Assembly: GCF_016863635.1 (NCBI RefSeq)
Contig: NZ_BOPG01000003.1
Span: 186,001 to 250,000 of the forward strand
Source of the DNA: Virgisporangium aurantiacum
Lineage (GTDB): Bacteria; Actinomycetota; Actinomycetes; Mycobacteriales; Micromonosporaceae
Reading direction: 5' to 3'
DNA length: 64,000 nucleotides
In this document: positions 1 to 64,000 of the stretch, piece by piece
How the letters are laid out: every line of letters starts with the position of its first letter
How positions within the stretch are numbered: position 1 is the stretch's first letter
Notes under the pieces: generated by a model
Told to the model about the DNA's origin: nothing
What the model saw: only the letters and a program-made list of their open reading frames with translations
Databases searched by the model: none
Position numbers and translations under genes: made by a program

Positions 1-843
1 GAACAGGACTGGTCGGACCTCGCGCAGGCGTTGGTGTTCGGCTACGCCTGGAACGGAGCGCGCCGCGATCTGGAGCTGCGGCTGGCATCCGAGCCGCCCG
101 AACCGGCTCCGCCGGTCGACCTGCACTGGCACTACGGTGTTCCGCCGGGCGATCCGCGCCGCGGCAACAGTCTGTGGAGCCGCGAGTTCGTGCCGGCGAT
201 CGCGGCCATTCAGTCCGCGTCGAACGGATCGGCGGCCGCGGCCGCGAAACATGCGATCGAACCGATGATCGACCGCTTCGCCCCCGCGCTGATGCTGTTC
301 TCCAGCCACGGCGACCGGGCCACCTCGGTCGCCCACGACCTGCTCGACGTGTGGCTCGCCGGCGCCCTCGACGCCGGGGACCTCGACGCCCGGTACGCCC
401 GGCTGGCCACCCACCTGAGCGCGGCGAGCGGTGACGCGATCCGCCCGGTTCTCCTCGTCGCGCTCAGCCAGCTCCGGCACGACATCGACCGGCTGACCGG
501 GTCGGCCGAACTCGTCCTGGACCGGGTGCTGAACAGCCGCGCCAGCCGGGACCCGGAGATCGCGACCGCGTTGGCCGAGTGCGTCCTCGTGGGGCTGAGC
601 GCGGGTCGCCACGGGAGGTTCGACCCCGTGGCCCGTGAAGTGATCCGGAACGCGTTCCTGAACTGCGCCCCCAGTGACCGCCTGCGCGTGTGGACGAGGC
701 TGCACGAGTCCGGGCGTCCCCCCGAACTGATCCTGCAGAACCCGTTGGCGGCCCTGGTCAGGATTCTCCACGACGGCCGGGTCCCGAGCGAGGACGCTCA
801 ACGCGCGCGGGACCTCGCCGCGACCCGCTACCCGGGAGAACCG

Positions 844-858
<15 letters not shown>
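1..858 (+). CDS. Unrecognised protein, 5' end outside window
   Basis: The reading frame is open from the first base of the window, so the true start lies to the left. At least 285 residues are visible, ending at TGA 856-858. I do not recognise the family. The visible part is rich in Ala, Arg and Leu and looks mostly helical (long runs such as LRVWTRLHESGR), with a less structured Pro-rich stretch near the left end. No signal peptide, membrane segment or catalytic motif is visible in this part. It ends convergently with gltD, and the two coding ends overlap by 15 bases. It could be the C-terminal half of a larger helical-repeat regulatory protein, but that is a guess. Confidence 0.6.
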
Positions 859-6907
<6,049 letters not shown>

Positions 6908-7055
6908 CCAGGCCTCCTGACGTCATCGAGCTTTCGAGAAGTGGGACGACGTCGGCCCAGGGCAGCACGGAGCCCCGAGGGGCCGGTCCCAGCAGTGTAC
7001 GCGAAGGATCTCGGCCCCATGCGCGGTCACATGGGCCACTCCAGCTGTTGTGGAC

Positions 7056-7071
7056 TTCACATTGGTGAAAC
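7056..7071 (+). promoter_or_regulatory. Possible GlnR-type half-site between gltB and the divergent gene
   Basis: TTCAC-n6-GAAAC lies in the 221-base divergent region, about 150 bases upstream of the gltB start. Actinobacterial GlnR sites follow gTnAC-n6-GAAAC, so one pair is matched except for the first base. The second a/b pair expected 22 bases away is not visible. TTCAC/GTGAA is also a small inverted repeat. The context (gltBD) suits nitrogen control, but a single imperfect half-site is weak evidence. Confidence 0.25.
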
Positions 7072-7128
7072 AGCGCCGGCCGGGTCAGCCTCGGTGTTCG
7101 CGTTGCACGCACCCGAAGGAGCTGGCCG

Positions 7129-8676
7129 ATGACTCTACGTATCGCAGAGGGCGCATCGGCGTCCGAAATCATTGCCCGCGCCCGGGCCGCGACGCCCGAG
7201 GCGTTCGCCCCGAACGGGATGCCACGCAATCTGATCGCCGGCGAATGGTCCGACGTCGGTGTGCCCGCCCCCGTGCTGACGCCGGTCGACAACACCGTGC
7301 TCACGGCGGTGGCCCGGGTCGACGCCGGCACCGCCCGGGCGGCCGTCCGGGCGGCTCTCGACCAGCACCGGGAGTGGGCCGCCACGCCGCTGGCCGACCG
7401 GGTCGAACGCGTGTCGCTGGCCGTGGCCGCGATGTCGGGCGAACGCGACCTGCTCGCCCTGCTGCTGGCCTGGGAGATCGGCAAGCCGTGGCGGCTGGCC
7501 TGCGCCGACGTCGACCGCGCGCTCGACGGCGTGCGCTGGTACCTCGGCGAGATCGCCGCGATGCTCGACGGCCGCACCCCGCTCGACGGGCCGGTGAGCA
7601 ACATCGCGTCGTGGAACTACCCGATGAGCGTGCTGGTGCACGCCGAACTGGTGCAGTTGCTGGCCGGCAACGCGGTGATCGCGAAGACCCCGTCGCAGGG
7701 CGGCGCCCTGTGCCTCACCGTCGCCCACGCGCTGATGCGCCGCGCCGGCCTGCCCGCGACGCTGCTCTCCGGCGGCGGCGAGGAACTCGGCCAGGTGCTG
7801 GTGCGGGCGCCGGAGGTGGGCGCGGTGGCGTTCGTCGGCGGCCGGTCGAACGGCGGCAAGGTGGCCGCCGCGCTCCTTGACACGCCATCGAATTCTTTGG
7901 CAAAGCGCCACTTCATCGAACAGGAGGGCCTGAACGCCTGGGGCGTGTGGGATTTCTCGCAGTGGGACCTGCTCGCGGGCTTCCTGAAGAAGGGCTTCGA
8001 GTACGGCAAGCAGCGGTGCACCGCGTACCCCCGGTTCGTCGTCCAGCGCGACCTGGTCGACAAGTTCCTGGACATGTACCTGCCGGTGGTCCGCTCGGTG
8101 CGGTTCGGCCATCCGCTGGCGGGTGATCCCCTGCCGGACCTCGACTTCGGCCCGCTGATCAGCGCGGCCAAGGCCGACGAGCTGCGCCGCAAGGTCGACG
8201 AGGCGATCCGCGGCGGCGCCGTCCCGCTCCACCGCGGCTCGCTCGACCGTGGCCGGTTCCTCGACGGCCAGGACACCTCCGCCTACGTCGCGCCGAGCGT
8301 GCTCCTCGCCCCACCCGGCCGCTCGCGCCTGATGCACGCCGAGCCGTTCGGCCCGGTCGACACGATCGTCGTCGTCGACACCACCGACGAGCTGCTGTCG
8401 CAGATGAACGCCTCGAACGGCGCCCTGGTGGCGAGCCTCGCCTGCGACGACGAGGAGCTCGCCGCCAAGCTCGCCGTCGACCTGCAGGCGTTCAAGGTCG
8501 GCATCAACAGGCCCCGTTCGCGCGGCGACCGGGCCGAGCCGTTCGGCGGCCGCGGCGCTTCGTGGAAGGGCGCCTTCGTCGGCGGCGAGCACCTCGTCCG
8601 GGCGGTCACCGCCGGTGTCGACGGCGACCGCCTGTACGGCAACTTTCCCGAGTACTCCCGCTATCCCGTGGTCTAG
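7129..8676 (+). CDS. Aldehyde dehydrogenase family protein
   Basis: NAD(P)-dependent aldehyde dehydrogenase fold, 515 residues. Visible features are the cofactor-domain motif SNIASWNYPMSV (near 161), a NAVIAKTPSQGG segment, the general-base glutamate in IEQEGLNAWG (near 262) and the catalytic cysteine in GKQRCTAYPR (near 300). The C-terminal EPFGP motif is also present. The usual ELGGKN is altered to EQEGLN, so this is not a standard betaine- or succinate-semialdehyde type and the substrate is unknown. ATG start with GAAGGAG at good spacing. Monocistronic. Its stop codon sits in a CTAG shared with the stop codon of the convergent propeller gene. Confidence 0.85.
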   Translation: MTLRIAEGASASEIIARARAATPEAFAPNGMPRNLIAGEWSDVGVPAPVLTPVDNTVLTAVARVDAGTARAAVRAALDQHREWAATPLADRVERVSLAVAAMSGERDLLALLLAWEIGKPWRLACADVDRALDGVRWYLGEIAAMLDGRTPLDGPVSNIASWNYPMSVLVHAELVQLLAGNAVIAKTPSQGGALCLTVAHALMRRAGLPATLLSGGGEELGQVLVRAPEVGAVAFVGGRSNGGKVAAALLDTPSNSLAKRHFIEQEGLNAWGVWDFSQWDLLAGFLKKGFEYGKQRCTAYPRFVVQRDLVDKFLDMYLPVVRSVRFGHPLAGDPLPDLDFGPLISAAKADELRRKVDEAIRGGAVPLHRGSLDRGRFLDGQDTSAYVAPSVLLAPPGRSRLMHAEPFGPVDTIVVVDTTDELLSQMNASNGALVASLACDDEELAAKLAVDLQAFKVGINRPRSRGDRAEPFGGRGASWKGAFVGGEHLVRAVTAGVDGDRLYGNFPEYSRYPVV

Positions 8677-9890
8677 CAGGTCCAGCGGACGGCCTCGATC
8701 ACGTCGGTGGTGCCCGGCACCCGCAGGGCACCCACGACCGTGCGGCCGTCGTCGCTCAGTTGCAGCCGGTCGACCACCTGCCGGCCCGGCGGCATCGGCA
8801 GCCTGGCGACCTTGCCGTTCGGCAGACCGAGCGCCGCCCGCCCGTCGGCATCGGCGTAGGCGACGGTGCCGTTGGCGCTCACGCCCGGCACCACCGTGCC
8901 GTCCGCGCCGGCGATCCGGTCGACCGCGCCGGTGGCGAGGTTGAACCGCACCGCCACCGGGCCGCTGGTCGCACCCCAGACATTGATCCCGACGACCTCC
9001 GGGTGCCCGCGCTCCATCGCCGTGCCGACCGCCCAGTCCCCGGTGACCTGCGCCGCGTCGTGCGTCATCAGACCGTCGGGCAGCGCCAGGGTGCGCTCCT
9101 GACCCTCGGGGAAGCGGACGACGTACCGGTCCGGGTCCCATCGGATGCCCACCGTGACCCCGGTGGCGCCGATCGCCAGCGGCTTGAAGTCGGGCACCGA
9201 CTCCGCCTCGTCGTCCGGGAAGTACGGGCGCGGGTACCTCTTCCCCACCTCCGGCGTCGACGACCACACGGCGGCGGCGTACCTGGCCTGGAACGTCCGT
9301 TCCTGCTTCCATCCGGCGACCCGGCCGTCCGGCCCGATCCAGCCGAGCCCGATGAAGCCGAGGAGCCGAGGAGCGGTCTCCGCGCGCTCCCCGGTGCGGA
9401 GTCTCACCCCGAACGGGAGCCGCTTGCTGCTCGCCAGCACCGTGCCGTCGGGCAGAGCGGTCGCCACCTCCTCGCCGTCTTCGAAATCGACGCCCAGGTC
9501 CACCGGCCCGGCCGTGCCGTCCCACCGCACGATCCCGGCTTCCCCCTCGCTCGCCGGGCCCCGGTTCCGGTGGTACTTCCCGATCACGTACCGACCGGAC
9601 GGGTCGAGGTCGAGCACCACCTTCAGGTTGCGGTTCGGCAGGTTCGGCAGCGTCGCCACCTGGCAGGCAGCCGTCGCCGCCGGTTCCGGGCCGGTCAGGG
9701 TCCGGCGGACCGCGACGGTGCCCAGTCCCATCGCCACCGTCACCACCGTCGCGGCCGCGACCGCCGCGACCCCGCGCCGGCGGCGGCGCTTGCGGCCGCG
9801 CACGACCGCACCCGCCACGTCGGCGTTCGACCGCGGTGCCTCGACCGCCCGCAGCAGGTTGCCCACCCGCCGTTCCTCGTCGGTGATCAT
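8673..9890 (-). CDS. Membrane-anchored beta-propeller-like protein, partner of sigma factor
   Basis: A protein of 405 residues: a short cytoplasmic N-terminus (MITDEERRVGNLL), a basic stretch (RGRKRRRRRG), one transmembrane helix near residues 37-58 and a large extracytoplasmic part. The outer part has repeated beta-strand patterns such as GRYVIGKYH, WIGPDGRVAGW and NGTVAYADADGR, as in TolB/WD40-like propellers. The ATG at 9890 overlaps the sigma factor stop as ATGA, so the two are co-translated. This position and topology suggest a membrane regulator, possibly a non-classical anti-sigma factor. There is no zinc-binding HxxxCxxC anti-sigma domain. A longer in-frame reading to the right runs into the sigma gene and is not real. 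Confidence 0.75.
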   Translation of the reverse strand: MITDEERRVGNLLRAVEAPRSNADVAGAVVRGRKRRRRRGVAAVAAATVVTVAMGLGTVAVRRTLTGPEPAATAACQVATLPNLPNRNLKVVLDLDPSGRYVIGKYHRNRGPASEGEAGIVRWDGTAGPVDLGVDFEDGEEVATALPDGTVLASSKRLPFGVRLRTGERAETAPRLLGFIGLGWIGPDGRVAGWKQERTFQARYAAAVWSSTPEVGKRYPRPYFPDDEAESVPDFKPLAIGATGVTVGIRWDPDRYVVRFPEGQERTLALPDGLMTHDAAQVTGDWAVGTAMERGHPEVVGINVWGATSGPVAVRFNLATGAVDRIAGADGTVVPGVSANGTVAYADADGRAALGLPNGKVARLPMPPGRQVVDRLQLSDDGRTVVGALRVPGTTDVIEAVRWTC

Positions 9891-10411
9891 GACTTGCCTC
9901 CCAGGTCCCGCGTGAGGGCGGGTTCGAGCAGCGGGCGCACGGCCGCGAGCGCCCGGGCCGTCTGGCTCTTGACAGTGCCGGTGGAGCACCCGAGCGCGCG
10001 GGCGGTGTCCTCGATCGACTGGTCGCACAGGTAGCGCAGCACCAGCACCGCGCGCTGGCCCGGCGGCAGCCGACGCAGCGCGTGGAGCACGGCGTCGCGG
10101 TCGTCGGCGCGATCGGGATCGTCCGGGGGTGGTGCCGGTTCGGGTGCCGGCCACATCAGGCGGACCCGCGCCGCCCAGCCGCGCCGCTTCGAGTCGACGA
10201 ACTTGCGGGCGAGCATCCGCTGCACGTACGCGTCGAGGTTGTCGGCCCGGCGCGCGCGGTTCCAGTGGACGTACAGCGCCTCGATCGTCGCCTGGACGAT
10301 GTCGTCGGCCGTGTGCCGGTCGCCGCCGCACAGCAGGTAGGCACTGTGCTGCAGGCTGGGCAGGCGCGCCGAGACGTACTCGACGTAGTCGCCGTCGGGA
10401 TCAGTCCCCAT
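9887..10411 (-). CDS. SigE-family RNA polymerase sigma factor
   Basis: Sigma-70 family factor of the SigE-like actinobacterial group, 174 residues. Region 2 is at the N-terminus (SAYLLCGGDRHTADDIVQATIEALYVHW). Region 4 is at the C-terminus: LPPGQRAVLVLRYLCD, followed by the helix-turn-helix DTARALGCSTGTVKSQTARAL. ATG start with GGAGG nine bases upstream. It is followed without a gap by a membrane propeller protein that probably controls it or is its output. What it senses is not visible. Confidence 0.9.
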   Translation of the reverse strand: MGTDPDGDYVEYVSARLPSLQHSAYLLCGGDRHTADDIVQATIEALYVHWNRARRADNLDAYVQRMLARKFVDSKRRGWAARVRLMWPAPEPAPPPDDPDRADDRDAVLHALRRLPPGQRAVLVLRYLCDQSIEDTARALGCSTGTVKSQTARALAAVRPLLEPALTRDLGGKS

Positions 10412-10510
10412 GGATGTCGGCCTCCTTCACGCCCCCTCGACGTCAGCGGGTCGCCGGAAAGTTGCGTCGCCTGTGCGAGGATTGCAGCCTTGATCGGCAA
10501 AGGAGCTGAC

Positions 10511-11410
10511 GTGCGTTTCGGGTTGCTGGGAACCGGCCATTGGGCCGCTGACACGCACGGCGCCACGCTGGCGACCCACGCCACCGCGGAGCTGGTGGCC
10601 GTGTGGGGGCGCGACCCGGCCAAGGCCGCCACCGTGGCCGGTCAGCTCGGGGCCCGGGCCTACGACGACGTCGAGGAGCTGTTCGCCGACGTCGACGCCG
10701 TCGCGATCGCGCTGCCGCCCGACGTGCAGGCCGGGCTCGCGGTGCGGGCCGCCCGGGCCGGCTGCCACCTGTTGCTCGACAAGCCGCTGGCGCTCACCGT
10801 CGAGGCCGCCGACGAGGTGGTCGAGGCCGTCGACAAGGCCGGGGTGGCGTCGCTGGTGTTCTTCACCAACCGGTTCCGGCCGGAGATCGAGAAGTTCCTG
10901 GCGAACGCCAACCGGGTCGGCGGCTGGTACGCCGGCCGGGGCGTGATGCACGCGTCCATCTTCCAGCCGGGGAACCCGTACGGTGCCTCGGCGTGGCGGC
11001 GGGAACAGGGCGGGCTCTGGGACATCGGGCCGCACGCGCTCTCCGTGCTGCTACCGGTGCTCGGCGACATCACCGAGGTCACGGCCGTCGACGGGCCGAG
11101 GGAGACGGTCAACGTGATCGCCCGGCACGCCACCGGCGCGGCCAGCGAACTGTCGATCACCCTGAACGCCGCGCCCAACGCGACCGTCGTCGAGCAGGTC
11201 TTCTACGGCGAGCACGGGGTGGCCGTCGTCCCCGAGCGCGGCACCACCGCCCTCCAGGCCCTCAGCGCGGCGATCGACCGCCTCCTCGCGGCGGCGACCG
11301 GTCCGGCGCCGCGCCGGGACCCGTGCGATGTCCACTTCGGCCGCACCGTGGTCCGCATCCTGGCGGCGGCCGACACCGCGCGCCGGGAGCGCCGCGCCGT
11401 CACCCCCTGA
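10511..11410 (+). CDS. Gfo/Idh/MocA family oxidoreductase
   Basis: NAD(P)-dependent oxidoreductase of about 299 residues. The N-terminal Rossmann fold starts at once (RFGLLGTGHWA) and contains the typical DKPLALTVEAADE motif with the conserved lysine (near residue 93). The C-terminal alpha/beta domain carries GGLWDIGPHALSVL with the expected Asp and His. Substrate is unknown; sugars, inositols or related polyols are typical for the family. The GTG at 10511 was chosen because AAAGGAG lies five bases upstream and the Rossmann fold begins directly after it. Upstream in-frame codons read through the sigma factor promoter region. It stands alone and ends in a hairpin terminator. Confidence 0.88.
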   Translation: MRFGLLGTGHWAADTHGATLATHATAELVAVWGRDPAKAATVAGQLGARAYDDVEELFADVDAVAIALPPDVQAGLAVRAARAGCHLLLDKPLALTVEAADEVVEAVDKAGVASLVFFTNRFRPEIEKFLANANRVGGWYAGRGVMHASIFQPGNPYGASAWRREQGGLWDIGPHALSVLLPVLGDITEVTAVDGPRETVNVIARHATGAASELSITLNAAPNATVVEQVFYGEHGVAVVPERGTTALQALSAAIDRLLAAATGPAPRRDPCDVHFGRTVVRILAAADTARRERRAVTP

Positions 11411-11422
11411 ACGAAAATCGTC

Positions 11423-11467
11423 GAGCGATGGGACCGCGTGCCCGCCTGCAACACGGCCCCATCGCTC
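11423..11467 (+). terminator. Hairpin terminator after the oxidoreductase gene
   Basis: Perfect 10-base stem GAGCGATGGG / CCCATCGCTC enclosing a 25-base loop that can pair further (CCGCGTG with CACGG). It lies 12 bases after the oxidoreductase stop and just downstream of the convergent ACT gene, so it may serve both. There is no clear U-tract. Confidence 0.65.
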
Positions 11468-11485
11468 AACGTAGGGGTAAAGCTT

Positions 11486-12205
11486 CTATGCGGCCTCGAC
11501 GATCTCGGTCGGCGCCAGGTGGTCGCCGAGAACCAGAACCGCCGCGTTGACCAGCTGTCCCATCCGGTCGACCTCGCTGGCGTGGAACGGCGGCGCGATC
11601 GCGCCGTCGGCCGCCGACGTGCGACCCGGGCCGTCCGGCCCGCCCCTCGCCGCGACCAGCACCAGGCCGGCCTTCTGCAGCGGCACCGCCACGTAGTGCG
11701 TGCCGTCGGCCGAGGTGACCGCACGGGGACGCAGTGGCGCGATGTCGGGGATGGCCGGCGCCAGGGGGGCGCCCCAGCTGGCGTACCGCACCGTCAACGG
11801 CGCGCTCGCCGGGGCACCCGCCCAGGCCGGATCGACGGAAGTCACCGCGGCCCAATCCGCCGCGACAAGGCCGGGAATTCCGTCGACGAGGGTTGCCAGG
11901 CCTCTTCCTGCGTCGGCCGCCACCTGACCCAGGAGAGCCACATCCCGACCGATCGGCGCGGGCAGTTCAGTGCACCGCCACACCCCCACCACGCGTACAC
12001 CGGGTACCGCGCCGAGGCCGACCAGGATCCGCCCGACCAGCGCCGAAGCCGGCCAGACGACGGTGAAGTCGTCGACCGCACGTCCCTGGGACCGCTCCAA
12101 CACGATGACCGACACGATGTCGGCGCCAACGACGCCGAGCGTGCGGGCCACCTGTCCGAGAGATCCCGGCCGGTCGGGCAACTCAACCCTCAACCGCAAC
12201 AACAT
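11486..12205 (-). CDS. ACT domain-containing amino-acid-binding protein
   Basis: A protein of 239 residues that opens with an ACT domain (LLRLRVELPDRPGSLGQVAR), a small-molecule sensor fold that usually binds amino acids. The remainder (residues about 75-239) has no motif I recognise. The ATG at 12205 is chosen because the ACT fold begins immediately after it; reading further upstream gives only Arg-rich sequence antisense-like to the flavoprotein gene. No strong ribosome binding site is visible. Tandem with the flavoprotein gene, 68 bases apart. Role probably regulatory; the ligand is unknown. Confidence 0.75.
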   Translation of the reverse strand: MLLRLRVELPDRPGSLGQVARTLGVVGADIVSVIVLERSQGRAVDDFTVVWPASALVGRILVGLGAVPGVRVVGVWRCTELPAPIGRDVALLGQVAADAGRGLATLVDGIPGLVAADWAAVTSVDPAWAGAPASAPLTVRYASWGAPLAPAIPDIAPLRPRAVTSADGTHYVAVPLQKAGLVLVAARGGPDGPGRTSAADGAIAPPFHASEVDRMGQLVNAAVLVLGDHLAPTEIVEAA

Positions 12206-12273
12206 GCTGAGTAGATTGCCGGCCGCTCGTTTCGCTGACGTTGCGTCGCCGTATCGACGCCAAGAAACCGTCG

Positions 12274-12771
12274 CTACCGGGTCAGAGCGGCCAGACCCTC
12301 GGCCCAGGAGAAGGATCCGTCGGTTGCCACCAGCACGGTGACGCCCTCGGCGCGCAACGACTCCACCGCACGCCGGAACGGTGCCCGGCTGCCGAGGGCG
12401 GCGCCGACGACCGGCATGACGGCCACCGGCTTGCCCAGCCCGATCGCCTCGGCCACCACGCCCAACGCGTAGTCGTCCGCGATGCCCGCCGCGAGCTTGT
12501 TGACGAAGTTGAACGTCGCCGGAGCGACCAGCACCGCCGTCGCGGTGGCGGCGGACGCCTGCCGGGGCTGCCCGGGTACGCCGTACGCGCTGCGCACCGG
12601 CCGACCGGTGCGTGCCGCCAGCGCCTCGGTGTCGAGGAACGGCAGCGCCGACCGCGTCGCCACCACGAGCACCTGCCACCCGTCGGCCAGCGCCAGCTCG
12701 ACCAGCGTGTCGGCGTCGGCCGCCGGCCCGGCACCGCACACCACCACGCACAACACCCGCTCGCCCGTCAC
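12274..12771 (-). CDS. Flavoprotein (HFCD / phosphopantothenoylcysteine decarboxylase-like fold)
   Basis: About 165 residues with the fold of homo-oligomeric flavin-containing Cys decarboxylases: an N-terminal Rossmann-like VLCVVVCGAG, the flavin-contacting stretch VLVAPATFNFVNKLAAGIADDYALG and a PVAVMPVVGAALG strand-loop. The APATFNFVNKLA motif matches flavoproteins that bind FMN. Substrate unknown. The GTG at 12771 is preferred over a TTG nine codons upstream (12798), because the TTG would sit in the promoter of the divergent phosphotransferase and adds sequence that does not look structural. Neither start has a good ribosome binding site. Confidence 0.75.
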   Translation of the reverse strand: MTGERVLCVVVCGAGPAADADTLVELALADGWQVLVVATRSALPFLDTEALAARTGRPVRSAYGVPGQPRQASAATATAVLVAPATFNFVNKLAAGIADDYALGVVAEAIGLGKPVAVMPVVGAALGSRAPFRRAVESLRAEGVTVLVATDGSFSWAEGLAALTR

Positions 12772-12780
12772 CTGCTGAGC

Positions 12781-12809
12781 TTGACACGCCGGTAACAACT
12801 GGCTGAACT
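12781..12809 (+). promoter_or_regulatory. Promoter candidate for a leaderless phosphotransferase transcript
   Basis: A perfect -35 hexamer TTGACA (12781-12786) is followed after exactly 17 bases by TGAACT (12804-12809). The ATG of the next gene starts seven bases further on. Transcription would begin at or next to the start codon, giving a leaderless mRNA, which is common in actinobacteria. The -10 hexamer is a poor match. Confidence 0.45.
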
Positions 12810-12815
12810 GCCTGG

Positions 12816-13871
12816 ATGACCGCCGCCGACACGCCCGTTGATCGGGACCCGCCCGGCCTGAACCGCGACGCGCTCGCGGCCTACCTGGCCGGCCACCGCC
12901 CCGACCTCGCCACCGGCCCGCTCCGGGCCACGCTGGTGGCCGGCGGCCGGTCGAACCTGACGTACTTCGTCACCGACGGGGTCACCGAGTACGTGCTCCG
13001 CCGCCCGCCGCTCGGGCACGTCCTGGCGACCGCGCACGACATGGGCCGCGAGCACACCGTGATCTCGGCGCTGGGCGGCACCGCGGTGCCCGTCCCCGAA
13101 ACGCTTCTCATGTGCGGCGACGACACCGTGCTCGGCGCGCCGTTCTACCTGATGTCGCGCGTGCCCGGCGAGGTGCTGCGGACCCGCGCGCAGACCGACC
13201 CGCTGCCGCTCGACGCCCGCCGCGACCTCGCCCACGCCATGATCGACACCCTCGTGGCCCTGCACCGGGTGGACCCGTACGAGGTGGGTTTGGGCGAGTT
13301 CGGCCGGCCCGACGGGTTCCTGGCCCGGCAGGTCCGCCGGTGGGCGGCCCAGCTCGACCGGTCGCGCAGCCGCGACCTGCCCGGCGCCGACGACCTGCGC
13401 GACGGCCTCGCCGCCACCGTGCCCACCTCGCCGAAGCCGGCGATCGTGCACGGCGACTTCCGCCTCGACAACCTGATCGTGGACCCGGAGAAGCGCGCGG
13501 TCAGGGCCGTTCTCGACTGGGAGATGGCGACCATCGGCGACCCGCTCACCGACCTCGGCCTCCTGGTGACCTACTGGGACGTGCTGGGCAGCGAGACCGC
13601 GGCGGACAACCCGATCGCCACCGCGATCGGACCCGCGGCCGGCTTCCCGCCCGCCTCCGACCTGCTCGACCGGTACGCGAAGACCTCACCCGTCGACCTG
13701 TCGGCGCTGCCCTGGTACACGGCGCTGGCCTGCTACAAGTTGGCCGTGATCCTGGAGGGCATCCACTACCGCTACACCCAGGGCCAGACTGTGGGCGCGG
13801 GCTTCGACCAGATCGGCGCCATCGTGCCGACGCTCATCGCGTCCGGTCGCACCACGCTCGCATCGCTGTAA
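12816..13871 (+). CDS. Phosphotransferase family protein, acyl-CoA-dehydrogenase linked
   Basis: Aminoglycoside phosphotransferase/choline kinase fold, 351 residues. The glycine-rich nucleotide loop appears as LVAGGRSNLTYFV (near 47) and the ATP-binding strand as YVLRRPP. The catalytic Brenner motif is IVHGDFRLDNLIV (near 210), with the metal-binding aspartate in LDWEMATIGDPLTDLG (near 233). Members with this DWEMATIGDP signature typically sit next to acyl-CoA dehydrogenases (as in the ACAD10/11 fusion of animals). That is the case here: the dehydrogenase follows 45 bases downstream. A role in hydroxyacyl-CoA phosphorylation before beta-oxidation is an inference from that family link. Confidence 0.88.
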   Translation: MTAADTPVDRDPPGLNRDALAAYLAGHRPDLATGPLRATLVAGGRSNLTYFVTDGVTEYVLRRPPLGHVLATAHDMGREHTVISALGGTAVPVPETLLMCGDDTVLGAPFYLMSRVPGEVLRTRAQTDPLPLDARRDLAHAMIDTLVALHRVDPYEVGLGEFGRPDGFLARQVRRWAAQLDRSRSRDLPGADDLRDGLAATVPTSPKPAIVHGDFRLDNLIVDPEKRAVRAVLDWEMATIGDPLTDLGLLVTYWDVLGSETAADNPIATAIGPAAGFPPASDLLDRYAKTSPVDLSALPWYTALACYKLAVILEGIHYRYTQGQTVGAGFDQIGAIVPTLIASGRTTLASL

Positions 13872-13916
13872 AGCAGCTGATTTGTCGCCGAGGGAGGCGA
13901 CGGGAAAGGTAACCCC

Positions 13917-15128
13917 ATGGACTTCAGCTTCGACGAACGCACCGCCGAACTGCACGAGAAGCTCACCGACTTCATGGCCGAGCACGTCTACCCGGCCGAA
14001 GCGGTGTTCGAGGAGCAGCTCGCGGCGCAGTCCGACCCCTGGTCACGTCCCCCGGTGATCGAATACCTGAAGCAGAAGGCACGCGAGGCCGGGCTGTGGA
14101 ACCTCTTCCTGCCCGACCCCCGGTTCGGCGCCGGCCTCACCAACCTGCAGTACGCGCCGCTCTGCGAACTGCTCGGCCGCAGCCCGCACCTGGCCCCCGA
14201 GGCGCTGAACTGCGCCGCGCCCGACACCGGCAACATGGAGCTGCTGGCCGACTTCGGCTCCGCCGCCCAGCACGAACGCTGGCTCACGCCGCTGCTGCAG
14301 GGCGAGATCCGGTCGGCGTTCTGCATGACCGAGCCCGACGTGGCCAGCTCCGACGCCACCAACATCGCCACCCGCATCACCCGCGACGGCGACGACTACG
14401 TGATCAACGGGCGCAAGTGGTGGTCGTCCGGCGCGATGAACCCGAACTGCGCGGTGTTCATTGTGATGGGCAAGACCGACCCGGACGCCGACCGGCACAA
14501 GCAGCAGAGCATGATCTGCGTTCCGCGCGACACGCCGGGCATCACGGTCAAGCGGGGCATGCACGTGTTCGGCTACACCGACGGCTCGCACGGCGGCCAC
14601 GCCGAGATCGTGTTCGACGACGTGCGGGTCCCCGCCGACCACCTCATCGGCGCCGAGGGCGACGGCTTCGCGATCGCGCAGGCGCGGCTCGGCCCCGGCC
14701 GGATCCACCACTGCATGCGGCTGATCGGCAAGGCCGAGCGGGCGCTGGAGCTGATGTGCCGACGGACCAGCGAACGGGTCGCCTTCGGCAAGCCGCTGGC
14801 CGAGCAGGGCGTGATCCAGGACTGGATCGCCGAGTCACGGGTCCGCATCGAACAGGCCCGCCTCCTGGTGCTGAAGACCGCCTGGCTGATGGACACGGTC
14901 GGCAACCGGGGCGCCCACTCCGAGATCCAGGCCATCAAGATCGCCGTTCCCTCGATGACCGAGTGGGTCATCGACAAGGCCATCCAGGCCCACGGCGCGG
15001 CCGGCGTCAGCCAGGACACCCCGCTGGCCGTCCTCTGGGCCAGCACGCGGACGCTCCGGCTGGCCGACGGCCCCGACGAGGTCCACAAGGCGTCACTGGC
15101 ACGGCGTGAGCTGCGCAAATACCGCTGA
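13917..15128 (+). CDS. Acyl-CoA dehydrogenase family protein
   Basis: FAD-dependent acyl-CoA dehydrogenase of 403 residues. It would introduce a 2,3 double bond into an acyl-CoA and pass electrons to ETF. Visible signatures are [16 protein letters not shown] (near 138), the WWSSGA loop, [19 protein letters not shown] (near 287) and a C-terminal [15 protein letters not shown] flavin-binding segment. It is closest in style to the ACAD10/11-type or long-chain enzymes that pair with the preceding phosphotransferase, and the two probably form one operon. ATG start with GAGG-type ribosome binding sequence upstream (GGGAAAGG). A strong hairpin follows the stop. Confidence 0.92.
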
Positions 15129-15139
15129 CAAACCCCAGC

Positions 15140-15180
15140 GCACCGGGCCTCAGGCCGTATTTCAGGCAGAGGCCCGGTGC
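15140..15180. terminator. Hairpin terminator between acyl-CoA dehydrogenase and cebR
   Basis: Perfect 12-base inverted repeat GCACCGGGCCTC / GAGGCCCGGTGC. The loop forms a small apical hairpin containing GGCCGTATTTCAGGC (15153-15167). The right arm lies inside the last codons of cebR, so the two convergent genes share it. No U-tract on the + side. The apical sequence recurs almost identically in the terminator at 53700-53739. Confidence 0.75.
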
Positions 15181-16196
15181 ACGAGGTGCGTCTGAAGGAG
15201 GACGTCGGGCACGTCCTCGCCGTTGATCAGGTCGAACAGCAGGCGGGCCATCGCGCGTCCCATGCCCTCCACCGGCTGGTGGATGGTGGTCAGCGGCGGG
15301 TCGGACTGCTTCGCGACCCACGCGTCGTCGAAGCCGACCACCGCGATGTCGTCGGGAACCCGGCACCCGGCCTGGCGCAACGCGCGGAGAGTTCCCAGCG
15401 CCATCACGTCGCTGCCGACGAAGATCGCGTCGAGATCCGGGACGCGCTCCAGCAGCGCCCGGGTGGCCACCGCGCCGCTCTCCTCGCTGAAGTCGCCCGG
15501 CTCGACGTCGGACGGGCGCACCGGCCGGCCGGCCGCCGCGAGCGCCGACCGGTAGCCGGCCAGCCGCTCGATACCCACGGCCATGTCCTGCGTGCCGGCG
15601 ACGTGCGCGATCCGCTGCCGCCCGGAGGCGATCAGGTACTCGACGGCGGTGCGGGCACCGCCCTCGTTGTCGCTGTCGACCCAGCGGACCGGCCAGTGCG
15701 GCGCGATCGCGCTGACGGTGCGGCCACCGAGCACGGTCGGCAGGCCCCGTTCGCCGAGCATCGCCGGCAGCGGGTCGGCGCCGTGCAGCGAGAGCAGCAT
15801 GACGCCGTCGACGTGCTGGGTGGTGAGGTGGTGCTCGACCCGCTGCCGCTCGGCCGGCCGCTGGGCCATCGCGAGCCAGAGCTGGAGCGGGGTGGTGGCG
15901 AGTTCGGCGCTGATGCCGCGCACGACGCCGGCGAAGAACGGCTCACCGAAGACGCGTTCCTCGGATTCGGACACGACCAGGGCCACCGAGTCGGTGCGGC
16001 GGGTGACCAGGGCACGGGCGGCGCGATTGGGCACGTAGCCCAGTTCGTCGATGGCGCGCTGAACGGCTTCGCGGGCCTGCGGGCTCACCTGTGCCGAGCC
16101 GTTGACCACGCGCGAGACCGTGCCCCGGCCCACGCCGGCACGCGCCGCGACCTCGTCGAGGGTCGGGCGCGTACCGGGGGGTCGGGCGCGGGTCAT
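15162..16196 (-). CDS. cebR: CebR-type LacI family repressor of cello-oligosaccharide use
   Basis: LacI/GalR repressor, 344 residues. The N-terminal helix-turn-helix reads TLDEVAARAGVGRGTVSRVVNG (hinge ARALVTRRTDSVALVV), followed by a periplasmic-binding-protein-like sugar domain (HVDGVMLLSLHGADPLP; VRWVDSDNEGGA). The resemblance to Streptomyces CebR is close, and the exact CebR operator lies upstream of bglC, the first gene of this operon, which supports the name. Cellobiose would release it. The start overlaps the bglC stop as ATGA, so repressor and glucosidase are co-translated and cebR is autoregulated. Known Streptomyces loci have the cebEFG transporter beside it; no transporter gene is present here. 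Confidence 0.88.
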   Translation of the reverse strand: MTRARPPGTRPTLDEVAARAGVGRGTVSRVVNGSAQVSPQAREAVQRAIDELGYVPNRAARALVTRRTDSVALVVSESEERVFGEPFFAGVVRGISAELATTPLQLWLAMAQRPAERQRVEHHLTTQHVDGVMLLSLHGADPLPAMLGERGLPTVLGGRTVSAIAPHWPVRWVDSDNEGGARTAVEYLIASGRQRIAHVAGTQDMAVGIERLAGYRSALAAAGRPVRPSDVEPGDFSEESGAVATRALLERVPDLDAIFVGSDVMALGTLRALRQAGCRVPDDIAVVGFDDAWVAKQSDPPLTTIHQPVEGMGRAMARLLFDLINGEDVPDVLLQTHLVHRASA

Positions 16197-17560
16197 CGGT
16201 TCCTGATCACATCCGAGTACCAGTGTGCACTGGCTTTCGGGACGCGGCGCTGCGCGTCCTCATAGTCGACATACACCATGCCGAACCGGCGGGTGTACCC
16301 CCAGGCCCATTCGAAGTTGTCCATCAGGGACCAGGCGAAGTAACCGCGCAACGGTACACCAGCTTCGATGGCTCGTGCGCACGCGCCGAGATGCCCCTCG
16401 AAGTAGTCGATGCGCTCCTGATCGTTGACCGTGCCGTCGGCGTCGAGCTTGTCCTCGAACGCGGCGCCGTTCTCCGTGATGTAGATCGGCAGCGACGTGT
16501 ACCCGGCGACCTGCTGGAGCACCTCGTACAGGCCCTGCGCGTCGATCTCCCAGTCCATCGCGGTGACCGGCACGCCTTCCCGGTGCACGAACTGCACGAA
16601 CTCGCTGCCCGGGTAGGCGCTGGGCTCGCCGTGGTGGCTCTCCCGCTCGGCGGCGTCGGACCCGGAGACCACGTGCCGGCTGTAGTAGTTGACGCCGAGG
16701 AAGTCGAGCGGCGCCTTGATCACGTCGAGGTCGCCGTCGCGCACGAAGCTGAAGTCGCTGAGCGGCGCGAGATCCTGCTTCACGTCGTCCGGGTAGCGAC
16801 CGAGGAGGACCGGCTCCAGCCAGATGCGGTTGCACATGGCGTCGATGCGGCGGGCCGCGTCGGCGTCGGCCGCGGAGTCGGTCTCCGGGGAGACGGCGTA
16901 CAGGTTGAGCGTGATGCCCACCTCCGCGCCGCGCGTCTTCAACTCCCGCGCCGCGAGCCCGTGCGCGAGCAGCAAGTGGTGCTGCGCCGGCACGGAGAGC
17001 GACGTGTCGTCGGTGCGACCGGGCGCGTGGACGCCGGCCGCGTAGCCGAGGTACGACGAGCACCAGGGCTCGTTGAACGTCGTCCACCGCTTGACCCGGT
17101 CGCCGAGGGCGTCGTGCACGGTGACGGCGTACTGGCAGAAGCGCTGGGCGACGTCGCGGTTGGGCCAGCCGCCCGCGTCTTCGAGCTCCTGGGGCAGGTC
17201 CCAGTGGTAGAGCGTCAGCCAGGGCTCGATGTCGCGTTCGAGCAGGCCGTCGACCAGCCGGTTGTAGAAGTCGAGGCCCTGGGGGTTTGGCCTGCTGCCG
17301 CCGTTGGGCAGGACCCGGGACCAGGAGACGGAGAAGCGGTAGGCCTGGAGGCCGAGATCCTTGATCATGTCAAGGTCTTCGTCGAGGCGGTGGTAATGGT
17401 CGCAGGCGACGTCACCGGTGTGCCCTTCGAGCACCTTCCCCGGGGTACGGGAGAACGTGTCCCAGATCGAGGGCGTGCGGCCGTCTTCGGCTGCCGCTCC
17501 CTCGATCTGGTAAGCGGCGGTGGCGGCACCGAGGACGAAGTCCGCTGGCAGGGCTGTCAC
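16193..17560 (-). CDS. bglC: GH1 family beta-glucosidase
   Basis: Glycoside hydrolase family 1, 455 residues, cytoplasmic (no signal peptide). It would cut cellobiose and cello-oligosaccharides to glucose. The N-terminal signature FVLGAATAAYQIEGA, the acid/base glutamate in TTFNEPWCSSY and the nucleophile glutamate in YITENGAAF are present, as is the C-terminal YFAWSLMDNFEW substrate motif. The GTG at 17560 was chosen because GAAAGGTGA precedes it and the family N-terminus starts directly after. Upstream in-frame codons run through the operator. Gene 1 of a bglC-cebR operon under the CebR box at 17647-17662. Confidence 0.93.
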   Translation of the reverse strand: MTALPADFVLGAATAAYQIEGAAAEDGRTPSIWDTFSRTPGKVLEGHTGDVACDHYHRLDEDLDMIKDLGLQAYRFSVSWSRVLPNGGSRPNPQGLDFYNRLVDGLLERDIEPWLTLYHWDLPQELEDAGGWPNRDVAQRFCQYAVTVHDALGDRVKRWTTFNEPWCSSYLGYAAGVHAPGRTDDTSLSVPAQHHLLLAHGLAARELKTRGAEVGITLNLYAVSPETDSAADADAARRIDAMCNRIWLEPVLLGRYPDDVKQDLAPLSDFSFVRDGDLDVIKAPLDFLGVNYYSRHVVSGSDAAERESHHGEPSAYPGSEFVQFVHREGVPVTAMDWEIDAQGLYEVLQQVAGYTSLPIYITENGAAFEDKLDADGTVNDQERIDYFEGHLGACARAIEAGVPLRGYFAWSLMDNFEWAWGYTRRFGMVYVDYEDAQRRVPKASAHWYSDVIRNR

Positions 17561-17646
17561 GCGGTCACCTTTCGTCGATATTGGCGATCTTGACTCCGTA
17601 TGTACCGACATCGATACGCGGAGCCAGGAGCGCGGGCGCTCAAGGG

Positions 17647-17662
17647 GTGGGAGCGCTCCCAC
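17647..17662. promoter_or_regulatory. CebR operator upstream of bglC
   Basis: The 14-base perfect palindrome TGGGAGCGCTCCCA (17648-17661), extended by one more pair to 16 bases, is identical to the CebR-binding consensus established in Streptomyces. Its centre is 94 bases upstream of the bglC start. Repression by the CebR encoded in the same operon is the natural reading. Confidence 0.9.
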
Positions 17663-17669
17663 TGGGAGC

Positions 17670-18215
17670 TTAGGTCATTCTCCGCAATAGCGTGGATGCC
17701 TGAGTTGCGTCCCAGCGATCGGGTTCGAAGTCGGCGAGCCAGTCGCGCAGTCCGGCCGGGTCCGGTTTGGCCGGATCCGCGAGGACCTCGATCAGGTCGG
17801 CGTACCCGCCGGCGCCGCCGACGTCCTCCGGCGGACCGGCCCGCTCGCCGGCCACACAGGCCGGGTAGCGCTCGTCCGGATCGGCGTCGAACACGCGCTC
17901 GACCAGCACTTCGTGCTCCCACCAGTCACCGAAGTCGTAGACATAGGTGATCTTCTTGCCCTCCGCGGCGACCGCGTCGAGCCGCACGTCGAGCTCGTCG
18001 GCGAGCTCCAGTTCCTCGAGCGGATCGGGCTCGCCGTACTGCTCGCCGCCGATCTCGAAACTGTGCAGGTGGTACCCCTGCCAACCGAGCGAGAGCTGGA
18101 TGATCCGACTCACCCGATCGAGGGTGTATCCGCCCGGCACCAGGATCCGCCGCCAGATCGGCGGATCGGTGTCGAGCACGGTGACCTTGAGCTGGTAGAT
18201 GCGGCGGCGTTGCAT
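17670..18215 (-). CDS. Plasmid pRiA4b ORF-3 family protein
   Basis: A small protein of 181 residues of the pRiA4b ORF-3-like family (also annotated as IS1096 passenger TnpR-like). Conserved signatures are LKVTVLDTDPPIWRRILVP at the N-terminus, LGWQGYHLHSFEIGGEQYG (near 44), YVYDFGDWWEHEV (near 93) and PACVAGERAGPPEDVGG (near 118). Biochemical function is unknown for the family. ATG start with AAAGGAC eight bases upstream. It stands alone, upstream of and in line with bglC, 9 bases from the CebR operator, so read-through into bglC is possible. No transposase or inverted repeats suggest it is mobile here. Confidence 0.88.
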   Translation of the reverse strand: MQRRRIYQLKVTVLDTDPPIWRRILVPGGYTLDRVSRIIQLSLGWQGYHLHSFEIGGEQYGEPDPLEELELADELDVRLDAVAAEGKKITYVYDFGDWWEHEVLVERVFDADPDERYPACVAGERAGPPEDVGGAGGYADLIEVLADPAKPDPAGLRDWLADFEPDRWDATQASTLLRRMT

Positions 18216-18298
18216 GTCGTCCTTTGGGGTCCGTAGTGCGTGCCGACATTGTTGACCGCCGTCGACCGTCGGTGCACGCTATCTGGCGTGATCGGCGC

Positions 18299-19054
18299 GT
18301 GACCAAGATCCTCCAGTTCGAGCGTGGCGAGGCCCCCCTCGGCGACGACGACCTACTGGCCGCGTACGCCACCGACCCCGGCGCGCCGTGGCTGCGGGTC
18401 AACTTCGTCACGAGTCTCGATGGCGCGGTAACGGCCACCGACGGGTTCTCCGCGGGCATTTCCGACGAAGCCGACAAGCGCGTCTTCGGCCTCCTCCGCA
18501 TGACCTGCGACGCCCTGATGGTGGGCGCCGGCACGCTGCGCCACGAGGGCTACGGCGCGATGCGGCTGGGCGAGCGCCGCGAGGACTGGCGGGTCGCGCA
18601 CGGCCTTCCCGAGAACCCGCTCCTGATCATCGTGTCGAGGCGGCTGGACCTCGACCCCGCGTCGCCGATGTTCACCGACGCACCGGTCCGCCCGTTGATC
18701 GTCACCTCCAGCGCCGCACCGGTGGACCGCCGCCAGGCCCTGTCGGAGGTCGCCCACGTCCTGGCCATGGGTGACGACGAGGTGGACCTCCCGGGCGCGC
18801 TGGAAGCGATCCACGCGCTGGGCTTCCCCCAGATCCTCTGCGAAGGCGGCCCCCACCTCCTCGGCTCCCTGACCGCAAACGACCTGGTAGACGAGCTCGA
18901 CCTGACGCTGTCCCCCCTCCTGATAGGCCCCGGCCCCGGCCGAATCACCGCCGGCCAGGCCCCGGAGTCCCCCCGCTCCCTGCAGCTCCACCACATCCTG
19001 ACGGCCGGCAACCTCCTCCTCCTGAGATACACCCGCCCCCCTGCTCCCAGTTGA
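18299..19054 (+). CDS. Pyrimidine reductase family protein (RibD C-terminal domain)
   Basis: RibD C-terminal/dihydrofolate-reductase-like fold, about 251 residues. Motifs are LRVNFVTSLDGAVTATDG (near 38), DALMVGAGTLRHEGYG (near 72) and ILCEGGPHLLGSL (near 177), matching NADPH-dependent 5-amino-6-ribosylamino-uracil reductases. There is no deaminase domain, so this is a stand-alone reductase, often called a pyrimidine reductase family protein. Whether it serves riboflavin synthesis is uncertain. The GTG start at 18299 is chosen because homologous sequence begins near LQFERGEAPL; no ribosome binding site is visible and an in-frame start further left (18224) cannot be excluded. The stop TGA lies at the left arm of the palindromic repeat at 19053. 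Confidence 0.82.
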   Translation: MTKILQFERGEAPLGDDDLLAAYATDPGAPWLRVNFVTSLDGAVTATDGFSAGISDEADKRVFGLLRMTCDALMVGAGTLRHEGYGAMRLGERREDWRVAHGLPENPLLIIVSRRLDLDPASPMFTDAPVRPLIVTSSAAPVDRRQALSEVAHVLAMGDDEVDLPGALEAIHALGFPQILCEGGPHLLGSLTANDLVDELDLTLSPLLIGPGPGRITAGQAPESPRSLQLHHILTAGNLLLLRYTRPPAPS

Positions 19055-19122
19055 TCTTGCAGTTGTGGTGCCAGGCTCACCCGTGTTTGTCCGGGTTTGT
19101 GGGGCACCACAACTGCAAGATC
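19053..19122. repeat. Palindromic dispersed repeat, copy 1
   Basis: Perfect 20-base inverted arms gatcttgcagttgtggtgcc (19053-19072) and its reverse complement (19103-19122) around a 30-base loop. A second copy at 26494-26563 has identical arms and a loop of the same length but diverged sequence. The left arm covers the last two bases of the RibD-like stop codon. As RNA this would form a 20-bp hairpin and could end transcription, or it may be a REP- or MITE-like element. The pair brackets the herA-to-glycosylase operon. Confidence 0.9.
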
Positions 19123-19190
19123 GACGCGTATGGGGGTGGCGGCAGGGCGTGGTGACGTCGGCTACCCGGCGCATTGGGGCAGGATGCTAT

Positions 19191-19206
19191 GCGAACGTAC
19201 GTGCGA
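19191..19206. promoter_or_regulatory. Possible LexA (SOS) box before herA
   Basis: CGAAC-gtac-GTGCG resembles the actinobacterial SOS box CGAAC-N4-GTTCG, with one core mismatch. It lies 18 bases upstream of the herA GTG, before a DNA repair operon, a position where LexA would block transcription. One imperfect palindrome found by eye is modest evidence. Confidence 0.35.
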
Positions 19207-19223
19207 TCATGAGGAGGCGCCGC

Positions 19224-20978
19224 GTGGACCCTGAGACCGCCGGCAGCCCGGTCGGCCGGGTGCTGGGCACCTCCGACGCCACGCCGCTGCAGTTCTGGGT
19301 GGCCGTCGCCAGCGGTGCCTACCTCCAGCTCGACGACGTCGTGGTCACCAGCCGCGAGCTCCCCGACGGGTCCAGCGTGAGCATCGCCGGCGTGGTCACC
19401 GCTGTGCGGGCCCGACACGAGGGCGCCGCCTTCGACTCCGACGTGTTCGCGATCGCCGACGGCACGCTGCCCGCCCAGGTGCAGGAGGCGGCCGAGATCA
19501 CCACCACCCGGGTCACCCCCGAGGTCTACGTGCCGCCGCAGCCGGGCGCGATCGTCCACCGCGCCAAGGGTGAAGCCCGCGCACAGGCGCTCTACTTCGA
19601 CCGCATGGACCGCCAGGTGCCGATCGGCTTCGGCCGCGACGGCGAGCCGCTGTTCCTCAACGCCGACTTCATCGACGGCCAGCGAGGCGCGCACGTCTCC
19701 ATTTCCGGAATCTCGGGTGTGGCCACGAAGACCAGCTTCGCCACGTTCCTGATGTACTCGATGCTGCGGAGCGGCGTGCTCGGCGGCGCCGGCGAGAGCG
19801 CCAACACGAAGGCGCTGATCTTCAACGTCAAGGGCGAGGACCTGCTGTTCCTCGACCACCCCAACACCAGGCTCGACGATGCCACCCGGGAGAGCTACGC
19901 CCGCCTCGGCCTGCCCGCCGGCCCGTTCCCCGACGTCCGGGTCTACGCGCCGCCGCGGGCCGGCGGTGCCGACGCCACGCCCGACACGAACGCGAGAATG
20001 ACCGGCGTCGACCCGTTCTACTGGACGCTCGCCGAGTTCTGCGCCGACGGCCTGCTCCCCTACGTCTTCGCCGACGCCGACGACGAGCGGCAGCAGTACA
20101 CGATGGTGGTCCACTCGGTCGCCGCGCACCTCAAGAAGGTCGCCGCACCCGCCGAGGGCGCCATCACGCTCGAGGGCACCCGCATCGCCAGCTACGAGCA
20201 CCTGGTCGACCACCTGGTCGAGCAGCTCGGCGACGAGGCCACCCGGTTCGCCTGGACCGGCACCGCCGTCGGCCTGGGCACGGTGAACGCGTTCGCCCGG
20301 CGACTGATCAACAGCAAGCGCGACCTGTCCCGGCTGATCCGCGGCGACCTCGCCCAGCGGCGGCCGCACTCGATCAACACGGCCGAGAGCGCCCAGCTCA
20401 CGGTCGTCGACTTGCACAACCTGCCCGACCGGGCGCAGCGGTTCGTCGTCGGCGTCACGCTGAAGACGGAGTTCGAGCGCAAGGAGAAGTCGGGCACCGC
20501 GAAGCCGCTGCTGTTCGTGGTGCTCGACGAGCTGAACAAGTACGCGCCGCGCGAGGGCTCGTCGCCGATCAAGGACGTGCTCCTCGACATCGCCGAACGC
20601 GGAAGATCACTCGGCGTCGTCCTCATCGGCTGCCAGCAGACGGCCAGCGAGGTCGAGCGGCGCATCGTCACCAACGCCGCGATCAAGGTCGTCGGCCGGC
20701 TCGACCCGAGCGAGGCCAGCCGCACCGAGTACGGCTTCCTGCCGCCGGCACAGCGCCAGCGCGCGCTGATCGCCAAGCCCGGCACGATGTTCCTCAGCCA
20801 GCCCGACATCCCGGTGCCGCTCTGCATCGAGTTCCCGTTCCCCGGCTGGGCGACCCGGCCGGGCGAGGCGGGCGAGCCACCGGTCAGCGCGTTGCGCTCG
20901 ATCGTTCAGACGAAGGACCCGTTCGCCGTGGTCGGCGCCTCGGTCGGCGGCCTGTCCGACGACGACATCCCGTTCTAG
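19224..20978 (+). CDS. herA: HerA-like ATPase / DNA translocase
   Basis: HerA/FtsK-superfamily ATPase (DUF87 type), 584 residues. In archaea and Deinococcus, HerA is a hexameric DNA translocase that works with the nuclease NurA and Mre11-Rad50 in DNA end resection. The N-terminal HAS-type barrel starts at VGRVLGTSDATPLQFWV. The P-loop is unusual, SGISGVATKTSFAT (near 177), lacking the canonical GKT/S. The Walker B strand is LLFVVLDELNKYAP (near 432), followed by a sensor-like VVLIGCQQTASE. The GTG at 19224 is fixed by AGGAGG six bases upstream. First gene of a tight herA-sbcD-sbcC-nurA-glycosylase operon, with sbcD 12 bases downstream. Confidence 0.88.
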   Translation: MDPETAGSPVGRVLGTSDATPLQFWVAVASGAYLQLDDVVVTSRELPDGSSVSIAGVVTAVRARHEGAAFDSDVFAIADGTLPAQVQEAAEITTTRVTPEVYVPPQPGAIVHRAKGEARAQALYFDRMDRQVPIGFGRDGEPLFLNADFIDGQRGAHVSISGISGVATKTSFATFLMYSMLRSGVLGGAGESANTKALIFNVKGEDLLFLDHPNTRLDDATRESYARLGLPAGPFPDVRVYAPPRAGGADATPDTNARMTGVDPFYWTLAEFCADGLLPYVFADADDERQQYTMVVHSVAAHLKKVAAPAEGAITLEGTRIASYEHLVDHLVEQLGDEATRFAWTGTAVGLGTVNAFARRLINSKRDLSRLIRGDLAQRRPHSINTAESAQLTVVDLHNLPDRAQRFVVGVTLKTEFERKEKSGTAKPLLFVVLDELNKYAPREGSSPIKDVLLDIAERGRSLGVVLIGCQQTASEVERRIVTNAAIKVVGRLDPSEASRTEYGFLPPAQRQRALIAKPGTMFLSQPDIPVPLCIEFPFPGWATRPGEAGEPPVSALRSIVQTKDPFAVVGASVGGLSDDDIPF

Positions 20979-20990
20979 AGAGGGCCCAGC

Positions 20991-22136
20991 GTGCGACTGC
21001 TGCACACGTCCGACTGGCACGTCGGGAAGGTGCTCAAGGGCCAGTCCCGGCTCGACGAGCAGATCAAGGCGCTCGGCCAGGTCGTCGAGGTAGCCCACAA
21101 GGAGCGGCCCGACCTGGTGATCGTCGCCGGCGACCTGTACGACACGGCCAGCCCGACGGCCGACGCCACCAAGGTCGTCACCCGGGCCCTGAGCGCGCTC
21201 AAGGCAACCGGCGCCGACGTGGTCGCGATCGGCGGCAACCACGACAACGGGCCCGCCCTCGACGCGCTGCGGCCGTGGGCCGAGGCCGCCGGCATCACCC
21301 TGCGCGGCGCGGTCAGCGCGAGACAGAGCGACCACATCGTCGCGGGAACCACCGAGGGCGGGGAGGAGTGGCGGCTGGTCGCGTTGCCGTTCCTCTCGCA
21401 GCGGTTCGCGGTGCGGGCGTCCGAGATGTTCGACCTCACCGACGCCGAGGCCACCCAGACGTACGCCGATCACATCGCGCGCCTCCTCGAGAGCCTGACA
21501 AGAACCGCGTTCGGCACCGACACCATCAACCTGATCACCACCCACCTCACCGTGCTGGGCGCCACCCAGGGCGGCGGCGAGCGGGAGGCGCACACGATCA
21601 TGGGCTACGCGGTCCCGGTCAGCGTGTTCCCGCAGAAGGCGCACTTCGTGGCGCTCGGCCACCTGCACCGCGCGCAGACCGTCCCCGGGCCGAGCGTGGT
21701 GCACTACTCCGGCAGCCCGCTCGCGATCGACTTCGGCGAGACCGAGAACATGCCCGGGGTGTCGATCGTCGACGTCACGAAGAACACCGCGGCCAAGGTC
21801 CGCACGGTGGAGATCACCGCCGCCACCCGCCTGCGCACCATCCGCGGCACGATCGCCGACCTGGAGAAGTTCCCCGACGACGGCTCGTGGCTGCGCGTCT
21901 TCGTCCGGGAACAGCCCCGGGCCGGCCTGCGCGAGGAGGTGCAGGCCATGCTGCCGAACGCGCTGGAGGTCCGGATCGACCCGGCGATGCTCCCCGAGAC
22001 CACCACCGACCGGCCCACCGGAACCCGGGCCGGCCGCTCGCCGCGGGACCTGTTCACCGAGTACCTGAACAGCCGGGGCCACGTCGACGACGCCACCCTG
22101 GACCTGTTCGGCACGCTCTACGAGGAGGTGGGCTGA
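20991..22136 (+). CDS. sbcD: SbcD/Mre11-type exonuclease subunit
   Basis: Metallophosphoesterase nuclease, 381 residues, the catalytic partner of SbcC. All core motifs are visible: LLHTSDWHVGKV (DxH), AGDLYDTASPT (GDxxD), GGNHDNG (GNHD), ITTHLTVLG and ALGHLHRAQ (GHxH), with metal ligands intact. With SbcC it would process hairpins and double-strand ends. GTG start with AGAGAGGG upstream. Its stop overlaps the sbcC ATG by one base (TGATG), so the subunits are coupled in translation. Confidence 0.96.
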   Translation: MRLLHTSDWHVGKVLKGQSRLDEQIKALGQVVEVAHKERPDLVIVAGDLYDTASPTADATKVVTRALSALKATGADVVAIGGNHDNGPALDALRPWAEAAGITLRGAVSARQSDHIVAGTTEGGEEWRLVALPFLSQRFAVRASEMFDLTDAEATQTYADHIARLLESLTRTAFGTDTINLITTHLTVLGATQGGGEREAHTIMGYAVPVSVFPQKAHFVALGHLHRAQTVPGPSVVHYSGSPLAIDFGETENMPGVSIVDVTKNTAAKVRTVEITAATRLRTIRGTIADLEKFPDDGSWLRVFVREQPRAGLREEVQAMLPNALEVRIDPAMLPETTTDRPTGTRAGRSPRDLFTEYLNSRGHVDDATLDLFGTLYEEVG

Positions 22137-24619
22137 TGCGACCGCTGCGGCTCGACCTCGCCGGGTTCACCGTCTTCCGCGAGCCCACCACCGTCGACTT
22201 CACCGACACCGACTTCTTCGCGCTGGTCGGCCCGACCGGCGCCGGCAAGTCCACCGTGCTCGACGCGATCTGCTTCGCGCTCTACGGCACCGTGCCCCGG
22301 TGGGGCAACCGGACGTCGATCGGCAACGCGCTCGCGCCCAGCGTCACCGAGGGCCGGGTACGGCTGGTGTTCGAGACGGCCGGCGCCCGGTACGTGCTCA
22401 CCCGCGTGATCCGGCGCGACGGCAAGGGCGCGGTGACCACCCGCCAGGCCGGCATGGAGGCGCTGCCGCACGGCTTCGACCTGAGCCGGTTCGACGACGA
22501 CGGCGGGACGCTCGACGGCGAGCTCGGCGAGGTCCTGGCCGGCACCCCCGGCGAGGTCGACCAGGCGGTCGCCGACGTCGTCGGCCTGCCGTACGAGCAG
22601 TTCACCAAGTGCGTCGTGCTGCCGCAGGGCGAGTTCGCCGCGTTCCTGCACGCCAAGCCGGCCGACCGGCAGAAGATCCTGGTCAACCTGCTGGGCCTGG
22701 AGATCTACGGCCGGGTGCGGGAGAAGGCCGGCGGGGTCGCCGCCGAGGCCGACCTCAAGCTGAAGGCCGTCGACGGCCTGCTCGCCGGGTACGCCGACGC
22801 CACCGACGAGACCAGAAGGATTTCCGTAGCCAGGGTCGAGGAAACGCGTCATCTCGCAGTTGAAATTGATCTGGCCTTGCCGCAACTCGCCGCCGCGACG
22901 CAACAAGCGGCCAACGCCCGCGACTCGTTGAGCGCGCTCGATGCCGAGATCTCGCGGTTGGCCGCGGTGCACAAGCCGCCGGCCGCCGACGGCCTGACCC
23001 GGACGGCGCTCGATGCCCGCGCGGCGGCGGCCGAGGCCGCGACGGCGGTGACCCAGGCCGAGGAGCACGAGGAGAAGCTCCGCGCCGAACTGACGGCCGC
23101 CGGTGACCCCGCCGCCCAACGGCGCTGGCTCGACGCCCATGCCGAGCGGGCCAAGGTGGAGCGCGAGGCGAAGGCGCTGGAGAAGCAGCTCGCGTCGGCC
23201 GCTCAGGAGCATGCGACGGCGGAGGCGGCCGTGGCCGCGGCGCGGGCGGATGCCACCGCGGCCCAGCAGGCGCTCGACGACGCCCGCGAGGCCTACCAGA
23301 CCGCGCTGGCCCTCGACCGGGCCGGCGAGTTGCGCCCCCACCTGAAGCTCGGCGAGCCGTGCCCGGTGTGCGAGCAGAAGGTCGCCGCACTGCCATCGAG
23401 CGGCCAGGGGCACGCGGCCGAAAGCGCGAAGGCGGCGGGTGTCGTGGCCCGGAAACAGGCCGACACGGCGGCCGCTGTCGTCGAGACGCGCGCCACCGCG
23501 CTGCGCGACCTCGACCGCGCCGTGGCCGCCGGCCGGGCGCAGGCCGAGGCGTCGGCCCGTCGGATGTCCACATTGGACAGTCAGCTCGCCGGTGCGCCCG
23601 ACCCCGCGACCCTGAAGCGCTCCCTGGCCGAGCTCGACGCCAAGCGCAAGGCCTGCGACGACGCCACCGCCGCCGTGCGCAAGGCGCGCACGGCGGCACG
23701 GGCCGCGGCGGCCGCGGCGGAGACGTCCGAGGCGGCGGTCCGGGCCGCGTGGCGGGAATTCGATGTGACGCGGGATGCGCTCGCTCCGTTCGGCCCACCC
23801 CCGGCCGACCGGGAGGACCTCGCGGGTACCTGGACGGCGTTGGCATCGTGGGCGTCCGAGCAGGCCGGCACCCGGCGCGACGCGCGCGACACCGCCGCGG
23901 CCGCCGTCTCCGGTGCCGACGCGGCTGTCGCGACGGCGCGGGCCGCCCTGGTCGCGCTGTTCGAGAACGCCGCGGTGCCGGTGCCGGTCGGCGACTACGC
24001 GCGGGCCGCGGCGGTCGCCGTGGAACGCGCCGAGGCGGCGCAGCGGCGGATCGAGGAGCGCATCGCCGAGGCGTCCAGGCTCCGCGACGACCGCGCGACC
24101 CACGAGCGCACCGCCCAGGTGGCCCGGACCCTGGCCACCCACCTGCGGGCCGACCGGTTCGAACGGTGGCTGCTCGCCGAGGCCCTCGACGCCCTGGTGG
24201 CGGGCGCCTCCCGCATCCTGCGCGAGTTGAGCGGCGGCCAGTACGACCTGGTGCACCAGCGGGGCGAGTTCTTCGTCGTCGACCACCACGACGCCGGGTT
24301 GCGGCGGGCGGTGCGCACGTTGTCGGGCGGCGAGACGTTCCAGGCGTCGCTCGCGCTGGCCCTGGCGCTGTCCGAGCAGCTCGCCGGCATGTCGGCGGGC
24401 ACGGCGTCGCTGGAGTCGATCGTCCTCGACGAGGGCTTCGGCACGCTCGACGCCGCCACCCTCGACACGGTGGCGGCCACGCTGGAGAACCTCGCGGCGC
24501 GCGGCGACCGGATGGTGGGCGTGGTGACGCACGTGCGGGCGCTCGCCGAGCGGATCCCGGTACGGTTCGAGGTCACTCGGGACGCGCGGACGGCGCGCGT
24601 GGAACGGACGGCGCTGTGA
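22136..24619 (+). CDS. sbcC: SbcC/Rad50-type ATPase subunit
   Basis: SMC-like ATPase of 827 residues, short for SbcC because the coiled coils are reduced. The N-terminal Walker A is VGPTGAGKST (near 32), and the Q-loop/lid region contains CVVLPQGEFAAFLHA. Ala/Glu/Arg-rich coiled coils flank a zinc hook CPVC (near 408, in LGEPCPVCEQK). The ABC signature is TLSGGETFQASLALALAL and the Walker B is IVLDEGFGTLD near the C-terminus. Around 22810-22880 the first coiled coil has locally less GC-biased codons, with no frame break. The ATG shares a base with the sbcD stop, and the nurA GTG overlaps its own stop. Confidence 0.95.
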   Translation: MRPLRLDLAGFTVFREPTTVDFTDTDFFALVGPTGAGKSTVLDAICFALYGTVPRWGNRTSIGNALAPSVTEGRVRLVFETAGARYVLTRVIRRDGKGAVTTRQAGMEALPHGFDLSRFDDDGGTLDGELGEVLAGTPGEVDQAVADVVGLPYEQFTKCVVLPQGEFAAFLHAKPADRQKILVNLLGLEIYGRVREKAGGVAAEADLKLKAVDGLLAGYADATDETRRISVARVEETRHLAVEIDLALPQLAAATQQAANARDSLSALDAEISRLAAVHKPPAADGLTRTALDARAAAAEAATAVTQAEEHEEKLRAELTAAGDPAAQRRWLDAHAERAKVEREAKALEKQLASAAQEHATAEAAVAAARADATAAQQALDDAREAYQTALALDRAGELRPHLKLGEPCPVCEQKVAALPSSGQGHAAESAKAAGVVARKQADTAAAVVETRATALRDLDRAVAAGRAQAEASARRMSTLDSQLAGAPDPATLKRSLAELDAKRKACDDATAAVRKARTAARAAAAAAETSEAAVRAAWREFDVTRDALAPFGPPPADREDLAGTWTALASWASEQAGTRRDARDTAAAAVSGADAAVATARAALVALFENAAVPVPVGDYARAAAVAVERAEAAQRRIEERIAEASRLRDDRATHERTAQVARTLATHLRADRFERWLLAEALDALVAGASRILRELSGGQYDLVHQRGEFFVVDHHDAGLRRAVRTLSGGETFQASLALALALSEQLAGMSAGTASLESIVLDEGFGTLDAATLDTVAATLENLAARGDRMVGVVTHVRALAERIPVRFEVTRDARTARVERTAL

Positions 24620-25587
24620 AGCTCTTCGTGGAGGCGTGGGACCCGACGTACGGCGCCGCGGTCGAGAGCCCCGACTTCGCGGGCGGCGGCGGCACACCGT
24701 CCGAGGCCCGGCTGGAGCTCGACGTCGAGCGCTCCGCCGAGGCGTGGGAGCCGATCTCGCCGCCGCCCGACGTCCGGGCGCCCGACGTGGCCCTGCTGGT
24801 CGACGGCGTCCGCCGCACCGACGCCCGGGTGTGGGTCGGCGACGAGAACACGGTCCTGCCCGGGCTGGCCGCGTCGTACGCCGCCGGGGTGGTGCGGTGC
24901 GACCTCCGGCGGGCCGTCGCCGAGGTGGTCACCGCCCGGGTGCAGCGCGGGGTGTTCACGCCGTTCACCAACGGCGCGCCGGCGCTGGTCACCTCCGCCG
25001 GCCGGTATCCGGTGCTGCCGGCGAAGAGCGGCGACCTGATGGCGATGTCGTCGGCGGTGCAGCAGCACCTCCAGGCGCTGGAGTCGTCGGTGCTGGCCGA
25101 GTCCCGCGACGAGTCGACGGCCGACGAACTGCTGGTCGCCGACGGCCCGCTGCGCGGGCGGGCCGGGATCTCGCGCATGCTCGGCTACATCAAGAGCCAC
25201 GAGAAGCGGTACCTGAACGGCCATCAGTCTTCTGTGGTCATGGCGTTGAAGGCCGGCCAGCGCAGCCCGGTGTTCAAGCTCGGCACCCGGTGGGAGCAGT
25301 ACACCTGGTACCTGCGCCTGCCCGGCCCGGGCGGCGCGCCGTGGAGCAACCTGGCCCGCATCGAGTGCTCGGTGGAACTGCCGGCGCAGGCCGCGATCGC
25401 GCTGGCCGACCTGTCGATGGTGACGCTGCCGCGCTTCGCCGCCACCTCGTACAAGGACCCCCGCGCGCCGCAGAACCTGGTGCCGATCGCGGGGCTGGAG
25501 CGCCGCCTGCGCACCATGCTCGGTGACGGGCGGCTGCTGCACCGGGCGCTGACGCTCGCCGCCCACCGGGAGCCCGCGGGTGTCTGA
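24616..25587 (+). CDS. nurA: NurA-like nuclease
   Basis: A protein of 323 residues with NurA-domain features. There is an early motif-I-type strand with aspartate and glycine (ALLVDGVRRTDARVW, near 58), a central LLVADGPLRGR (near 173) and a downstream lysine-bearing segment (LGYIKSHEKRYL, near 192), then RWEQYTWYLRL and a helical C-terminus. NurA is a 5'-3' exonuclease/endonuclease that works inside the HerA complex. Position in one operon with herA, sbcD and sbcC strongly supports the call. GTG start overlapping the sbcC stop as GTGA. Sequence similarity to archaeal NurA is low by eye, so the assignment rests on motif order plus context. Confidence 0.78.
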   Translation: MKLFVEAWDPTYGAAVESPDFAGGGGTPSEARLELDVERSAEAWEPISPPPDVRAPDVALLVDGVRRTDARVWVGDENTVLPGLAASYAAGVVRCDLRRAVAEVVTARVQRGVFTPFTNGAPALVTSAGRYPVLPAKSGDLMAMSSAVQQHLQALESSVLAESRDESTADELLVADGPLRGRAGISRMLGYIKSHEKRYLNGHQSSVVMALKAGQRSPVFKLGTRWEQYTWYLRLPGPGGAPWSNLARIECSVELPAQAAIALADLSMVTLPRFAATSYKDPRAPQNLVPIAGLERRLRTMLGDGRLLHRALTLAAHREPAGV

Positions 25588-26479
25588 CCGTTCGTTCGCG
25601 GTTCCGGATCGCTACGACCTCGCCCGGTCGATGCGCCACCTGGCCGTGATCCCGAACGACCCGACGCTGGTGGTGAGTGACCGCGAGGCCTGGTGGGCCA
25701 CGCGGACGCCCGACGGGCCGGGTTCGCTGCATCTTCGGGTGTCCGGCGCCTCTTTGTCGGCTTTCGCCTACGGACCGGGCGCGTCGTGGCTGCTGTCGCG
25801 CGCCGACGCGATCGCCGGCCTGCACGACGACGTGAGCGGGCTCGCCGCGTTCGACCACCCGCTCGTGCGCCGGCTGGCGCGCACGTTCGCCGGGGTGCGG
25901 ATCCCGGCCACGGGACGGCTGTTCCACCACACGGTGGCCGCAATCCTCGGCCAGAAGGTGACCGGCGGGGAGGCGTCCCGCGGCTACCGCGGCCTGCTGC
26001 GACACTTCAAGGCGCCCGTCCCCGGTCCGGCACCGCCCCGCCTGATGCTGTCGCCCGACCCGGCCGACGTCGCGGCCACGCCGTACTGGCAGTTCCACCC
26101 GTGGGGCATCGAACAGAAGCGCGCCGACACCGTACGGCGGGCCGCCGCGTTCGCCGTCCGCCTGGAGAAGGCCACCGACCCGGCCCTGGCCACCCGCCTG
26201 CTGACCTCGGTGCCCGGCATCGGCGCGTGGACGGCCGCCGAGGTGGTACGGGTCGCCTTCAGCGACGGCGACGCCGTGAGCGTCGGCGACTACCACCACA
26301 AGAACGTGGTCGCCTGGGCGCTGGCCGGCGAGCCCCGCGGCACCGACGAACGCATGCTCGAACTGCTCGAACCCTTCCGCGGCCACCGCGGCCGCGTGGT
26401 AACCCTGCTACAACTGGCCGGCCACTCCGCCCCAAAATTCGGCCCGAGGATGCCCATCCGCTCCTTCGCCCGCTTCTAA
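25580..26479 (+). CDS. HhH-GPD superfamily DNA glycosylase (AlkA-like)
   Basis: A protein of 299 residues. The C-terminal helix-hairpin-helix reads LTSVPGIGAWTAAEVVRVAF (near 212), followed by the catalytic aspartate in VSVGDYHHKNV (near 236). This is the arrangement of DNA-3-methyladenine glycosylase II enzymes, which remove alkylated bases. The N-terminal half has an AlkA-like leader region. No C-terminal Fe-S cysteine loop, so it is not a Nth/MutY type. The GTG overlaps the nurA end by 8 bases, making it the last gene of the repair operon. The second palindromic repeat follows 14 bases after its stop. Confidence 0.87.
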   Translation: MSDRSFAVPDRYDLARSMRHLAVIPNDPTLVVSDREAWWATRTPDGPGSLHLRVSGASLSAFAYGPGASWLLSRADAIAGLHDDVSGLAAFDHPLVRRLARTFAGVRIPATGRLFHHTVAAILGQKVTGGEASRGYRGLLRHFKAPVPGPAPPRLMLSPDPADVAATPYWQFHPWGIEQKRADTVRRAAAFAVRLEKATDPALATRLLTSVPGIGAWTAAEVVRVAFSDGDAVSVGDYHHKNVVAWALAGEPRGTDERMLELLEPFRGHRGRVVTLLQLAGHSAPKFGPRMPIRSFARF

Positions 26480-26493
26480 CCCCCCTCCCCGTT

Positions 26494-26563
26494 GATCTTG
26501 CAGTTGTGGTGCCGGGTTCAGTGGGTTTTATCCCCGTTTGAGAGGCACCACAACTGCAAGATC
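26494..26563. repeat. Palindromic dispersed repeat, copy 2
   Basis: Same 20-base arms as the element at 19053-19122 (26494-26513 and 26544-26563) around a 30-base loop that agrees with copy 1 at roughly 18 of 30 positions. It lies between the convergent 3' ends of the glycosylase and DUF2637 genes, a position where a bidirectional terminator would be expected. Confidence 0.9.
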
Positions 26564-26592
26564 GACTGGCTGGGTGGGGTCAGGGGGCGGGG

Positions 26593-27465
26593 TCAGGCGG
26601 ACAGGACGCGGCGGAGACGTTGGGTGGAGATGCCGAGTTGCTTGGCGAGGTCGTCCGTGGTGGCGTCGGGTTGCCTCGCGGCCAGCTCGGCCGCCAGGCG
26701 ACGGGTCTCCTCGACGGGGCGGCCCCGGCGCGCGGGGGCGGCCTGCGCGGGGATGCGGGCACCGGTGGGCACGCGGGCGCTGGCGGTCGCCCGGGCGGTG
26801 GCGGGTGACGTGGTGGTGCGTTGACGCGGACGCACGGCGGCCAGCCGTTCACCGAAGTGCTCGCCCAGGTGCTCCCGGAGGTTCTCGCGGAGGTTCTCGC
26901 TCAGGACCGGCGACCCGGGCTCCGGCTGGAGCAGCGGCTTGGTCTCGACGAGTTCGGACCCACCGGAGGTGGGGACCTCGGCCATGGCCGAGGTGATCGT
27001 GGTGACGCCGTTCCCGGGCAGCGGGGTCGCTTCCGGGACGGGCGCAACGCGTCCCATATTGTCCTTTTCCTGCATGGCCCGCAGCCGCCCCGCGAGCTCG
27101 ACCAGCGACACGCTCGCGACCACCACCAGGCCGTCGACGCTCAGCGGCAGCAGGTACGGGGCGGCGCCGGTCTCGCCATAGCGGGCGGCGACGCCGGCCA
27201 TGTGCCAGTAGGAGACCCAGGCGGCGATGCCCGCGATCGTGGCCGTGGCGCCCAGGCGCACGGCGGCGAGCGAGCGCCGGTAGACCGGGACCCGCGAGAT
27301 CAACTCGACCGTGAGCAGCAGCGCCAGCGGCGGCCAGGCGGCGATGGCCTGCGCGATCGGGTTCTGGTTGGCGTGCAGGATGTTCGCCGCGACACTCGCG
27401 GCCACTCCGAGCGTGAGGACGGCGCGAACCGCCCACCTGACGCGTCGTAACTGGCGAAGTGACAC
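26593..27465 (-). CDS. DUF2637 domain-containing membrane protein with C-terminal helix-turn-helix
   Basis: A protein of 290 residues. Four hydrophobic segments are visible in the first 125 residues (AVLTLGVAASVAANIL, WPPLALLLTVELIS, LGATATIAGIAAWVSYW, LSVDGLVVVASVSLVEL), as in DUF2637/SpdD-like proteins. A charged, low-complexity linker follows. The last 45 residues look like a helix-turn-helix (ETRRLAAELAARQP; DDLAKQLGISTQRLRRVL). Such proteins are often found in actinobacterial plasmids and integrative elements, but no integrase, replication or transfer gene is near. GTG start with GAGGAG upstream. Function unknown. Confidence 0.82.
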   Translation of the reverse strand: MSLRQLRRVRWAVRAVLTLGVAASVAANILHANQNPIAQAIAAWPPLALLLTVELISRVPVYRRSLAAVRLGATATIAGIAAWVSYWHMAGVAARYGETGAAPYLLPLSVDGLVVVASVSLVELAGRLRAMQEKDNMGRVAPVPEATPLPGNGVTTITSAMAEVPTSGGSELVETKPLLQPEPGSPVLSENLRENLREHLGEHFGERLAAVRPRQRTTTSPATARATASARVPTGARIPAQAAPARRGRPVEETRRLAAELAARQPDATTDDLAKQLGISTQRLRRVLSA

Positions 27466-27622
27466 GAGAACTCCTCACAATCCGGGTCGGACTGAGTCAT
27501 CCTCGACAGCGGCCGTCCATAGCGCACGCAGCGACGGCGGCGTGTCGCCGAGGTTGGCGTGGCTGATCACGAATCGATGACAATCGGACACCTTTCTTGC
27601 CCCGAGGCGTCACCATCCACCC

Positions 27623-28042
27623 GTGAAGACCCTGTTCGCATTCCTGCTCCGGATCGCCAACTCCGCCAAGGCGACCGTCGCCACGTTCCTGCTGCTCGTG
27701 CTCGCGAGCGCGGTGATCTACAGCCTTCTCGAGAACAAGGGCGTCGGTGACGCCGTGTGGTGGGCGGTCGTGACCGCGACCACCGTCGGTTACGGCGACA
27801 CCTACCCGACCACTCCCGGCGGGCGGATCCTCGCCGGCGTGCTGATCTCCAGCATGGTGCTGCTGGTGGTGCCGCTGATCACGGCCCACTTCGCCAGCAA
27901 GCTCATCGTCGACCAGGACGCGTTCCGGCACGAGGAGCAGGAGGAGATCAAGGCCAACCTGCGGGCCATCCGGGCCTACGTGGACCGGATGGAAGCCGCT
28001 TCTAGCGCGCCGGACAGCTCTGACCGACCGGCGGCACCTTGA
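27623..28042 (+). CDS. Two-helix potassium channel family protein
   Basis: A protein of 139 residues with the minimal KcsA-like layout: TM1 near residues 17-35, a pore helix followed by the selectivity filter [10 protein letters not shown] (near 53-62), TM2 near 70-92, and a charged C-terminal helix ([22 protein letters not shown]) that probably forms a coiled-coil bundle. It would form a tetrameric K+-selective pore. GTG start; the only GAGG sequence is about 16 bases upstream, so translation signals are weak. The 3' end overlaps the convergent peptidase gene by 41 bases. Confidence 0.9.
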
Positions 28043-29522
28043 GGTTGATCAGGTACTCGTTGACGGCGTTGTTGATGCACCGCGTCTGCGGGTACGCGGT
28101 GTGCCCCTCGCCCTCCCAGGTGAGCACCACGCCGACCCCGAGCATGGTCGCGAGCGCCGGTGTCTGCTCGTAGGGCGTGGCCGGGTCGCCCTTCGTGCCG
28201 ACCACCACGATCGGCGGCGCGCCCTCGGCCTTGCCGACCGGGTACGGGTCGCGCTTGCCGGGCCACTGCGCGCAGATCAGGTTCAGCGCGAGCGACGCCC
28301 CGAACAGCGGGTACTTGGTGCGCCACTCGCTCTGCAGCCGGCGCGCCTCCTCGACCGTGACCGACTTGTCGTCGTCGGTGCAGTTGACCGCGAGGTTGGC
28401 GTCGAACAGGTTCGAGTACTTCCCGCTGGAGTCGCGCTCGGCGTAGCTGTCGGCGAGTTCGAAGATGCCCTTCGGGTCGCCGCCCTTCAGGTTCGCCAGC
28501 GCCTCGGCCAGGTCGGGCCAGCGCTGCTCGCTGTACAGCGACGAGGTGACCGCCGTGAAGACCCAACCGGCGGTCGCCTTCCGGCCACCGGGCTGGCCGA
28601 CCGGCGCCGTGCGGGCCGCCTGCAGCGCCGTGGTGACGGCCGCGCGCGCGTCGGGCCCGATCGCGCACTTCGCCCCCTCCGCCGTGCACCAGTTCGCGAA
28701 GTTGGTGAACGCCCGTTCGAAGCCCTTCGCCTGCCCCTCCGACGAGTCCTTGCCGCTCTGCGCGGGGTCGACGGCGCCGTCGAGCACCAGGGCGCGGATC
28801 TTCGTGGGGAACAGTTGGGCGTAGGTGGCGCCGAGCAGCGTGCCGTACGAGTAGCCGAGGTAGGTCAGCTTCTCGTCGCCGACGGCGGCGCGCACCGCGT
28901 CCATGTCGCGGGCCGCCTGCTCGGTGGAGAACAGCGACAGCGTGTCGCCGTACTTGTCGCCGCACTCCTGCGCCATCTTCCGGGCCAGCGCCACCAGCCC
29001 GTCGAAGTCGGCCTGGCTCACCGGGTCGGGGTCGTAGCCGAAGTTCGCGTCGAGGTCTTCGTCGGAGAAGCACTCGACCGGGCTGGACTTGCCCACGCCG
29101 CGCGGGTCGAACCCGACGATGTCGAACTTCCAGATGATGTCTTCGGGCAGCCCCTGCGAGAGGTAGTACGCCAGGTCGACACCGGAGCCGCCCGGGCCGC
29201 CGGGGTTGACCACCAGCGACCCGATCCGCCGGCTCTGCCGGCTCGACTTCGCCTTGAGGAGCGCGATGTCGAACGTCTTGCCGTTGGGCGCGGTCCAGTT
29301 CTGCGGCACCTTCATCACGCCGCATTCCAGCGTGACGTTGGGGACGTCGCGGTAGTCGTCGCACGGACCCCACACGGGCGGCGTGACGCCGGCCGCCGTG
29401 GATCCCGAGGGCGCCGGGTCGCCCGAGATCGGCGCCGCCCACCGCGTAGGCGGCGAGACACAGCCGGCGAGCAGCAGGACGACGGCCGCGACGACGGCAA
29501 GTCTTGGGGTGGGGTGCCTCAC
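28002..29522 (-). CDS. Secreted alpha/beta-hydrolase lipoprotein (tripeptidyl aminopeptidase-like)
   Basis: A protein of 506 residues with a lipoprotein signal peptide ([11 protein letters not shown], lipobox cysteine at 21), so it is exported and lipid-anchored. The fold is alpha/beta hydrolase of the TAP-like type: oxyanion region NPGGPGGSG, nucleophile serine in GYSYGTLLG, acid aspartate in [11 protein letters not shown] and histidine in [10 protein letters not shown]. Such enzymes release tripeptides or single residues from the N-terminus of peptides and resemble Streptomyces SlpD/SlpE. ATG start. It stands alone and could supply amino acids from extracellular protein. Confidence 0.9.
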
Positions 29523-29572
29523 GTTCTTGAGCCTAACTTCGGGGTGGGCGCATGTGCCGCCCCGGACGGAGA

Positions 29573-29600
29573 CCTCAGGCCGTTTTAACGCGGCCTTAGG
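29573..29600 (-). terminator. Hairpin terminator after the DNA ligase gene
   Basis: Read on the minus strand, CCTAAGGCCG and CGGCCTGAGG form a 10-base stem with one mismatch around an 8-base loop. The stop codon of the ligase gene lies inside the stem. No clear U-tract follows. Confidence 0.6.
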
Positions 29601-30732
29601 CTGTTCCGTCGAGGACCGAGTCCACGTCGATCCGTGACGGGCGTTCCAACTGGTCGTAGGTGCACGAGCGGGGCTCGCGGTCGGGACGCCAGCGCTTGAA
29701 CTGGGCGGTGTGGCGGAACCGGTCCCCCTCCATGGCGTCGTAGCCGACCTCGATCACCAGCTCGGGGCGCAGCGGGACCCAGCTCAGGTCCTTCTTGCCG
29801 GTCCAGCGGCTGACGCCGCCGGGCAGCCGCTGGGCCGTTCCGACCGGGTCCGGTACCTCCTCGCCGGGCTTGAGGGGGTCGAACGCGGCGCCGACCGGTG
29901 CGTGACCCCACTGCCACGGGTGCGTCTCGGCGGCGTTCTCCCGGTACGGCGCGAGCTCCTCGACCAGTTCCTTGCGGCGCTCCATCGGGAAGCTCGCGGA
30001 GACGCCGACGTGGTGCAGGTTCCCCTCGTCGTCGAAGAGGCCGAGCAGCAGCGACCCGATGATCGGCCCGGACTTGTGCCACCGGAAGCCGGCCACCACC
30101 GCGTCGGCGGTGCGGGAGTGCTTGATCTTGAACATGAGCCGCTTGCCGGGCTCGTACGCGATGTCGGCCGGTTTGGCGATGATGCCGTCGAGGCCGGCGC
30201 CCTCGAACAGCTCGAACCAGTGCTTGCCCACCTCGGGATCGGTGCTCACCGGGGTGACGTGGACCGGGGGTCGCACGTGTCGCATGGCCTCTTCGAGCTT
30301 CGCGCGCCGTTCCTTGAAAGGGGTCTCCATCAGGTTCTCGTCGTTCAGCGCCAGCAGGTCGAACGCGATGAAACTGGCCGGGGTCTTCTCCGCCAGCATG
30401 TTCACGCGGCTGGCGGCCGGGTGGATGCGCTGGCCGAGCAGTTCGAAGTCCAGCTTGGGCTGCTGACCCTCCTCGCGGCGGATCACCACGATCTCGCCGT
30501 CTGTCACTGATCTTTCCGGTAGTTGAGCTCTTGCCTGCTCGACCACCTCGGGGAAGTAGCGCGTGAGCGTCTTGCCGCCCCGGCTGGCCAGTTCCACCTC
30601 GTCGCCGTCGCGGAAGACGATGCAGCGGAACCCGTCCCACTTCGGCTCGTACGACATACCGTCAGCGGTGGGGATCTTGGCGACGCTCTTCGCGAGCATC
30701 GGTTCCACCGGCGGCGCGATAGGTAGCTTCAC
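29596..30732 (-). CDS. ligC: ATP-dependent DNA ligase (LigC type)
   Basis: ATP-dependent ligase of 378 residues. The AMP-accepting lysine is in EPKWDGFRC (near 30), with motif III-like FIAFDLLAL, motif IV GIIAKP, motif V FKIKHSRTADAVV and an OB-fold C-terminus (IGSLLLGLFDD). Length and the lack of extra domains fit mycobacterial LigC rather than LigB or multi-domain LigD. It would seal nicks, possibly as a backup in end joining or base repair. GTG start with GAGGATGG upstream; the HD hydrolase gene ends 10 bases before it, so both form an operon. Confidence 0.9.
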   Translation of the reverse strand: MKLPIAPPVEPMLAKSVAKIPTADGMSYEPKWDGFRCIVFRDGDEVELASRGGKTLTRYFPEVVEQARAQLPERSVTDGEIVVIRREEGQQPKLDFELLGQRIHPAASRVNMLAEKTPASFIAFDLLALNDENLMETPFKERRAKLEEAMRHVRPPVHVTPVSTDPEVGKHWFELFEGAGLDGIIAKPADIAYEPGKRLMFKIKHSRTADAVVAGFRWHKSGPIIGSLLLGLFDDEGNLHHVGVSASFPMERRKELVEELAPYRENAAETHPWQWGHAPVGAAFDPLKPGEEVPDPVGTAQRLPGGVSRWTGKKDLSWVPLRPELVIEVGYDAMEGDRFRHTAQFKRWRPDREPRSCTYDQLERPSRIDVDSVLDGTA

Positions 30733-30742
30733 CTGGCCATCC

Positions 30743-31312
30743 TCACATGTCCCGCACCGGGTGACGGAACTGAAATGCCAGCAGATCGTCGGCTTGCCGG
30801 GCAAGCTTGCTGAGAACGTTGTCGAGCCGCAGGAAGGCGTCCCACTCCTCGCCGTTCATCCGCTGCAGCACCGCCTGTTCGAGCGCGGTGACGCGGGCGC
30901 CCTTCCACACCTTGTCGGCGAGGCTCACCAGGAGATCCTCGGTGGGCGAGTCCGGGTTGTGCCAGCTGCTGCCGTGGGTGCCCGCGAAGCGGGCCAGCTC
31001 GTGCGGCACCCCGTAGTTGAGCAGCAGCTCGTACCCGGCTGGCTCGTGCGCGTGCCCGGGCTGTTCCAACTCCTCGGGGTGGCGGACCTTGCCGATATCG
31101 TGGGTGGCGGCCCCGAAGAGCACGGCGGCGCGGTCGACGGCGAGCCCCTCCTTCTCGAGGTCGCCGGTGAGCCGGTGCGCGACGTGGTGCACGGCCCGCA
31201 GGTGCGCGCCGAGACGCGGTGGTGCGGCGAGCGCCTCGAGCAACTCGGCCGCGGTGGCGGGCAGCGGCAAAATCGTGTCGTCGGAATCCGTCAACGCACG
31301 TCGCAAACCCAC
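30743..31312 (-). CDS. HD domain-containing phosphohydrolase
   Basis: A protein of about 189 residues with an HD metal-dependent phosphohydrolase domain. Metal-binding residues appear in HLRAVHHVAHRL, FGAATHDIGKVRHP (the HD pair, near 70) and HEPAGYELLL. Substrate unknown; nucleotides or cyclic nucleotides are usual. Translation probably starts at GTG 31312, because a -10-like TACCGT (31320-31325, minus strand) lies seven bases upstream, fitting a leaderless transcript. A TTG six codons downstream is an alternative. Transcribed with the ligase gene. Confidence 0.82.
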   Translation of the reverse strand: MGLRRALTDSDDTILPLPATAAELLEALAAPPRLGAHLRAVHHVAHRLTGDLEKEGLAVDRAAVLFGAATHDIGKVRHPEELEQPGHAHEPAGYELLLNYGVPHELARFAGTHGSSWHNPDSPTEDLLVSLADKVWKGARVTALEQAVLQRMNGEEWDAFLRLDNVLSKLARQADDLLAFQFRHPVRDM

Positions 31313-31339
31313 CCGATGGACGGTACTCCGCGTGGTACG

Positions 31340-31635
31340 CGTGGGCCGCTTCCATATACGACGCTCGATGCGTGGCCTCGCACGTTGCCCGCGCGGCCTC
31401 GCCGCTCCGACGCACTCGCCGTCGTGCCCGTCCACGTGCTGCGCCAGGCAGTCGCGGCATCCCCGGCCTGCGCCGGCAGGTGCCGGTCCGAACCCGGAAA
31501 CGAACGGTCTACCTCGACGTGTTCGACCCCACCACCCGCACCAACTTCGAACTTGACGGCGCCCACGACCGTCTCACGAGGTCGCCCGACGAGGTTCGGG
31601 CGGAGGTGTCGGCAATCCTCACAGCAGTGGCGTAG
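31340..31635 (+). pseudogene. Decayed DUF559 (AbiEi-like/endonuclease-domain) gene remnant
   Basis: The 399 bases between the HD gene and the coiled-coil gene hold no intact gene but retain pieces of a DUF559 family protein. In one frame (about 31356-31490) there is TLDAWPRTLPARPRRSD and PVHVLRQAVAASP, like the linker of such proteins. After a frameshift, about 31477-31560 reads VRTRKRTVYLDVFDP then NFELDGA, the DUF559 core. It then jumps directly to HDRLTRSPDEVRAEVSAIL, the normal C-terminus, so the middle of the nuclease-like domain is deleted. TAG stop at 31633. Frameshift plus internal deletion argue for decay. Family assignment is from memory of the motif and is moderately sure. Confidence 0.55.
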
Positions 31636-31711
31636 AGCGCGCGCACCGTGAAGGCGCGGCCTACAGTAGCGGCTGCCGACCAAGGACGGCCGAGAACCGT
31701 GGGGGTGACGG

Positions 31712-32950
31712 GTGACCGCGCAGGGCGCGGGTACGACGCGCTGGTGGCGGCGGGGCCGCGACGAGGCGTTGCTGCGCGCGCGGGACGCCGCGGCGACGGC
31801 CGCCACGGCGTTCGTCGACCTCGACAGCGTCCAGCGGTCCACCGCCCTCCAGGTCGACGCGTACGCCGCCCTGGAAAAGGGTCCGACCAGCGCGGTCCTG
31901 AGCACCGAGTGGGGGAACGTCCTCGCGGAGGCCGACGGCGCCGCGGCCGGCTATCTGCGGGTCACCGAGCAGTACGACGTCGAGACCGATCTCACCGAGC
32001 GCCGTGCCCGCGAGGCCGAGGCGTCGCTCCGCCGCGCCGAGCATGTGATGAAGCAGGCACTCGCGAACACCACCGCGTTCACCGAGCGGCACCGGAGCCG
32101 CTTCGCCACGGTCGAGGGTGCGCTCGCCCGTCTCGCCGCCGCCGGACGCGACGCCGACGCCGCGATCGCGGCCGCGCACGCGGCGGTGGCGCGCGCCGAT
32201 CAGGCGGGCACCCCCGCGCACGATGCGGTCGCGGCGTTGGCCGAGGCCGAGCGGGCCCGCGCCGTCCTGGCCGAGGGCGCCGCGGCGCACGGGCTCCGCG
32301 CGGCGGTCGAGGCCGCCGACACGGTCATCGCGGCCGCCGTCCGGGCCCGCGAGCTTGCCGACACGATCAAAGAGCAACGGGACGACGTGACGCGCGCCCT
32401 GGCCTCCGCGCATACCCGGTACGACGCGGTGGCCAACCGCCGTCAGCGGCTCGACGAGACGCTCAGCGCGCTCCGCCGCACGTTCGTCAGCAGCTCCTAC
32501 GCCGACGTCGAGCAACGGCCGGCGGAGGCCGACGCCGCCATGGACACCGCCCGCCAGCAGGTCGCCGAGGCCGAACGCCAGCTGGTGCGGCGCAACCTGC
32601 CGGCCGCCCGGGCGGCGATCACCACCGCCCGTCAGGCCCTCGACACGGCCGGTGCCGCCGTCGACGCCGTCACCCAGCGGCACGATCTCCTCCGCGAGCT
32701 CAAGCGCGACCCCCAGACGGCCGTGCAACGCACCCGGTTCGCGGTGCGGGAGGCGCAGAAGCTGTTCGTGTTCATGGGCGGTCGGGTCGACCAGCGTTAC
32801 GCCACGCAACTCGACTCGCTGGTGCGCCGGGTGACCACCGTCGAGGACGCCTTCACGGCACCTCACCCGGACTTCTGGCGCCTCGACCGCGACCTCGCCC
32901 GGATCCGCGACGAGACGGCCGATGTGGTCCGCCGCCTGCGCGGAAGCTAA
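31712..32950 (+). CDS. Coiled-coil protein sharing a C-terminal module with the Hsp70-like neighbour
   Basis: A protein of 412 residues, almost entirely helical and Ala/Arg/Glu-rich, with no signal peptide or membrane segment. The N-terminal 220 residues contain heptad-like runs (RAREAEASLRRAEHVMKQA; AVEAADTVIAAAVRARE). The C-terminal 185 residues align without gaps over most of their length with the end of the next protein: both have RAL-S---TR, LSALRR-F / LSTMRRRF, R-AI-TRQAL, VR-AQ-LF, a Pro-x-(F/Y)W-L segment and IRDET. I do not know this family. ATG start. The Hsp70-like gene follows 54 bases downstream, so a joint function is likely. Confidence 0.85.
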   Translation: MTAQGAGTTRWWRRGRDEALLRARDAAATAATAFVDLDSVQRSTALQVDAYAALEKGPTSAVLSTEWGNVLAEADGAAAGYLRVTEQYDVETDLTERRAREAEASLRRAEHVMKQALANTTAFTERHRSRFATVEGALARLAAAGRDADAAIAAAHAAVARADQAGTPAHDAVAALAEAERARAVLAEGAAAHGLRAAVEAADTVIAAAVRARELADTIKEQRDDVTRALASAHTRYDAVANRRQRLDETLSALRRTFVSSSYADVEQRPAEADAAMDTARQQVAEAERQLVRRNLPAARAAITTARQALDTAGAAVDAVTQRHDLLRELKRDPQTAVQRTRFAVREAQKLFVFMGGRVDQRYATQLDSLVRRVTTVEDAFTAPHPDFWRLDRDLARIRDETADVVRRLRGS

Positions 32951-32991
32951 AGCGTTAGGGAGTGGGTTCCCGGGTTCGGGCGCGGCGTAGT

Positions 32992-32997
32992 TAATGT
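32992..32997 (+). promoter_or_regulatory. Candidate -10 element for leaderless Hsp70-like transcript
   Basis: TAATGT fits the actinobacterial TAnnnT -10 pattern and ends seven bases before GTG 33005. No convincing -35 is visible. If right, the gene has its own start site in the 54-base gap and is translated from a leaderless mRNA. Confidence 0.3.
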
Positions 32998-33004
32998 TGT
33001 GGTC

Positions 33005-35863
33005 GTGGCAGGGGGCTTTCGGCTGGGGGTCGACTTCGGGACGACCAACACCGTCGCCGTGCTCGCCACCCCCACCGGCACGATGCGCCAGTTGCTCGTC
33101 GACGGCGCGCCGGTGCTCCCGTCCGCCGTCTGCCTCACCCGCGACCGTCGCCTGCTCGTCGGCCGTGACGCCCTGCACGCGGCCCGCTCCGCTCCGGAGG
33201 GCTTCGACCCGAACCCGAAGCGCCGGATCGCCGCCCGCTCGGTGCGGCTGGGCGGCGTCGACGTGGCGGTCGTCGACATGATCGCCGCCGTGCTGGGTCG
33301 CGTGGTCGGCGAGGCGCGCCGGGTCGCCGGTGGCGCCATCGAGGGCGCGACGCTGACGTATCCCGCCGGGTGGGACCGCAACCGCTGCGGCGTGCTCCAG
33401 GCCGCCGCGAGCCGGGCCGGCCTGCCGTCGGTGACGCTGGTGCCGGAGCCCGTCGCGGCCGGCTGGTCGTTCCTGAACACGCCCGACGTCTCCGTGCCGG
33501 TCGGGTCGAGCATCGTGGTCTACGACTTCGGCGCCGGCACCTTCGACGCCTCGGTGGTGCGGCGCAGCCCCACCGGTTTCGAGGTCCTCGCCAGCGACGG
33601 CCTGGCCGACACCGGCGGCATCAACATCGACGCCGCGATCGTCGGCTACCTGGGCACCGTGTACGGCCCGCAGGACGCCGCATCCTGGCAACGCCTGGTG
33701 GAACCGGGCACGCCGGCCGACCTGCGTTCGTCGATTCTTTTATGGGACGACGTTCGCGCCGGCAAGGAGATGCTGTCCCGCCAACCGGCGACGCTGGTGC
33801 ACGTCCCCCTCTTCGAAACCGACGCGCCGCTCGGCCGCGAGCAGTTCAACGAGCTGGCCCGGCCGATCCTGGTCCGCACGGTCGAGGCCACCCGGGCGGT
33901 GATCGCGCAGGCCCGGGTGGCGCCCGACGGCATCGCGGGCCTGTTCCTGGTGGGCGGGTCGAGCCGCATCCCGCTGGCCGCCACCCTGCTGCACCAGCAG
34001 TTGGGCATCCCGCCGACGGTCATCGAGTCCCCGGAACTCGCGGTGGCCGAGGGCGCTTTGCGGTCGCTGGGCGCGGTCCGCGCGGCCCGGCCGAACGAGC
34101 GCGTGGACCTGATGCGCGGCGGGGTGGGCGGCCCGTACGCGGCACCGAGCGGCTTCCAGTCCGGGCCGGCCCCGGCCTACGCCGGCCAGACCGGCGCCTA
34201 CCCGGCCGGTCCCGCCTACGCGACGGGCTCCTACCCGTCCGGCCCGTACTCGCCCGGCCCGACGTCCGGTAGCCCGGCATACGCCGCCGGCCCGACCTCC
34301 GGCGCCCCGACGTCCGGTGGCCCGGCGTACTCGCCCGGGCCGACGTACTCGCCGGGGCCGGGATACCAGTCGGGTCCGCAGCAGCCCGCGACGCCACCGA
34401 CCGCCCCTCCGCACCGGCCCGCGCAGCCACCGGCCGGCCCGCAACCCATCTGGGCCCAGACCGGCACGGTGCAGCCCGCCGCCCCACCGGCACCACCCCG
34501 GAACGAACCGTCCCGCCGATCCGAGCCACCCCGAGCCGAACCGCCCCGATCCGGACCGTCGGGCGGTGGACGGCACGCGGCACCGGAAGAGGACCGCACC
34601 GCGCCCCTGTGGCCGAGCTCCGGTCCACCGGCCTCCCCACCCCCACCCGCCGGACCCGCCCGCCCCCTGCCCGGCGACGAGCCCACCGGCATGTGGCGGG
34701 TTCCGGCCGAGGAGGCCGGCGCCCGTCCGTCCGGCGACGAGCCGATCCCCGACCAGGTCCCGTTCGAGCCGCCACCCCTGCCCGACGCGTCCCGCCCGCT
34801 GGCCCCCGTGCCGGCCTCCACCGACGACGAAGACGGCGACTTCGACTTCCCCGACGAGGAGTTCCCGGAGGCGGCGGCCGGTGTGATCTGGGCCGGCAAC
34901 GTCCCCACACCCCCGCCGCAGGCCGCCGCACCCGCCCCACCCCGCCAGCCGACCCAGCCGTCTCAACCCCGCCGCACCGAGCCGACCCCGCCCGCCGCGG
35001 GCCGCGCCGCACCCGGCCGCGCCGAACCCGCCGCACCCGGCACCGGCCGCGCCGCACCCGGCGCACCCGCCGCCGGCCGCTCCGGGCCCAGCGCGCCCAC
35101 CGCCGGCCGCTCCGGGCCCGGCGCGCCCACCGGTGGCCCCACCGGCCGGGCGACGCCACCGACCGCGTCCCGGGCCACCCCTGCGATGCCGCCGGCCGCC
35201 CCGCCGCCGCCGGCGACGCCTCCCCGGGTCCAGAACCCGGTCTCCGGGTCGAGCTCCCGACCCGCCGCCGACCCGGCCGCCGAGCAGGAGGAGCTGCGCC
35301 GCGCGCTGAGCTCCGTCCGCACCCGGATCGACGTGGTGGAGCACCACATCACCAAGCTCACCGAGGCCCTGAGCACGATGCGCCGCAGGTTCGTGCACGG
35401 CACGTTCCGCGACATCGAGCCGATGGAGCCGCGGGCCAAGCGCCAGTTCCGCACCGCCAAGGAGATGTTCACGATCGCCGAGCGGCACGCCGGGAACGGC
35501 AACTGGTCGCTGGTGCGCACGGCGATCGCCGACACCCGTCAGGCGCTGGAGGAGGCGACGGCCGCCGTGGCCGAGGTCACCGGCCGGCTGGCGACGTTGG
35601 AGAAGCTCGCCGAAGACCCGAAGGGTCCGGTGGAGCGGGCCCAGTTCGTGGTCCGCGACGCCCAGCGGCTGTTCCAGATGCTCTCACCGGCCGTGCCGGC
35701 CGAGTACGGCCAGCGGCTCGACGCCCTGGCCAGCCGCGCGCAGACCGCCGCCCGGGCGGCCTCGGTGCCCCGTCCCAACTACTGGGACCTGCACAACGAG
35801 GTCACCGCGATCCGGGACGAGACCCAGGCGACGATCGTCGCCATGCGCGCCGCCCGCGGTTAG
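33005..35863 (+). CDS. Hsp70-like ATPase with Pro-rich linker and C-terminal coiled-coil module
   Basis: About 952 residues in three parts. Residues 1-360 form an actin/Hsp70 ATPase: phosphate-1 LGVDFGTTNTVAVL, phosphate-2 VVYDFGAGTFDASVV (near 175) and the adenosine motif LFLVGGSSRIPLA (near 315). Residues about 370-755 are a Pro/Gly/Ala-rich, apparently disordered linker, first with Tyr-Ser-Gly-Pro repeats and then Arg-Ala-Pro repeats. Residues about 765-952 are the helical module shared with the upstream protein. The normal Hsp70 substrate-binding beta-sandwich and lid are absent, so this is not a DnaK. GTG 33005 is preferred; GTG 32999 is an alternative. Its 3' end overlaps convergent def by 4 bases. 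Client and role unknown. Confidence 0.88.
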   Translation: MAGGFRLGVDFGTTNTVAVLATPTGTMRQLLVDGAPVLPSAVCLTRDRRLLVGRDALHAARSAPEGFDPNPKRRIAARSVRLGGVDVAVVDMIAAVLGRVVGEARRVAGGAIEGATLTYPAGWDRNRCGVLQAAASRAGLPSVTLVPEPVAAGWSFLNTPDVSVPVGSSIVVYDFGAGTFDASVVRRSPTGFEVLASDGLADTGGINIDAAIVGYLGTVYGPQDAASWQRLVEPGTPADLRSSILLWDDVRAGKEMLSRQPATLVHVPLFETDAPLGREQFNELARPILVRTVEATRAVIAQARVAPDGIAGLFLVGGSSRIPLAATLLHQQLGIPPTVIESPELAVAEGALRSLGAVRAARPNERVDLMRGGVGGPYAAPSGFQSGPAPAYAGQTGAYPAGPAYATGSYPSGPYSPGPTSGSPAYAAGPTSGAPTSGGPAYSPGPTYSPGPGYQSGPQQPATPPTAPPHRPAQPPAGPQPIWAQTGTVQPAAPPAPPRNEPSRRSEPPRAEPPRSGPSGGGRHAAPEEDRTAPLWPSSGPPASPPPPAGPARPLPGDEPTGMWRVPAEEAGARPSGDEPIPDQVPFEPPPLPDASRPLAPVPASTDDEDGDFDFPDEEFPEAAAGVIWAGNVPTPPPQAAAPAPPRQPTQPSQPRRTEPTPPAAGRAAPGRAEPAAPGTGRAAPGAPAAGRSGPSAPTAGRSGPGAPTGGPTGRATPPTASRATPAMPPAAPPPPATPPRVQNPVSGSSSRPAADPAAEQEELRRALSSVRTRIDVVEHHITKLTEALSTMRRRFVHGTFRDIEPMEPRAKRQFRTAKEMFTIAERHAGNGNWSLVRTAIADTRQALEEATAAVAEVTGRLATLEKLAEDPKGPVERAQFVVRDAQRLFQMLSPAVPAEYGQRLDALASRAQTAARAASVPRPNYWDLHNEVTAIRDETQATIVAMRAARG

Positions 35864-36369
35864 AGGTACGTCTTCCGGGCATAGACGGCGTGGGCACCCG
35901 CCACCCGGTCGAGGAACAGCAGGCCGGCGCAGTGGTCGATCTCGTGCTGCAGCGCGCGGGCCTCGAACGCGTCGGTCCGGATCTCCACTTGCTCGCCCGT
36001 GCCCGGTGCCACCCCGGTGACCACCAGGTTGCCGGCGCGCCGTACGTCGCCGGTCAGGTCCGGCACCGACATGCAGCCCTCGCGGCCCTTCTCCCATTTG
36101 CTGGCCGACACGACCTCGGCGTTGCACAGCGCGAAGGGCCCGTGGCAGGTACGGGTCTTCGGATGGTCGACGACATTGACGACGAACACCCGGGCCGACA
36201 CCCCGATCTGCGGCGCGGCCAGCCCCACGCACCCGGGCGAGACCGCCATCGTGGCGAACAGGTCCTCGACCAGTTGCCGGATCTCGGGCGCCGACGGGTC
36301 CACCGGTTCGCCCGCCGTGCCGAGCACCCCGGCCGGCGCCCTGAACACCGGCCGGACGGATCCCGTCAC
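35860..36369 (-). CDS. def: Peptide deformylase
   Basis: A protein of 169 residues that removes the formyl group from N-terminal methionine of new proteins. The three motifs are clear: GLAAPQIGVS (motif 1), EGCMSVPDL (motif 2, with the metal cysteine; Met where Leu is usual) and QHEIDHCAG (motif 3, HExxH). GTG start. It ends convergently with the Hsp70-like gene. Two strong hairpins separate it from the upstream ACT gene, so it probably has its own promoter. Confidence 0.95.
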   Translation of the reverse strand: MTGSVRPVFRAPAGVLGTAGEPVDPSAPEIRQLVEDLFATMAVSPGCVGLAAPQIGVSARVFVVNVVDHPKTRTCHGPFALCNAEVVSASKWEKGREGCMSVPDLTGDVRRAGNLVVTGVAPGTGEQVEIRTDAFEARALQHEIDHCAGLLFLDRVAGAHAVYARKTYL

Positions 36370-36370
36370 G

Positions 36371-36436
36371 GCTGCACCTCGCTCCGCGAGATGCAGCCTC
36401 GGAGCCGCTGAACCCGCTCCGCGAGTTCACCGGCTC
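36371..36436 (-). terminator. Tandem hairpins between the ACT gene and def
   Basis: Two adjacent stem-loops. GCTGCACCTCGC / GCGAGATGCAGC (36371-36397) has 11 of 12 pairs and a 3-base loop. GAGCCGCTGAAC / GTTCACCGGCTC (36402-36436) has 11 of 12 pairs and an 11-base loop. They follow the ACT gene and precede def on the minus strand. No U-tract, as is common for actinobacterial terminators. The first hairpin starts two bases from the def GTG and could also affect its translation. Confidence 0.6.
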
Positions 36437-36472
36437 CACTGAACCGAATGGTGCCCTCGCACACGTGCTCGG

Positions 36473-36988
36473 TCACAGGACGTCGGCTTCGCCGGGGCGC
36501 AACGCCACGTCGACGTTCAACACGCCGGCGACCCCGGCCAGCCGCTCGGTGAGCCGCCCGGCATCGGCCGGCGGGATGTCGACCTCGGCCACCAGCAGGT
36601 ACAGGTCGCCGGCCAGCCGCGTGGTCAGATCGGTGACGTTGCCGCCGAACTCGGCCACCGCGCGGGCCACCGTGGCGACGATGCCCAGGCGGTCGGCGCC
36701 GTGCACGGTCAGCACGTACGGCAGCCCACCGGCGGCCGGTTCGGGTTCCGGTCGCACGGGCCGCACCGAGACGTCGAGCGTCCCGTCGGCGGCGAGCGGG
36801 GCGAGCCCCGCCTCCACGTCGGCCGGGTCCGGGTCGCCGGTGCAGATGAGCGTCATCGCGAAATGACCGCGCAGGCGCGTCATCGTCGAGTCGGTCAGGT
36901 TCATGCCCAGGCCCGAGAGCACCTCCGCCACGTCGGCGATGATGCCCGGCCGGTCGTGGCCGATGACCGTGACGGCCAGTTCCCCCAC
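36473..36988 (-). CDS. Tandem ACT-domain protein (GcvR-like)
   Basis: A protein of 171 residues made of two ACT domains: the first begins VTVIGHDRPGIIADVAEVL, the second YVLTVHGADRLGIVATVARAV near residue 90. This is the layout of the glycine cleavage repressor-like GcvR family, amino-acid sensors acting through protein contacts. No DNA-binding domain. The GTG overlaps the stop of the polymerase gene by one base (TAGTG), so the two genes are coupled although their functions look unrelated. Confidence 0.85.
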   Translation of the reverse strand: MGELAVTVIGHDRPGIIADVAEVLSGLGMNLTDSTMTRLRGHFAMTLICTGDPDPADVEAGLAPLAADGTLDVSVRPVRPEPEPAAGGLPYVLTVHGADRLGIVATVARAVAEFGGNVTDLTTRLAGDLYLLVAEVDIPPADAGRLTERLAGVAGVLNVDVALRPGEADVL

Positions 36989-38010
36989 TATTTGTCCTTC
37001 AGGTCTCGGTCCTTGCTCGGCTGCACCCGCTTCGGTTCACCCGGCATCTTCGGATACTCCGGCGGGTACGGCATGTCGCCGCGCCCGTCGGCCTCGTCGC
37101 GCGCGAACCACTCCAGCAGCGGCGTGATGTCGACCGCCGAGTCGTCGATGCCGGCGTGCGGGTCGCCGATCTCGGCGAACCGCTTCGGCATGGTGCGCAG
37201 GTCGAAGTCGTCGGGTTCCACCTCGGTGAGTTCGTCCCAGGTGACCGGTGCCGACGCGGTGGCGCGGGCGTTGGCGCGCAGGGAGTACGCGCAGGCGATC
37301 GTGCGGTCGCGGGCCATCTGGTTGTAGTCGATGAACACGCGCTGCCCGCGCTCCTCCTTCCACCAGTTGGTGGTGACCTTGTCGGGCCGGCGCCGCTCCA
37401 CCTCGCGGGCCAGGGCGATGCCGGCCCGCCGCGCGTCGACGAAGTTCCAGTCGGGTTTGATCCGCACGTAGACGTGCACCCCGCGCCCGCCGGACGTCTT
37501 CGGCCAGCCGGTCCAGCCCAGTTCCTCGAGCACCTCGCGCAGGGCGCCCGCCGCCTCCACCGCGTCGTCGAAGTCGGTGCCCGGCTGCGGGTCGAGGTCG
37601 ATGCGCAGCTCGTCGGGGTTGTCGACGTTCGCGCTCCGCACCGGCCAGGGGTGGAACACGATCGTGCCCATCTGCGCCGCCCACGCCACGTGGGCGAGGT
37701 CGCCCGGGCACAGTTCGTCGGCGGTGCGGCCGCTGGGGAACGCGATCGTGGCGGTTTCGACCCACGGGGGGACGCCGCGCGTCGGCACCCGCTTCTGGAA
37801 GAACATCTCGCCCTCGATGCCCTCCGGGAATCGCTGCAACGTCGTCGGCCGGTTCCGGAGCGCCCGGAAGATCCCGTCGCCGACGGCGAGGTAATACTCG
37901 AAAACGTCGCGCTTGGTATAACCACGCTGCGGGAAGTAGACCTTGTCTGGGCTGGTCAACCGCACCGGGCGACCGGCCACCTCGATCTGCGCCACTTCCG
38001 GTTTCGCCAT
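36988..38010 (-). CDS. LigD-type polymerase/primase domain protein
   Basis: Stand-alone archaeo-eukaryotic primase-polymerase domain as found in LigD, 340 residues. Metal-binding aspartates lie in ELRIDLDPQPG (near 140) and the nucleotide-binding serine/histidine in KTSGGRGVHVYVR (near 170). The N-terminal LTSPDKVYFPQRGYTK and the VFIDYNQMARDRTIACAYSLR segment are family hallmarks. It can add nucleotides and fill gaps at double-strand ends during end joining. No ligase or phosphoesterase domain is fused and Ku is not in the window. ATG at 38010 chosen because the family N-terminus starts here; the reading frame upstream is antisense to the Gly-rich gene region. Confidence 0.9.
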   Translation of the reverse strand: MAKPEVAQIEVAGRPVRLTSPDKVYFPQRGYTKRDVFEYYLAVGDGIFRALRNRPTTLQRFPEGIEGEMFFQKRVPTRGVPPWVETATIAFPSGRTADELCPGDLAHVAWAAQMGTIVFHPWPVRSANVDNPDELRIDLDPQPGTDFDDAVEAAGALREVLEELGWTGWPKTSGGRGVHVYVRIKPDWNFVDARRAGIALAREVERRRPDKVTTNWWKEERGQRVFIDYNQMARDRTIACAYSLRANARATASAPVTWDELTEVEPDDFDLRTMPKRFAEIGDPHAGIDDSAVDITPLLEWFARDEADGRGDMPYPPEYPKMPGEPKRVQPSKDRDLKDK

Positions 38011-38028
38011 AGGGGCGACCCTAATGCA

Positions 38029-38052
38029 GCCCGCCCCGATCCGGGGGCGGGC
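38029..38052 (-). terminator. Hairpin terminator after the LAxTG protein gene
   Basis: Perfect 9-base stem GCCCGCCCC / GGGGCGGGC with a 6-base loop, 20 bases downstream of the surface protein stop on the minus strand and just before the polymerase start. A weaker GTCCAG / CTGGAC pair lies over the stop codon. Confidence 0.6.
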
Positions 38053-38071
38053 ACCGTCCAGGGCAAAAGCT

Positions 38072-39190
38072 TTACTGGACGCCGGCAGCCCGCGGCCGCG
38101 GCGACGGACGGCGCCGCGCCCGTCCCCCGTACACGAGCAACCCACCGGCCGCGACGAGCGCCGCACCGCCACCCGCCAACGCCCCGACCGGCGCACCGGT
38201 CGTGGCCAGACCACCCTGACCGCCACCGCCCGGGGTACCGGTGTCCGGGACGCCGGTGATGCCACCCCCCGGCCCCTCGGGCGACTCGCCGCCGGGCACC
38301 TCACCGCCACTGGCCCCACCGTTGCCGGTAGGCACCTCGCCGGGAACCTCACCACCGCTCCCGGTGGGAACCTCGCCGCCGCTGGCTCCCCCGTTGCCGC
38401 TGGGCTGCCCGCCCCCCGGCCCGCCGGGACCCTCACCACCGGGAACCTCGCCGCCGCTGGCACCCCCGTTGCCGCTGGGCTGCCCACCTCCCGGCCCACT
38501 CGGACCCTCACCGCCCGGCGTGTCCGGCCCCGCACCACCGGTCCCGCCGGGAACCTCGCCGCCGCTGGCACCCCCGTTGCCGCTGGGCTGTCCGCCACCC
38601 GGCCCACCGGGACCCTCGCCACCCGGCGTACCCGGACCTTCGCCACCGGTCCCGCTGGGGCCACCGACGCCCGGCCCCTCACCCCCGGTACCGCCGTACC
38701 CGTTGCCTCCCTGACCACCGGTCCCACTGCCACCGGTCCCCTGCCCGCCACCGGGCCCGCCACCAGTCCCGGGCCCGCCACCAGTCCCGGGCCCGCCGCC
38801 GGTCCCGTGACCGCCGCCGGAACCGTGACCGGACCCGCCCCGTCCCCCACCATTGCCATAACCCGCATCCGACGCCGCACCGCCGCCCGACGCCCGACCG
38901 GCCTTGACCACCCGGCCGCCGCCGGACGCCGAACCCGCGCCAGAGGCAGAACCCGGGCCATACGCAGAACCCGCGCCATAGCTCCGGCCCGCACCGTGCC
39001 CGTCCGCGTCACCGCTCATGCCGACCCCGGTGCCGGTGTCGCCGCCGGGGAGCCACTGGCCGAAGGCTCCGCAGCCGCACGCCTCGAGCACCGGCGCGGC
39101 CGGGACGGCCTGTGCCGAGGCAGGTGCCAGAGCGAGCGCGCCGACCGCGCCGGCCGCGCTCATGGCGAGCGCGCCCACCAGCTTCCTCAT
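38072..39190 (-). CDS. Gly-rich cell-wall surface protein with LAxTG sorting signal
   Basis: A protein of 372 residues. An N-terminal signal peptide (cleavage probably after ASAQA, near 28) is followed by a short segment with a cysteine pair (LEACGCGAFGQW), then about 270 residues of Gly/Ser/Pro-rich low complexity. Several imperfect repeats contain GGGQPSGNGGASGGEVP. The C-terminus is a sorting signal: LATTG, a hydrophobic helix (VGALAGGGAALVAAGGLLVY) and an Arg-rich tail. LAxTG is the class E sortase motif of high-GC actinobacteria, so it would be linked to peptidoglycan. ATG with GGGGAG upstream. No sortase gene is nearby. Confidence 0.85.
   Translation of the reverse strand: MRKLVGALAMSAAGAVGALALAPASAQAVPAAPVLEACGCGAFGQWLPGGDTGTGVGMSGDADGHGAGRSYGAGSAYGPGSASGAGSASGGGRVVKAGRASGGGAASDAGYGNGGGRGGSGHGSGGGHGTGGGPGTGGGPGTGGGPGGGQGTGGSGTGGQGGNGYGGTGGEGPGVGGPSGTGGEGPGTPGGEGPGGPGGGQPSGNGGASGGEVPGGTGGAGPDTPGGEGPSGPGGGQPSGNGGASGGEVPGGEGPGGPGGGQPSGNGGASGGEVPTGSGGEVPGEVPTGNGGASGGEVPGGESPEGPGGGITGVPDTGTPGGGGQGGLATTGAPVGALAGGGAALVAAGGLLVYGGRARRRPSPRPRAAGVQ
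38371..38640. repeat. Imperfect tandem repeats in the surface protein gene
   Basis: The sequence coding GGGQPSGNGGASGGEVP recurs with unit starts at about 38371, 38446 and 38554 (spacings 75 and 108 bases), giving a repeated low-complexity block. It may vary in copy number by slippage or recombination. Confidence 0.75.
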
Positions 39191-39287
39191 TAGGACTCCC
39201 CGTCATCATCCGCATCATGAACAGCAGGGGCACCATAGCCGTCAAATAGCAATAAAACGGGCAGGCGCGCCGACGTACCGTTGTGGG

Positions 39288-39710
39288 ATGACCGAAGACA
39301 CAAACGACGGCGCCACCCGGGAGTTACCCGGCACCGAAGACGAATGGCGGGTCCGGCTGACCCCGGCCGAGTTCCGGGTGCTCCGTCAGGCCGGCACCGA
39401 GCCGCCGTGGAGCGGCGAGTACGTCGACACCAAGACGGCCGGCGTGTACCACTGCCGCGCGTGCGGGGCGAAACTCTTCGACAGCACCGCCAAGTTCGAC
39501 TCCCACTGCGGCTGGCCGAGCTTCGACGACGCGATCCCGGGCACCGTCGTCGAGATCGAAGACCGGACGCTGGGCATGGTGCGCACCGAGATCCGCTGCG
39601 CCAACTGCGATTCCCACCTCGGGCACGTGTTCCGCGGCGAGCGGGTGACCCCGAAGGACACCCGCCACTGCGTCAACTCGTTGTCGATCCGCCTCGAACC
39701 GGGCGCGTAG
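39288..39710 (+). CDS. msrB: Peptide-methionine (R)-S-oxide reductase
   Basis: MsrB of 140 residues, which reduces the R form of methionine sulfoxide in proteins. The catalytic cysteine is in TRHCVNSLSIR near the C-terminus. Two CxxC zinc pairs are present (CRACG, CANCD), and FDSHCGWPSF, HLGHVF and the EVIED-like strand match the family. ATG 39288 is probably leaderless: TACCGT (39276-39281) lies six bases upstream and there is no ribosome binding site. Cytoplasmic. Convergent with the LCP gene. Confidence 0.96.
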   Translation: MTEDTNDGATRELPGTEDEWRVRLTPAEFRVLRQAGTEPPWSGEYVDTKTAGVYHCRACGAKLFDSTAKFDSHCGWPSFDDAIPGTVVEIEDRTLGMVRTEIRCANCDSHLGHVFRGERVTPKDTRHCVNSLSIRLEPGA

Positions 39711-39717
39711 GAACGGG

Positions 39718-40929
39718 TCAGCTCGTGGTCGCGAGATCCGCGTGGCCGGCCAGGAACGCCGCCACCCGGTTCTCGCGCACCGCGGCCAGCAGTTCCAGCG
39801 TCAGGTCGTCGAGGGCCTCCGCGCCGCGGTTCTCCGGCGAGGCGTTGAACGTGCCGTTGTTGGTCTTCACGGTCACCACGTCGTCGCCGCCGATGCCCTT
39901 CATCGCGAACGCCCAGTCTTCCAGGTCGATGCCGCCGGTATCGACGGTCATCGCCTTGCCGACCACGTCGACCACCTTGTTGAACTGCAACGGGTTGGTG
40001 ACGACGTCCTTGCTCAGCATCTTCTTGAACAGCGCCTTGATGAACTGCTGCTGGTGCCGCTGCCGGTCGTAGTCGCTGTTCGGCAGCGTCTCGCGCTGGC
40101 GCACGTAGTCGAGCGCCTCCCACGGCTCCAGGTGCTGGTACCCGACGTGGTACTTCTTCGGCGTCACGCCGGGGATCGCCTGCAGGCAGGTGGCGCCGCC
40201 GTTGCAGTTGTACTGCTTGTACGGAACCTTCTGCTCGCCGCTGGCGGTGAACCCGACGTGCACCGACGTGACCTCCTGGTCGACGTACATGTCGACGCCG
40301 CCCAGCACGTTCACCACGTCCTTGAAACCGGTGAAGTCGACGATCGCCGCCGCGTCGAACGTGATCTGCCAGTGCTCCTTGATGGTCAGCGCGAGCAGCT
40401 CGATCGCCTTGGCCCGCGCCTTCGTGCCGGTGAGCCCCTTGCCCCCGAGCGCGTACGCGCCGTTGATCTTGTCGTGCTGGCGGCCGAACTTCTCGACGCC
40501 GTTGTCGAAGGGCGGGATCTCCACCCAGGTGTCGCGCGGGATCGAGATGAGGTACGCCGACGCGTGGTCGGCCGGGATGTGCAGGATGATGATCGAGTCG
40601 GCCCGGATGAGGTCGCTGCCCTCTTCCTCCCACGGCCGCTGGTCGACGCCCACCAGCAGCACGTTCTTCGCGCCGGTGATGTCGACGTGGCCCTTCTGCA
40701 GGTTGGCCGACCCAGCCGAGCCCAACAGGTCTTGCTCCGCCACGCTGCGGGTGGCGTAGCTGAACAGCACGTTCTTCCCGACGATCGCGCCACCGGCGGC
40801 GACCATCAGCAGGGCACCGAACAACACGAACAGTTTCGCCCAGAGTGGGTCGCGGCGGCGCACGGGTCGCGGTTGACCCGTGCCCGCACGTGCTGGCCGC
40901 GCTCCGGCGCTCATCCGTGTGGACCCCAT
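39718..40929 (-). CDS. LytR-CpsA-Psr (LCP) family protein
   Basis: About 403 residues. A short cytoplasmic N-terminus, one transmembrane helix (LWAKLFVLFGALLMVAAGGAI) and an extracellular LCP domain that attaches secondary polymers such as teichoic acid or arabinogalactan-like glycans to peptidoglycan. Conserved LCP residues are seen in LLVGVDQRP, IRADSIIILHIP and YLISIPRDTWVEIP (pyrophosphate-binding Arg and Asp) and in YVRQRETLPNSDYDRQRHQQQFI. The start is uncertain: ATG 40929 has AGAGG close by, with TTG 40947 and ATG 40914 as alternatives in the same frame. Confidence 0.9.
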   Translation of the reverse strand: MGSTRMSAGARPARAGTGQPRPVRRRDPLWAKLFVLFGALLMVAAGGAIVGKNVLFSYATRSVAEQDLLGSAGSANLQKGHVDITGAKNVLLVGVDQRPWEEEGSDLIRADSIIILHIPADHASAYLISIPRDTWVEIPPFDNGVEKFGRQHDKINGAYALGGKGLTGTKARAKAIELLALTIKEHWQITFDAAAIVDFTGFKDVVNVLGGVDMYVDQEVTSVHVGFTASGEQKVPYKQYNCNGGATCLQAIPGVTPKKYHVGYQHLEPWEALDYVRQRETLPNSDYDRQRHQQQFIKALFKKMLSKDVVTNPLQFNKVVDVVGKAMTVDTGGIDLEDWAFAMKGIGGDDVVTVKTNNGTFNASPENRGAEALDDLTLELLAAVRENRVAAFLAGHADLATTS

Positions 40930-41061
40930 ACCTCTAGAACGGGCCAAGCCTCGTGTTCCGTTGTTTGAGTAATGATCAAATCCACGTTAATACGGGCGCG
41001 CCATCTTCAAGCTCAAGGGTTGCTGAGAGTAAGTTTAAAGAATGTTCAGGAAGGCCGGCCA

Positions 41062-41502
41062 ATGACAACGATCCATAACGAGTCATTCGCCGATCTGGCC
41101 CCGGATGTCCTGTATGCCCTGCTGAAACTGCGGGTCGACGTGTTCGTGGTCGAGCAGGCCTGCCCCTACCCCGAGCTCGACGGCCGCGACACCGAGCCGG
41201 GAACCCGACACCTGTGGGTCACAGCCGGTGCCGACCCGGCCGAGCCGCTCGCCTACCTCCGCCTCCTCACCGAACCCGACGGCACGATGCGCATCGGGCG
41301 CGTCGTCACCGCGCCGAAGGCCCGTGGCGAAGGACACGCCAGGCGGCTGATGGCGGCGGCCCTGGAGGCCGACCCGGCGGCGCCCACGGTGCTCGACGCG
41401 CAGAGCCACCTCGTCGCCTGGTACAGCAAGTTCGGCTTCGAGCCGGCCGGCACGGAGTACCTGGAGGACGGCATCCCCCACATTCCGATGCGCAAGCCTT
41501 AG
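41062..41502 (+). CDS. elaA: ElaA-type GNAT N-acetyltransferase
   Basis: A protein of 146 residues of the ElaA branch of GNAT acetyltransferases. The N-terminal LLKLRVDVFVVEQACPYPELDGRD is characteristic of ElaA. The acetyl-CoA loop is IGRVVTAPKARGEGHARRLM, and the C-terminal YSKFGFEPAGTEYLEDGIPHIPM completes the family. Substrate unknown. ATG with AGGAAGG upstream. The 114 bases before it are unusually AT-rich for this genome and probably hold the promoter (TTGAGT, 17 bases, TAATAC at 40965-40993 is one possibility). Its stop lies in a palindrome shared with the hemQ stop. Confidence 0.9.
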   Translation: MTTIHNESFADLAPDVLYALLKLRVDVFVVEQACPYPELDGRDTEPGTRHLWVTAGADPAEPLAYLRLLTEPDGTMRIGRVVTAPKARGEGHARRLMAAALEADPAAPTVLDAQSHLVAWYSKFGFEPAGTEYLEDGIPHIPMRKP

Positions 41503-41512
41503 GGCCTAAGGC
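41496..41512. terminator. Small palindrome holding both stop codons of elaA and hemQ
   Basis: GCCTTAG / CTAAGGC form a 7-base stem with a 3-base loop. The TAG of elaA and, on the other strand, the TAG of hemQ both lie in the stem. It may act as a compact bidirectional terminator. Confidence 0.45.
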
Positions 41513-42201
41513 AATCCGGCCACCAGGTCGACGACGTCACGGCGCCGGCCGGTGTAGAACGGCACCTCCTCGCGCACGTGCCGCCGCGCCCGCGACGCCC
41601 GCAGCTCGCGCATCAGGTCCACGATGCGGTGCAGCTCGTCGGCCTCGAACGCCAGCATCCACTCGTAGTCGCCCAGCGCGAAGCTCGCCACCGTGTTCGC
41701 CCGCACGTCGGGGTACCCGCGCGCCTGCCGGCCGTGCTCGGCCAGCATGTCGCGCCGCTCCTCGTCGGGCAGCAGGTACCACTCGTACGACCGCACGAAC
41801 GGATACACGCACACGTACGCCCGCGCCGGCTCGCCGGCGAGGAACGCCGGGATGTGGCTCTTGTTGAACTCGGCCGGCCGGTGCAGCGCCATCGACGACC
41901 ACACCGGGGTCAGGTGCCGCCCCAGGGTCGTCTGCCGGAACGCGCCGAACGCGTCCTGCAGCAGGTCGGCCGACGGCGCGTGCCACCAGATCATCAGGTC
42001 GGCGTCGGCCCGCAGGCCGGCCACGTCGTACAGCCCGCGCACGGTGACGTCTTTGCCGGCGAGCTGCCCGAAGAACTCGTCGGCCTGCGCCGCGACCTCC
42101 GCCCGTGAATCCCCGAGCGGCGAGGACACCTTGAACACCGACCACAACGTGTACCGGATGGTGTCGTTCAGGTCCCGGATCCGGGAGGCGTTCGACGTCA
42201 T
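41506..42201 (-). CDS. hemQ: Coproheme decarboxylase (HemQ/ChdC)
   Basis: A protein of 231 residues of the chlorite-dismutase-like family, the last enzyme of the coproporphyrin-dependent heme pathway. It decarboxylates coproheme to heme b with peroxide. Motifs include [25 protein letters not shown], the heme-contacting stretch [33 protein letters not shown] in which a tyrosine and histidine serve catalysis, and a C-terminal [15 protein letters not shown]. The ATG overlaps the hemY stop (ATGA). Second gene of a hemY-hemQ operon. Confidence 0.93.
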
Positions 42202-43538
42202 GCCATGGATTGTTCCACCGCCGCCACGACGGCCTCCGCCGCCGTCCGGCCCGACCGCACGCACGCCGGAATGCCCACGCCGTCGAACGCGGCGCCGGCC
42301 AGCGCGAGCCCGGCCGGCAACGACGCGCGCGCCGCCGCCACCCGCGCCGGATGCCCGGGCGCGTACTGCGGCAGCGCCCCGCCCCAGCGGTGCACCGCCG
42401 ACTCCAGGGCCCGGCGCGGCGTCCCGACGATCGCGGCCAGGTCGGCCACCGCGATTTCCACCAGGTCGCCGTCGGGCCGCTGCAGCACGCTCTCCTCGCC
42501 GAACCGCCCGAGCGAGACACGGGCCAGCGTTCGACCGGGTCGGCGCAGATGGGGCCACTTGCGGTCGAGGAAGGTCGCGGCTTTTATATGATTACGCCCA
42601 CCGGCCGGCACGAGGAATCCCGAGTACTCGGGCAGGGCTGCCTCCGGCAGCGCCACGGTGACCAACGCCACACTCGCGTAGTCCAGTTTCAGGTCGGCCG
42701 GCGCCACGTTCGCCAGCAGCCGCTCGACCGGCCGCGCCGGTATCGCGAGCACCACCCCGTCGGCCAGCAGGTTCTCCGGGTCGCGGGTCGAGCCCACGGT
42801 GAGCCGCCACTGGCCGCGGCCGGCCCGGCACAGCTCCCGCACCGGCCGCCCGGTGTGGATCCGGTCCTCCCCCACCGCGGCCGCCAGCGCGTCGATCAGT
42901 CCACCCAGGCCGGCGCCCAGCGTCTTGAACAGCGGCGTGGTGTCCTTCGGTCGCGCCGCCAGCACCGCCCGCACCGCGCCGGTGAGCGTCGGGAACTCGG
43001 TGCAGGCGGCGGCGAGCGCCGGGATCGTCGCCGCGAGCGACAGGTCGTCGGCGCGCCCGGCGTACACGCCGCCCAGCATCGGGTCCACCAGCCGTTCGAC
43101 CACCGCGGCGCCCAGCCGCCGCCGGACCAGCTCGCCCACCGCGACGTCGGCGCCCGCCGCCAGCAGCGGCCCGTTGAACGGCGCGGTCTCCAGGGCCGCG
43201 TCGCCCGGGATGCCCATCAGCGTGCCGGCCGGGATCGGCTCCAGCCCGCCGGAACCGAGCACCGCGGCCCGGCTCACCTGCGGCGACACCAGATCGCCCG
43301 CCATGCCCAGCTCGTGCGCCAGCTGGAACGCCGGGCTCGGCTCCCCGGTCTGCGGATCGCGCACCGCGAACGCCTCGGCGCCGGAGTCGACCCGGGCACC
43401 CGACGGCAACGGCACCGTGCGCAGCTTCCCGCCCACGGCCGGCGACTGCTCGACGACGTGCACCTCGGCTCCGAGCTGGGCGGCCCGGTGGGCCGCGGCC
43501 AGACCGGCGACCCCGCCGCCGACGACAACGATCCGCAT
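42198..43538 (-). CDS. hemY: Coproporphyrinogen III oxidase, HemY/HemG type
   Basis: FAD-dependent oxidase of 446 residues. With HemQ beside it, the likely reaction is six-electron oxidation of coproporphyrinogen III to coproporphyrin III (CgoX). The older name for the family is protoporphyrinogen oxidase. The N-terminal FAD motif is [20 protein letters not shown], followed by GGKLRT. The central [20 protein letters not shown] and the C-terminal [18 protein letters not shown] are typical. ATG 43538 chosen because the Rossmann fold starts there. It is divergent from the SDR gene with only 19 bases between, so the promoters overlap. Confidence 0.93.
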
Positions 43539-43557
43539 GCGTCCTATTCTGCCCACC

Positions 43558-44307
43558 ATGTCGCGAGTCGCAGTTGTCACGGGTGCCGCACAGGGCATCG
43601 GCCGGCGCACCGCCGAGGTCCTCACCGCCCAGGGGTACGCGGTGGCCGTCCTCGATCGGCAGCCGGTCGACGGGTTCGCGCTGAGCGTCACCGGCGACGT
43701 GGCCGACGACGCGTCCGTCGACGCCTTCGCGGGCCGGGTGCTGGACGCCTTCGGCCGCGTGGACGTGCTCGTGAACAACGCCGGGATCGCCGACATCGGC
43801 CCGGCCGAGGGCATCGAGCCGGCCCGGTTCCGCCGGGTGATCGACGTGAACCTCACCGGCTCGTTCCTGCTGTGCCAGGCGTTCGGCCGGCCGATGCTGG
43901 CGGCCGGTGCCGGCTCGATCGTCAACGTCGCCTCGGTGGCCGGGCTGATGGGCATCGCCGACCGGGCCGCCTACAACGCCAGCAAGCACGGGCTGGTCGG
44001 GCTCACCCGCACGCTGGCGGTGGAGTGGGGCGGCCGGGGCGTCCGCGTCAACGCGGTCTGCCCGGGCTGGGTCAAGACGGAGATGGACGTCGACGCGCAG
44101 GCCAGCGCGCTCTACGTCGACACCGACATCACCGAGCACGTGCCGATGGGCCGGTTCGCCCAGCCCGACGACATCGCGCAGGCGATCGCGTTCCTCGGCG
44201 ACCCGGCGCGCAGCGGGTTCGTCAACGGCACGATGCTGAACGTCGACGGCGGCTGGTACGCCGACGGGTCGTGGCCGGGCCTACGGCTGGGCGCCCGGAA
44301 CCGCTGA
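43558..44307 (+). CDS. Short-chain dehydrogenase/reductase
   Basis: Classical SDR of 249 residues. The cofactor loop is [15 protein letters not shown], the NNAG motif is [10 protein letters not shown], the catalytic serine lies in [11 protein letters not shown] and the tyrosine/lysine pair in [12 protein letters not shown]. The PGWVKTEM loop and C-terminal [10 protein letters not shown] complete the fold. Substrate is unknown; it interrupts a heme gene cluster but has no evident link to it. The ATG is close to the hemY start and no ribosome binding site is obvious. Its 3' end overlaps hemE by 27 bases. Confidence 0.93.
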
Positions 44308-45324
44308 GTACTCGTGCACCAGCTCGACCACGCGGGTCAGCTTGCCCGGGTCGGTCTCGGGCAGCACGCCGTGGCCGAGGTTGAACACGTGCCCCGGCGC
44401 CCGGCGGCCGTCGGCGAGCACGCGACGCACCTCCAGGTCGATCACGTCGTCGGGGGCGAGCAGCACGCACGGGTCGAGGTTGCCCTGCAACGGCGTGCCG
44501 GGCACCCGGGCGGCGGCGGCCGACAGCGGGGTGCGCCAGTCGACACCGATCACGTCGGCGCCCGCCTCGGCCATCGCGCCGAGCAGCTCACCGGTGCCGA
44601 CGCCGAAGTGGATCCGCGGCACCCCGCCCGGCAGGCCCTCGAGCACGGTCGTCGAGTGCGGCAGGACGTAGTGCCGGTAGTCGGCCTCCGACAGCGCGCC
44701 GGCCCACGAGTCGAACAGCTGCACCGCCGCGGCGCCCGCCCCGATCTGGATGTTGAGGAAGGTCGACGTGATCGCGGCCAGCCGCTCGCAGAGCGCGTGC
44801 CACACCTCCGGCGCCGAGTACATGAGCGCCTTGGTCTTCGCGTGGGTACGCGACGGCCCGCCCTCCACGAGGTAGCTGGCCAGCGTGAACGGGGCACCGG
44901 CGAAGCCGATCAGCGGCGTGCCGCCGAGCTCCTTGACCAGCAGCTCCACCGCCTCCGCGACGAAGCTCACCGAGTCGGCGTAGAGGTGCGGCAACTTCGC
45001 CACGGCCGCCTTGTCGCGCACCGGCTCGGCGACCACCGGCCCGACGCCGGGCTTGATGTCGACGTCGACGCCGGCCGCGGCGAGCGGCACCACGATGTCG
45101 CTGAACAGGATCGCCGCGTCGACCTTGTGCCGCCGCACCGGCTGCATCGTGATCTCGCAGATCAGATCCGGTTGCCGGCACGCCTCCAGCATCGGCAGCC
45201 CGGCCCGGAGCGCCCGGTACTCCGGCAGCGACCGCCCGGCCTGACGCATGAACCAGACCGGCGTGTGCGGACCTGCCTCACCGCGGCAGGCGGCCAGAAA
45301 AGGGGTGATACGCGACTCGTTCAT
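44281..45324 (-). CDS. hemE: Uroporphyrinogen decarboxylase
   Basis: A protein of 347 residues that converts uroporphyrinogen III to coproporphyrinogen III in heme synthesis. The N-terminal signature [17 protein letters not shown] carries substrate arginines. [16 protein letters not shown] includes the catalytic aspartate region, and [17 protein letters not shown] and [12 protein letters not shown] are family motifs. ATG start. It lies upstream of hemY-hemQ on the same strand but is separated from them by the oppositely oriented SDR gene. Divergent from the DUF3000 gene. Confidence 0.96.
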
Positions 45325-45402
45325 CGCCCGTCATGCTATCCGTGCCCCTTGTCCGGTGTGGCGCGTAGCACCTATCGACGGTCGCCCGCCTAGGCTCGAA
45401 AC

Positions 45403-45966
45403 ATGACCGCCGCGCCACCCGCCGCTCCGCCGGCGTTCACCCGTGCGGTCGCGGCCCTGCGTTCGGTGCAGCCCCGGCCGGAGATCGAGCTCAGCGAGAT
45501 ACCGCCACCGCAACGGCTCGCGCCGTACGCGTTCGCGCTCTCCGGTGCCGTGGTCCGGCAGGACGACGAGGTGGCCACCGGCCGGCTGATCCTGCTCTAC
45601 GACCCCGACGGGCACGAGGCCTGGGAGGGGACGCTGCGGCTGGTCACCTACGTCACCGCCGAGCTGGAGCCGGAGCTGGCCACCGACCCGCTGCTGCCCG
45701 GCGTCGGCTGGAGCTGGCTCACCGACGCCCTCGACGGCTACGGCGCCGAGCGCCGCGCGATGGGCGGCACGGTGACCCAGACGCTGTCGACCCGGTTCGG
45801 CGCCCTGGCCGGTCCGCCACCGGCGGCCGACATGGAGATCCGCGCCTCGTGGACCGCCGTCGACGCGGACCTCGCCCCGCACCTCAATGCCTGGTGCGAA
45901 GTGCTCGCCTCGACGGCCGGCCTGCCGCCGCCGGGCGTCACCGAACTCGCCGACCGCCGGGCCTGA
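45403..45966 (+). CDS. DUF3000 domain-containing protein
   Basis: A protein of 187 residues of the actinobacterial DUF3000 family. It is recognised by the block from FTRAVAALRSVQPRPEIELSE through APYAFALSGAV to the Trp-rich GVGWSWLTDALDGYGAE. Cytoplasmic; function unknown. In many relatives it lies beside the RNase D gene; here RNase D is 2.2 kb further on, with a protease pair between. ATG start with no strong ribosome binding site. Confidence 0.88.
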   Translation: MTAAPPAAPPAFTRAVAALRSVQPRPEIELSEIPPPQRLAPYAFALSGAVVRQDDEVATGRLILLYDPDGHEAWEGTLRLVTYVTAELEPELATDPLLPGVGWSWLTDALDGYGAERRAMGGTVTQTLSTRFGALAGPPPAADMEIRASWTAVDADLAPHLNAWCEVLASTAGLPPPGVTELADRRA

Positions 45967-45981
45967 CAAAACGCCCGGCCT

Positions 45982-46019
45982 AAAAACAGCCGCCGCGCCC
46001 GGAGGCCCGGACGCGGCGG
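45982..46019 (-). terminator. Rho-independent terminator for the Pro-rich membrane protein gene
   Basis: On the minus strand a stem CCGCCGCG / CGCGGCGG with extra inner pairs is followed by GCTGTTTTTA, a true U-tract and the best intrinsic terminator in the window. It starts 13 bases after the stop of the gene at 46033 and also closes the convergent DUF3000 gene. Confidence 0.8.
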
Positions 46020-46032
46020 TCGGTGTCGATGC

Positions 46033-46821
46033 TCAGTCGAGGTACCGGTCGGCCTCGTTGCAGACCGGCGTGGCCTCGGCCTCCTTCTGCTGCGCGAGCG
46101 CGGTGTTGCCGGCCCGCGACGCGGCGCCCATCTCGCCCAGCAGCTTGATGCAGTTCGAGATGACCTGCTTCTGCCGCTTCAGCTCGTCGGCCTGGTCCTG
46201 GGCGCCACCGAGATCACGCTTGGTGCTGGCCAGGTCGTCCTGCGCCTTCTTCAGGTCGTCCTGCGTCTTCTTCAGGTCGCCGGAGAGCTGCTGCTCCTTG
46301 GTGGCGGCCGCCTTCTTGTGGTCGTTGTAGTTGCCGTTCGTGGTGATGTACAGCACCGTGACGACCGCCGTGGCGAGCAGGAACACCACCATCAGCGACG
46401 CGAAGAGCGGCATCAGCTTGCTCTTCGGCTGGCCGGACGGCGGGGTCGGCCCCATGAACCCCGGGCCGCTGGCGGGCGGCAGCCCGCTGGCGTAGGGGTC
46501 GTTGCCGTAGCTGGGACCACTGAAGGAAGGGGCCGGCTCCGGGCCGTACCCGGGCGGGGCCGAGTAGGGCTGCGACGCCGGCGGCGACGAGTAGGGCTGG
46601 CCGGCGGGTGCCGGCGGAGCCGACTGCGGCTGCGGTTGGCCGAACGGGGCGGGCTGTGCCGGCGGGGGCTGGAAGCCACCCTGGTTGCCGTCGCCGTAAG
46701 GGGGCTGCGCCGCCGCCGGTGGCGGCTGGAAGCCGCCCTGGTTGCCGTCGCCGTAAGGGGGCTGCGCCGGCGGGGGCTGGAAGCCGCCCTGGTTGCCGTC
46801 GCCGTAAGGGGGGTAGGACAT
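46033..46821 (-). CDS. Pro-rich single-pass membrane protein with coiled coil
   Basis: A protein of 262 residues. The N-terminal 135 residues are Pro/Gly/Gln/Tyr-rich and contain three repeats of YGDGNQGGFQPPP. A single transmembrane helix follows (LMPLFASLMVVFLLATAVVTVLYI, near 140-165), then an extracytoplasmic coiled coil (SGDLKKTQDDLKKAQDDLASTKRDL) and a C-terminal part with two cysteines. Topology is cytoplasmic Pro-rich tail, TM, external helix. Unknown function. ATG with GGAGGAG upstream. It follows the trypsin-like protease gene by 26 bases, and the two proteins share the Pro-rich-tail/TM/coiled-coil plan. Confidence 0.82.
   Translation of the reverse strand: MSYPPYGDGNQGGFQPPPAQPPYGDGNQGGFQPPPAAAQPPYGDGNQGGFQPPPAQPAPFGQPQPQSAPPAPAGQPYSSPPASQPYSAPPGYGPEPAPSFSGPSYGNDPYASGLPPASGPGFMGPTPPSGQPKSKLMPLFASLMVVFLLATAVVTVLYITTNGNYNDHKKAAATKEQQLSGDLKKTQDDLKKAQDDLASTKRDLGGAQDQADELKRQKQVISNCIKLLGEMGAASRAGNTALAQQKEAEATPVCNEADRYLD
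46667..46818. repeat. Three tandem repeats in the Pro-rich protein gene
   Basis: Nearly identical units start at 46667, 46724 and 46775 (spacings 57 and 51 bases), each coding YGDGNQGGFQPPP. The DNA is almost unchanged between copies, which suggests recent duplication. Confidence 0.85.
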
Positions 46822-46847
46822 TGCTCCTCCAGCTTGCAAATGCGCGT

Positions 46848-47918
46848 TCAGCAGATTCCGAGGCTCTGGCAGACAACGGCGACCGGGATGCCGAGGCTGA
46901 TGCCCTCGGCGTTGACGAGTTTGGCGTTGACGACGCCGACCAGCTGGCCCTGTGCGTTGACGATCGGACCACCCGAGTTACCCGGGTTCACCGGCGCGTC
47001 GAACTGCAGCACCGTGACTCCGTTGATCGTCCGCTGCGCGCTGATGACGCCGCTGGTGACCGAGTCCTCCAGGCCGAGCGGCGACCCGACGACCACGACG
47101 GGCTGGCCGGGCTTGGCCGGCTCCGGCGCGGCGGCGAGGCGCGTGAAGGCCTCGGTGGTCTGGATCATCGCCAGGTCGGCCTTCTCGTCGACCTTGACGA
47201 TCGTGCCCTTGAACCGGCGGTTCTTCTGTTCCAGGTCGACCTGCTTCTGGCCGGACTCCCAGTTCTGGTCGACCACGTGGTAGTTCGTGATGACGTAGGT
47301 GCCGCCCTCGGGCGTCGCGTTCGCGAACGCGAAGCCGGTGCCGGTGCCGGTCTTCGACTGGACGCGGAAGACGCTGGGCAGCACGTTGCCGGCCACCGCG
47401 GCCGCGTCGAGGGTGTTGCCCGCCTGGCGCTCCAATTCCTTGGTGCGCGCCTCCAGGCCCTTGGCCTCCTCCTGCGCGGCGGTGCGTTCGGCCGCCGTGT
47501 CGCGGCGGAGTTTGTCGTATTTGTCGCGCGTGTCCATTAGCATGAGCGCCTGGACGGCCACCGCGGCCGTGAGCAGCACGACGAGGAAGAGCGTCACGGC
47601 GGGCAGCAGGCTGCGCCGCGGTGCCGGGGGCTGCGGACCCAGGGCCGACCCCGACGGGAACGACCCGGTGGGCGAGCTCGCCGGTGCCGGGCCCGGAGGC
47701 GTCACCGGGAACGACGAGGTAGGCGACGGCCGGTGGGCCTGGAACGCCGGTGCCGGGCCCAGCGCCGGGGACTGCGGGGGGACCTGCGCCGGGAATCCGC
47801 CGGTGTGCGGCTCCATACGCGGCGGGTGCGGCCCGAGCCGCTGGGTGCTGCTACCGCTCTCGCCGAAGTCGTCCGGCGGGGTTCGGGCAGCCTGATGGGC
47901 GGCTTCGTACCCCGTCAT
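46848..47918 (-). CDS. Membrane-anchored trypsin-like serine protease
   Basis: A protein of 356 residues. A Pro-rich cytoplasmic tail (about 100 residues), one transmembrane helix (LLPAVTLFLVVLLTAAVAVQAL), a coiled-coil stalk (KLRRDTAAERTAAQEEAKGLEARTKE minus heptads) and an external chymotrypsin-fold domain. The triad is visible: His in ITNYHVVDQ, Asp in EKADLAMIQ and Ser in PVNPGNSGGPIV. HtrA-like but without a PDZ domain. It probably acts at the cell surface. ATG with GGAGGACAGG upstream; the longer in-frame reading to the right is antisense to RNase D. It heads a two-gene operon with the Pro-rich membrane protein. Confidence 0.88.
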   Translation of the reverse strand: MTGYEAAHQAARTPPDDFGESGSSTQRLGPHPPRMEPHTGGFPAQVPPQSPALGPAPAFQAHRPSPTSSFPVTPPGPAPASSPTGSFPSGSALGPQPPAPRRSLLPAVTLFLVVLLTAAVAVQALMLMDTRDKYDKLRRDTAAERTAAQEEAKGLEARTKELERQAGNTLDAAAVAGNVLPSVFRVQSKTGTGTGFAFANATPEGGTYVITNYHVVDQNWESGQKQVDLEQKNRRFKGTIVKVDEKADLAMIQTTEAFTRLAAAPEPAKPGQPVVVVGSPLGLEDSVTSGVISAQRTINGVTVLQFDAPVNPGNSGGPIVNAQGQLVGVVNAKLVNAEGISLGIPVAVVCQSLGIC

Positions 47919-48140
47919 GCGTCCTGTCCTCCCCTGGCCGGCCACCGGCTCGTACGCCGGCTCAGCCAACCCTAGCGATGGGCGGCAACTGTCCGGTCCG
48001 GGCGACCGTACCCGGCCGACGTGACAGTTGTCTTCATCGGATGCGGCGACGATTAGGACCGATTTTTCTGCCCCGTCTACCGACAGCGCCGCGACGCGCC
48101 GCCGGACCAGTCCGTCACCTGTTCTTTGGGGCGCCGTAAC

Positions 48141-49421
48141 GTGGTCAAGGTGACGGTTGCATCCGCAGGTGACGAGCCACCCGAGGTCGGTCCGGAGACC
48201 CCGGGCGATGAGGCCGCGCCCGAAGCGGTGCTGCTGCTCGCTCCCCGTGACGGAACCCCGACACCCATCACCACCGAAGCTGAGCTCGCGGCCGCCGCCG
48301 CGCGGTTCGCCGCCGGCACCGGGCCGGTCGCGGTCGACGCCGAGCGGGCGTCCGGCTACCGGTACACCCACCGGGCGTACCTGGTGCAGTTGCGCCGCGA
48401 GGGTGCCGGCACGGTCATGGTCGATCCGCTGCCCTTCGCCGATTTGTCGGTGCTCCAGGCGGCGATCGTCGACTCCGAGTGGATCCTGCACGCCGCCAGC
48501 CAGGACCTGCCCTGCCTCGCCGAGTTGAAGCTGCTGCCCGGCCGGCTGTTCGACACCGAACTCGCCGCCCGGCTGTGCGGGATGGAACGGGTCGGGCTCG
48601 CGGCGCTCACCGAGAACCTGCTCGGGTACCGGCTGGAGAAGCACCACTCGGCGGCCGACTGGTCCACCCGGCCGCTGCCCGCCTCGTGGCTCGCCTACGC
48701 CGCGCTCGACGTGGAACTGCTGCTCGAGTTGCGCGAGATCCTCGGTGACGAGCTGGAGAAGCAGGGCAAGGCGGAGTGGGCGGCGCAGGAGTTCGCGGCG
48801 CTGGCCGCCTCGGCCGGTGCGCCGCCGCGGCAGCGGGCCGATCCGTGGCGCCGCACGTCGGGCATCCACCGGGTGCGTGGGGCCCGGGCGCTGGCCCGGG
48901 TGCGCGCCCTGTGGCAGGCCCGCGACCAGATCGCGTCGCGCCGCGACGTGAGCCCGGGCCGGGTGCTCGCCGACGCCGCGATCGTCGCGGCGGCCGAGAG
49001 CGATCCCATGGACGAGCGGACGCTGCTGCAGATCACCGGCTTCGGCGGCCGCTCGGTGCGGCGGCTCGCCGGCGTATGGCTCGACGCGTTGTCGGCGGCC
49101 CGGGCGTTGCCCGAGTCGGCGCTGCCGGTGTCGCCGCCCGCCGACGGCCCGCCGCCGCCGCACCGCTGGGCCGAACGCGACCCGGTGGCCGCCGGACGGC
49201 TGGCCCGGTCCCGCGCGGTGGTGGCCGACCTGTCGGCGACCCACCTCCTGCCGCCGGAGAACATCCTGGCGCCCGACCTGGTGCGCCGGCTGGCCTGGAC
49301 GCCGCCCCGCCCGCCCACCGCCGAATCGGTCACCGTGGTGCTCCGCGCCCTGGGCGCCCGCCCGTGGCAGACCGACCTGACCGCCGACCGGCTCGCGGAG
49401 GCCCTCAACCCGCCGGCATAA
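48141..49421 (+). CDS. rnd: Ribonuclease D (DEDD exonuclease with HRDC domain)
   Basis: About 426 residues. The 3'-5' exonuclease domain has Exo I VAVDAERASGYRY (Asp and Glu), Exo II LHAASQDLPCL and Exo III SWLAYAALDVELLLEL (Tyr and Asp). An HRDC nucleic-acid-binding domain follows near 240-310 (ARALARVRALWQARDQIA). It would trim 3' ends of structured RNAs such as tRNA precursors. The start is uncertain: GTG 48141, GTG 48150 and TTG 48126 are in frame with no convincing ribosome binding site. Divergent from the protease gene, with a 220-base gap. Confidence 0.92.
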   Translation: MVKVTVASAGDEPPEVGPETPGDEAAPEAVLLLAPRDGTPTPITTEAELAAAAARFAAGTGPVAVDAERASGYRYTHRAYLVQLRREGAGTVMVDPLPFADLSVLQAAIVDSEWILHAASQDLPCLAELKLLPGRLFDTELAARLCGMERVGLAALTENLLGYRLEKHHSAADWSTRPLPASWLAYAALDVELLLELREILGDELEKQGKAEWAAQEFAALAASAGAPPRQRADPWRRTSGIHRVRGARALARVRALWQARDQIASRRDVSPGRVLADAAIVAAAESDPMDERTLLQITGFGGRSVRRLAGVWLDALSAARALPESALPVSPPADGPPPPHRWAERDPVAAGRLARSRAVVADLSATHLLPPENILAPDLVRRLAWTPPRPPTAESVTVVLRALGARPWQTDLTADRLAEALNPPA

Positions 49422-49503
49422 GTGAGGGGGAGCACCGGCGCGGAGACGCTACTCACGGGTAACATGGCGGAAAGGTCATGTAGTCCGCTACAGGAGGCTC
49501 TCC

Positions 49504-50703
49504 GTGCCCCGTCCCTCCCGAGACGTCGTCTTCGTCGACGGCGTCCGCACGCCGTTCGGCAAGGCCGGCGGCATGTACGCCAACACCAGAGCCGATGATC
49601 TGGTCATCCGGTGCATCCGTGAACTGCTGCGGCGGCACCCCGAACTGCCACCCGAGCGGGTCGACGAGGTGGCCGTCGCCGCCACCACGCAGATCGGCGA
49701 CCAGGGCCTGACCATCGGCCGCACCGCCGCGCTGCTCGCCGGCCTGCCGAAGAGCGTCCCCGGCTTCGCGATCGACCGCATGTGCGCCGGCGCGATGACC
49801 GCGGTCACCACCGTGGCCGGCGGCATCGCGATGGGCGCCTACGACGTCGCGATCGCCGGCGGCGTCGAGCACATGGGCCGGCACCCGATGGGTGAGGGCG
49901 TCGACCCGAACCCGCGCATCCTCGCCGAGAAGCTGGTCGACCCGTCCGCGCTGGTGATGGGCTCGACCGCCGAGAACCTGCACGATCAGCTGCCGAACAT
50001 CACCCGCGAGCGGGCCGACCGGTTCGGTCTCGCCTCGCAGCAGAAGACGAAGGCCGCCTACGAGGCCGGCAAGCTGCAGCCCGACCTGGTGCCGGTCGCC
50101 ACCCGCGACCCGGAGACGGGCTGGGGCCTGGCCACGATCGACGAGGCGCCGCGCCCCGACACGGCCCTGGAGAAGATGGCGACGCTGCGCACGCCGTTCC
50201 GGCCGCACGGGCGGGTCACGGCGGGCAACGCCGCCGGCCTGAACGACGGCGCCACGGCCTGCCTGCTGGCGGCCGAGGACGTGGCCGTGGAACTCGGGCT
50301 GCCGATCGCCATGCGGATGGTCAGTTACGGCTTCGTCGGCGTCGAGCCGGAGGTGATGGGCGTCGGGCCCATCCCGTCCACCGAAAAGGCCCTCACGAAG
50401 GCCGGCCTCACCATCGGCGACATCGGCCTGTTCGAGCTGAACGAGGCGTTCGCCGTGCAGGTGCTGGCGTTCCTCGACCACTTCGGCATCGCCGACGACG
50501 ACCCGCGGGTCAACCCGTGGGGCGGCGCGATCGCGGTCGGGCACCCGCTGGCCAGCTCCGGCGTGCGGCTGATGACCCAGCTGTCCCGCCACTTCGCCGA
50601 GCACCCCGAGGTGCGTTACGGCCTCACCGCGATGTGCATCGGCATCGGCATGGGCGGCACCGTGATCTGGGAGAACCCGAACTGGAAGGGCGAGAGCAAG
50701 TGA
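49504..50703 (+). CDS. fadA: Thiolase (acetyl-CoA acyltransferase)
   Basis: A protein of 399 residues that performs the thiolytic step of fatty-acid beta-oxidation. The acyl-accepting cysteine is in AIDRMCAGAMTAV (near 93). The C-terminal catalytic motifs are NEAFAVQVL, GGAIAVGHPLASSG (His) and AMCIGIGMGG (Cys). GTG start fixed by AGGAGG seven bases upstream. Its TGA overlaps the next GTG (GTGA), so thiolase and the hydratase/dehydrogenase are coupled as an FadAB trifunctional pair. Confidence 0.95.
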   Translation: MPRPSRDVVFVDGVRTPFGKAGGMYANTRADDLVIRCIRELLRRHPELPPERVDEVAVAATTQIGDQGLTIGRTAALLAGLPKSVPGFAIDRMCAGAMTAVTTVAGGIAMGAYDVAIAGGVEHMGRHPMGEGVDPNPRILAEKLVDPSALVMGSTAENLHDQLPNITRERADRFGLASQQKTKAAYEAGKLQPDLVPVATRDPETGWGLATIDEAPRPDTALEKMATLRTPFRPHGRVTAGNAAGLNDGATACLLAAEDVAVELGLPIAMRMVSYGFVGVEPEVMGVGPIPSTEKALTKAGLTIGDIGLFELNEAFAVQVLAFLDHFGIADDDPRVNPWGGAIAVGHPLASSGVRLMTQLSRHFAEHPEVRYGLTAMCIGIGMGGTVIWENPNWKGESK

Positions 50704-52760
50704 CCTCAGAGGTAGTCACCAAGTCGCTGCTGCGCTTCGTCACCCTGCCGGGTCTTCCGCGCCCGGCGGCGCTGATCACCCTCGACAACGGCCACGACCA
50801 CACCAAGCCGAACACGTTCGGCCCCGACGGCCTGCGCAGCCTCGACGCCGCGCTCGACGAGGCGTTCGCGGCCGACCCGTCGTTCATCGCCGTGACCGGC
50901 AAGCCGTACATCTTCGCGGTCGGCGCCGACATCACGTTGATGCCCGGCGTCACCGAGCGCGACCAGGCGCTGCAGATGGCGCAGGGCGGCCACAAGATCT
51001 TCGCGCGGGTCAGGGAGTCGACGATCCCGACGTTCGCGTTCGTCAACGGCGCTGCGATGGGTGGCGGCCTGGAACTGGCGCTGCAGTGCCACTACCGCAC
51101 GATCAGCGGCGGTGCGGCGGCCCTGGCGCTGCCGGAGGTCTCGCTCGGGCTGGTGCCCGGCTGGGGCGGCACGCAACTGCTGCCGAACCTGATCGGCGTC
51201 GCCGAGGCGGCGATGGTGATCCTGCAGAACCCGCTCACGCAGAAGACGCTGAAGCCGGCGGCCGCGGTCAAGATGGGCCTCGGCGACGTCCTCCTGGAGC
51301 CGGCCGACTTCCTGGAGCGGTCGCTGGAGTGGGCGGCCGGGGTCGTCCGCGGCGAGATCACCGTCGAGCGCAAGGCCGTCGAGACCAAGGACTGGGACGC
51401 CGTCATCGAGTTCGCCCGCGCGACGCTCGACGAGCGCCTGCACGGCGCGATGCCGTCGGCGAACCGTGCGCTCGATCTTCTCGCACAGGCAAAGGGCGGG
51501 GTGACGCCCGCAGGACTGGCCGCCGAGACCGAGGCGATCGCCGACCTGGTGATGAGCGAGGAGCTGCGCAGCAGCCTGTACTCGTTCGACCTGGTCCAGC
51601 GGCGGGCCAAGCGCCCGGCCGGCGCGCCCGACAAGCAGTTGGCCCGGCCGGTCACCAAGGTCGGCATCGTCGGTGCCGGGCTCATGGCGTCGCAACTGGC
51701 GCTGCTGTTCGCGCGCCGGCTCGAGGTGCCGGTGGTGCTCACCGACCTCGACCAGGAGCGCGTCGACAAGGGCGTCGGGTACGTCCGCGCCGAGATCGAC
51801 AAGCTGGTCGGCAAGGGGCGGCTGCCCGAGCGCACCGCCGCCAAGCTGCGGGCGCTGGTCTCCGGCACCACCGACAAGACCGCGTTCGCCGACGCCGACT
51901 TCGTGATCGAGGCGGTCTTCGAGGACCTGAAGATCAAGAAGCAGGTCTGGGCCGAGATCGAGACGATCGTGCGCGAGGACTGCGTCCTGGCCACGAACAC
52001 GTCGAGCCTGTCGGTCACCGACATGGCCGCCGACCTGGCCCACCCGGAGCGGGTGGTCGGGTTCCACTTCTTCAACCCCGTCGCCGTCCTGCCGCTCCTG
52101 GAGATCGTGCGGGCGACCCGCACCGACGACGCGACCCTGGCCACCGCGGTGGCCGTCGCCAAGCAGCTGCGGAAGTCGGCGGTGCTGGTGAAGGACGCGC
52201 CGGCGTTCGTGGTGAACCGCCTGCTCACCCGGTTCCTGAGCGAGGTGTACAAGGCGATCGACGTCGGCACGCCGGTCGACGTGGCCGACAGCGCGCTCGA
52301 CCCGCTGGGCCTGCCGATGCGGCCGCTGGCGCTGCTGCAACTGGTCGGGCCGGCGGTGGCGCTGCATGTGGCCGAGGTGATGCACGCGGCGTTCCCCGAC
52401 CGGTACGGCGTCAGCGGCAACCTGGTGACGCTGGTCCAGAACGGGCGCACCAGCTTCTACGACGCCGACGGGAAGATCGACCCGTCGGCCGTGGAACTGC
52501 TGTCGGTCGGCAACGCGCCGCTCACGGCGGAGGAACTGCGGCAGCGGGCCCTCGACGCACTGGCCCAGGAGGTGCGGCTGATGCTCGACGAGGGCGTCGT
52601 GGCCGAGCCGCAGGACATCGACCTGTGCCTGCTCCTCGGCGCCGGCTGGCCGTTCCACCTGGGCGGCATCACGCCCTACCTGGACCGGGCCGGCACCAGC
52701 GAGCGGGTCACCGGCAGCCGGTTCCTGCCGCGCGGGGTCGCCAGCCTGCCAGAATTGTGA
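50700..52760 (+). CDS. fadB: Enoyl-CoA hydratase / 3-hydroxyacyl-CoA dehydrogenase fusion
   Basis: A bifunctional protein of 686 residues. The N-terminal crotonase domain has the oxyanion loop AVGADITLM, NGAAMGGGLELALQCHYR and EVSLGLVPGWGGTQ with the catalytic glutamates. The NAD-binding domain begins at KVGIVGAGLMASQLALL (near 325; Ala-Ser where Gly-x-Gly is usual, so one glycine is replaced). The dehydrogenase has NTSSLSV, GFHFFNPVAVLPLLEI with the catalytic histidine, and FVVNRLLTRF. It catalyses hydration and oxidation in beta-oxidation. GTG overlapping the fadA stop. Confidence 0.95.
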   Translation: MTSEVVTKSLLRFVTLPGLPRPAALITLDNGHDHTKPNTFGPDGLRSLDAALDEAFAADPSFIAVTGKPYIFAVGADITLMPGVTERDQALQMAQGGHKIFARVRESTIPTFAFVNGAAMGGGLELALQCHYRTISGGAAALALPEVSLGLVPGWGGTQLLPNLIGVAEAAMVILQNPLTQKTLKPAAAVKMGLGDVLLEPADFLERSLEWAAGVVRGEITVERKAVETKDWDAVIEFARATLDERLHGAMPSANRALDLLAQAKGGVTPAGLAAETEAIADLVMSEELRSSLYSFDLVQRRAKRPAGAPDKQLARPVTKVGIVGAGLMASQLALLFARRLEVPVVLTDLDQERVDKGVGYVRAEIDKLVGKGRLPERTAAKLRALVSGTTDKTAFADADFVIEAVFEDLKIKKQVWAEIETIVREDCVLATNTSSLSVTDMAADLAHPERVVGFHFFNPVAVLPLLEIVRATRTDDATLATAVAVAKQLRKSAVLVKDAPAFVVNRLLTRFLSEVYKAIDVGTPVDVADSALDPLGLPMRPLALLQLVGPAVALHVAEVMHAAFPDRYGVSGNLVTLVQNGRTSFYDADGKIDPSAVELLSVGNAPLTAEELRQRALDALAQEVRLMLDEGVVAEPQDIDLCLLLGAGWPFHLGGITPYLDRAGTSERVTGSRFLPRGVASLPEL

Positions 52761-52812
52761 AGAAAGTCCGACATTGCGGCAAATAGCTGAATAAGAGTCG
52801 CGAATCGTCCTA

Positions 52813-52849
52813 GTCTTCCCCCCGGTAGTCGTCCAACGGGGGGAAAGAC
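52813..52849 (+). promoter_or_regulatory. Leader hairpin enclosing the ribosome binding site of the M23 peptidase
   Basis: GTCTTCCCCCCG pairs with CGGGGGGAAAGAC (12 pairs, one bulged A) around a 12-base loop. The right arm contains the purine-rich GGGGGGAAAG that should serve as ribosome binding site for the ATG at 52851. Sequestration would limit translation until the stem opens. TAGTCT (52811-52816) is a possible -10 element overlapping the left arm, in which case the arm may be only partly transcribed. Confidence 0.5.
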
Positions 52850-52850
52850 G

Positions 52851-53672
52851 ATGACACGAGGCCGCCTTTTCGCAGCTTCGATCTGGTTACTCACCACTGT
52901 CACCGTGGCCGGGGTGGGCGCCGTCACCGGCGTCCGCCCCGCCGCCGCGAGCATCACGGCGACGGTCAACTCGCCCGGGTCGAATCTCAACGTGCGCACC
53001 GGCCCGGCCCGCTGGTATCCGCGGGTCGGCCGGCTCAGCCACGGCACGGCCCTGAACCCGGTGTGCCAGGAGCAGGGCGAGTTCGTCGCCGGCACCGAGC
53101 GCGACACGAACATGTGGGACCGCCTGGCCGACGGCAGGTACGTCCACGACGGGCACGTGCGGCGGAGCGGGTCGCTGCCCCGGTGCCCGGCCGCGGTGAA
53201 CGCGCCGCACCTCGAGTGGACCCACCCGCTCCCGGGCTTCCCGGCGCAGGGCGGGTTCCGCACCGCCGCGCGTCCGACCCACCGCGGCGTCGACCTCATG
53301 TCGTTCCGGGGCACGCCGATCCACGCCGCCGCCGAGGGCACCATCGCCGAGGTGGTGTGCAACATCCAGGCCGGCGGCAGCTGCGACGTCAACGGTTCGC
53401 CGCAGTCGCGGGGGTGCGGCTGGTACGTCAAGATCGCGCATCCGGGCAAGGTGGCCACGCTGTACTGCCACATGATGAGCAAGCCGCCGGTCACTGTCGG
53501 TCAGAAGGTGAAGGCCGGCCAGGTCATCGGCTACGTCGGTAGCTCGGGCCGGTCGTCGTTCCCGCATCTGCACTTCGAGGTACATGTGAACGCGCCTCCG
53601 ACGTCGGACCTCACGGCGGTCGACCCGATCGCGTTCATGCAGTCGGTCGGGGCGCCCATGCCCCGAGCCTGA
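52851..53672 (+). CDS. Secreted M23 (LytM) family peptidase with SH3-like domain
   Basis: A protein of 273 residues. Signal peptide to about residue 34 (IWLLTTVTVAGVGAVTGVRPAAA), then a bacterial SH3-like domain (LNVRTGPARWYPRVGRL) and a LytM zinc endopeptidase domain. Zinc ligands are in THRGVDLMS (HxxxD) and FPHLHFEVHVN (HxH), with the extra histidine in LYCHMMSK. It would cut peptidoglycan cross-bridges or a related glycine- or peptide-containing wall polymer. Four cysteines in the catalytic half may form disulfides. Own promoter and a leader hairpin upstream, terminator hairpin after the stop. Confidence 0.92.
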   Translation: MTRGRLFAASIWLLTTVTVAGVGAVTGVRPAAASITATVNSPGSNLNVRTGPARWYPRVGRLSHGTALNPVCQEQGEFVAGTERDTNMWDRLADGRYVHDGHVRRSGSLPRCPAAVNAPHLEWTHPLPGFPAQGGFRTAARPTHRGVDLMSFRGTPIHAAAEGTIAEVVCNIQAGGSCDVNGSPQSRGCGWYVKIAHPGKVATLYCHMMSKPPVTVGQKVKAGQVIGYVGSSGRSSFPHLHFEVHVNAPPTSDLTAVDPIAFMQSVGAPMPRA

Positions 53673-53699
53673 CTACATTCCGTGAAAATCGTCGAACCA

Positions 53700-53739
53700 G
53701 ACCCGCCCCCCGGCCGTATATCAGGCCGTGGGGCGGGTC
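53700..53739 (+). terminator. Hairpin terminator after the M23 peptidase gene
   Basis: Perfect 10-base stem GACCCGCCCC / GGGGCGGGTC with an inner apical hairpin containing GGCCGTATATCAGGC (53712-53726). No U-tract. The apical sequence differs at one of 15 positions from that in the terminator at 15140-15180. Confidence 0.75.
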
Positions 53740-54004
53740 CACGCTTGGCAACAGCGGCTAAAATAGGTATTCAACGATCTTCGCTGGTCCCTCCCTCAGT
53801 CACCGACACGGCATTTACCGCCGGCACTCACATGCGGCACTTACACGCACAGTGCACGATGATTGGAGGCGCAACCTGTGGGATCACCCGGGAGTCGGAC
53901 GTGACGTCTGGGCCATCGTGTCCGTAATATGCCCAGGGGGTGCGCGAACGGGCGAAGTCCGTTGCCACCCCTTACCCTGCAGTGCGCACAGGAGGCGGTG
54001 ATAG
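53740..54004 (+). other. Intergenic region before the GTPase gene
   Basis: About 265 bases, locally AT-richer than its surroundings (for example CTAAAATAGGTATTC near 53758). I see no RNA gene or conserved coding frame. It ends with AGGAGG (53990-53995), nine bases before the GTPase ATG, so the promoter of that gene must lie here, but no convincing hexamers stand out. A short open frame over 53682-53927 crosses the terminator and is not believable. Confidence 0.6.
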
Positions 54005-54568
54005 ATGGGGCCCATGCCTGCCAACCGGCCGCCCGTCCCTAAGGCACTGAAGATCCTTGTGGCCGGAGCATTTGGTGTCGGAAAGACGACACTTGTCGGT
54101 GCGGTCAGCGAGATTTACCCGCTGAACCTCCTCGGGATGACCGAGGATGCGCCGACGCCGGTCGATCTCGGACGGATCACGGTCGACCACGACATCGTGG
54201 TCTACCTCTTCGGTGCTCCCGAACTCGACCATCCCACCCTGCCCAACCCCGAACAGATCTGGGTCATGTGGGACGAGTTGGCAACGGGAGCGCTCGGCGC
54301 TGTGGTGCTGGCCGACATCCACCACCTCGCCGACTGCACGGTCGCCGTCGACTACTTCCGCCGTCTCCGGATTCCGTTCCTGGTGGCGGTCAACAGCTTC
54401 GACGGCAAGTACTACTACAGCGCCTCGCAGGTCCGTAACGCGATGGATCTCGATCCGTTCGTTCCGGTGGTCATGTGCGACCCGCGCGACCGACACTCGG
54501 TCAAGGGCGTGCTCGTCTCGCTCGTCGAGCACGTGATCTGGACCCCCCGCCTGCCTTCCTGGAACTGA
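54005..54568 (+). CDS. Orphan, degenerate CvnD-type small GTPase
   Basis: A protein of 187 residues related to CvnD GTPases of actinobacterial conservons. The P-loop is intact (VAGAFGVGKTT, 19-29), as are VDLGRITVDHDIVVYLFG, MWDELATGALGAVVLAD and the guanine-specificity-like AVNSFDG near 128. Two regions differ from family members I know. The stretch after the P-loop that normally holds switch I (with a VGVDDTS/TTTTVAMDFG-like run) is much shorter. The switch II FGTPGQDR is replaced by FGAPELDHPTLPNPEQ, with an insertion and loss of the Gly-Gln. It may bind nucleotide without normal hydrolysis. No cvnA, B or C genes are nearby. Confidence 0.85.
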   Translation: MGPMPANRPPVPKALKILVAGAFGVGKTTLVGAVSEIYPLNLLGMTEDAPTPVDLGRITVDHDIVVYLFGAPELDHPTLPNPEQIWVMWDELATGALGAVVLADIHHLADCTVAVDYFRRLRIPFLVAVNSFDGKYYYSASQVRNAMDLDPFVPVVMCDPRDRHSVKGVLVSLVEHVIWTPRLPSWN

Positions 54569-55771
54569 CTAGCCGGCTCCCGGCACCGCCGCCGTCCCCG
54601 TGAGAACCGGGGTGGTGGCGGCGGCCGGGAGTCTCGCTATCACCTCGAGCCCGCCGCCGGCCCGCGCCACCGCGCTCACCGTGCCGCCGTGCGCCTCGCA
54701 CACGGCCCGCACGATCGACAGCCCGAGACCCGAACCGCGCGCACCGGTGCGTTCCCGCCCGCCCCGCCGGAACGGCTCGAACAGCGCCGGCACGTCGGCC
54801 GGATCCACCTCGAACCCGGTATTGCCCACCACCAGCCACGAGTGCGTGGCGTCGCTGCCGGTGCGCACCCACAGCCGTCCGTGCAGGTGGTTGTAGCGCA
54901 CCGCGTTCTCGATCAGGTTGCCGGCCAGCCGTTCCAGCAGGCTCGAGTCGCCGACCACCGGCGCCGACGACAGGTCCTGCTGCACCTCGATGCTGGTGCG
55001 CCGCATCTCCGGCCCGACCGCCGACAGCGCCGCCGCCGCACCGGCGGCCAGGTCGGCGGGCAGCTTCCGGGCCAGCCGCCGGCCGGCCTGCGCCTCGGTG
55101 CGCGCCAACAGGAGCAGCGCGTCCACCAACGCGTTCGCCCGGATCGACGCGTCGCGGACCACGGTGCCCATCCGCCGGTACTCGGTGACGTCGGCCTCCG
55201 CGTCGCCGAGGGTCACCTCGACCTCGGTGCGCATCACCGCCAGCGGCGTCCGGAGCTCGTGCGACGCGTTCGCGACGAACCGTTTCTGGGTGTCGAACGC
55301 GGCGGCGATCCGGTCGAGCATCGCGTCGAACGTGTCGGCCAGTTCGGCGACCTCGTCCTCCGGGCCGGTGTAGCTGATCCGCTGGTCGAGCGTCTCGCCG
55401 GAGAGCCGCCGCGCGGTGGTGGTGACGCGGTGCAGCGGCCGGAGCGCCCGGCCGGCCAGCACGTACCCGGCCGCCACGCCGAGGCCCGTGGTGGCCACCA
55501 GGGCGACCGCGCCGAACGCCAGCGTCTCCCGCTTGGCGGCGCGGGCGCGCTCGCGCTGCCAGGTCGACGCGTCGACCTTGCTCCCGTCGGAGCGCACCAG
55601 CATGGTGCCGTCCGGCGGACGGTTCGCGTCGACGGCCTTGCCGACGATCAGCCACGCCAGCAGCACCAGGAACGCGCCGCCGACGAACAGGAGGATGCCG
55701 GCGAGCATGGCCAGCCGCAGGCGCAGGGTCAGCCGCAGCTTGCCCGGCCCACGGGCGTCGTAAAGGGTCAT
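54569..55771 (-). CDS. Sensor histidine kinase
   Basis: A protein of 400 residues. Two transmembrane helices (RLAMLAGILLFVGGAFLVLL near 20-40; LAFGAVALVATTGLGVAAGYV near 84-105) enclose a short, about 45-residue, extracytoplasmic loop. HAMP, then the H-box FVANASHELRTPLAV, N-box NLIENAVRYN, a G1 region VVGNTGFEV (Asn-Thr-Gly instead of Asp-x-Gly), F-box LFEPFRR and G2 GSGLGLSIV. ATG 55771 with GAAGG upstream is chosen; GTG 55795 is an alternative. Last gene after the response regulator, 63 bases apart. Confidence 0.93.
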   Translation of the reverse strand: MTLYDARGPGKLRLTLRLRLAMLAGILLFVGGAFLVLLAWLIVGKAVDANRPPDGTMLVRSDGSKVDASTWQRERARAAKRETLAFGAVALVATTGLGVAAGYVLAGRALRPLHRVTTTARRLSGETLDQRISYTGPEDEVAELADTFDAMLDRIAAAFDTQKRFVANASHELRTPLAVMRTEVEVTLGDAEADVTEYRRMGTVVRDASIRANALVDALLLLARTEAQAGRRLARKLPADLAAGAAAALSAVGPEMRRTSIEVQQDLSSAPVVGDSSLLERLAGNLIENAVRYNHLHGRLWVRTGSDATHSWLVVGNTGFEVDPADVPALFEPFRRGGRERTGARGSGLGLSIVRAVCEAHGGTVSAVARAGGGLEVIARLPAAATTPVLTGTAAVPGAG

Positions 55772-55834
55772 GACTCTGCCTTCGAAATCCCGCACAAGAA
55801 CGCGGTCATGCCCGCCTCCGCTTCGCTACGGCAG

Positions 55835-56494
55835 TCATGACCGCAGCCGGTACCCGGCGCCCACCACGGTTTCTATCAGCGGTGGCTCGCCGAGCTTCTT
55901 GCGCAACGTCATCATGGTCACCCGCACCGTGGTCGTGAACGGATCGGCGTTGGCGTCCCAGACCCGCTCCAGCAGTTCCTCGCTGGAGACCACGGCGGGA
56001 TGCGCCTTGAGCAGCTCCTCCAACAGGCCGAACTCCTTGCGGGTCAGGTCGAGCGGCTTGCCGCCGCGCTCCACCGTGCGCCGGCCCTGGTCGAGCACCA
56101 GGTCACCGATCGCGAGCACCGGCGGCGCCGCCGGGGTGGCCCGCCGGCCGAGCGCCTGCACCCGCGCCACCAGCTCGTCGAACGCGAACGGCTTGGGCAG
56201 GTAGTCGTCGGCGCCCAGCTGGAGGCCCTCGACCCGGTCGGCGACGCTGCCGCTCGCGGTGAGCATCAGCACCCGGGTGAGCGCGCCCGACTCGACGAGC
56301 GCGGCGCAGATGTCGTCGCCGTGCATGCCGGGCAGGTCGCGGTCGAGCACCACCACGTCGTAGCGGGTGACCATGGCCAGCTCGTGCCCCTCCGAGCCGT
56401 TGTAGGAGACGTCGACCGCCATGCCGTGCCGGCGTAGCCCCCGGGCAATCGCGTCGGCCAGGTTCCGCTCGTCTTCGACCACCAGTACCCGCAT
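55835..56494 (-). CDS. OmpR/PhoB-family response regulator
   Basis: A protein of 219 residues. The receiver domain has the acidic pocket VVEDERN, the phosphoacceptor aspartate in VVVLDRDLPGMHGD (near 51), the MLTASG threonine and the PKPFAF lysine. The C-terminal winged helix includes LTRKEFGLLEELL, DPFTTTVRVTMMTLRKKL and VVGAGYRLR. ATG 56494 is chosen since the receiver fold begins there; longer readings run into the propeller gene. Partner of the kinase at 54569. It follows the propeller genes by 26 bases. Confidence 0.94.
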   Translation of the reverse strand: MRVLVVEDERNLADAIARGLRRHGMAVDVSYNGSEGHELAMVTRYDVVVLDRDLPGMHGDDICAALVESGALTRVLMLTASGSVADRVEGLQLGADDYLPKPFAFDELVARVQALGRRATPAAPPVLAIGDLVLDQGRRTVERGGKPLDLTRKEFGLLEELLKAHPAVVSSEELLERVWDANADPFTTTVRVTMMTLRKKLGEPPLIETVVGAGYRLRS

Positions 56495-56520
56495 GCGGCG
56501 ATTATCGACGCCGCCCACCA

Positions 56521-57930
56521 TCAGCGGGAGGGCACGTGCCGCCAGACCATGATCTCGCCGGACCGGACCGAGCACGCGACGTGCGTCGCCGAGCTCTGGC
56601 AGGACCGTTCCCCGGCCGCTTCGAACGTGCCCAGCGGGTACGCGGTGCCCGTTTCCATGCTGAGCGCGGCGATCGTCCAGGTGAGGCCGCGGTCGCGATG
56701 GATGATCGGCGTCCAGTCGGAGTAGTTCTGGTTCACCAGGTGCCAGCCGCGGTGGTGGCTCAGGGCCCGGCCGGTGACCGCGTCGAACACCGCGACGTCG
56801 AGGTCGGTGTCGGCGTCGGTGTAGCCGAGGAGGCGGCGGTCGTTCCCCGACAGCACGTGCGGCCAGCCGACCCGGCGCAGCTCCGCGCCGGTCGCCGGAT
56901 CGAGCACCTGCGACTTCGCGCCGTCGGCCAGGCAGACCCACGGGCCGCACGGCAACGCGGGCGCCCACGTGCCGGTCAGCCGGACCCAGCGCGGCGCGCC
57001 GGCGCCGGGCCCGTACGCGACCAGCGTGCCGGGCTGCGCGATGTTCGCGGCGCCCTCGGCCGGCTCGGAGCCGACCGCGAACACCAACGTGATGTCGCCG
57101 GCCCTGATGCCGACCTGGTAGCCGGCGGCGGTGCCCGGCTGGACCTGCTCCTCCCACGGGGACGGCGCGGGCGGCACGCCGGTGATCGTGCTCCACGTCC
57201 CGGCGCGCAGGTCGAGCACGTCGGCGGTGCCGTCGGTGCGCACCCGGGCCCGCGCGACGTCCCGGACGCTGCCGAATCCGGACACCCGCAGAATCCGTTC
57301 GCCGGCCGCCAGCGGCGGGATCACCTCGTGCCACAGCTCGCGTCCGGTCGCCGGGTCGATGCCGGTGAGGTTCCGGATCCGGATGTTCGTCTCGAGCTCC
57401 ACCGGTCCGCGGCCGACCACCACGACGCCCTCGGCGACCGCGCTGAGGTCGCCGTCGACGGTCCACCGGACCTGCCCGGTGGCCAGGTCGAGCGCGACCA
57501 CCTCGTCGGGCCTGGTCGGCGTGACGACCAGGAGCACGCCGCCGACCACCGGGTACGGACCGGCCCGCTGGAACGGAACCGCGGTCGCCCAGCGCAGGGT
57601 GCCGTCGAGGCCGTAGGCGCGCAACACCCGCTCGTTACCGGAGTGCACCACCACGAGGTCACCGGCGAAGAAGAACTCGTCGGCGCCGGAGCCGGGGATG
57701 CGACTCGGGCCGTCGAAGCGGGCCGGCAGCGGCAGCGTCGCCGGGCCGATCACCAGCGCGGCGAAGGCCACCACGGCCACCACGAGAGCGGTGCGCAGCC
57801 GGGTGTTCGGCGGTCCCTGCCACGGACGCAGCCACAGGCGCAGCCACGGCGGCGGCCACGGACGGCGGCGGTCGGCCGGTGGAGGGTCCTCCCGGTCGAG
57901 TTCGCCGAGTTCGATCAGGGTCTCTGCCAC
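56521..57930 (-). CDS. Membrane-anchored PQQ-like beta-propeller protein
   Basis: A protein of 469 residues. A short cytoplasmic N-terminus containing TLIELGELDRE, a basic Trp/Pro-rich stretch, one transmembrane helix (ALVVAVVAFAALVIGPA, near 50-66) and a large external domain. The repeats have the PQQ-propeller pattern (VLRAYGLDGTLRWATAV, VVALDLATGQVRWTVDGD, GIDPATGRELWHE, VLDPATGAELRRVGW). Probably ligand-binding or scaffolding rather than enzymatic; no catalytic motif. GTG start overlapping the upstream gene by 16 bases. It lies in line with the two-component system. Confidence 0.82.
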   Translation of the reverse strand: MAETLIELGELDREDPPPADRRRPWPPPWLRLWLRPWQGPPNTRLRTALVVAVVAFAALVIGPATLPLPARFDGPSRIPGSGADEFFFAGDLVVVHSGNERVLRAYGLDGTLRWATAVPFQRAGPYPVVGGVLLVVTPTRPDEVVALDLATGQVRWTVDGDLSAVAEGVVVVGRGPVELETNIRIRNLTGIDPATGRELWHEVIPPLAAGERILRVSGFGSVRDVARARVRTDGTADVLDLRAGTWSTITGVPPAPSPWEEQVQPGTAAGYQVGIRAGDITLVFAVGSEPAEGAANIAQPGTLVAYGPGAGAPRWVRLTGTWAPALPCGPWVCLADGAKSQVLDPATGAELRRVGWPHVLSGNDRRLLGYTDADTDLDVAVFDAVTGRALSHHRGWHLVNQNYSDWTPIIHRDRGLTWTIAALSMETGTAYPLGTFEAAGERSCQSSATHVACSVRSGEIMVWRHVPSR

Positions 57931-59381
57931 GGCAACCGGCTCGATGCCACGGTGGCGGCCCGGCCGCCGCACGACGGTGAACAGTCGACCGGGAGCCGCC
58001 AGACCTGCAGCTGTCCGTCGGAGTTGCGGCAGGCGAGGTACCGGCCGCCCGCGTCACAGTTGGCGTACGGCCCGGGAAGCACGGTGACAGTCTTGAACGT
58101 TCCGGCCGCCAGGTCCAGCTGCCAGAGGCGGGCGTCCTGACCCTCCCGCTCGTCGCTGCGGCGCAGCAGCGGGTCGCCGTAGTTGCGGTTGAGGAGGTCG
58201 GTGTCGCGCAGTTCGGAGACGGTCGCGCCGGTGGCCAGCTCGTGGACGACGAACATCGGCACGTCGGCGACCGGCGGCGCCTTCATGAACAGGGCGTGCC
58301 CGGTGCCGACCCGCAGCGGCCGCCCGGGTGCCCGCCAGCGCTCCGCACCGGTGTTCCGGTCGAGCCCGATCGTCTCGGTGGCCGGGCCCAGGCAGATCAC
58401 CTGGCCGCACTCGCGGGCGGTGACGCCGTCGAGATCGACGCGGTTGGTCCGCGGCGGCGTCACCGCGTTGGTCCAGCGCGGCCGCAGGCCCGGAATCTCG
58501 TGCGCGGTGATCGTGAAGCCGGCCCGGGTCGAGGTGACGGCGAGCAGCTGATCGCCGGCGCCCATGATCCGGGGCGGCGGGCCGGAATGGTCCGGCTGCT
58601 CCGCCGCCGGAACCTCGTAGCGCCCGACGTCGCGGCCGGTCGTGAGGTCGTAGGTGGTGATCGTGCCGCGCTCGGCGACGGCCAGCCAGCTCGCGCGTCC
58701 ACCGGTGTTGACGCCGACCGCGAGATTGACGCCCGGCGGTACCTCGATCTCCCAGCGCTTCTCGCCGCTGGCCACGTCGAGCCCGATCCAGGTGGCCTTC
58801 GTGCCCGGCTGGGCGTCGAACCCGATGGTGGCCTCGGAGCAGCGCTGGGTCTGCTTGATGATGACGATCGGGGCGTCCTCGACCAGCCACAGCGGAGCGC
58901 CGCGGATCTCCCACATGCGCCGGCCGGACGCGACGTCGACGCCGTACGTGTCGAACGGTGCCCGCTGGCTGCACGACACCGGCGCGATGACGACCGTGTC
59001 GCCGGCCGGCTGCACCAGCATCCGCCGCGGCGGCTGGTACTCCCACCGCACGCGGCCGGTCGTGAGGTCGTACGCGGTGACCTGGACGCCGGTCGGCCCC
59101 TCAACCGTGGCGAGCAGGTTGTCGCCCATCACCTGCGGCGAGTCGACCACCCCGGCGGCGGAGAACACGAGCCGGGCGGCGGCGGCCGGCTGGGCGGCCG
59201 CCGTGGCGCCCGCGGTGCAGCACGCCAGGAGAAGCAGAACGACCAGCCACGGGTTGGGCCGTGGCCGGCCGTTCGGACCTGGAACGCCCCACTCGTCGTC
59301 CGCGTCGTGTCCCAGGACGCCCAGTTCGATAACAATTGGGCCACTAGAACCTACCGATTCGGACGCGAATTCCGGGTGCAC
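57915..59381 (-). CDS. Membrane-anchored PQQ-like beta-propeller protein, paralogue
   Basis: A protein of about 488 residues with the same plan as its neighbour: an N-terminal IVIELGVLGHD motif, one transmembrane helix (PWLVVLLLLACCTAGATAAA) and an external propeller with repeats such as VTAYDLTTGRVRWEY, WIGLDVASGEKRWEIE, ITTYDLTTGRDVGRYE and IGLDRNTGAERWRA. The shared IELG motif before the membrane suggests duplication. GTG 59381 with GGGGGA immediately upstream is the best start, though spacing is short. First gene of a run with the second propeller, response regulator and kinase. Confidence 0.8.
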   Translation of the reverse strand: MHPEFASESVGSSGPIVIELGVLGHDADDEWGVPGPNGRPRPNPWLVVLLLLACCTAGATAAAQPAAAARLVFSAAGVVDSPQVMGDNLLATVEGPTGVQVTAYDLTTGRVRWEYQPPRRMLVQPAGDTVVIAPVSCSQRAPFDTYGVDVASGRRMWEIRGAPLWLVEDAPIVIIKQTQRCSEATIGFDAQPGTKATWIGLDVASGEKRWEIEVPPGVNLAVGVNTGGRASWLAVAERGTITTYDLTTGRDVGRYEVPAAEQPDHSGPPPRIMGAGDQLLAVTSTRAGFTITAHEIPGLRPRWTNAVTPPRTNRVDLDGVTARECGQVICLGPATETIGLDRNTGAERWRAPGRPLRVGTGHALFMKAPPVADVPMFVVHELATGATVSELRDTDLLNRNYGDPLLRRSDEREGQDARLWQLDLAAGTFKTVTVLPGPYANCDAGGRYLACRNSDGQLQVWRLPVDCSPSCGGRAATVASSRLPWQRP

Positions 59382-59439
59382 TCCCCCATTGTGCGTGGAC
59401 GACCGCCGTTCAGCACGGGTCAGCGGTAAATATTGGCAT

Positions 59440-61335
59440 CTATCGATCGGCGGCGGAGACGATCCCGGCCAGCCAACCGGTGACCGTTCGGGCCACGTCC
59501 TGCGCGGTGAGGCCGAGGTCGGCGAGCAGTTCCGGACGCGTCCCGTGCGGGTGCCAGTCCGGCTCGACGCCCAGGTCACGCAGCGGAACGTCGGCACCGG
59601 CGTCGCGCAGGGTCTTGGCGATCGCATCGCCGACGCCGCCGGAGCGCACGCCGTCTTCGATCGTGACCACCAGCCGGTGCGCCGTCGCCAATCCGACCAG
59701 CTCCACCGGAACCGGACGCACCCATCGCGGGTCGACCACGGTCGCCCCGTAGCCCTGCTCGGCGAGCCGCGCCGCGGCCTCGACCGCGATGTGCCCCATC
59801 GCGCCGACGGCGACGATCAGCACGTCCTTCCGGCCGTCCGGGTCCTGCAGCAGCACGTCGATCGGGCCCACCCGGTCGACCGCCGGCAGGTCGGCCGGCA
59901 CCGCACCGGTCGGGAACCGGACGATCGTCGGGCCGTCCTCGACGCCCACCGCCTCGCGCAGTTCGGCCCGCAGCGTCACGGCGTCGCGCGGTGCGGCGAT
60001 CCGCAGCCCGGGAACCACCCCGAAGACCGACATGTCCCAGATGCCGTAGTGGCTCGGGCCGTCGGGACCGGTGATGCCGGCCCGGTCGAGCACGAACGTC
60101 ACCGGCAGCTTGTGCATCGCGACGTCGAGCAGGACCTGGTCGAAGGCGCGGTTGAGGAACGTCGCGTAGACCGCGACGACCGGGTGCAGGCCGCCGATGG
60201 CCAGGCCCGCGGCGGACGTCGCGGCGTGCTGCTCGGCGATGCCGACGTCGTACGCCCGCTCCGGGTATTTCGCCATCAGCTTCGCGATGCCGGTCGGGCC
60301 GGACATCGCGGCGGTGATACCCACGATGTCGGCCCGCTCGTCGGCGATCGCCACGAGCTCGTCGGCGAACACGCCCGTCCACTTCAGCGACGACGGCGCG
60401 AGCGGCTTGCCGGTCTCCGGGTCGAACGTCGACGGGCTGTGCAGGCAGTCGGCCTCGTCGTCCTCGGCCGGCCGGTAGCCGTAGCCCTTGCGGGTCACCG
60501 CGTGGACGATCACCGGACCGCCGAAGCCCTTCGCCCGGCGCAGCGCCGACTCCATGGCCGCCTGGTCGTGGCCGTCGACCGGGCCGACGTACTTGATGCC
60601 CAGGTCTTCGAACATCGCCTGCGGCGCCACCGCGTCCTTGATGCCCCGCTTCACGGCGTGCAGCACCTCGTACAGCGGCGCGCCGACCAGCGGCGTGCGC
60701 CCGAGCTGCTCCTTGACCAGGTCGAGCACCTTCTCGTAGCCGGGGTTCAGGCGCAGCGTCGACAGGTGCTCGGCGAGGCCGCCGATCGTGGGCGAGTACG
60801 AGCGGCCGTTGTCGTTGACGACCATCACCACCGGGTTCTTCGCGGCGGCGATGTTGTTCAACGCCTCCCAGCACATGCCGCCGGTGAGCGCGCCGTCGCC
60901 GACCACCGCGGCCACCCAGCGCTTCTCGCCGCGCAGCGCGTACGCCTTGGCCAGGCCGTCGGCGTAGGAGAGCGCGGTGGACGCGTGCGAGTTCTCGATG
61001 ATGTCGTGGTCGCTCTCGGCCCGGCTCGGGTAGCCCGACAGCCCGCCCCGGCTGCGCAGCATCTCGAACCCGTCCTGGCGGCCGGTGACGATCTTGTGCA
61101 CGTACGCCTGGTGGCCGGTGTCGAACAGAATCCGGTCTTTCGGCGAGTCGAACACCCGGTGCAGGGCCAGCGTGATCTCGACGACACCCAGGTTCGGCCC
61201 GAGGTGCCCGCCGGTGCGGGCAACCTTGGTGACCAGGAAGTCGCGGATCTCGGCGGCGAGTACCACCACCTCGTCGGTGGTGAGCTCCTTGAGGTCCTGC
61301 GGACCGCCGATACGGTCGATGATGCGGTCACTCAT
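59440..61335 (-). CDS. dxs: 1-deoxy-D-xylulose-5-phosphate synthase
   Basis: A protein of 631 residues, the first enzyme of the MEP isoprenoid pathway. It condenses pyruvate and glyceraldehyde 3-phosphate with thiamine diphosphate. The ThDP-binding [16 protein letters not shown] (near 154), the [16 protein letters not shown] histidine region, [11 protein letters not shown], and the transketolase-like pyrimidine domain ([17 protein letters not shown] with catalytic Glu; [18 protein letters not shown]) are all present. ATG 61335 is chosen because the family N-terminus starts there. Divergent from the DGPF-ECF42 operon. Confidence 0.97.
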
Positions 61336-61432
61336 GCCGTGCACGTCCACAACGTCATGAGCGGCCAGTCTAGCGGCGTCACCCGCTCGCGCACCCCGGC
61401 CGAACGAACCTACCGGGAATCTCCACAAGGTT

Positions 61433-61459
61433 TGTCGAGACGGCCGCCACGGCCCCGTC
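61433..61459 (+). promoter_or_regulatory. ECF42-type promoter for the DGPF-sigma operon
   Basis: TGTCGA (61433-61438), a 17-base spacer and CGTC (61456-61459) match the reported ECF42 promoter (TGTCGA at -35, CGA/TC at -10). It lies about 40 bases upstream of the DGPF gene GTG, so the sigma factor encoded in this operon would drive its own synthesis. Confidence 0.75.
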
Positions 61460-61498
61460 TACGCTGCGACATCGCCCGACCGGACCGAGGGGACCACC

Positions 61499-61861
61499 GT
61501 GAAGTACCTTCTGATGATCTACGGAAACCGGGAGAAATGGGACTCGATCCCGGCCGACGTGTGGCAGACCGAACTCGCGAAATACGCCGCGTTCACCGAG
61601 AAGTACCGGGCGACCGGCGAACTCCTCGGCGCGTACGGGCTCGCCGACGCGGTCAACGCCAAGCTCGTCCGCCGGGTCGACGGCGTGCCGGCCGTCACCG
61701 ACGGGCCGTACCTGGAGACCAAGGAGCACATCGCGTCCTTCTACCTCGTCGACTGCGAGAGCGAGGACCGCGCCCGCGAGATCGCCGCCGACCTGCCGCA
61801 CGCCAACACGGAGCCGGTCGAGTTGTGGCCGATCCTGCACGAAGCCGCCGCCGACCTGTGA
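61499..61861 (+). CDS. YCII-related / DGPF domain protein
   Basis: A protein of 120 residues with the YCII fold and the DGPF-type motif (VTDGPYLETKEHIASFYLVDC). The N-terminal MKYLLMIYGNREKWD is typical. DGPF proteins are obligate neighbours of ECF42 sigma factors and are thought to be their targets; the biochemical function is unknown. GTG start with GAGGGG upstream. The stop overlaps the sigma factor GTG (GTGA). Confidence 0.93.
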   Translation: MKYLLMIYGNREKWDSIPADVWQTELAKYAAFTEKYRATGELLGAYGLADAVNAKLVRRVDGVPAVTDGPYLETKEHIASFYLVDCESEDRAREIAADLPHANTEPVELWPILHEAAADL

Positions 61862-63075
61862 CCGCACCCGACGAGGACCTGTTGCGCGAACTCGCGCCGC
61901 AGGTCCTCGCGGCCATGGTGCGTCGCTACGGGCAGTTCGACCTCGCCGAGGACGCCACCCAGGAGGCGCTGCTGCAGGCCGCCCTGCGGTGGCCGGTCGA
62001 CGGCCGGCCCGACAACCCCCGCGCCTGGCTGGTCACCGTGGCCTCCCGCAAGCTGGTCGACCAGCTGCGCAGCGAGGTCGCCCGGCGCAACCGGGAGGAG
62101 CAGGTGCACGACGCGACGCCGCGGTCGGACCTGCTCGGCCACGCCGCCGACGCCGGCACCGGGCAGGACCGCGACGACTCGCTCCACCTGCTGTTCCTGT
62201 GCTGCCACCCGGCCCTGTCGGCGCCCAGCCAGATCGCGCTGACGCTGCGCGCGCTGGGCGGCCTCACCACCGGTCAGATCGCCAACGCCTTCCTCGTTCC
62301 GGAGGCGACCATGGCGCAGCGGATCAGCCGGGCCAAGCAGACGATCAAGACCAGTGACCGTCCGTTCGGCGGGGCGGAGGGGCTGGCCGTCGTGCTCCAC
62401 GTCCTCTATCTGATCTTCAACGAGGGCTACACCGCGACCACCGGGCCGGACCTCACCGCGCCGCACCTCAGCGACGAGGCGATCCGGCTCGCCCGCTGGC
62501 TGCACCAGCTGCTCCCCCACGACGCCGAGGTGACCGGCCTGCTCGCGCTCATGCTGCTCACCGACGCCCGCCGGCCGGCCCGCACCGCCGCCGACGGCAG
62601 CCTCGTGCCGCTCGCCGAGCAGGACCGGTCGCGATGGAACGCGGCGATGATCGCCGAGGGGGTGACGCTGGTGACCGCCGCCCTCTCCGGCGGGCCGGCC
62701 GGTCCGTACCAGGTGCAGGCGGCGATCGCCGCGGTGCACGACGAGGCCGCGACGATCGGTGACACCGACTGGGCCCAGATCCTCGGCCTGTACGACCTGC
62801 TGGAGCGGCTCGCGCCCAGCCCGATGGTGAGCCTGAACCGGGCGATCGCGGTGGCCGAGGTGCACGGCGCGGCCGCCGCCCTCACCGTCCTGGACGCCCT
62901 CGCGACCGACTCCCGCCTGGCGACGCACCACCGCCTGCTGGCGACCCGGGCCCACGTCCGCGACCTGGCCGGCGACCGGGCCGGCGCGAAGGCCGACTAC
63001 ACCGAGGCCGCCCGACGGACCCTGAGCACCCGGGAACGGGCCTACCTGCTCAGGAAGGCCGAAGCGCTTTCATGA
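61858..63075 (+). CDS. ECF42-group RNA polymerase sigma factor
   Basis: A protein of 405 residues, far longer than a plain ECF factor. Region 2 is near the N-terminus (YGQFDLAEDATQEALLQAAL; PRAWLVTVASRKLVDQLR). Region 4 follows (LTLRALGGLTTGQIANAFLVPEATMAQRISRAKQ). An approximately 200-residue helical C-terminal extension (FNEGYTATTGPDL; SPMVSLNRAIAVAEVHG) is typical of the group and has TPR-like character. There is no anti-sigma gene, as usual for ECF42, where the extension controls activity. GTG overlaps the DGPF gene stop. It overlaps the convergent methyltransferase gene by 6 bases. Confidence 0.95.
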   Translation: MTAPDEDLLRELAPQVLAAMVRRYGQFDLAEDATQEALLQAALRWPVDGRPDNPRAWLVTVASRKLVDQLRSEVARRNREEQVHDATPRSDLLGHAADAGTGQDRDDSLHLLFLCCHPALSAPSQIALTLRALGGLTTGQIANAFLVPEATMAQRISRAKQTIKTSDRPFGGAEGLAVVLHVLYLIFNEGYTATTGPDLTAPHLSDEAIRLARWLHQLLPHDAEVTGLLALMLLTDARRPARTAADGSLVPLAEQDRSRWNAAMIAEGVTLVTAALSGGPAGPYQVQAAIAAVHDEAATIGDTDWAQILGLYDLLERLAPSPMVSLNRAIAVAEVHGAAAALTVLDALATDSRLATHHRLLATRAHVRDLAGDRAGAKADYTEAARRTLSTRERAYLLRKAEALS

Positions 63076-64000
63076 CGGGGTGAACAGGCCCACGCACTCC
63101 ACGTGGTGGGTCATCGGGAAGGCGTCGAAGGCCCGCACCTCGGCCAGGTCGTAGCCGTGCTCGGCGAAGGTGGCCACGTCGCGGGCGAAGGCCGCCGGGT
63201 CGCACGCCACGTAGGCGACGGCCCGGGGGCGCCGGCGCGCGATCTCCTCGACCACCGTCCGGCCGGCGCCGGACCGCGGCGGGTCGAGCACCACCACGTC
63301 GACCCAGCGCAGCGGTTGCGACGCGAGCACCTGCCGCACGTCGCCCTCGATCAGGTGCACGTTGGGCAGGTCGGTGAGGCTGCGCCCGGCGGCGGCCAGG
63401 CCGCGCGGGTCGCTCTCCACCGCGGTCACCCGGTCGACGACCGGAGCCAGCGCCGACGCGAACAGCCCGGCGCCGGAGTACAGGTCCCAGGCCCGCTCGC
63501 CCGGCGCGGGCCGCAACAGCTCCAGGACCGTCGCGACCAGCACCGCGGGGGCCGCCGGGTGCACCTGCCAGAACGCGTCCGCGTCGACCTCGAACACGCG
63601 CGCGCCGAGCGCCTCGCGCACGACGTGCGGGCCCTCGATCACCCTCGCCCGGCCGGTGCGCGACCGTCGGGTCAGCACCGACACGTCCCCCTCCGACGAC
63701 GCGACGACCTCGACCGACGCCAGCGACGGTGACCATCGGTCGGCCAGCACGTCGAGCGCGGCCGGCAGCGCGATGGGGCAGTCGTCGACCGGAACCACCC
63801 CGTGCGACCGGAACGGGTGGAACCCCAGCCGGCCGTCCCGGCCGACCGCGTACTGCACCCGGGACCGCCAGCGCAGCGGCCCGCCGGGCAGCGGGTCCAC
63901 GTCCACCTGGAGGTCGGGGCGACGGCCGAGCCGGGCCAGTTGCTCGCGCACGACGGCGGCCTTCAGCTCGCGCTGCGCCGCCGGCGCGGCGTGTTGAAGG
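63070..64000 (-). CDS. RNA uracil-C5 methyltransferase (TrmA/RumA type), 5' end outside window
   Basis: Class I SAM-dependent methyltransferase for uracil in rRNA or tRNA. At least 310 residues are visible and the frame is open to the right edge (LQHAAPAAQRELKAAVV before the first in-window start-like codon), so the N-terminus, where a TRAM domain is common, is missing. SAM-binding motifs are AWDLYSGAGLFA and VTAVESDPRGLA. VLDPPRSGAG follows. The catalytic nucleophile cysteine lies in AYVACDPAAFARD (Ala where Ser is usual), with the base glutamate in HVECVGLF. Convergent with the ECF42 gene. Confidence 0.92.
   Translation of the reverse strand, partial: LQHAAPAAQRELKAAVVREQLARLGRRPDLQVDVDPLPGGPLRWRSRVQYAVGRDGRLGFHPFRSHGVVPVDDCPIALPAALDVLADRWSPSLASVEVVASSEGDVSVLTRRSRTGRARVIEGPHVVREALGARVFEVDADAFWQVHPAAPAVLVATVLELLRPAPGERAWDLYSGAGLFASALAPVVDRVTAVESDPRGLAAAGRSLTDLPNVHLIEGDVRQVLASQPLRWVDVVVLDPPRSGAGRTVVEEIARRRPRAVAYVACDPAAFARDVATFAEHGYDLAEVRAFDAFPMTHHVECVGLFTPS

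Follow-up and report, generated by a model that had tools for sequence, protein, structure and literature searches.

The window analysed here is a 64,000-nucleotide stretch of the Virgisporangium aurantiacum genome (Micromonosporaceae), in which five open reading frames lie head to tail on the forward strand. Translation of positions 19224 to 26479 reproduced this layout as it had been read from the sequence in an initial annotation, with successive gaps or overlaps of 12, -1, -4 and -8 nt from herA to the glycosylase gene, and both the operon layout and the gene identities proposed there were supported. The genes and the features around them are:

18299..19054, + strand: gene for a RibD_C-type pyrimidine reductase upstream of herA, in place in many relatives
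19180..19185, + strand: -10-like CAGGAT without a -26 box in front, aligned with the -10 element that relatives have in their PafBC-type motifs
19191..19206, + strand: LexA-like box GCGAACGTACGTGCGA, matching 10 of 12 consensus positions and shared by three genomes of the genus
19224..20978, + strand: herA, Deinococcus-type translocase (predicted function), from its match to 7f6d_B and residue alignment
20991..22136, + strand: mre11 (sbcD), TIGR00619 164.6 bits and PF00149 49.4 bits, both above cut-offs
22136..24619, + strand: rad50 (sbcC), SbcC/Rad50 model matches and the motifs GPTGAGKST, CPVC and LSGGE
24616..25587, + strand: nurA, resection nuclease (predicted function), from homology, predicted fold and invariant residues
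25580..25587, + strand: 8-nt overlap GTGTCTGA of the nurA stop with the predicted glycosylase start
25580..26479, + strand: AlkA-like HhH-GPD DNA glycosylase (predicted monofunctional), from model fold and invariant D237
29596..30699, - strand: gene for a ligC-type ATP-dependent DNA ligase close to the operon, NF006078 526 bits (cut-off 296)

Chance is excluded as the source of this arrangement: the four-gene set recurs across the Actinomycetota, and the nurA/glycosylase overlap is found in 8 genomes including the window. Palindromes flanking the operon were rejected as a part of it, their arm having 120 matches in the genome. The same genome also carries an AdnAB-like pair, a second SbcCD and an Ada-AlkA fusion. 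A simple gene caller mis-called several loci, and positions were therefore taken from six-frame profile matches, of which only those above 60 bits are shown.

The suggested comparison of the 19224-20978 product with HerA returned the HerA chain of the D. radiodurans complex (7f6d_B; PMC9960219) at 1.3e-152, with the match spanning residues 8-550, most of the length. The Walker A and B residues are kept; K169/T170, D435/E436 and D206 align with K175/T176, D487/E488 and D220 of the D. radiodurans protein (positions counted by hand). The Pfam search listed no family for HerA, and the NCBIfam HerA models NF040819 and NF040937 gave scores of 12.2 and 10.2 bits, missing their cut-offs of 970 and 800. 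The term "archaeal-style" used initially thus fits the gene set, as passages of PMC2288612 place the same four functions together in an archaeal cluster, but not the proteins: HerA and NurA belong to the Deinococcus type, and HerA falls far below the NCBIfam models, one of which is named for Thermoproteota. The operon also differs from the D. radiodurans system, since in the window herA and nurA are separated by mre11 and rad50, and a glycosylase gene comes after nurA. The set is not restricted to the Deinococcus-like organisms from which, among bacteria, it was initially said to be mainly known: 55 of 246 Actinomycetota genomes drawn carry a Deinococcus-type HerA; within the Micromonosporaceae, herA and mre11 were present in all 37 genomes.

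The next two genes encode an SbcCD/Mre11-Rad50 pair, a phosphoesterase well over the TIGR00619 SbcD cut-off of 77.65 bits and an ATPase with a zinc hook (CPVC in the sequence), the latter reaching 257.8 of the 478.5 bits set for the SbcC model TIGR00618. The 24616-25587 product, for which a search against the NurA family PF09376 had been proposed, scored 16.0 bits, under a cut-off of 21 that is a threshold of the model rather than a trait of the protein. It is nevertheless homologous to D. radiodurans NurA (2e-19), and its predicted model matches that structure with a TM score of 0.70. D63, K193 and R283 are invariant in 43 aligned sequences and W8 is kept in at least 90%, so that D53, K201, R309 and W8 of D. 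radiodurans NurA are conserved here. A scan of the named genomes with NurA as the sole query returned 3 loci only.

The last protein scored 18.1 bits against HhH-GPD (PF00730, cut-off 26.2), and its predicted model superposes on E. coli AlkA with a TM score of 0.76. It has the HhH hairpin, and its D237, invariant in 30 aligned sequences, aligns with the catalytic D238 of AlkA. The AlkA equivalog model NF007641 (DNA-3-methyladenine glycosylase 2) gave 31 bits against a cut-off of 229, and the protein was therefore classed as AlkA-like rather than as AlkA. The hairpin residue is Trp, not Lys, as in E. coli AlkA; the enzyme is predicted to be monofunctional and to excise alkylated bases.

The GTG of GTGTCTGA is the sole in-frame start in the stretch that runs from an in-frame stop, 38 nt short of the nurA end, to the conserved glycosylase region, which begins 22 nt past that end. 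The later ATG at 25631, chosen by the simple gene caller, was rejected because it would remove conserved residues.

The glycosylase gene was followed through 37 Micromonosporaceae genomes sampled from named relatives, the window included; these relatives, and those in the surveys below, are not independent samples, and the counts are to be taken so. It is present in 30 and absent from 7, absence meaning no match or only matches at E >=2.9e-8 that fit the Ada-AlkA kind; the 7 genomes still carry herA and mre11. Among the 30 carriers the gene overlaps nurA in 8 (the window and 7 of 29 relatives) and lies behind it, separated by a gap, in 2; in 17 nurA and the glycosylase gene are not arranged in tandem, and in 3 the position of the gene is hidden by contig ends. 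The overlap starts read ATGA, GTGA or GTGTCTGA; in 4 of the 8 genomes no other candidate within 60 nt leaves the conserved part intact, and the remaining 4 have a later start that would do so as well. Absence of the glycosylase from the operon of close relatives had been named beforehand as the observation that would speak against the proposal, and the overlap was found in all three genomes of the genus searched. The family-wide synteny survey drew a narrower picture, with the contact confined to a single clade within one family. Translational coupling of the glycosylase gene to nurA, as first suggested, is likely on the strength of these start/stop overlaps. Outside the family, none of 55 herA loci had the glycosylase nearby (some loci stop at contig ends, and nurA was in view in 45 of the 52 outside the order). 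On this comparison, the glycosylase is a family-level addition of the Micromonosporaceae to a wider four-gene set.

A tree built without G003, whose Mre11 is over-long, and without G044 explains the presence of the gene by one change, a single origin at the base of the 30 carriers, and the overlap occurs in G014, the first branch, as well as in three lineages that split later. Counted by hand, an adjacent ancestor requires 4 changes (one being a regain in G004), or 5 with losses only, and a separated ancestor 6. Because the tree gives this one origin, contact with nurA seems to have been the ancestral state and to have been lost afterwards. A late origin of the overlap, through loss of the genes between, was considered and given up, as adjacent lineages stand at the base. 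On the 3' side of the glycosylase, none of the 45 pairs among ten adjacent genomes shared a homologous ORF within 2 kb; gene order therefore turns over there while the nurA contact stays.

We then scored promoters with a PafBC-type matrix trained on 18 recA promoters, taking as threshold the 99% background level, which had been derived from windows at the loci of the family itself and was carried over unaltered to 52 loci of other orders. As in the mycobacterial PafBC/RecA-NDp regulon, a -26 box, an 8-nt spacer and a -10 stand ahead of recA in this family and of the operon in many relatives. Ahead of herA, 11 of 36 family genomes exceeded the threshold and 25 fell below it, compared with 5 of 143 control genes above it (G004, whose herA 5' end lies outside the contig, was not counted), and the signal peaked at spacer 8. 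Outside the order the first operon gene had such a motif in 20 of 52 loci, and where mre11 lies more than 100 bp from herA it had a site of its own in 4 of 7 cases. PafC was found in all 23 family genomes searched. The herA promoter of the window itself differs from mycobacterial PafBC promoters in having no -26 box, and it failed the matrix (-2.2, against a background median of -2.6). Its LexA-like box has two mismatches to the LexA consensus, and at least 10 of 12 matches also occur in 173 of 9300 background windows (1.9%). LexA enrichment ahead of herA was not seen beyond the genus (3 of 31 family genomes), so family-wide LexA control was rejected and a LexA-like box is noted at genus level only. 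The PafBC-type motif ahead of the operon is a new lead. The passages of the PafBC literature that we consulted do not name HerA or NurA, "hera" in those of PMC8223512 being an author name.

We propose that the five genes form one DNA-damage-responsive repair operon that would join predicted excision of alkylated bases to predicted end resection, a reading to which we give a probability of about 0.5 and in which we infer start codons, co-transcription, induction and enzyme activities. Capture of the glycosylase gene by such an operon is likely. Because its predicted start overlaps the preceding stop, the two repair jobs, those of the glycosylase and of the resection set, are likely switched on together. 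DNA damage would raise the operon; closely spaced alkylated bases would become abasic sites and then breaks, which HerA-NurA and Mre11-Rad50 would turn into 3' tails for RecA. The glycosylase would be co-expressed with the resection complex rather than be a subunit of it, and the set would supplement rather than supplant the AdnAB-like pair, the second SbcCD and the Ada-AlkA fusion. Such a scheme may connect alkylation repair functionally with end processing. Against it count the herA promoters below the PafBC threshold (that of the window among them), the two mismatches of the LexA-like box, the displaced glycosylase genes, the seven family genomes lacking the gene, and the D. radiodurans herA-nurA deletion, which gave about 10-fold higher resistance to UV and mitomycin.

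The alternative with most in its favour, plausible though short of an even chance, is that the glycosylase is a passenger: an old order-wide gene that landed once behind nurA and performs ordinary base excision with no tie to resection, the overlap maintaining itself since breakage would silence the downstream gene. In four annotated loci of other families (L095, L096, L097 and L100) the glycosylase gene is flanked by F420 and sugar-nucleotide genes, and herA is absent. In the 17 family genomes where it is displaced it gained no damage motif; of the 19 non-adjacent copies scanned, none had one within 400 bp (the 17 together with G026 and G029, G034 being left out for lack of a start). The metabolic gene upstream of herA, of riboflavin type, is equally conserved in place (15 of 21 pairs), and neighbourhood alone is therefore no proof of a shared task. 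What speaks against a passenger is that the overlap occurs in four lineages despite changing downstream genes, and that a second repair gene, ligC, lies nearby.

This ligC gene could itself be the partner, glycosylase and LigC forming a base-excision pair in which the ligase would seal the gap left after excision, with the resection operon just a neighbour. In 21 of the 30 family genomes the two genes lie no more than 15 kb apart. The figure for glycosylase-bearing genomes of the order's other families is 0 of 20, the genes being on different contigs in 12 of these (distances worked out by hand). In 8 family genomes they are on the same strand within 1 kb, and in G020, G021 and G025 they stay within 15 kb although nurA is far away or on the other strand. 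According to passages of PMC5663958, the LigC of mycobacteria binds glycosylases and reconstitutes base excision in vitro. We nevertheless consider this pairing unlikely, as the ligC of the window lies 3.1 kb from the glycosylase on the other strand, and in the eight overlap genomes the partner is nurA, with only G028 having both as direct neighbours.

Very unlikely is a glycosylase physically built into the HerA-NurA machine and clearing lesions at which the translocating ring stalls. A complex would be well served by equal amounts of its parts from one coupled message, but D. radiodurans HerA-NurA resects in vitro without a glycosylase, according to passages of PMC9960219, and seven family genomes lack the gene. 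An anti-phage system deserves almost no credence. HerA and Rad50 distantly match PADLOC models, mad8 and mad3 among them, but NurA and the glycosylase match none at E up to 1, and herA and mre11 occur in all 37 family genomes, unlike a mobile defence island.

The damage-responsive repair operon could be taken further, with HerA-Mre11-Rad50-NurA as a core member of the PafBC regulon across the Actinomycetota to which the Micromonosporaceae added a captured, coupled glycosylase; excision and resection would then rise together, and breaks from clustered alkylation would be resected by the same machine. We regard this extension as doubtful.

HerA-NurA resection has been studied in archaea and Deinococcus. 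In the Actinomycetota it apparently forms a common set that supplements AdnAB and SbcCD and is predicted to have a damage-inducible promoter. Should base excision really be wired to resection, clustered alkylation damage would be a natural substrate linking two pathways that are usually studied separately. The Micromonosporaceae, which produce many DNA-damaging compounds, would then be the place to test such a link.

Translation of the window bore out the layout that the initial annotation had drawn for five ORFs, with their coordinates and the gaps or overlaps of 12, -1, -4 and -8 bases between them. These genes and two neighbours are:

18299-19054, forward strand: RibD_C-type pyrimidine reductase gene
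19224-20978, forward strand: herA
20991-22136, forward strand: mre11 (sbcD)
22136-24619, forward strand: rad50 (sbcC)
24616-25587, forward strand: nurA
25580-26479, forward strand: HhH-GPD DNA glycosylase gene
29596-30699, strand opposite to the operon: ligC-type ligase gene (NF006078, 526 bits)

HerA matched the HerA chain of 7f6d in two stretches covering residues 8-550 (E = 1.3e-152), with the next-best PDB chains at E = 0.026 or weaker; it fell below the cut-offs of the NCBIfam HerA models, and a Pfam search of the protein gave no family match. In an alignment read by hand, its K169/T170, D206 and D435/E436 align with K175/T176, D220 and D487/E488 of drHerA, the residues named in PMC9960219. 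Mre11 and Rad50 are SbcCD-like by their profile matches. The fourth protein scored 16.0 bits against the NurA family of Pfam, missing the cut-off of 21, but its proposed identity as NurA was upheld by the match to D. radiodurans NurA (phmmer, E = 2e-19) and by the predicted fold (mean pLDDT 91; TM 0.70 to the D. radiodurans complex). Residues D53, K201 and R309, described as required in D. radiodurans NurA, with W8 close by (PMC9960219), correspond to D63, K193 and R283 here under a chain offset of 20 that fits all three; among 43 aligned NurA sequences these three are invariant and W8 is at least 90% conserved. One TGA was flagged within the nurA match in each of four sampled genomes (G010, G015, G031 and G035).

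Draws of 246 genomes each from the phylum and from the class gave 55 and 16 genomes, respectively, with HerA of this type (E <= 1e-40), the window's genome included in both. Among sampled relatives it was present in all 37 Micromonosporaceae genomes; of the 24 genomes from elsewhere in the order, 3 had a full-strength match. In the 52 loci retrieved from other orders, the set runs as herA-mre11-rad50-nurA or nurA-herA-mre11-rad50, with nurA in view in 45. No glycosylase profile match above 60 bits was seen in the fetched stretches of these loci (0/52) or of three further loci of the order (0/3).

Scanning the upstream regions of 36 herA genes for k-mers revealed a common GTGxGGCAxGATG element, in many of them beside a TTGTCGTAC-like box, which resembles the RecA-NDp motif bound by PafBC. 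Because circularity was to be avoided, a matrix was trained on the promoters of 18 recA genes from the family before other genes were scanned, with background levels set from 10,250 random windows. The herA upstream region exceeded background in 21/36 cases at the 95% level, 11/36 at 99% and 4/36 at 99.9%. At 99%, the counts were 3/36 for mre11, 0/35 for rad50, 1/34 for nurA, 0/27 for the glycosylase gene and 0/14 for ligC. Control genes with an intergenic upstream region passed in 14/143 cases at 95% and 5/143 at 99%, and two of these five were the reductase gene running into herA (G013) and the gene directly before mre11 (G027). A test of spacers 5-11 peaked at 8, with 12/36 above that run's 99% level; the others gave 0 or 1 each, except for 6 at spacer 11. 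In seven genomes mre11 is separated from herA by over 100 bp; a strong site precedes it in four of them (G006, G014, G036 and the non-family genome G048) and none in G009, G027 and G057. In the loci from other orders, the operon's leading gene exceeded the levels set on the family in 20/52 cases at 99% and 10/52 at 99.9%. PafC was found in all 23 family genomes searched, and the role of the RecA-NDp/PafBC motif is treated in PMC8223512, PMC6789036 and PMC11804915. In the 20 loci above 99% (among L134-L185, from further orders and classes in the phylum), the PafBC-type site stands before the operon whether herA or nurA leads.

On the matrix the herA promoter of the window itself reaches -2.2, and it lacks the -26 box. 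Three Virgisporangium genomes share a LexA-like box (19191-19206 in the window), although a match of this quality turns up in 1.9% of random windows. The operon is bracketed by copies of a palindromic repeat some 76 bp long (19050-19125 and 26491-26566); allowing up to 2 mismatches, the genome contains 120 instances of the repeat's arm, 58 forward and 62 reverse.

The glycosylase gene is present in 30 of the 37 family genomes and absent from 7, and its position varies.

Position of the glycosylase gene in the 30 genomes carrying it
Overlapping nurA: 8 (G000, the window's genome, G001, G002, G004, G007, G014, G023, G024)
Directly after nurA, with a gap: 2 (G018, G028)
One gene between it and nurA: 1 (G031)
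3.8-10.5 kb downstream of nurA, same strand: 12
Convergent, next to nurA: 1 (G008)
Nearby, opposite strand: 2 (G020, G021)
Unlinked: 1 (G025)
Obscured by contig ends: 3 (G026, G029, G034)

The overlapping start is the sole candidate within 60 nt that leaves the conserved part whole in G000, G004, G014 and G023; a later start would serve too in G001, G002, G007 and G024. On a tree built from HerA, Mre11 and Rad50, the 30 genomes form one clade (support 98/97), with the seven lacking the gene branching outside; its presence requires one change. Adjacency requires four changes among genomes of known state; by hand count, an adjacent ancestor needs 4 against 6 for a separated one, and G014, with the overlap, is the first branch. 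Lineages showing the overlap number four. In many genomes the block between nurA and the displaced gene encodes spermidine-synthase-like, ECF sigma factor, zinc-finger anti-sigma-like, secreted-repeat lipoprotein and DUF4142 proteins. Among the ten genomes with adjacent genes, none of 45 pairs had a homologous ORF in common in the 2 kb that follow the glycosylase gene (search length 1.5 kb in G004 and 0.9 kb in G007), versus 15 of 21 pairs upstream of herA (seven genomes with enough sequence), where the reductase gene sits; the conserved block therefore ends at the glycosylase gene. The metabolic (reductase) gene inside this block warns against inferring function from position.

Divergent from the reductase gene lies a plasmid pRiA4b ORF-3-like gene (PF07929, 17670-18215), which recurs there in relatives. 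A DUF2637 protein gene (26593-27405), with a weak helix-turn-helix match, adjoins the operon; a 2-kb search in each of the remaining nine genomes with adjacent genes turned up no relative of its product. In other families of the order (loci L095, L096, L097 and L100) the glycosylase gene is flanked on one side by CofD and F420-ligase genes, and in L095, L097 and L100 on the other by a mannose-type nucleotidyltransferase gene.

With a score well short of the AlkA equivalog cut-off, the glycosylase is here called AlkA-like. Its predicted model (pLDDT 92.6) superposes on E. coli AlkA with TM 0.76. D237, invariant in 30 aligned sequences, equals the catalytic D238 of AlkA provided that the alignment, which ends at residue 232, continues ungapped; a hairpin Trp in place of Lys is the mark of a monofunctional glycosylase.

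A ligC gene lies within 15 kb of the glycosylase gene in 21 of 30 family genomes (distances by hand) and in none of 20 glycosylase-bearing genomes of the order's other families, 12 of which have the two genes on different contigs, so that some links may be hidden. In G028, herA, mre11, rad50, nurA, the glycosylase gene and ligC are consecutive on one strand. PMC5663958 describes a role of mycobacterial LigC in base excision and its binding of glycosylases. A second LigC-type ligase gene lies on contig C11 of the window's genome.

That genome (14.1 Mb) is assigned to Micromonosporaceae from its nearest named relatives by NurA identity, Virgisporangium ochraceum (92%) and V. aliadipatigenens (70%), whose genus belongs to that family. 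It also carries an AdnAB-like adjacent pair (UvrD and PD-(D/E)XK proteins, contig C6), a further SbcCD-like pair (C124) and an Ada and AlkA_N domain protein (C50). Given these, the operon looks from sequence like an additional set of resection genes, and the enzyme encoded at its end like a second glycosylase for alkylation damage.

Among the titles and abstract beginnings listed by searches of the open-access literature, we found no report of the HerA-Mre11-Rad50-NurA-glycosylase arrangement or of PafBC control of the operon. A HerA-like helicase appears in the proteome table of a Myxococcus damage-response paper (PMC12288472). The mechanism proposed here is the same idea as that in a crenarchaeal HhH-GPD paper (PMC11754123), where homologous recombination is proposed, on grounds other than gene linkage, to mend breaks from both-strand excision; that paper names mre11, rad50, herA and nurA.

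No damage motif was found within 400 bp of non-adjacent glycosylase genes (0/19), and because these displaced copies have none of their own, the link of the glycosylase to the operon is suggested to be dispensable. In Actinomycetota the four genes look like an inducible machine for resection. A single clade gained the glycosylase gene as a probably coupled fifth member, which would bring that gene under the operon's control.
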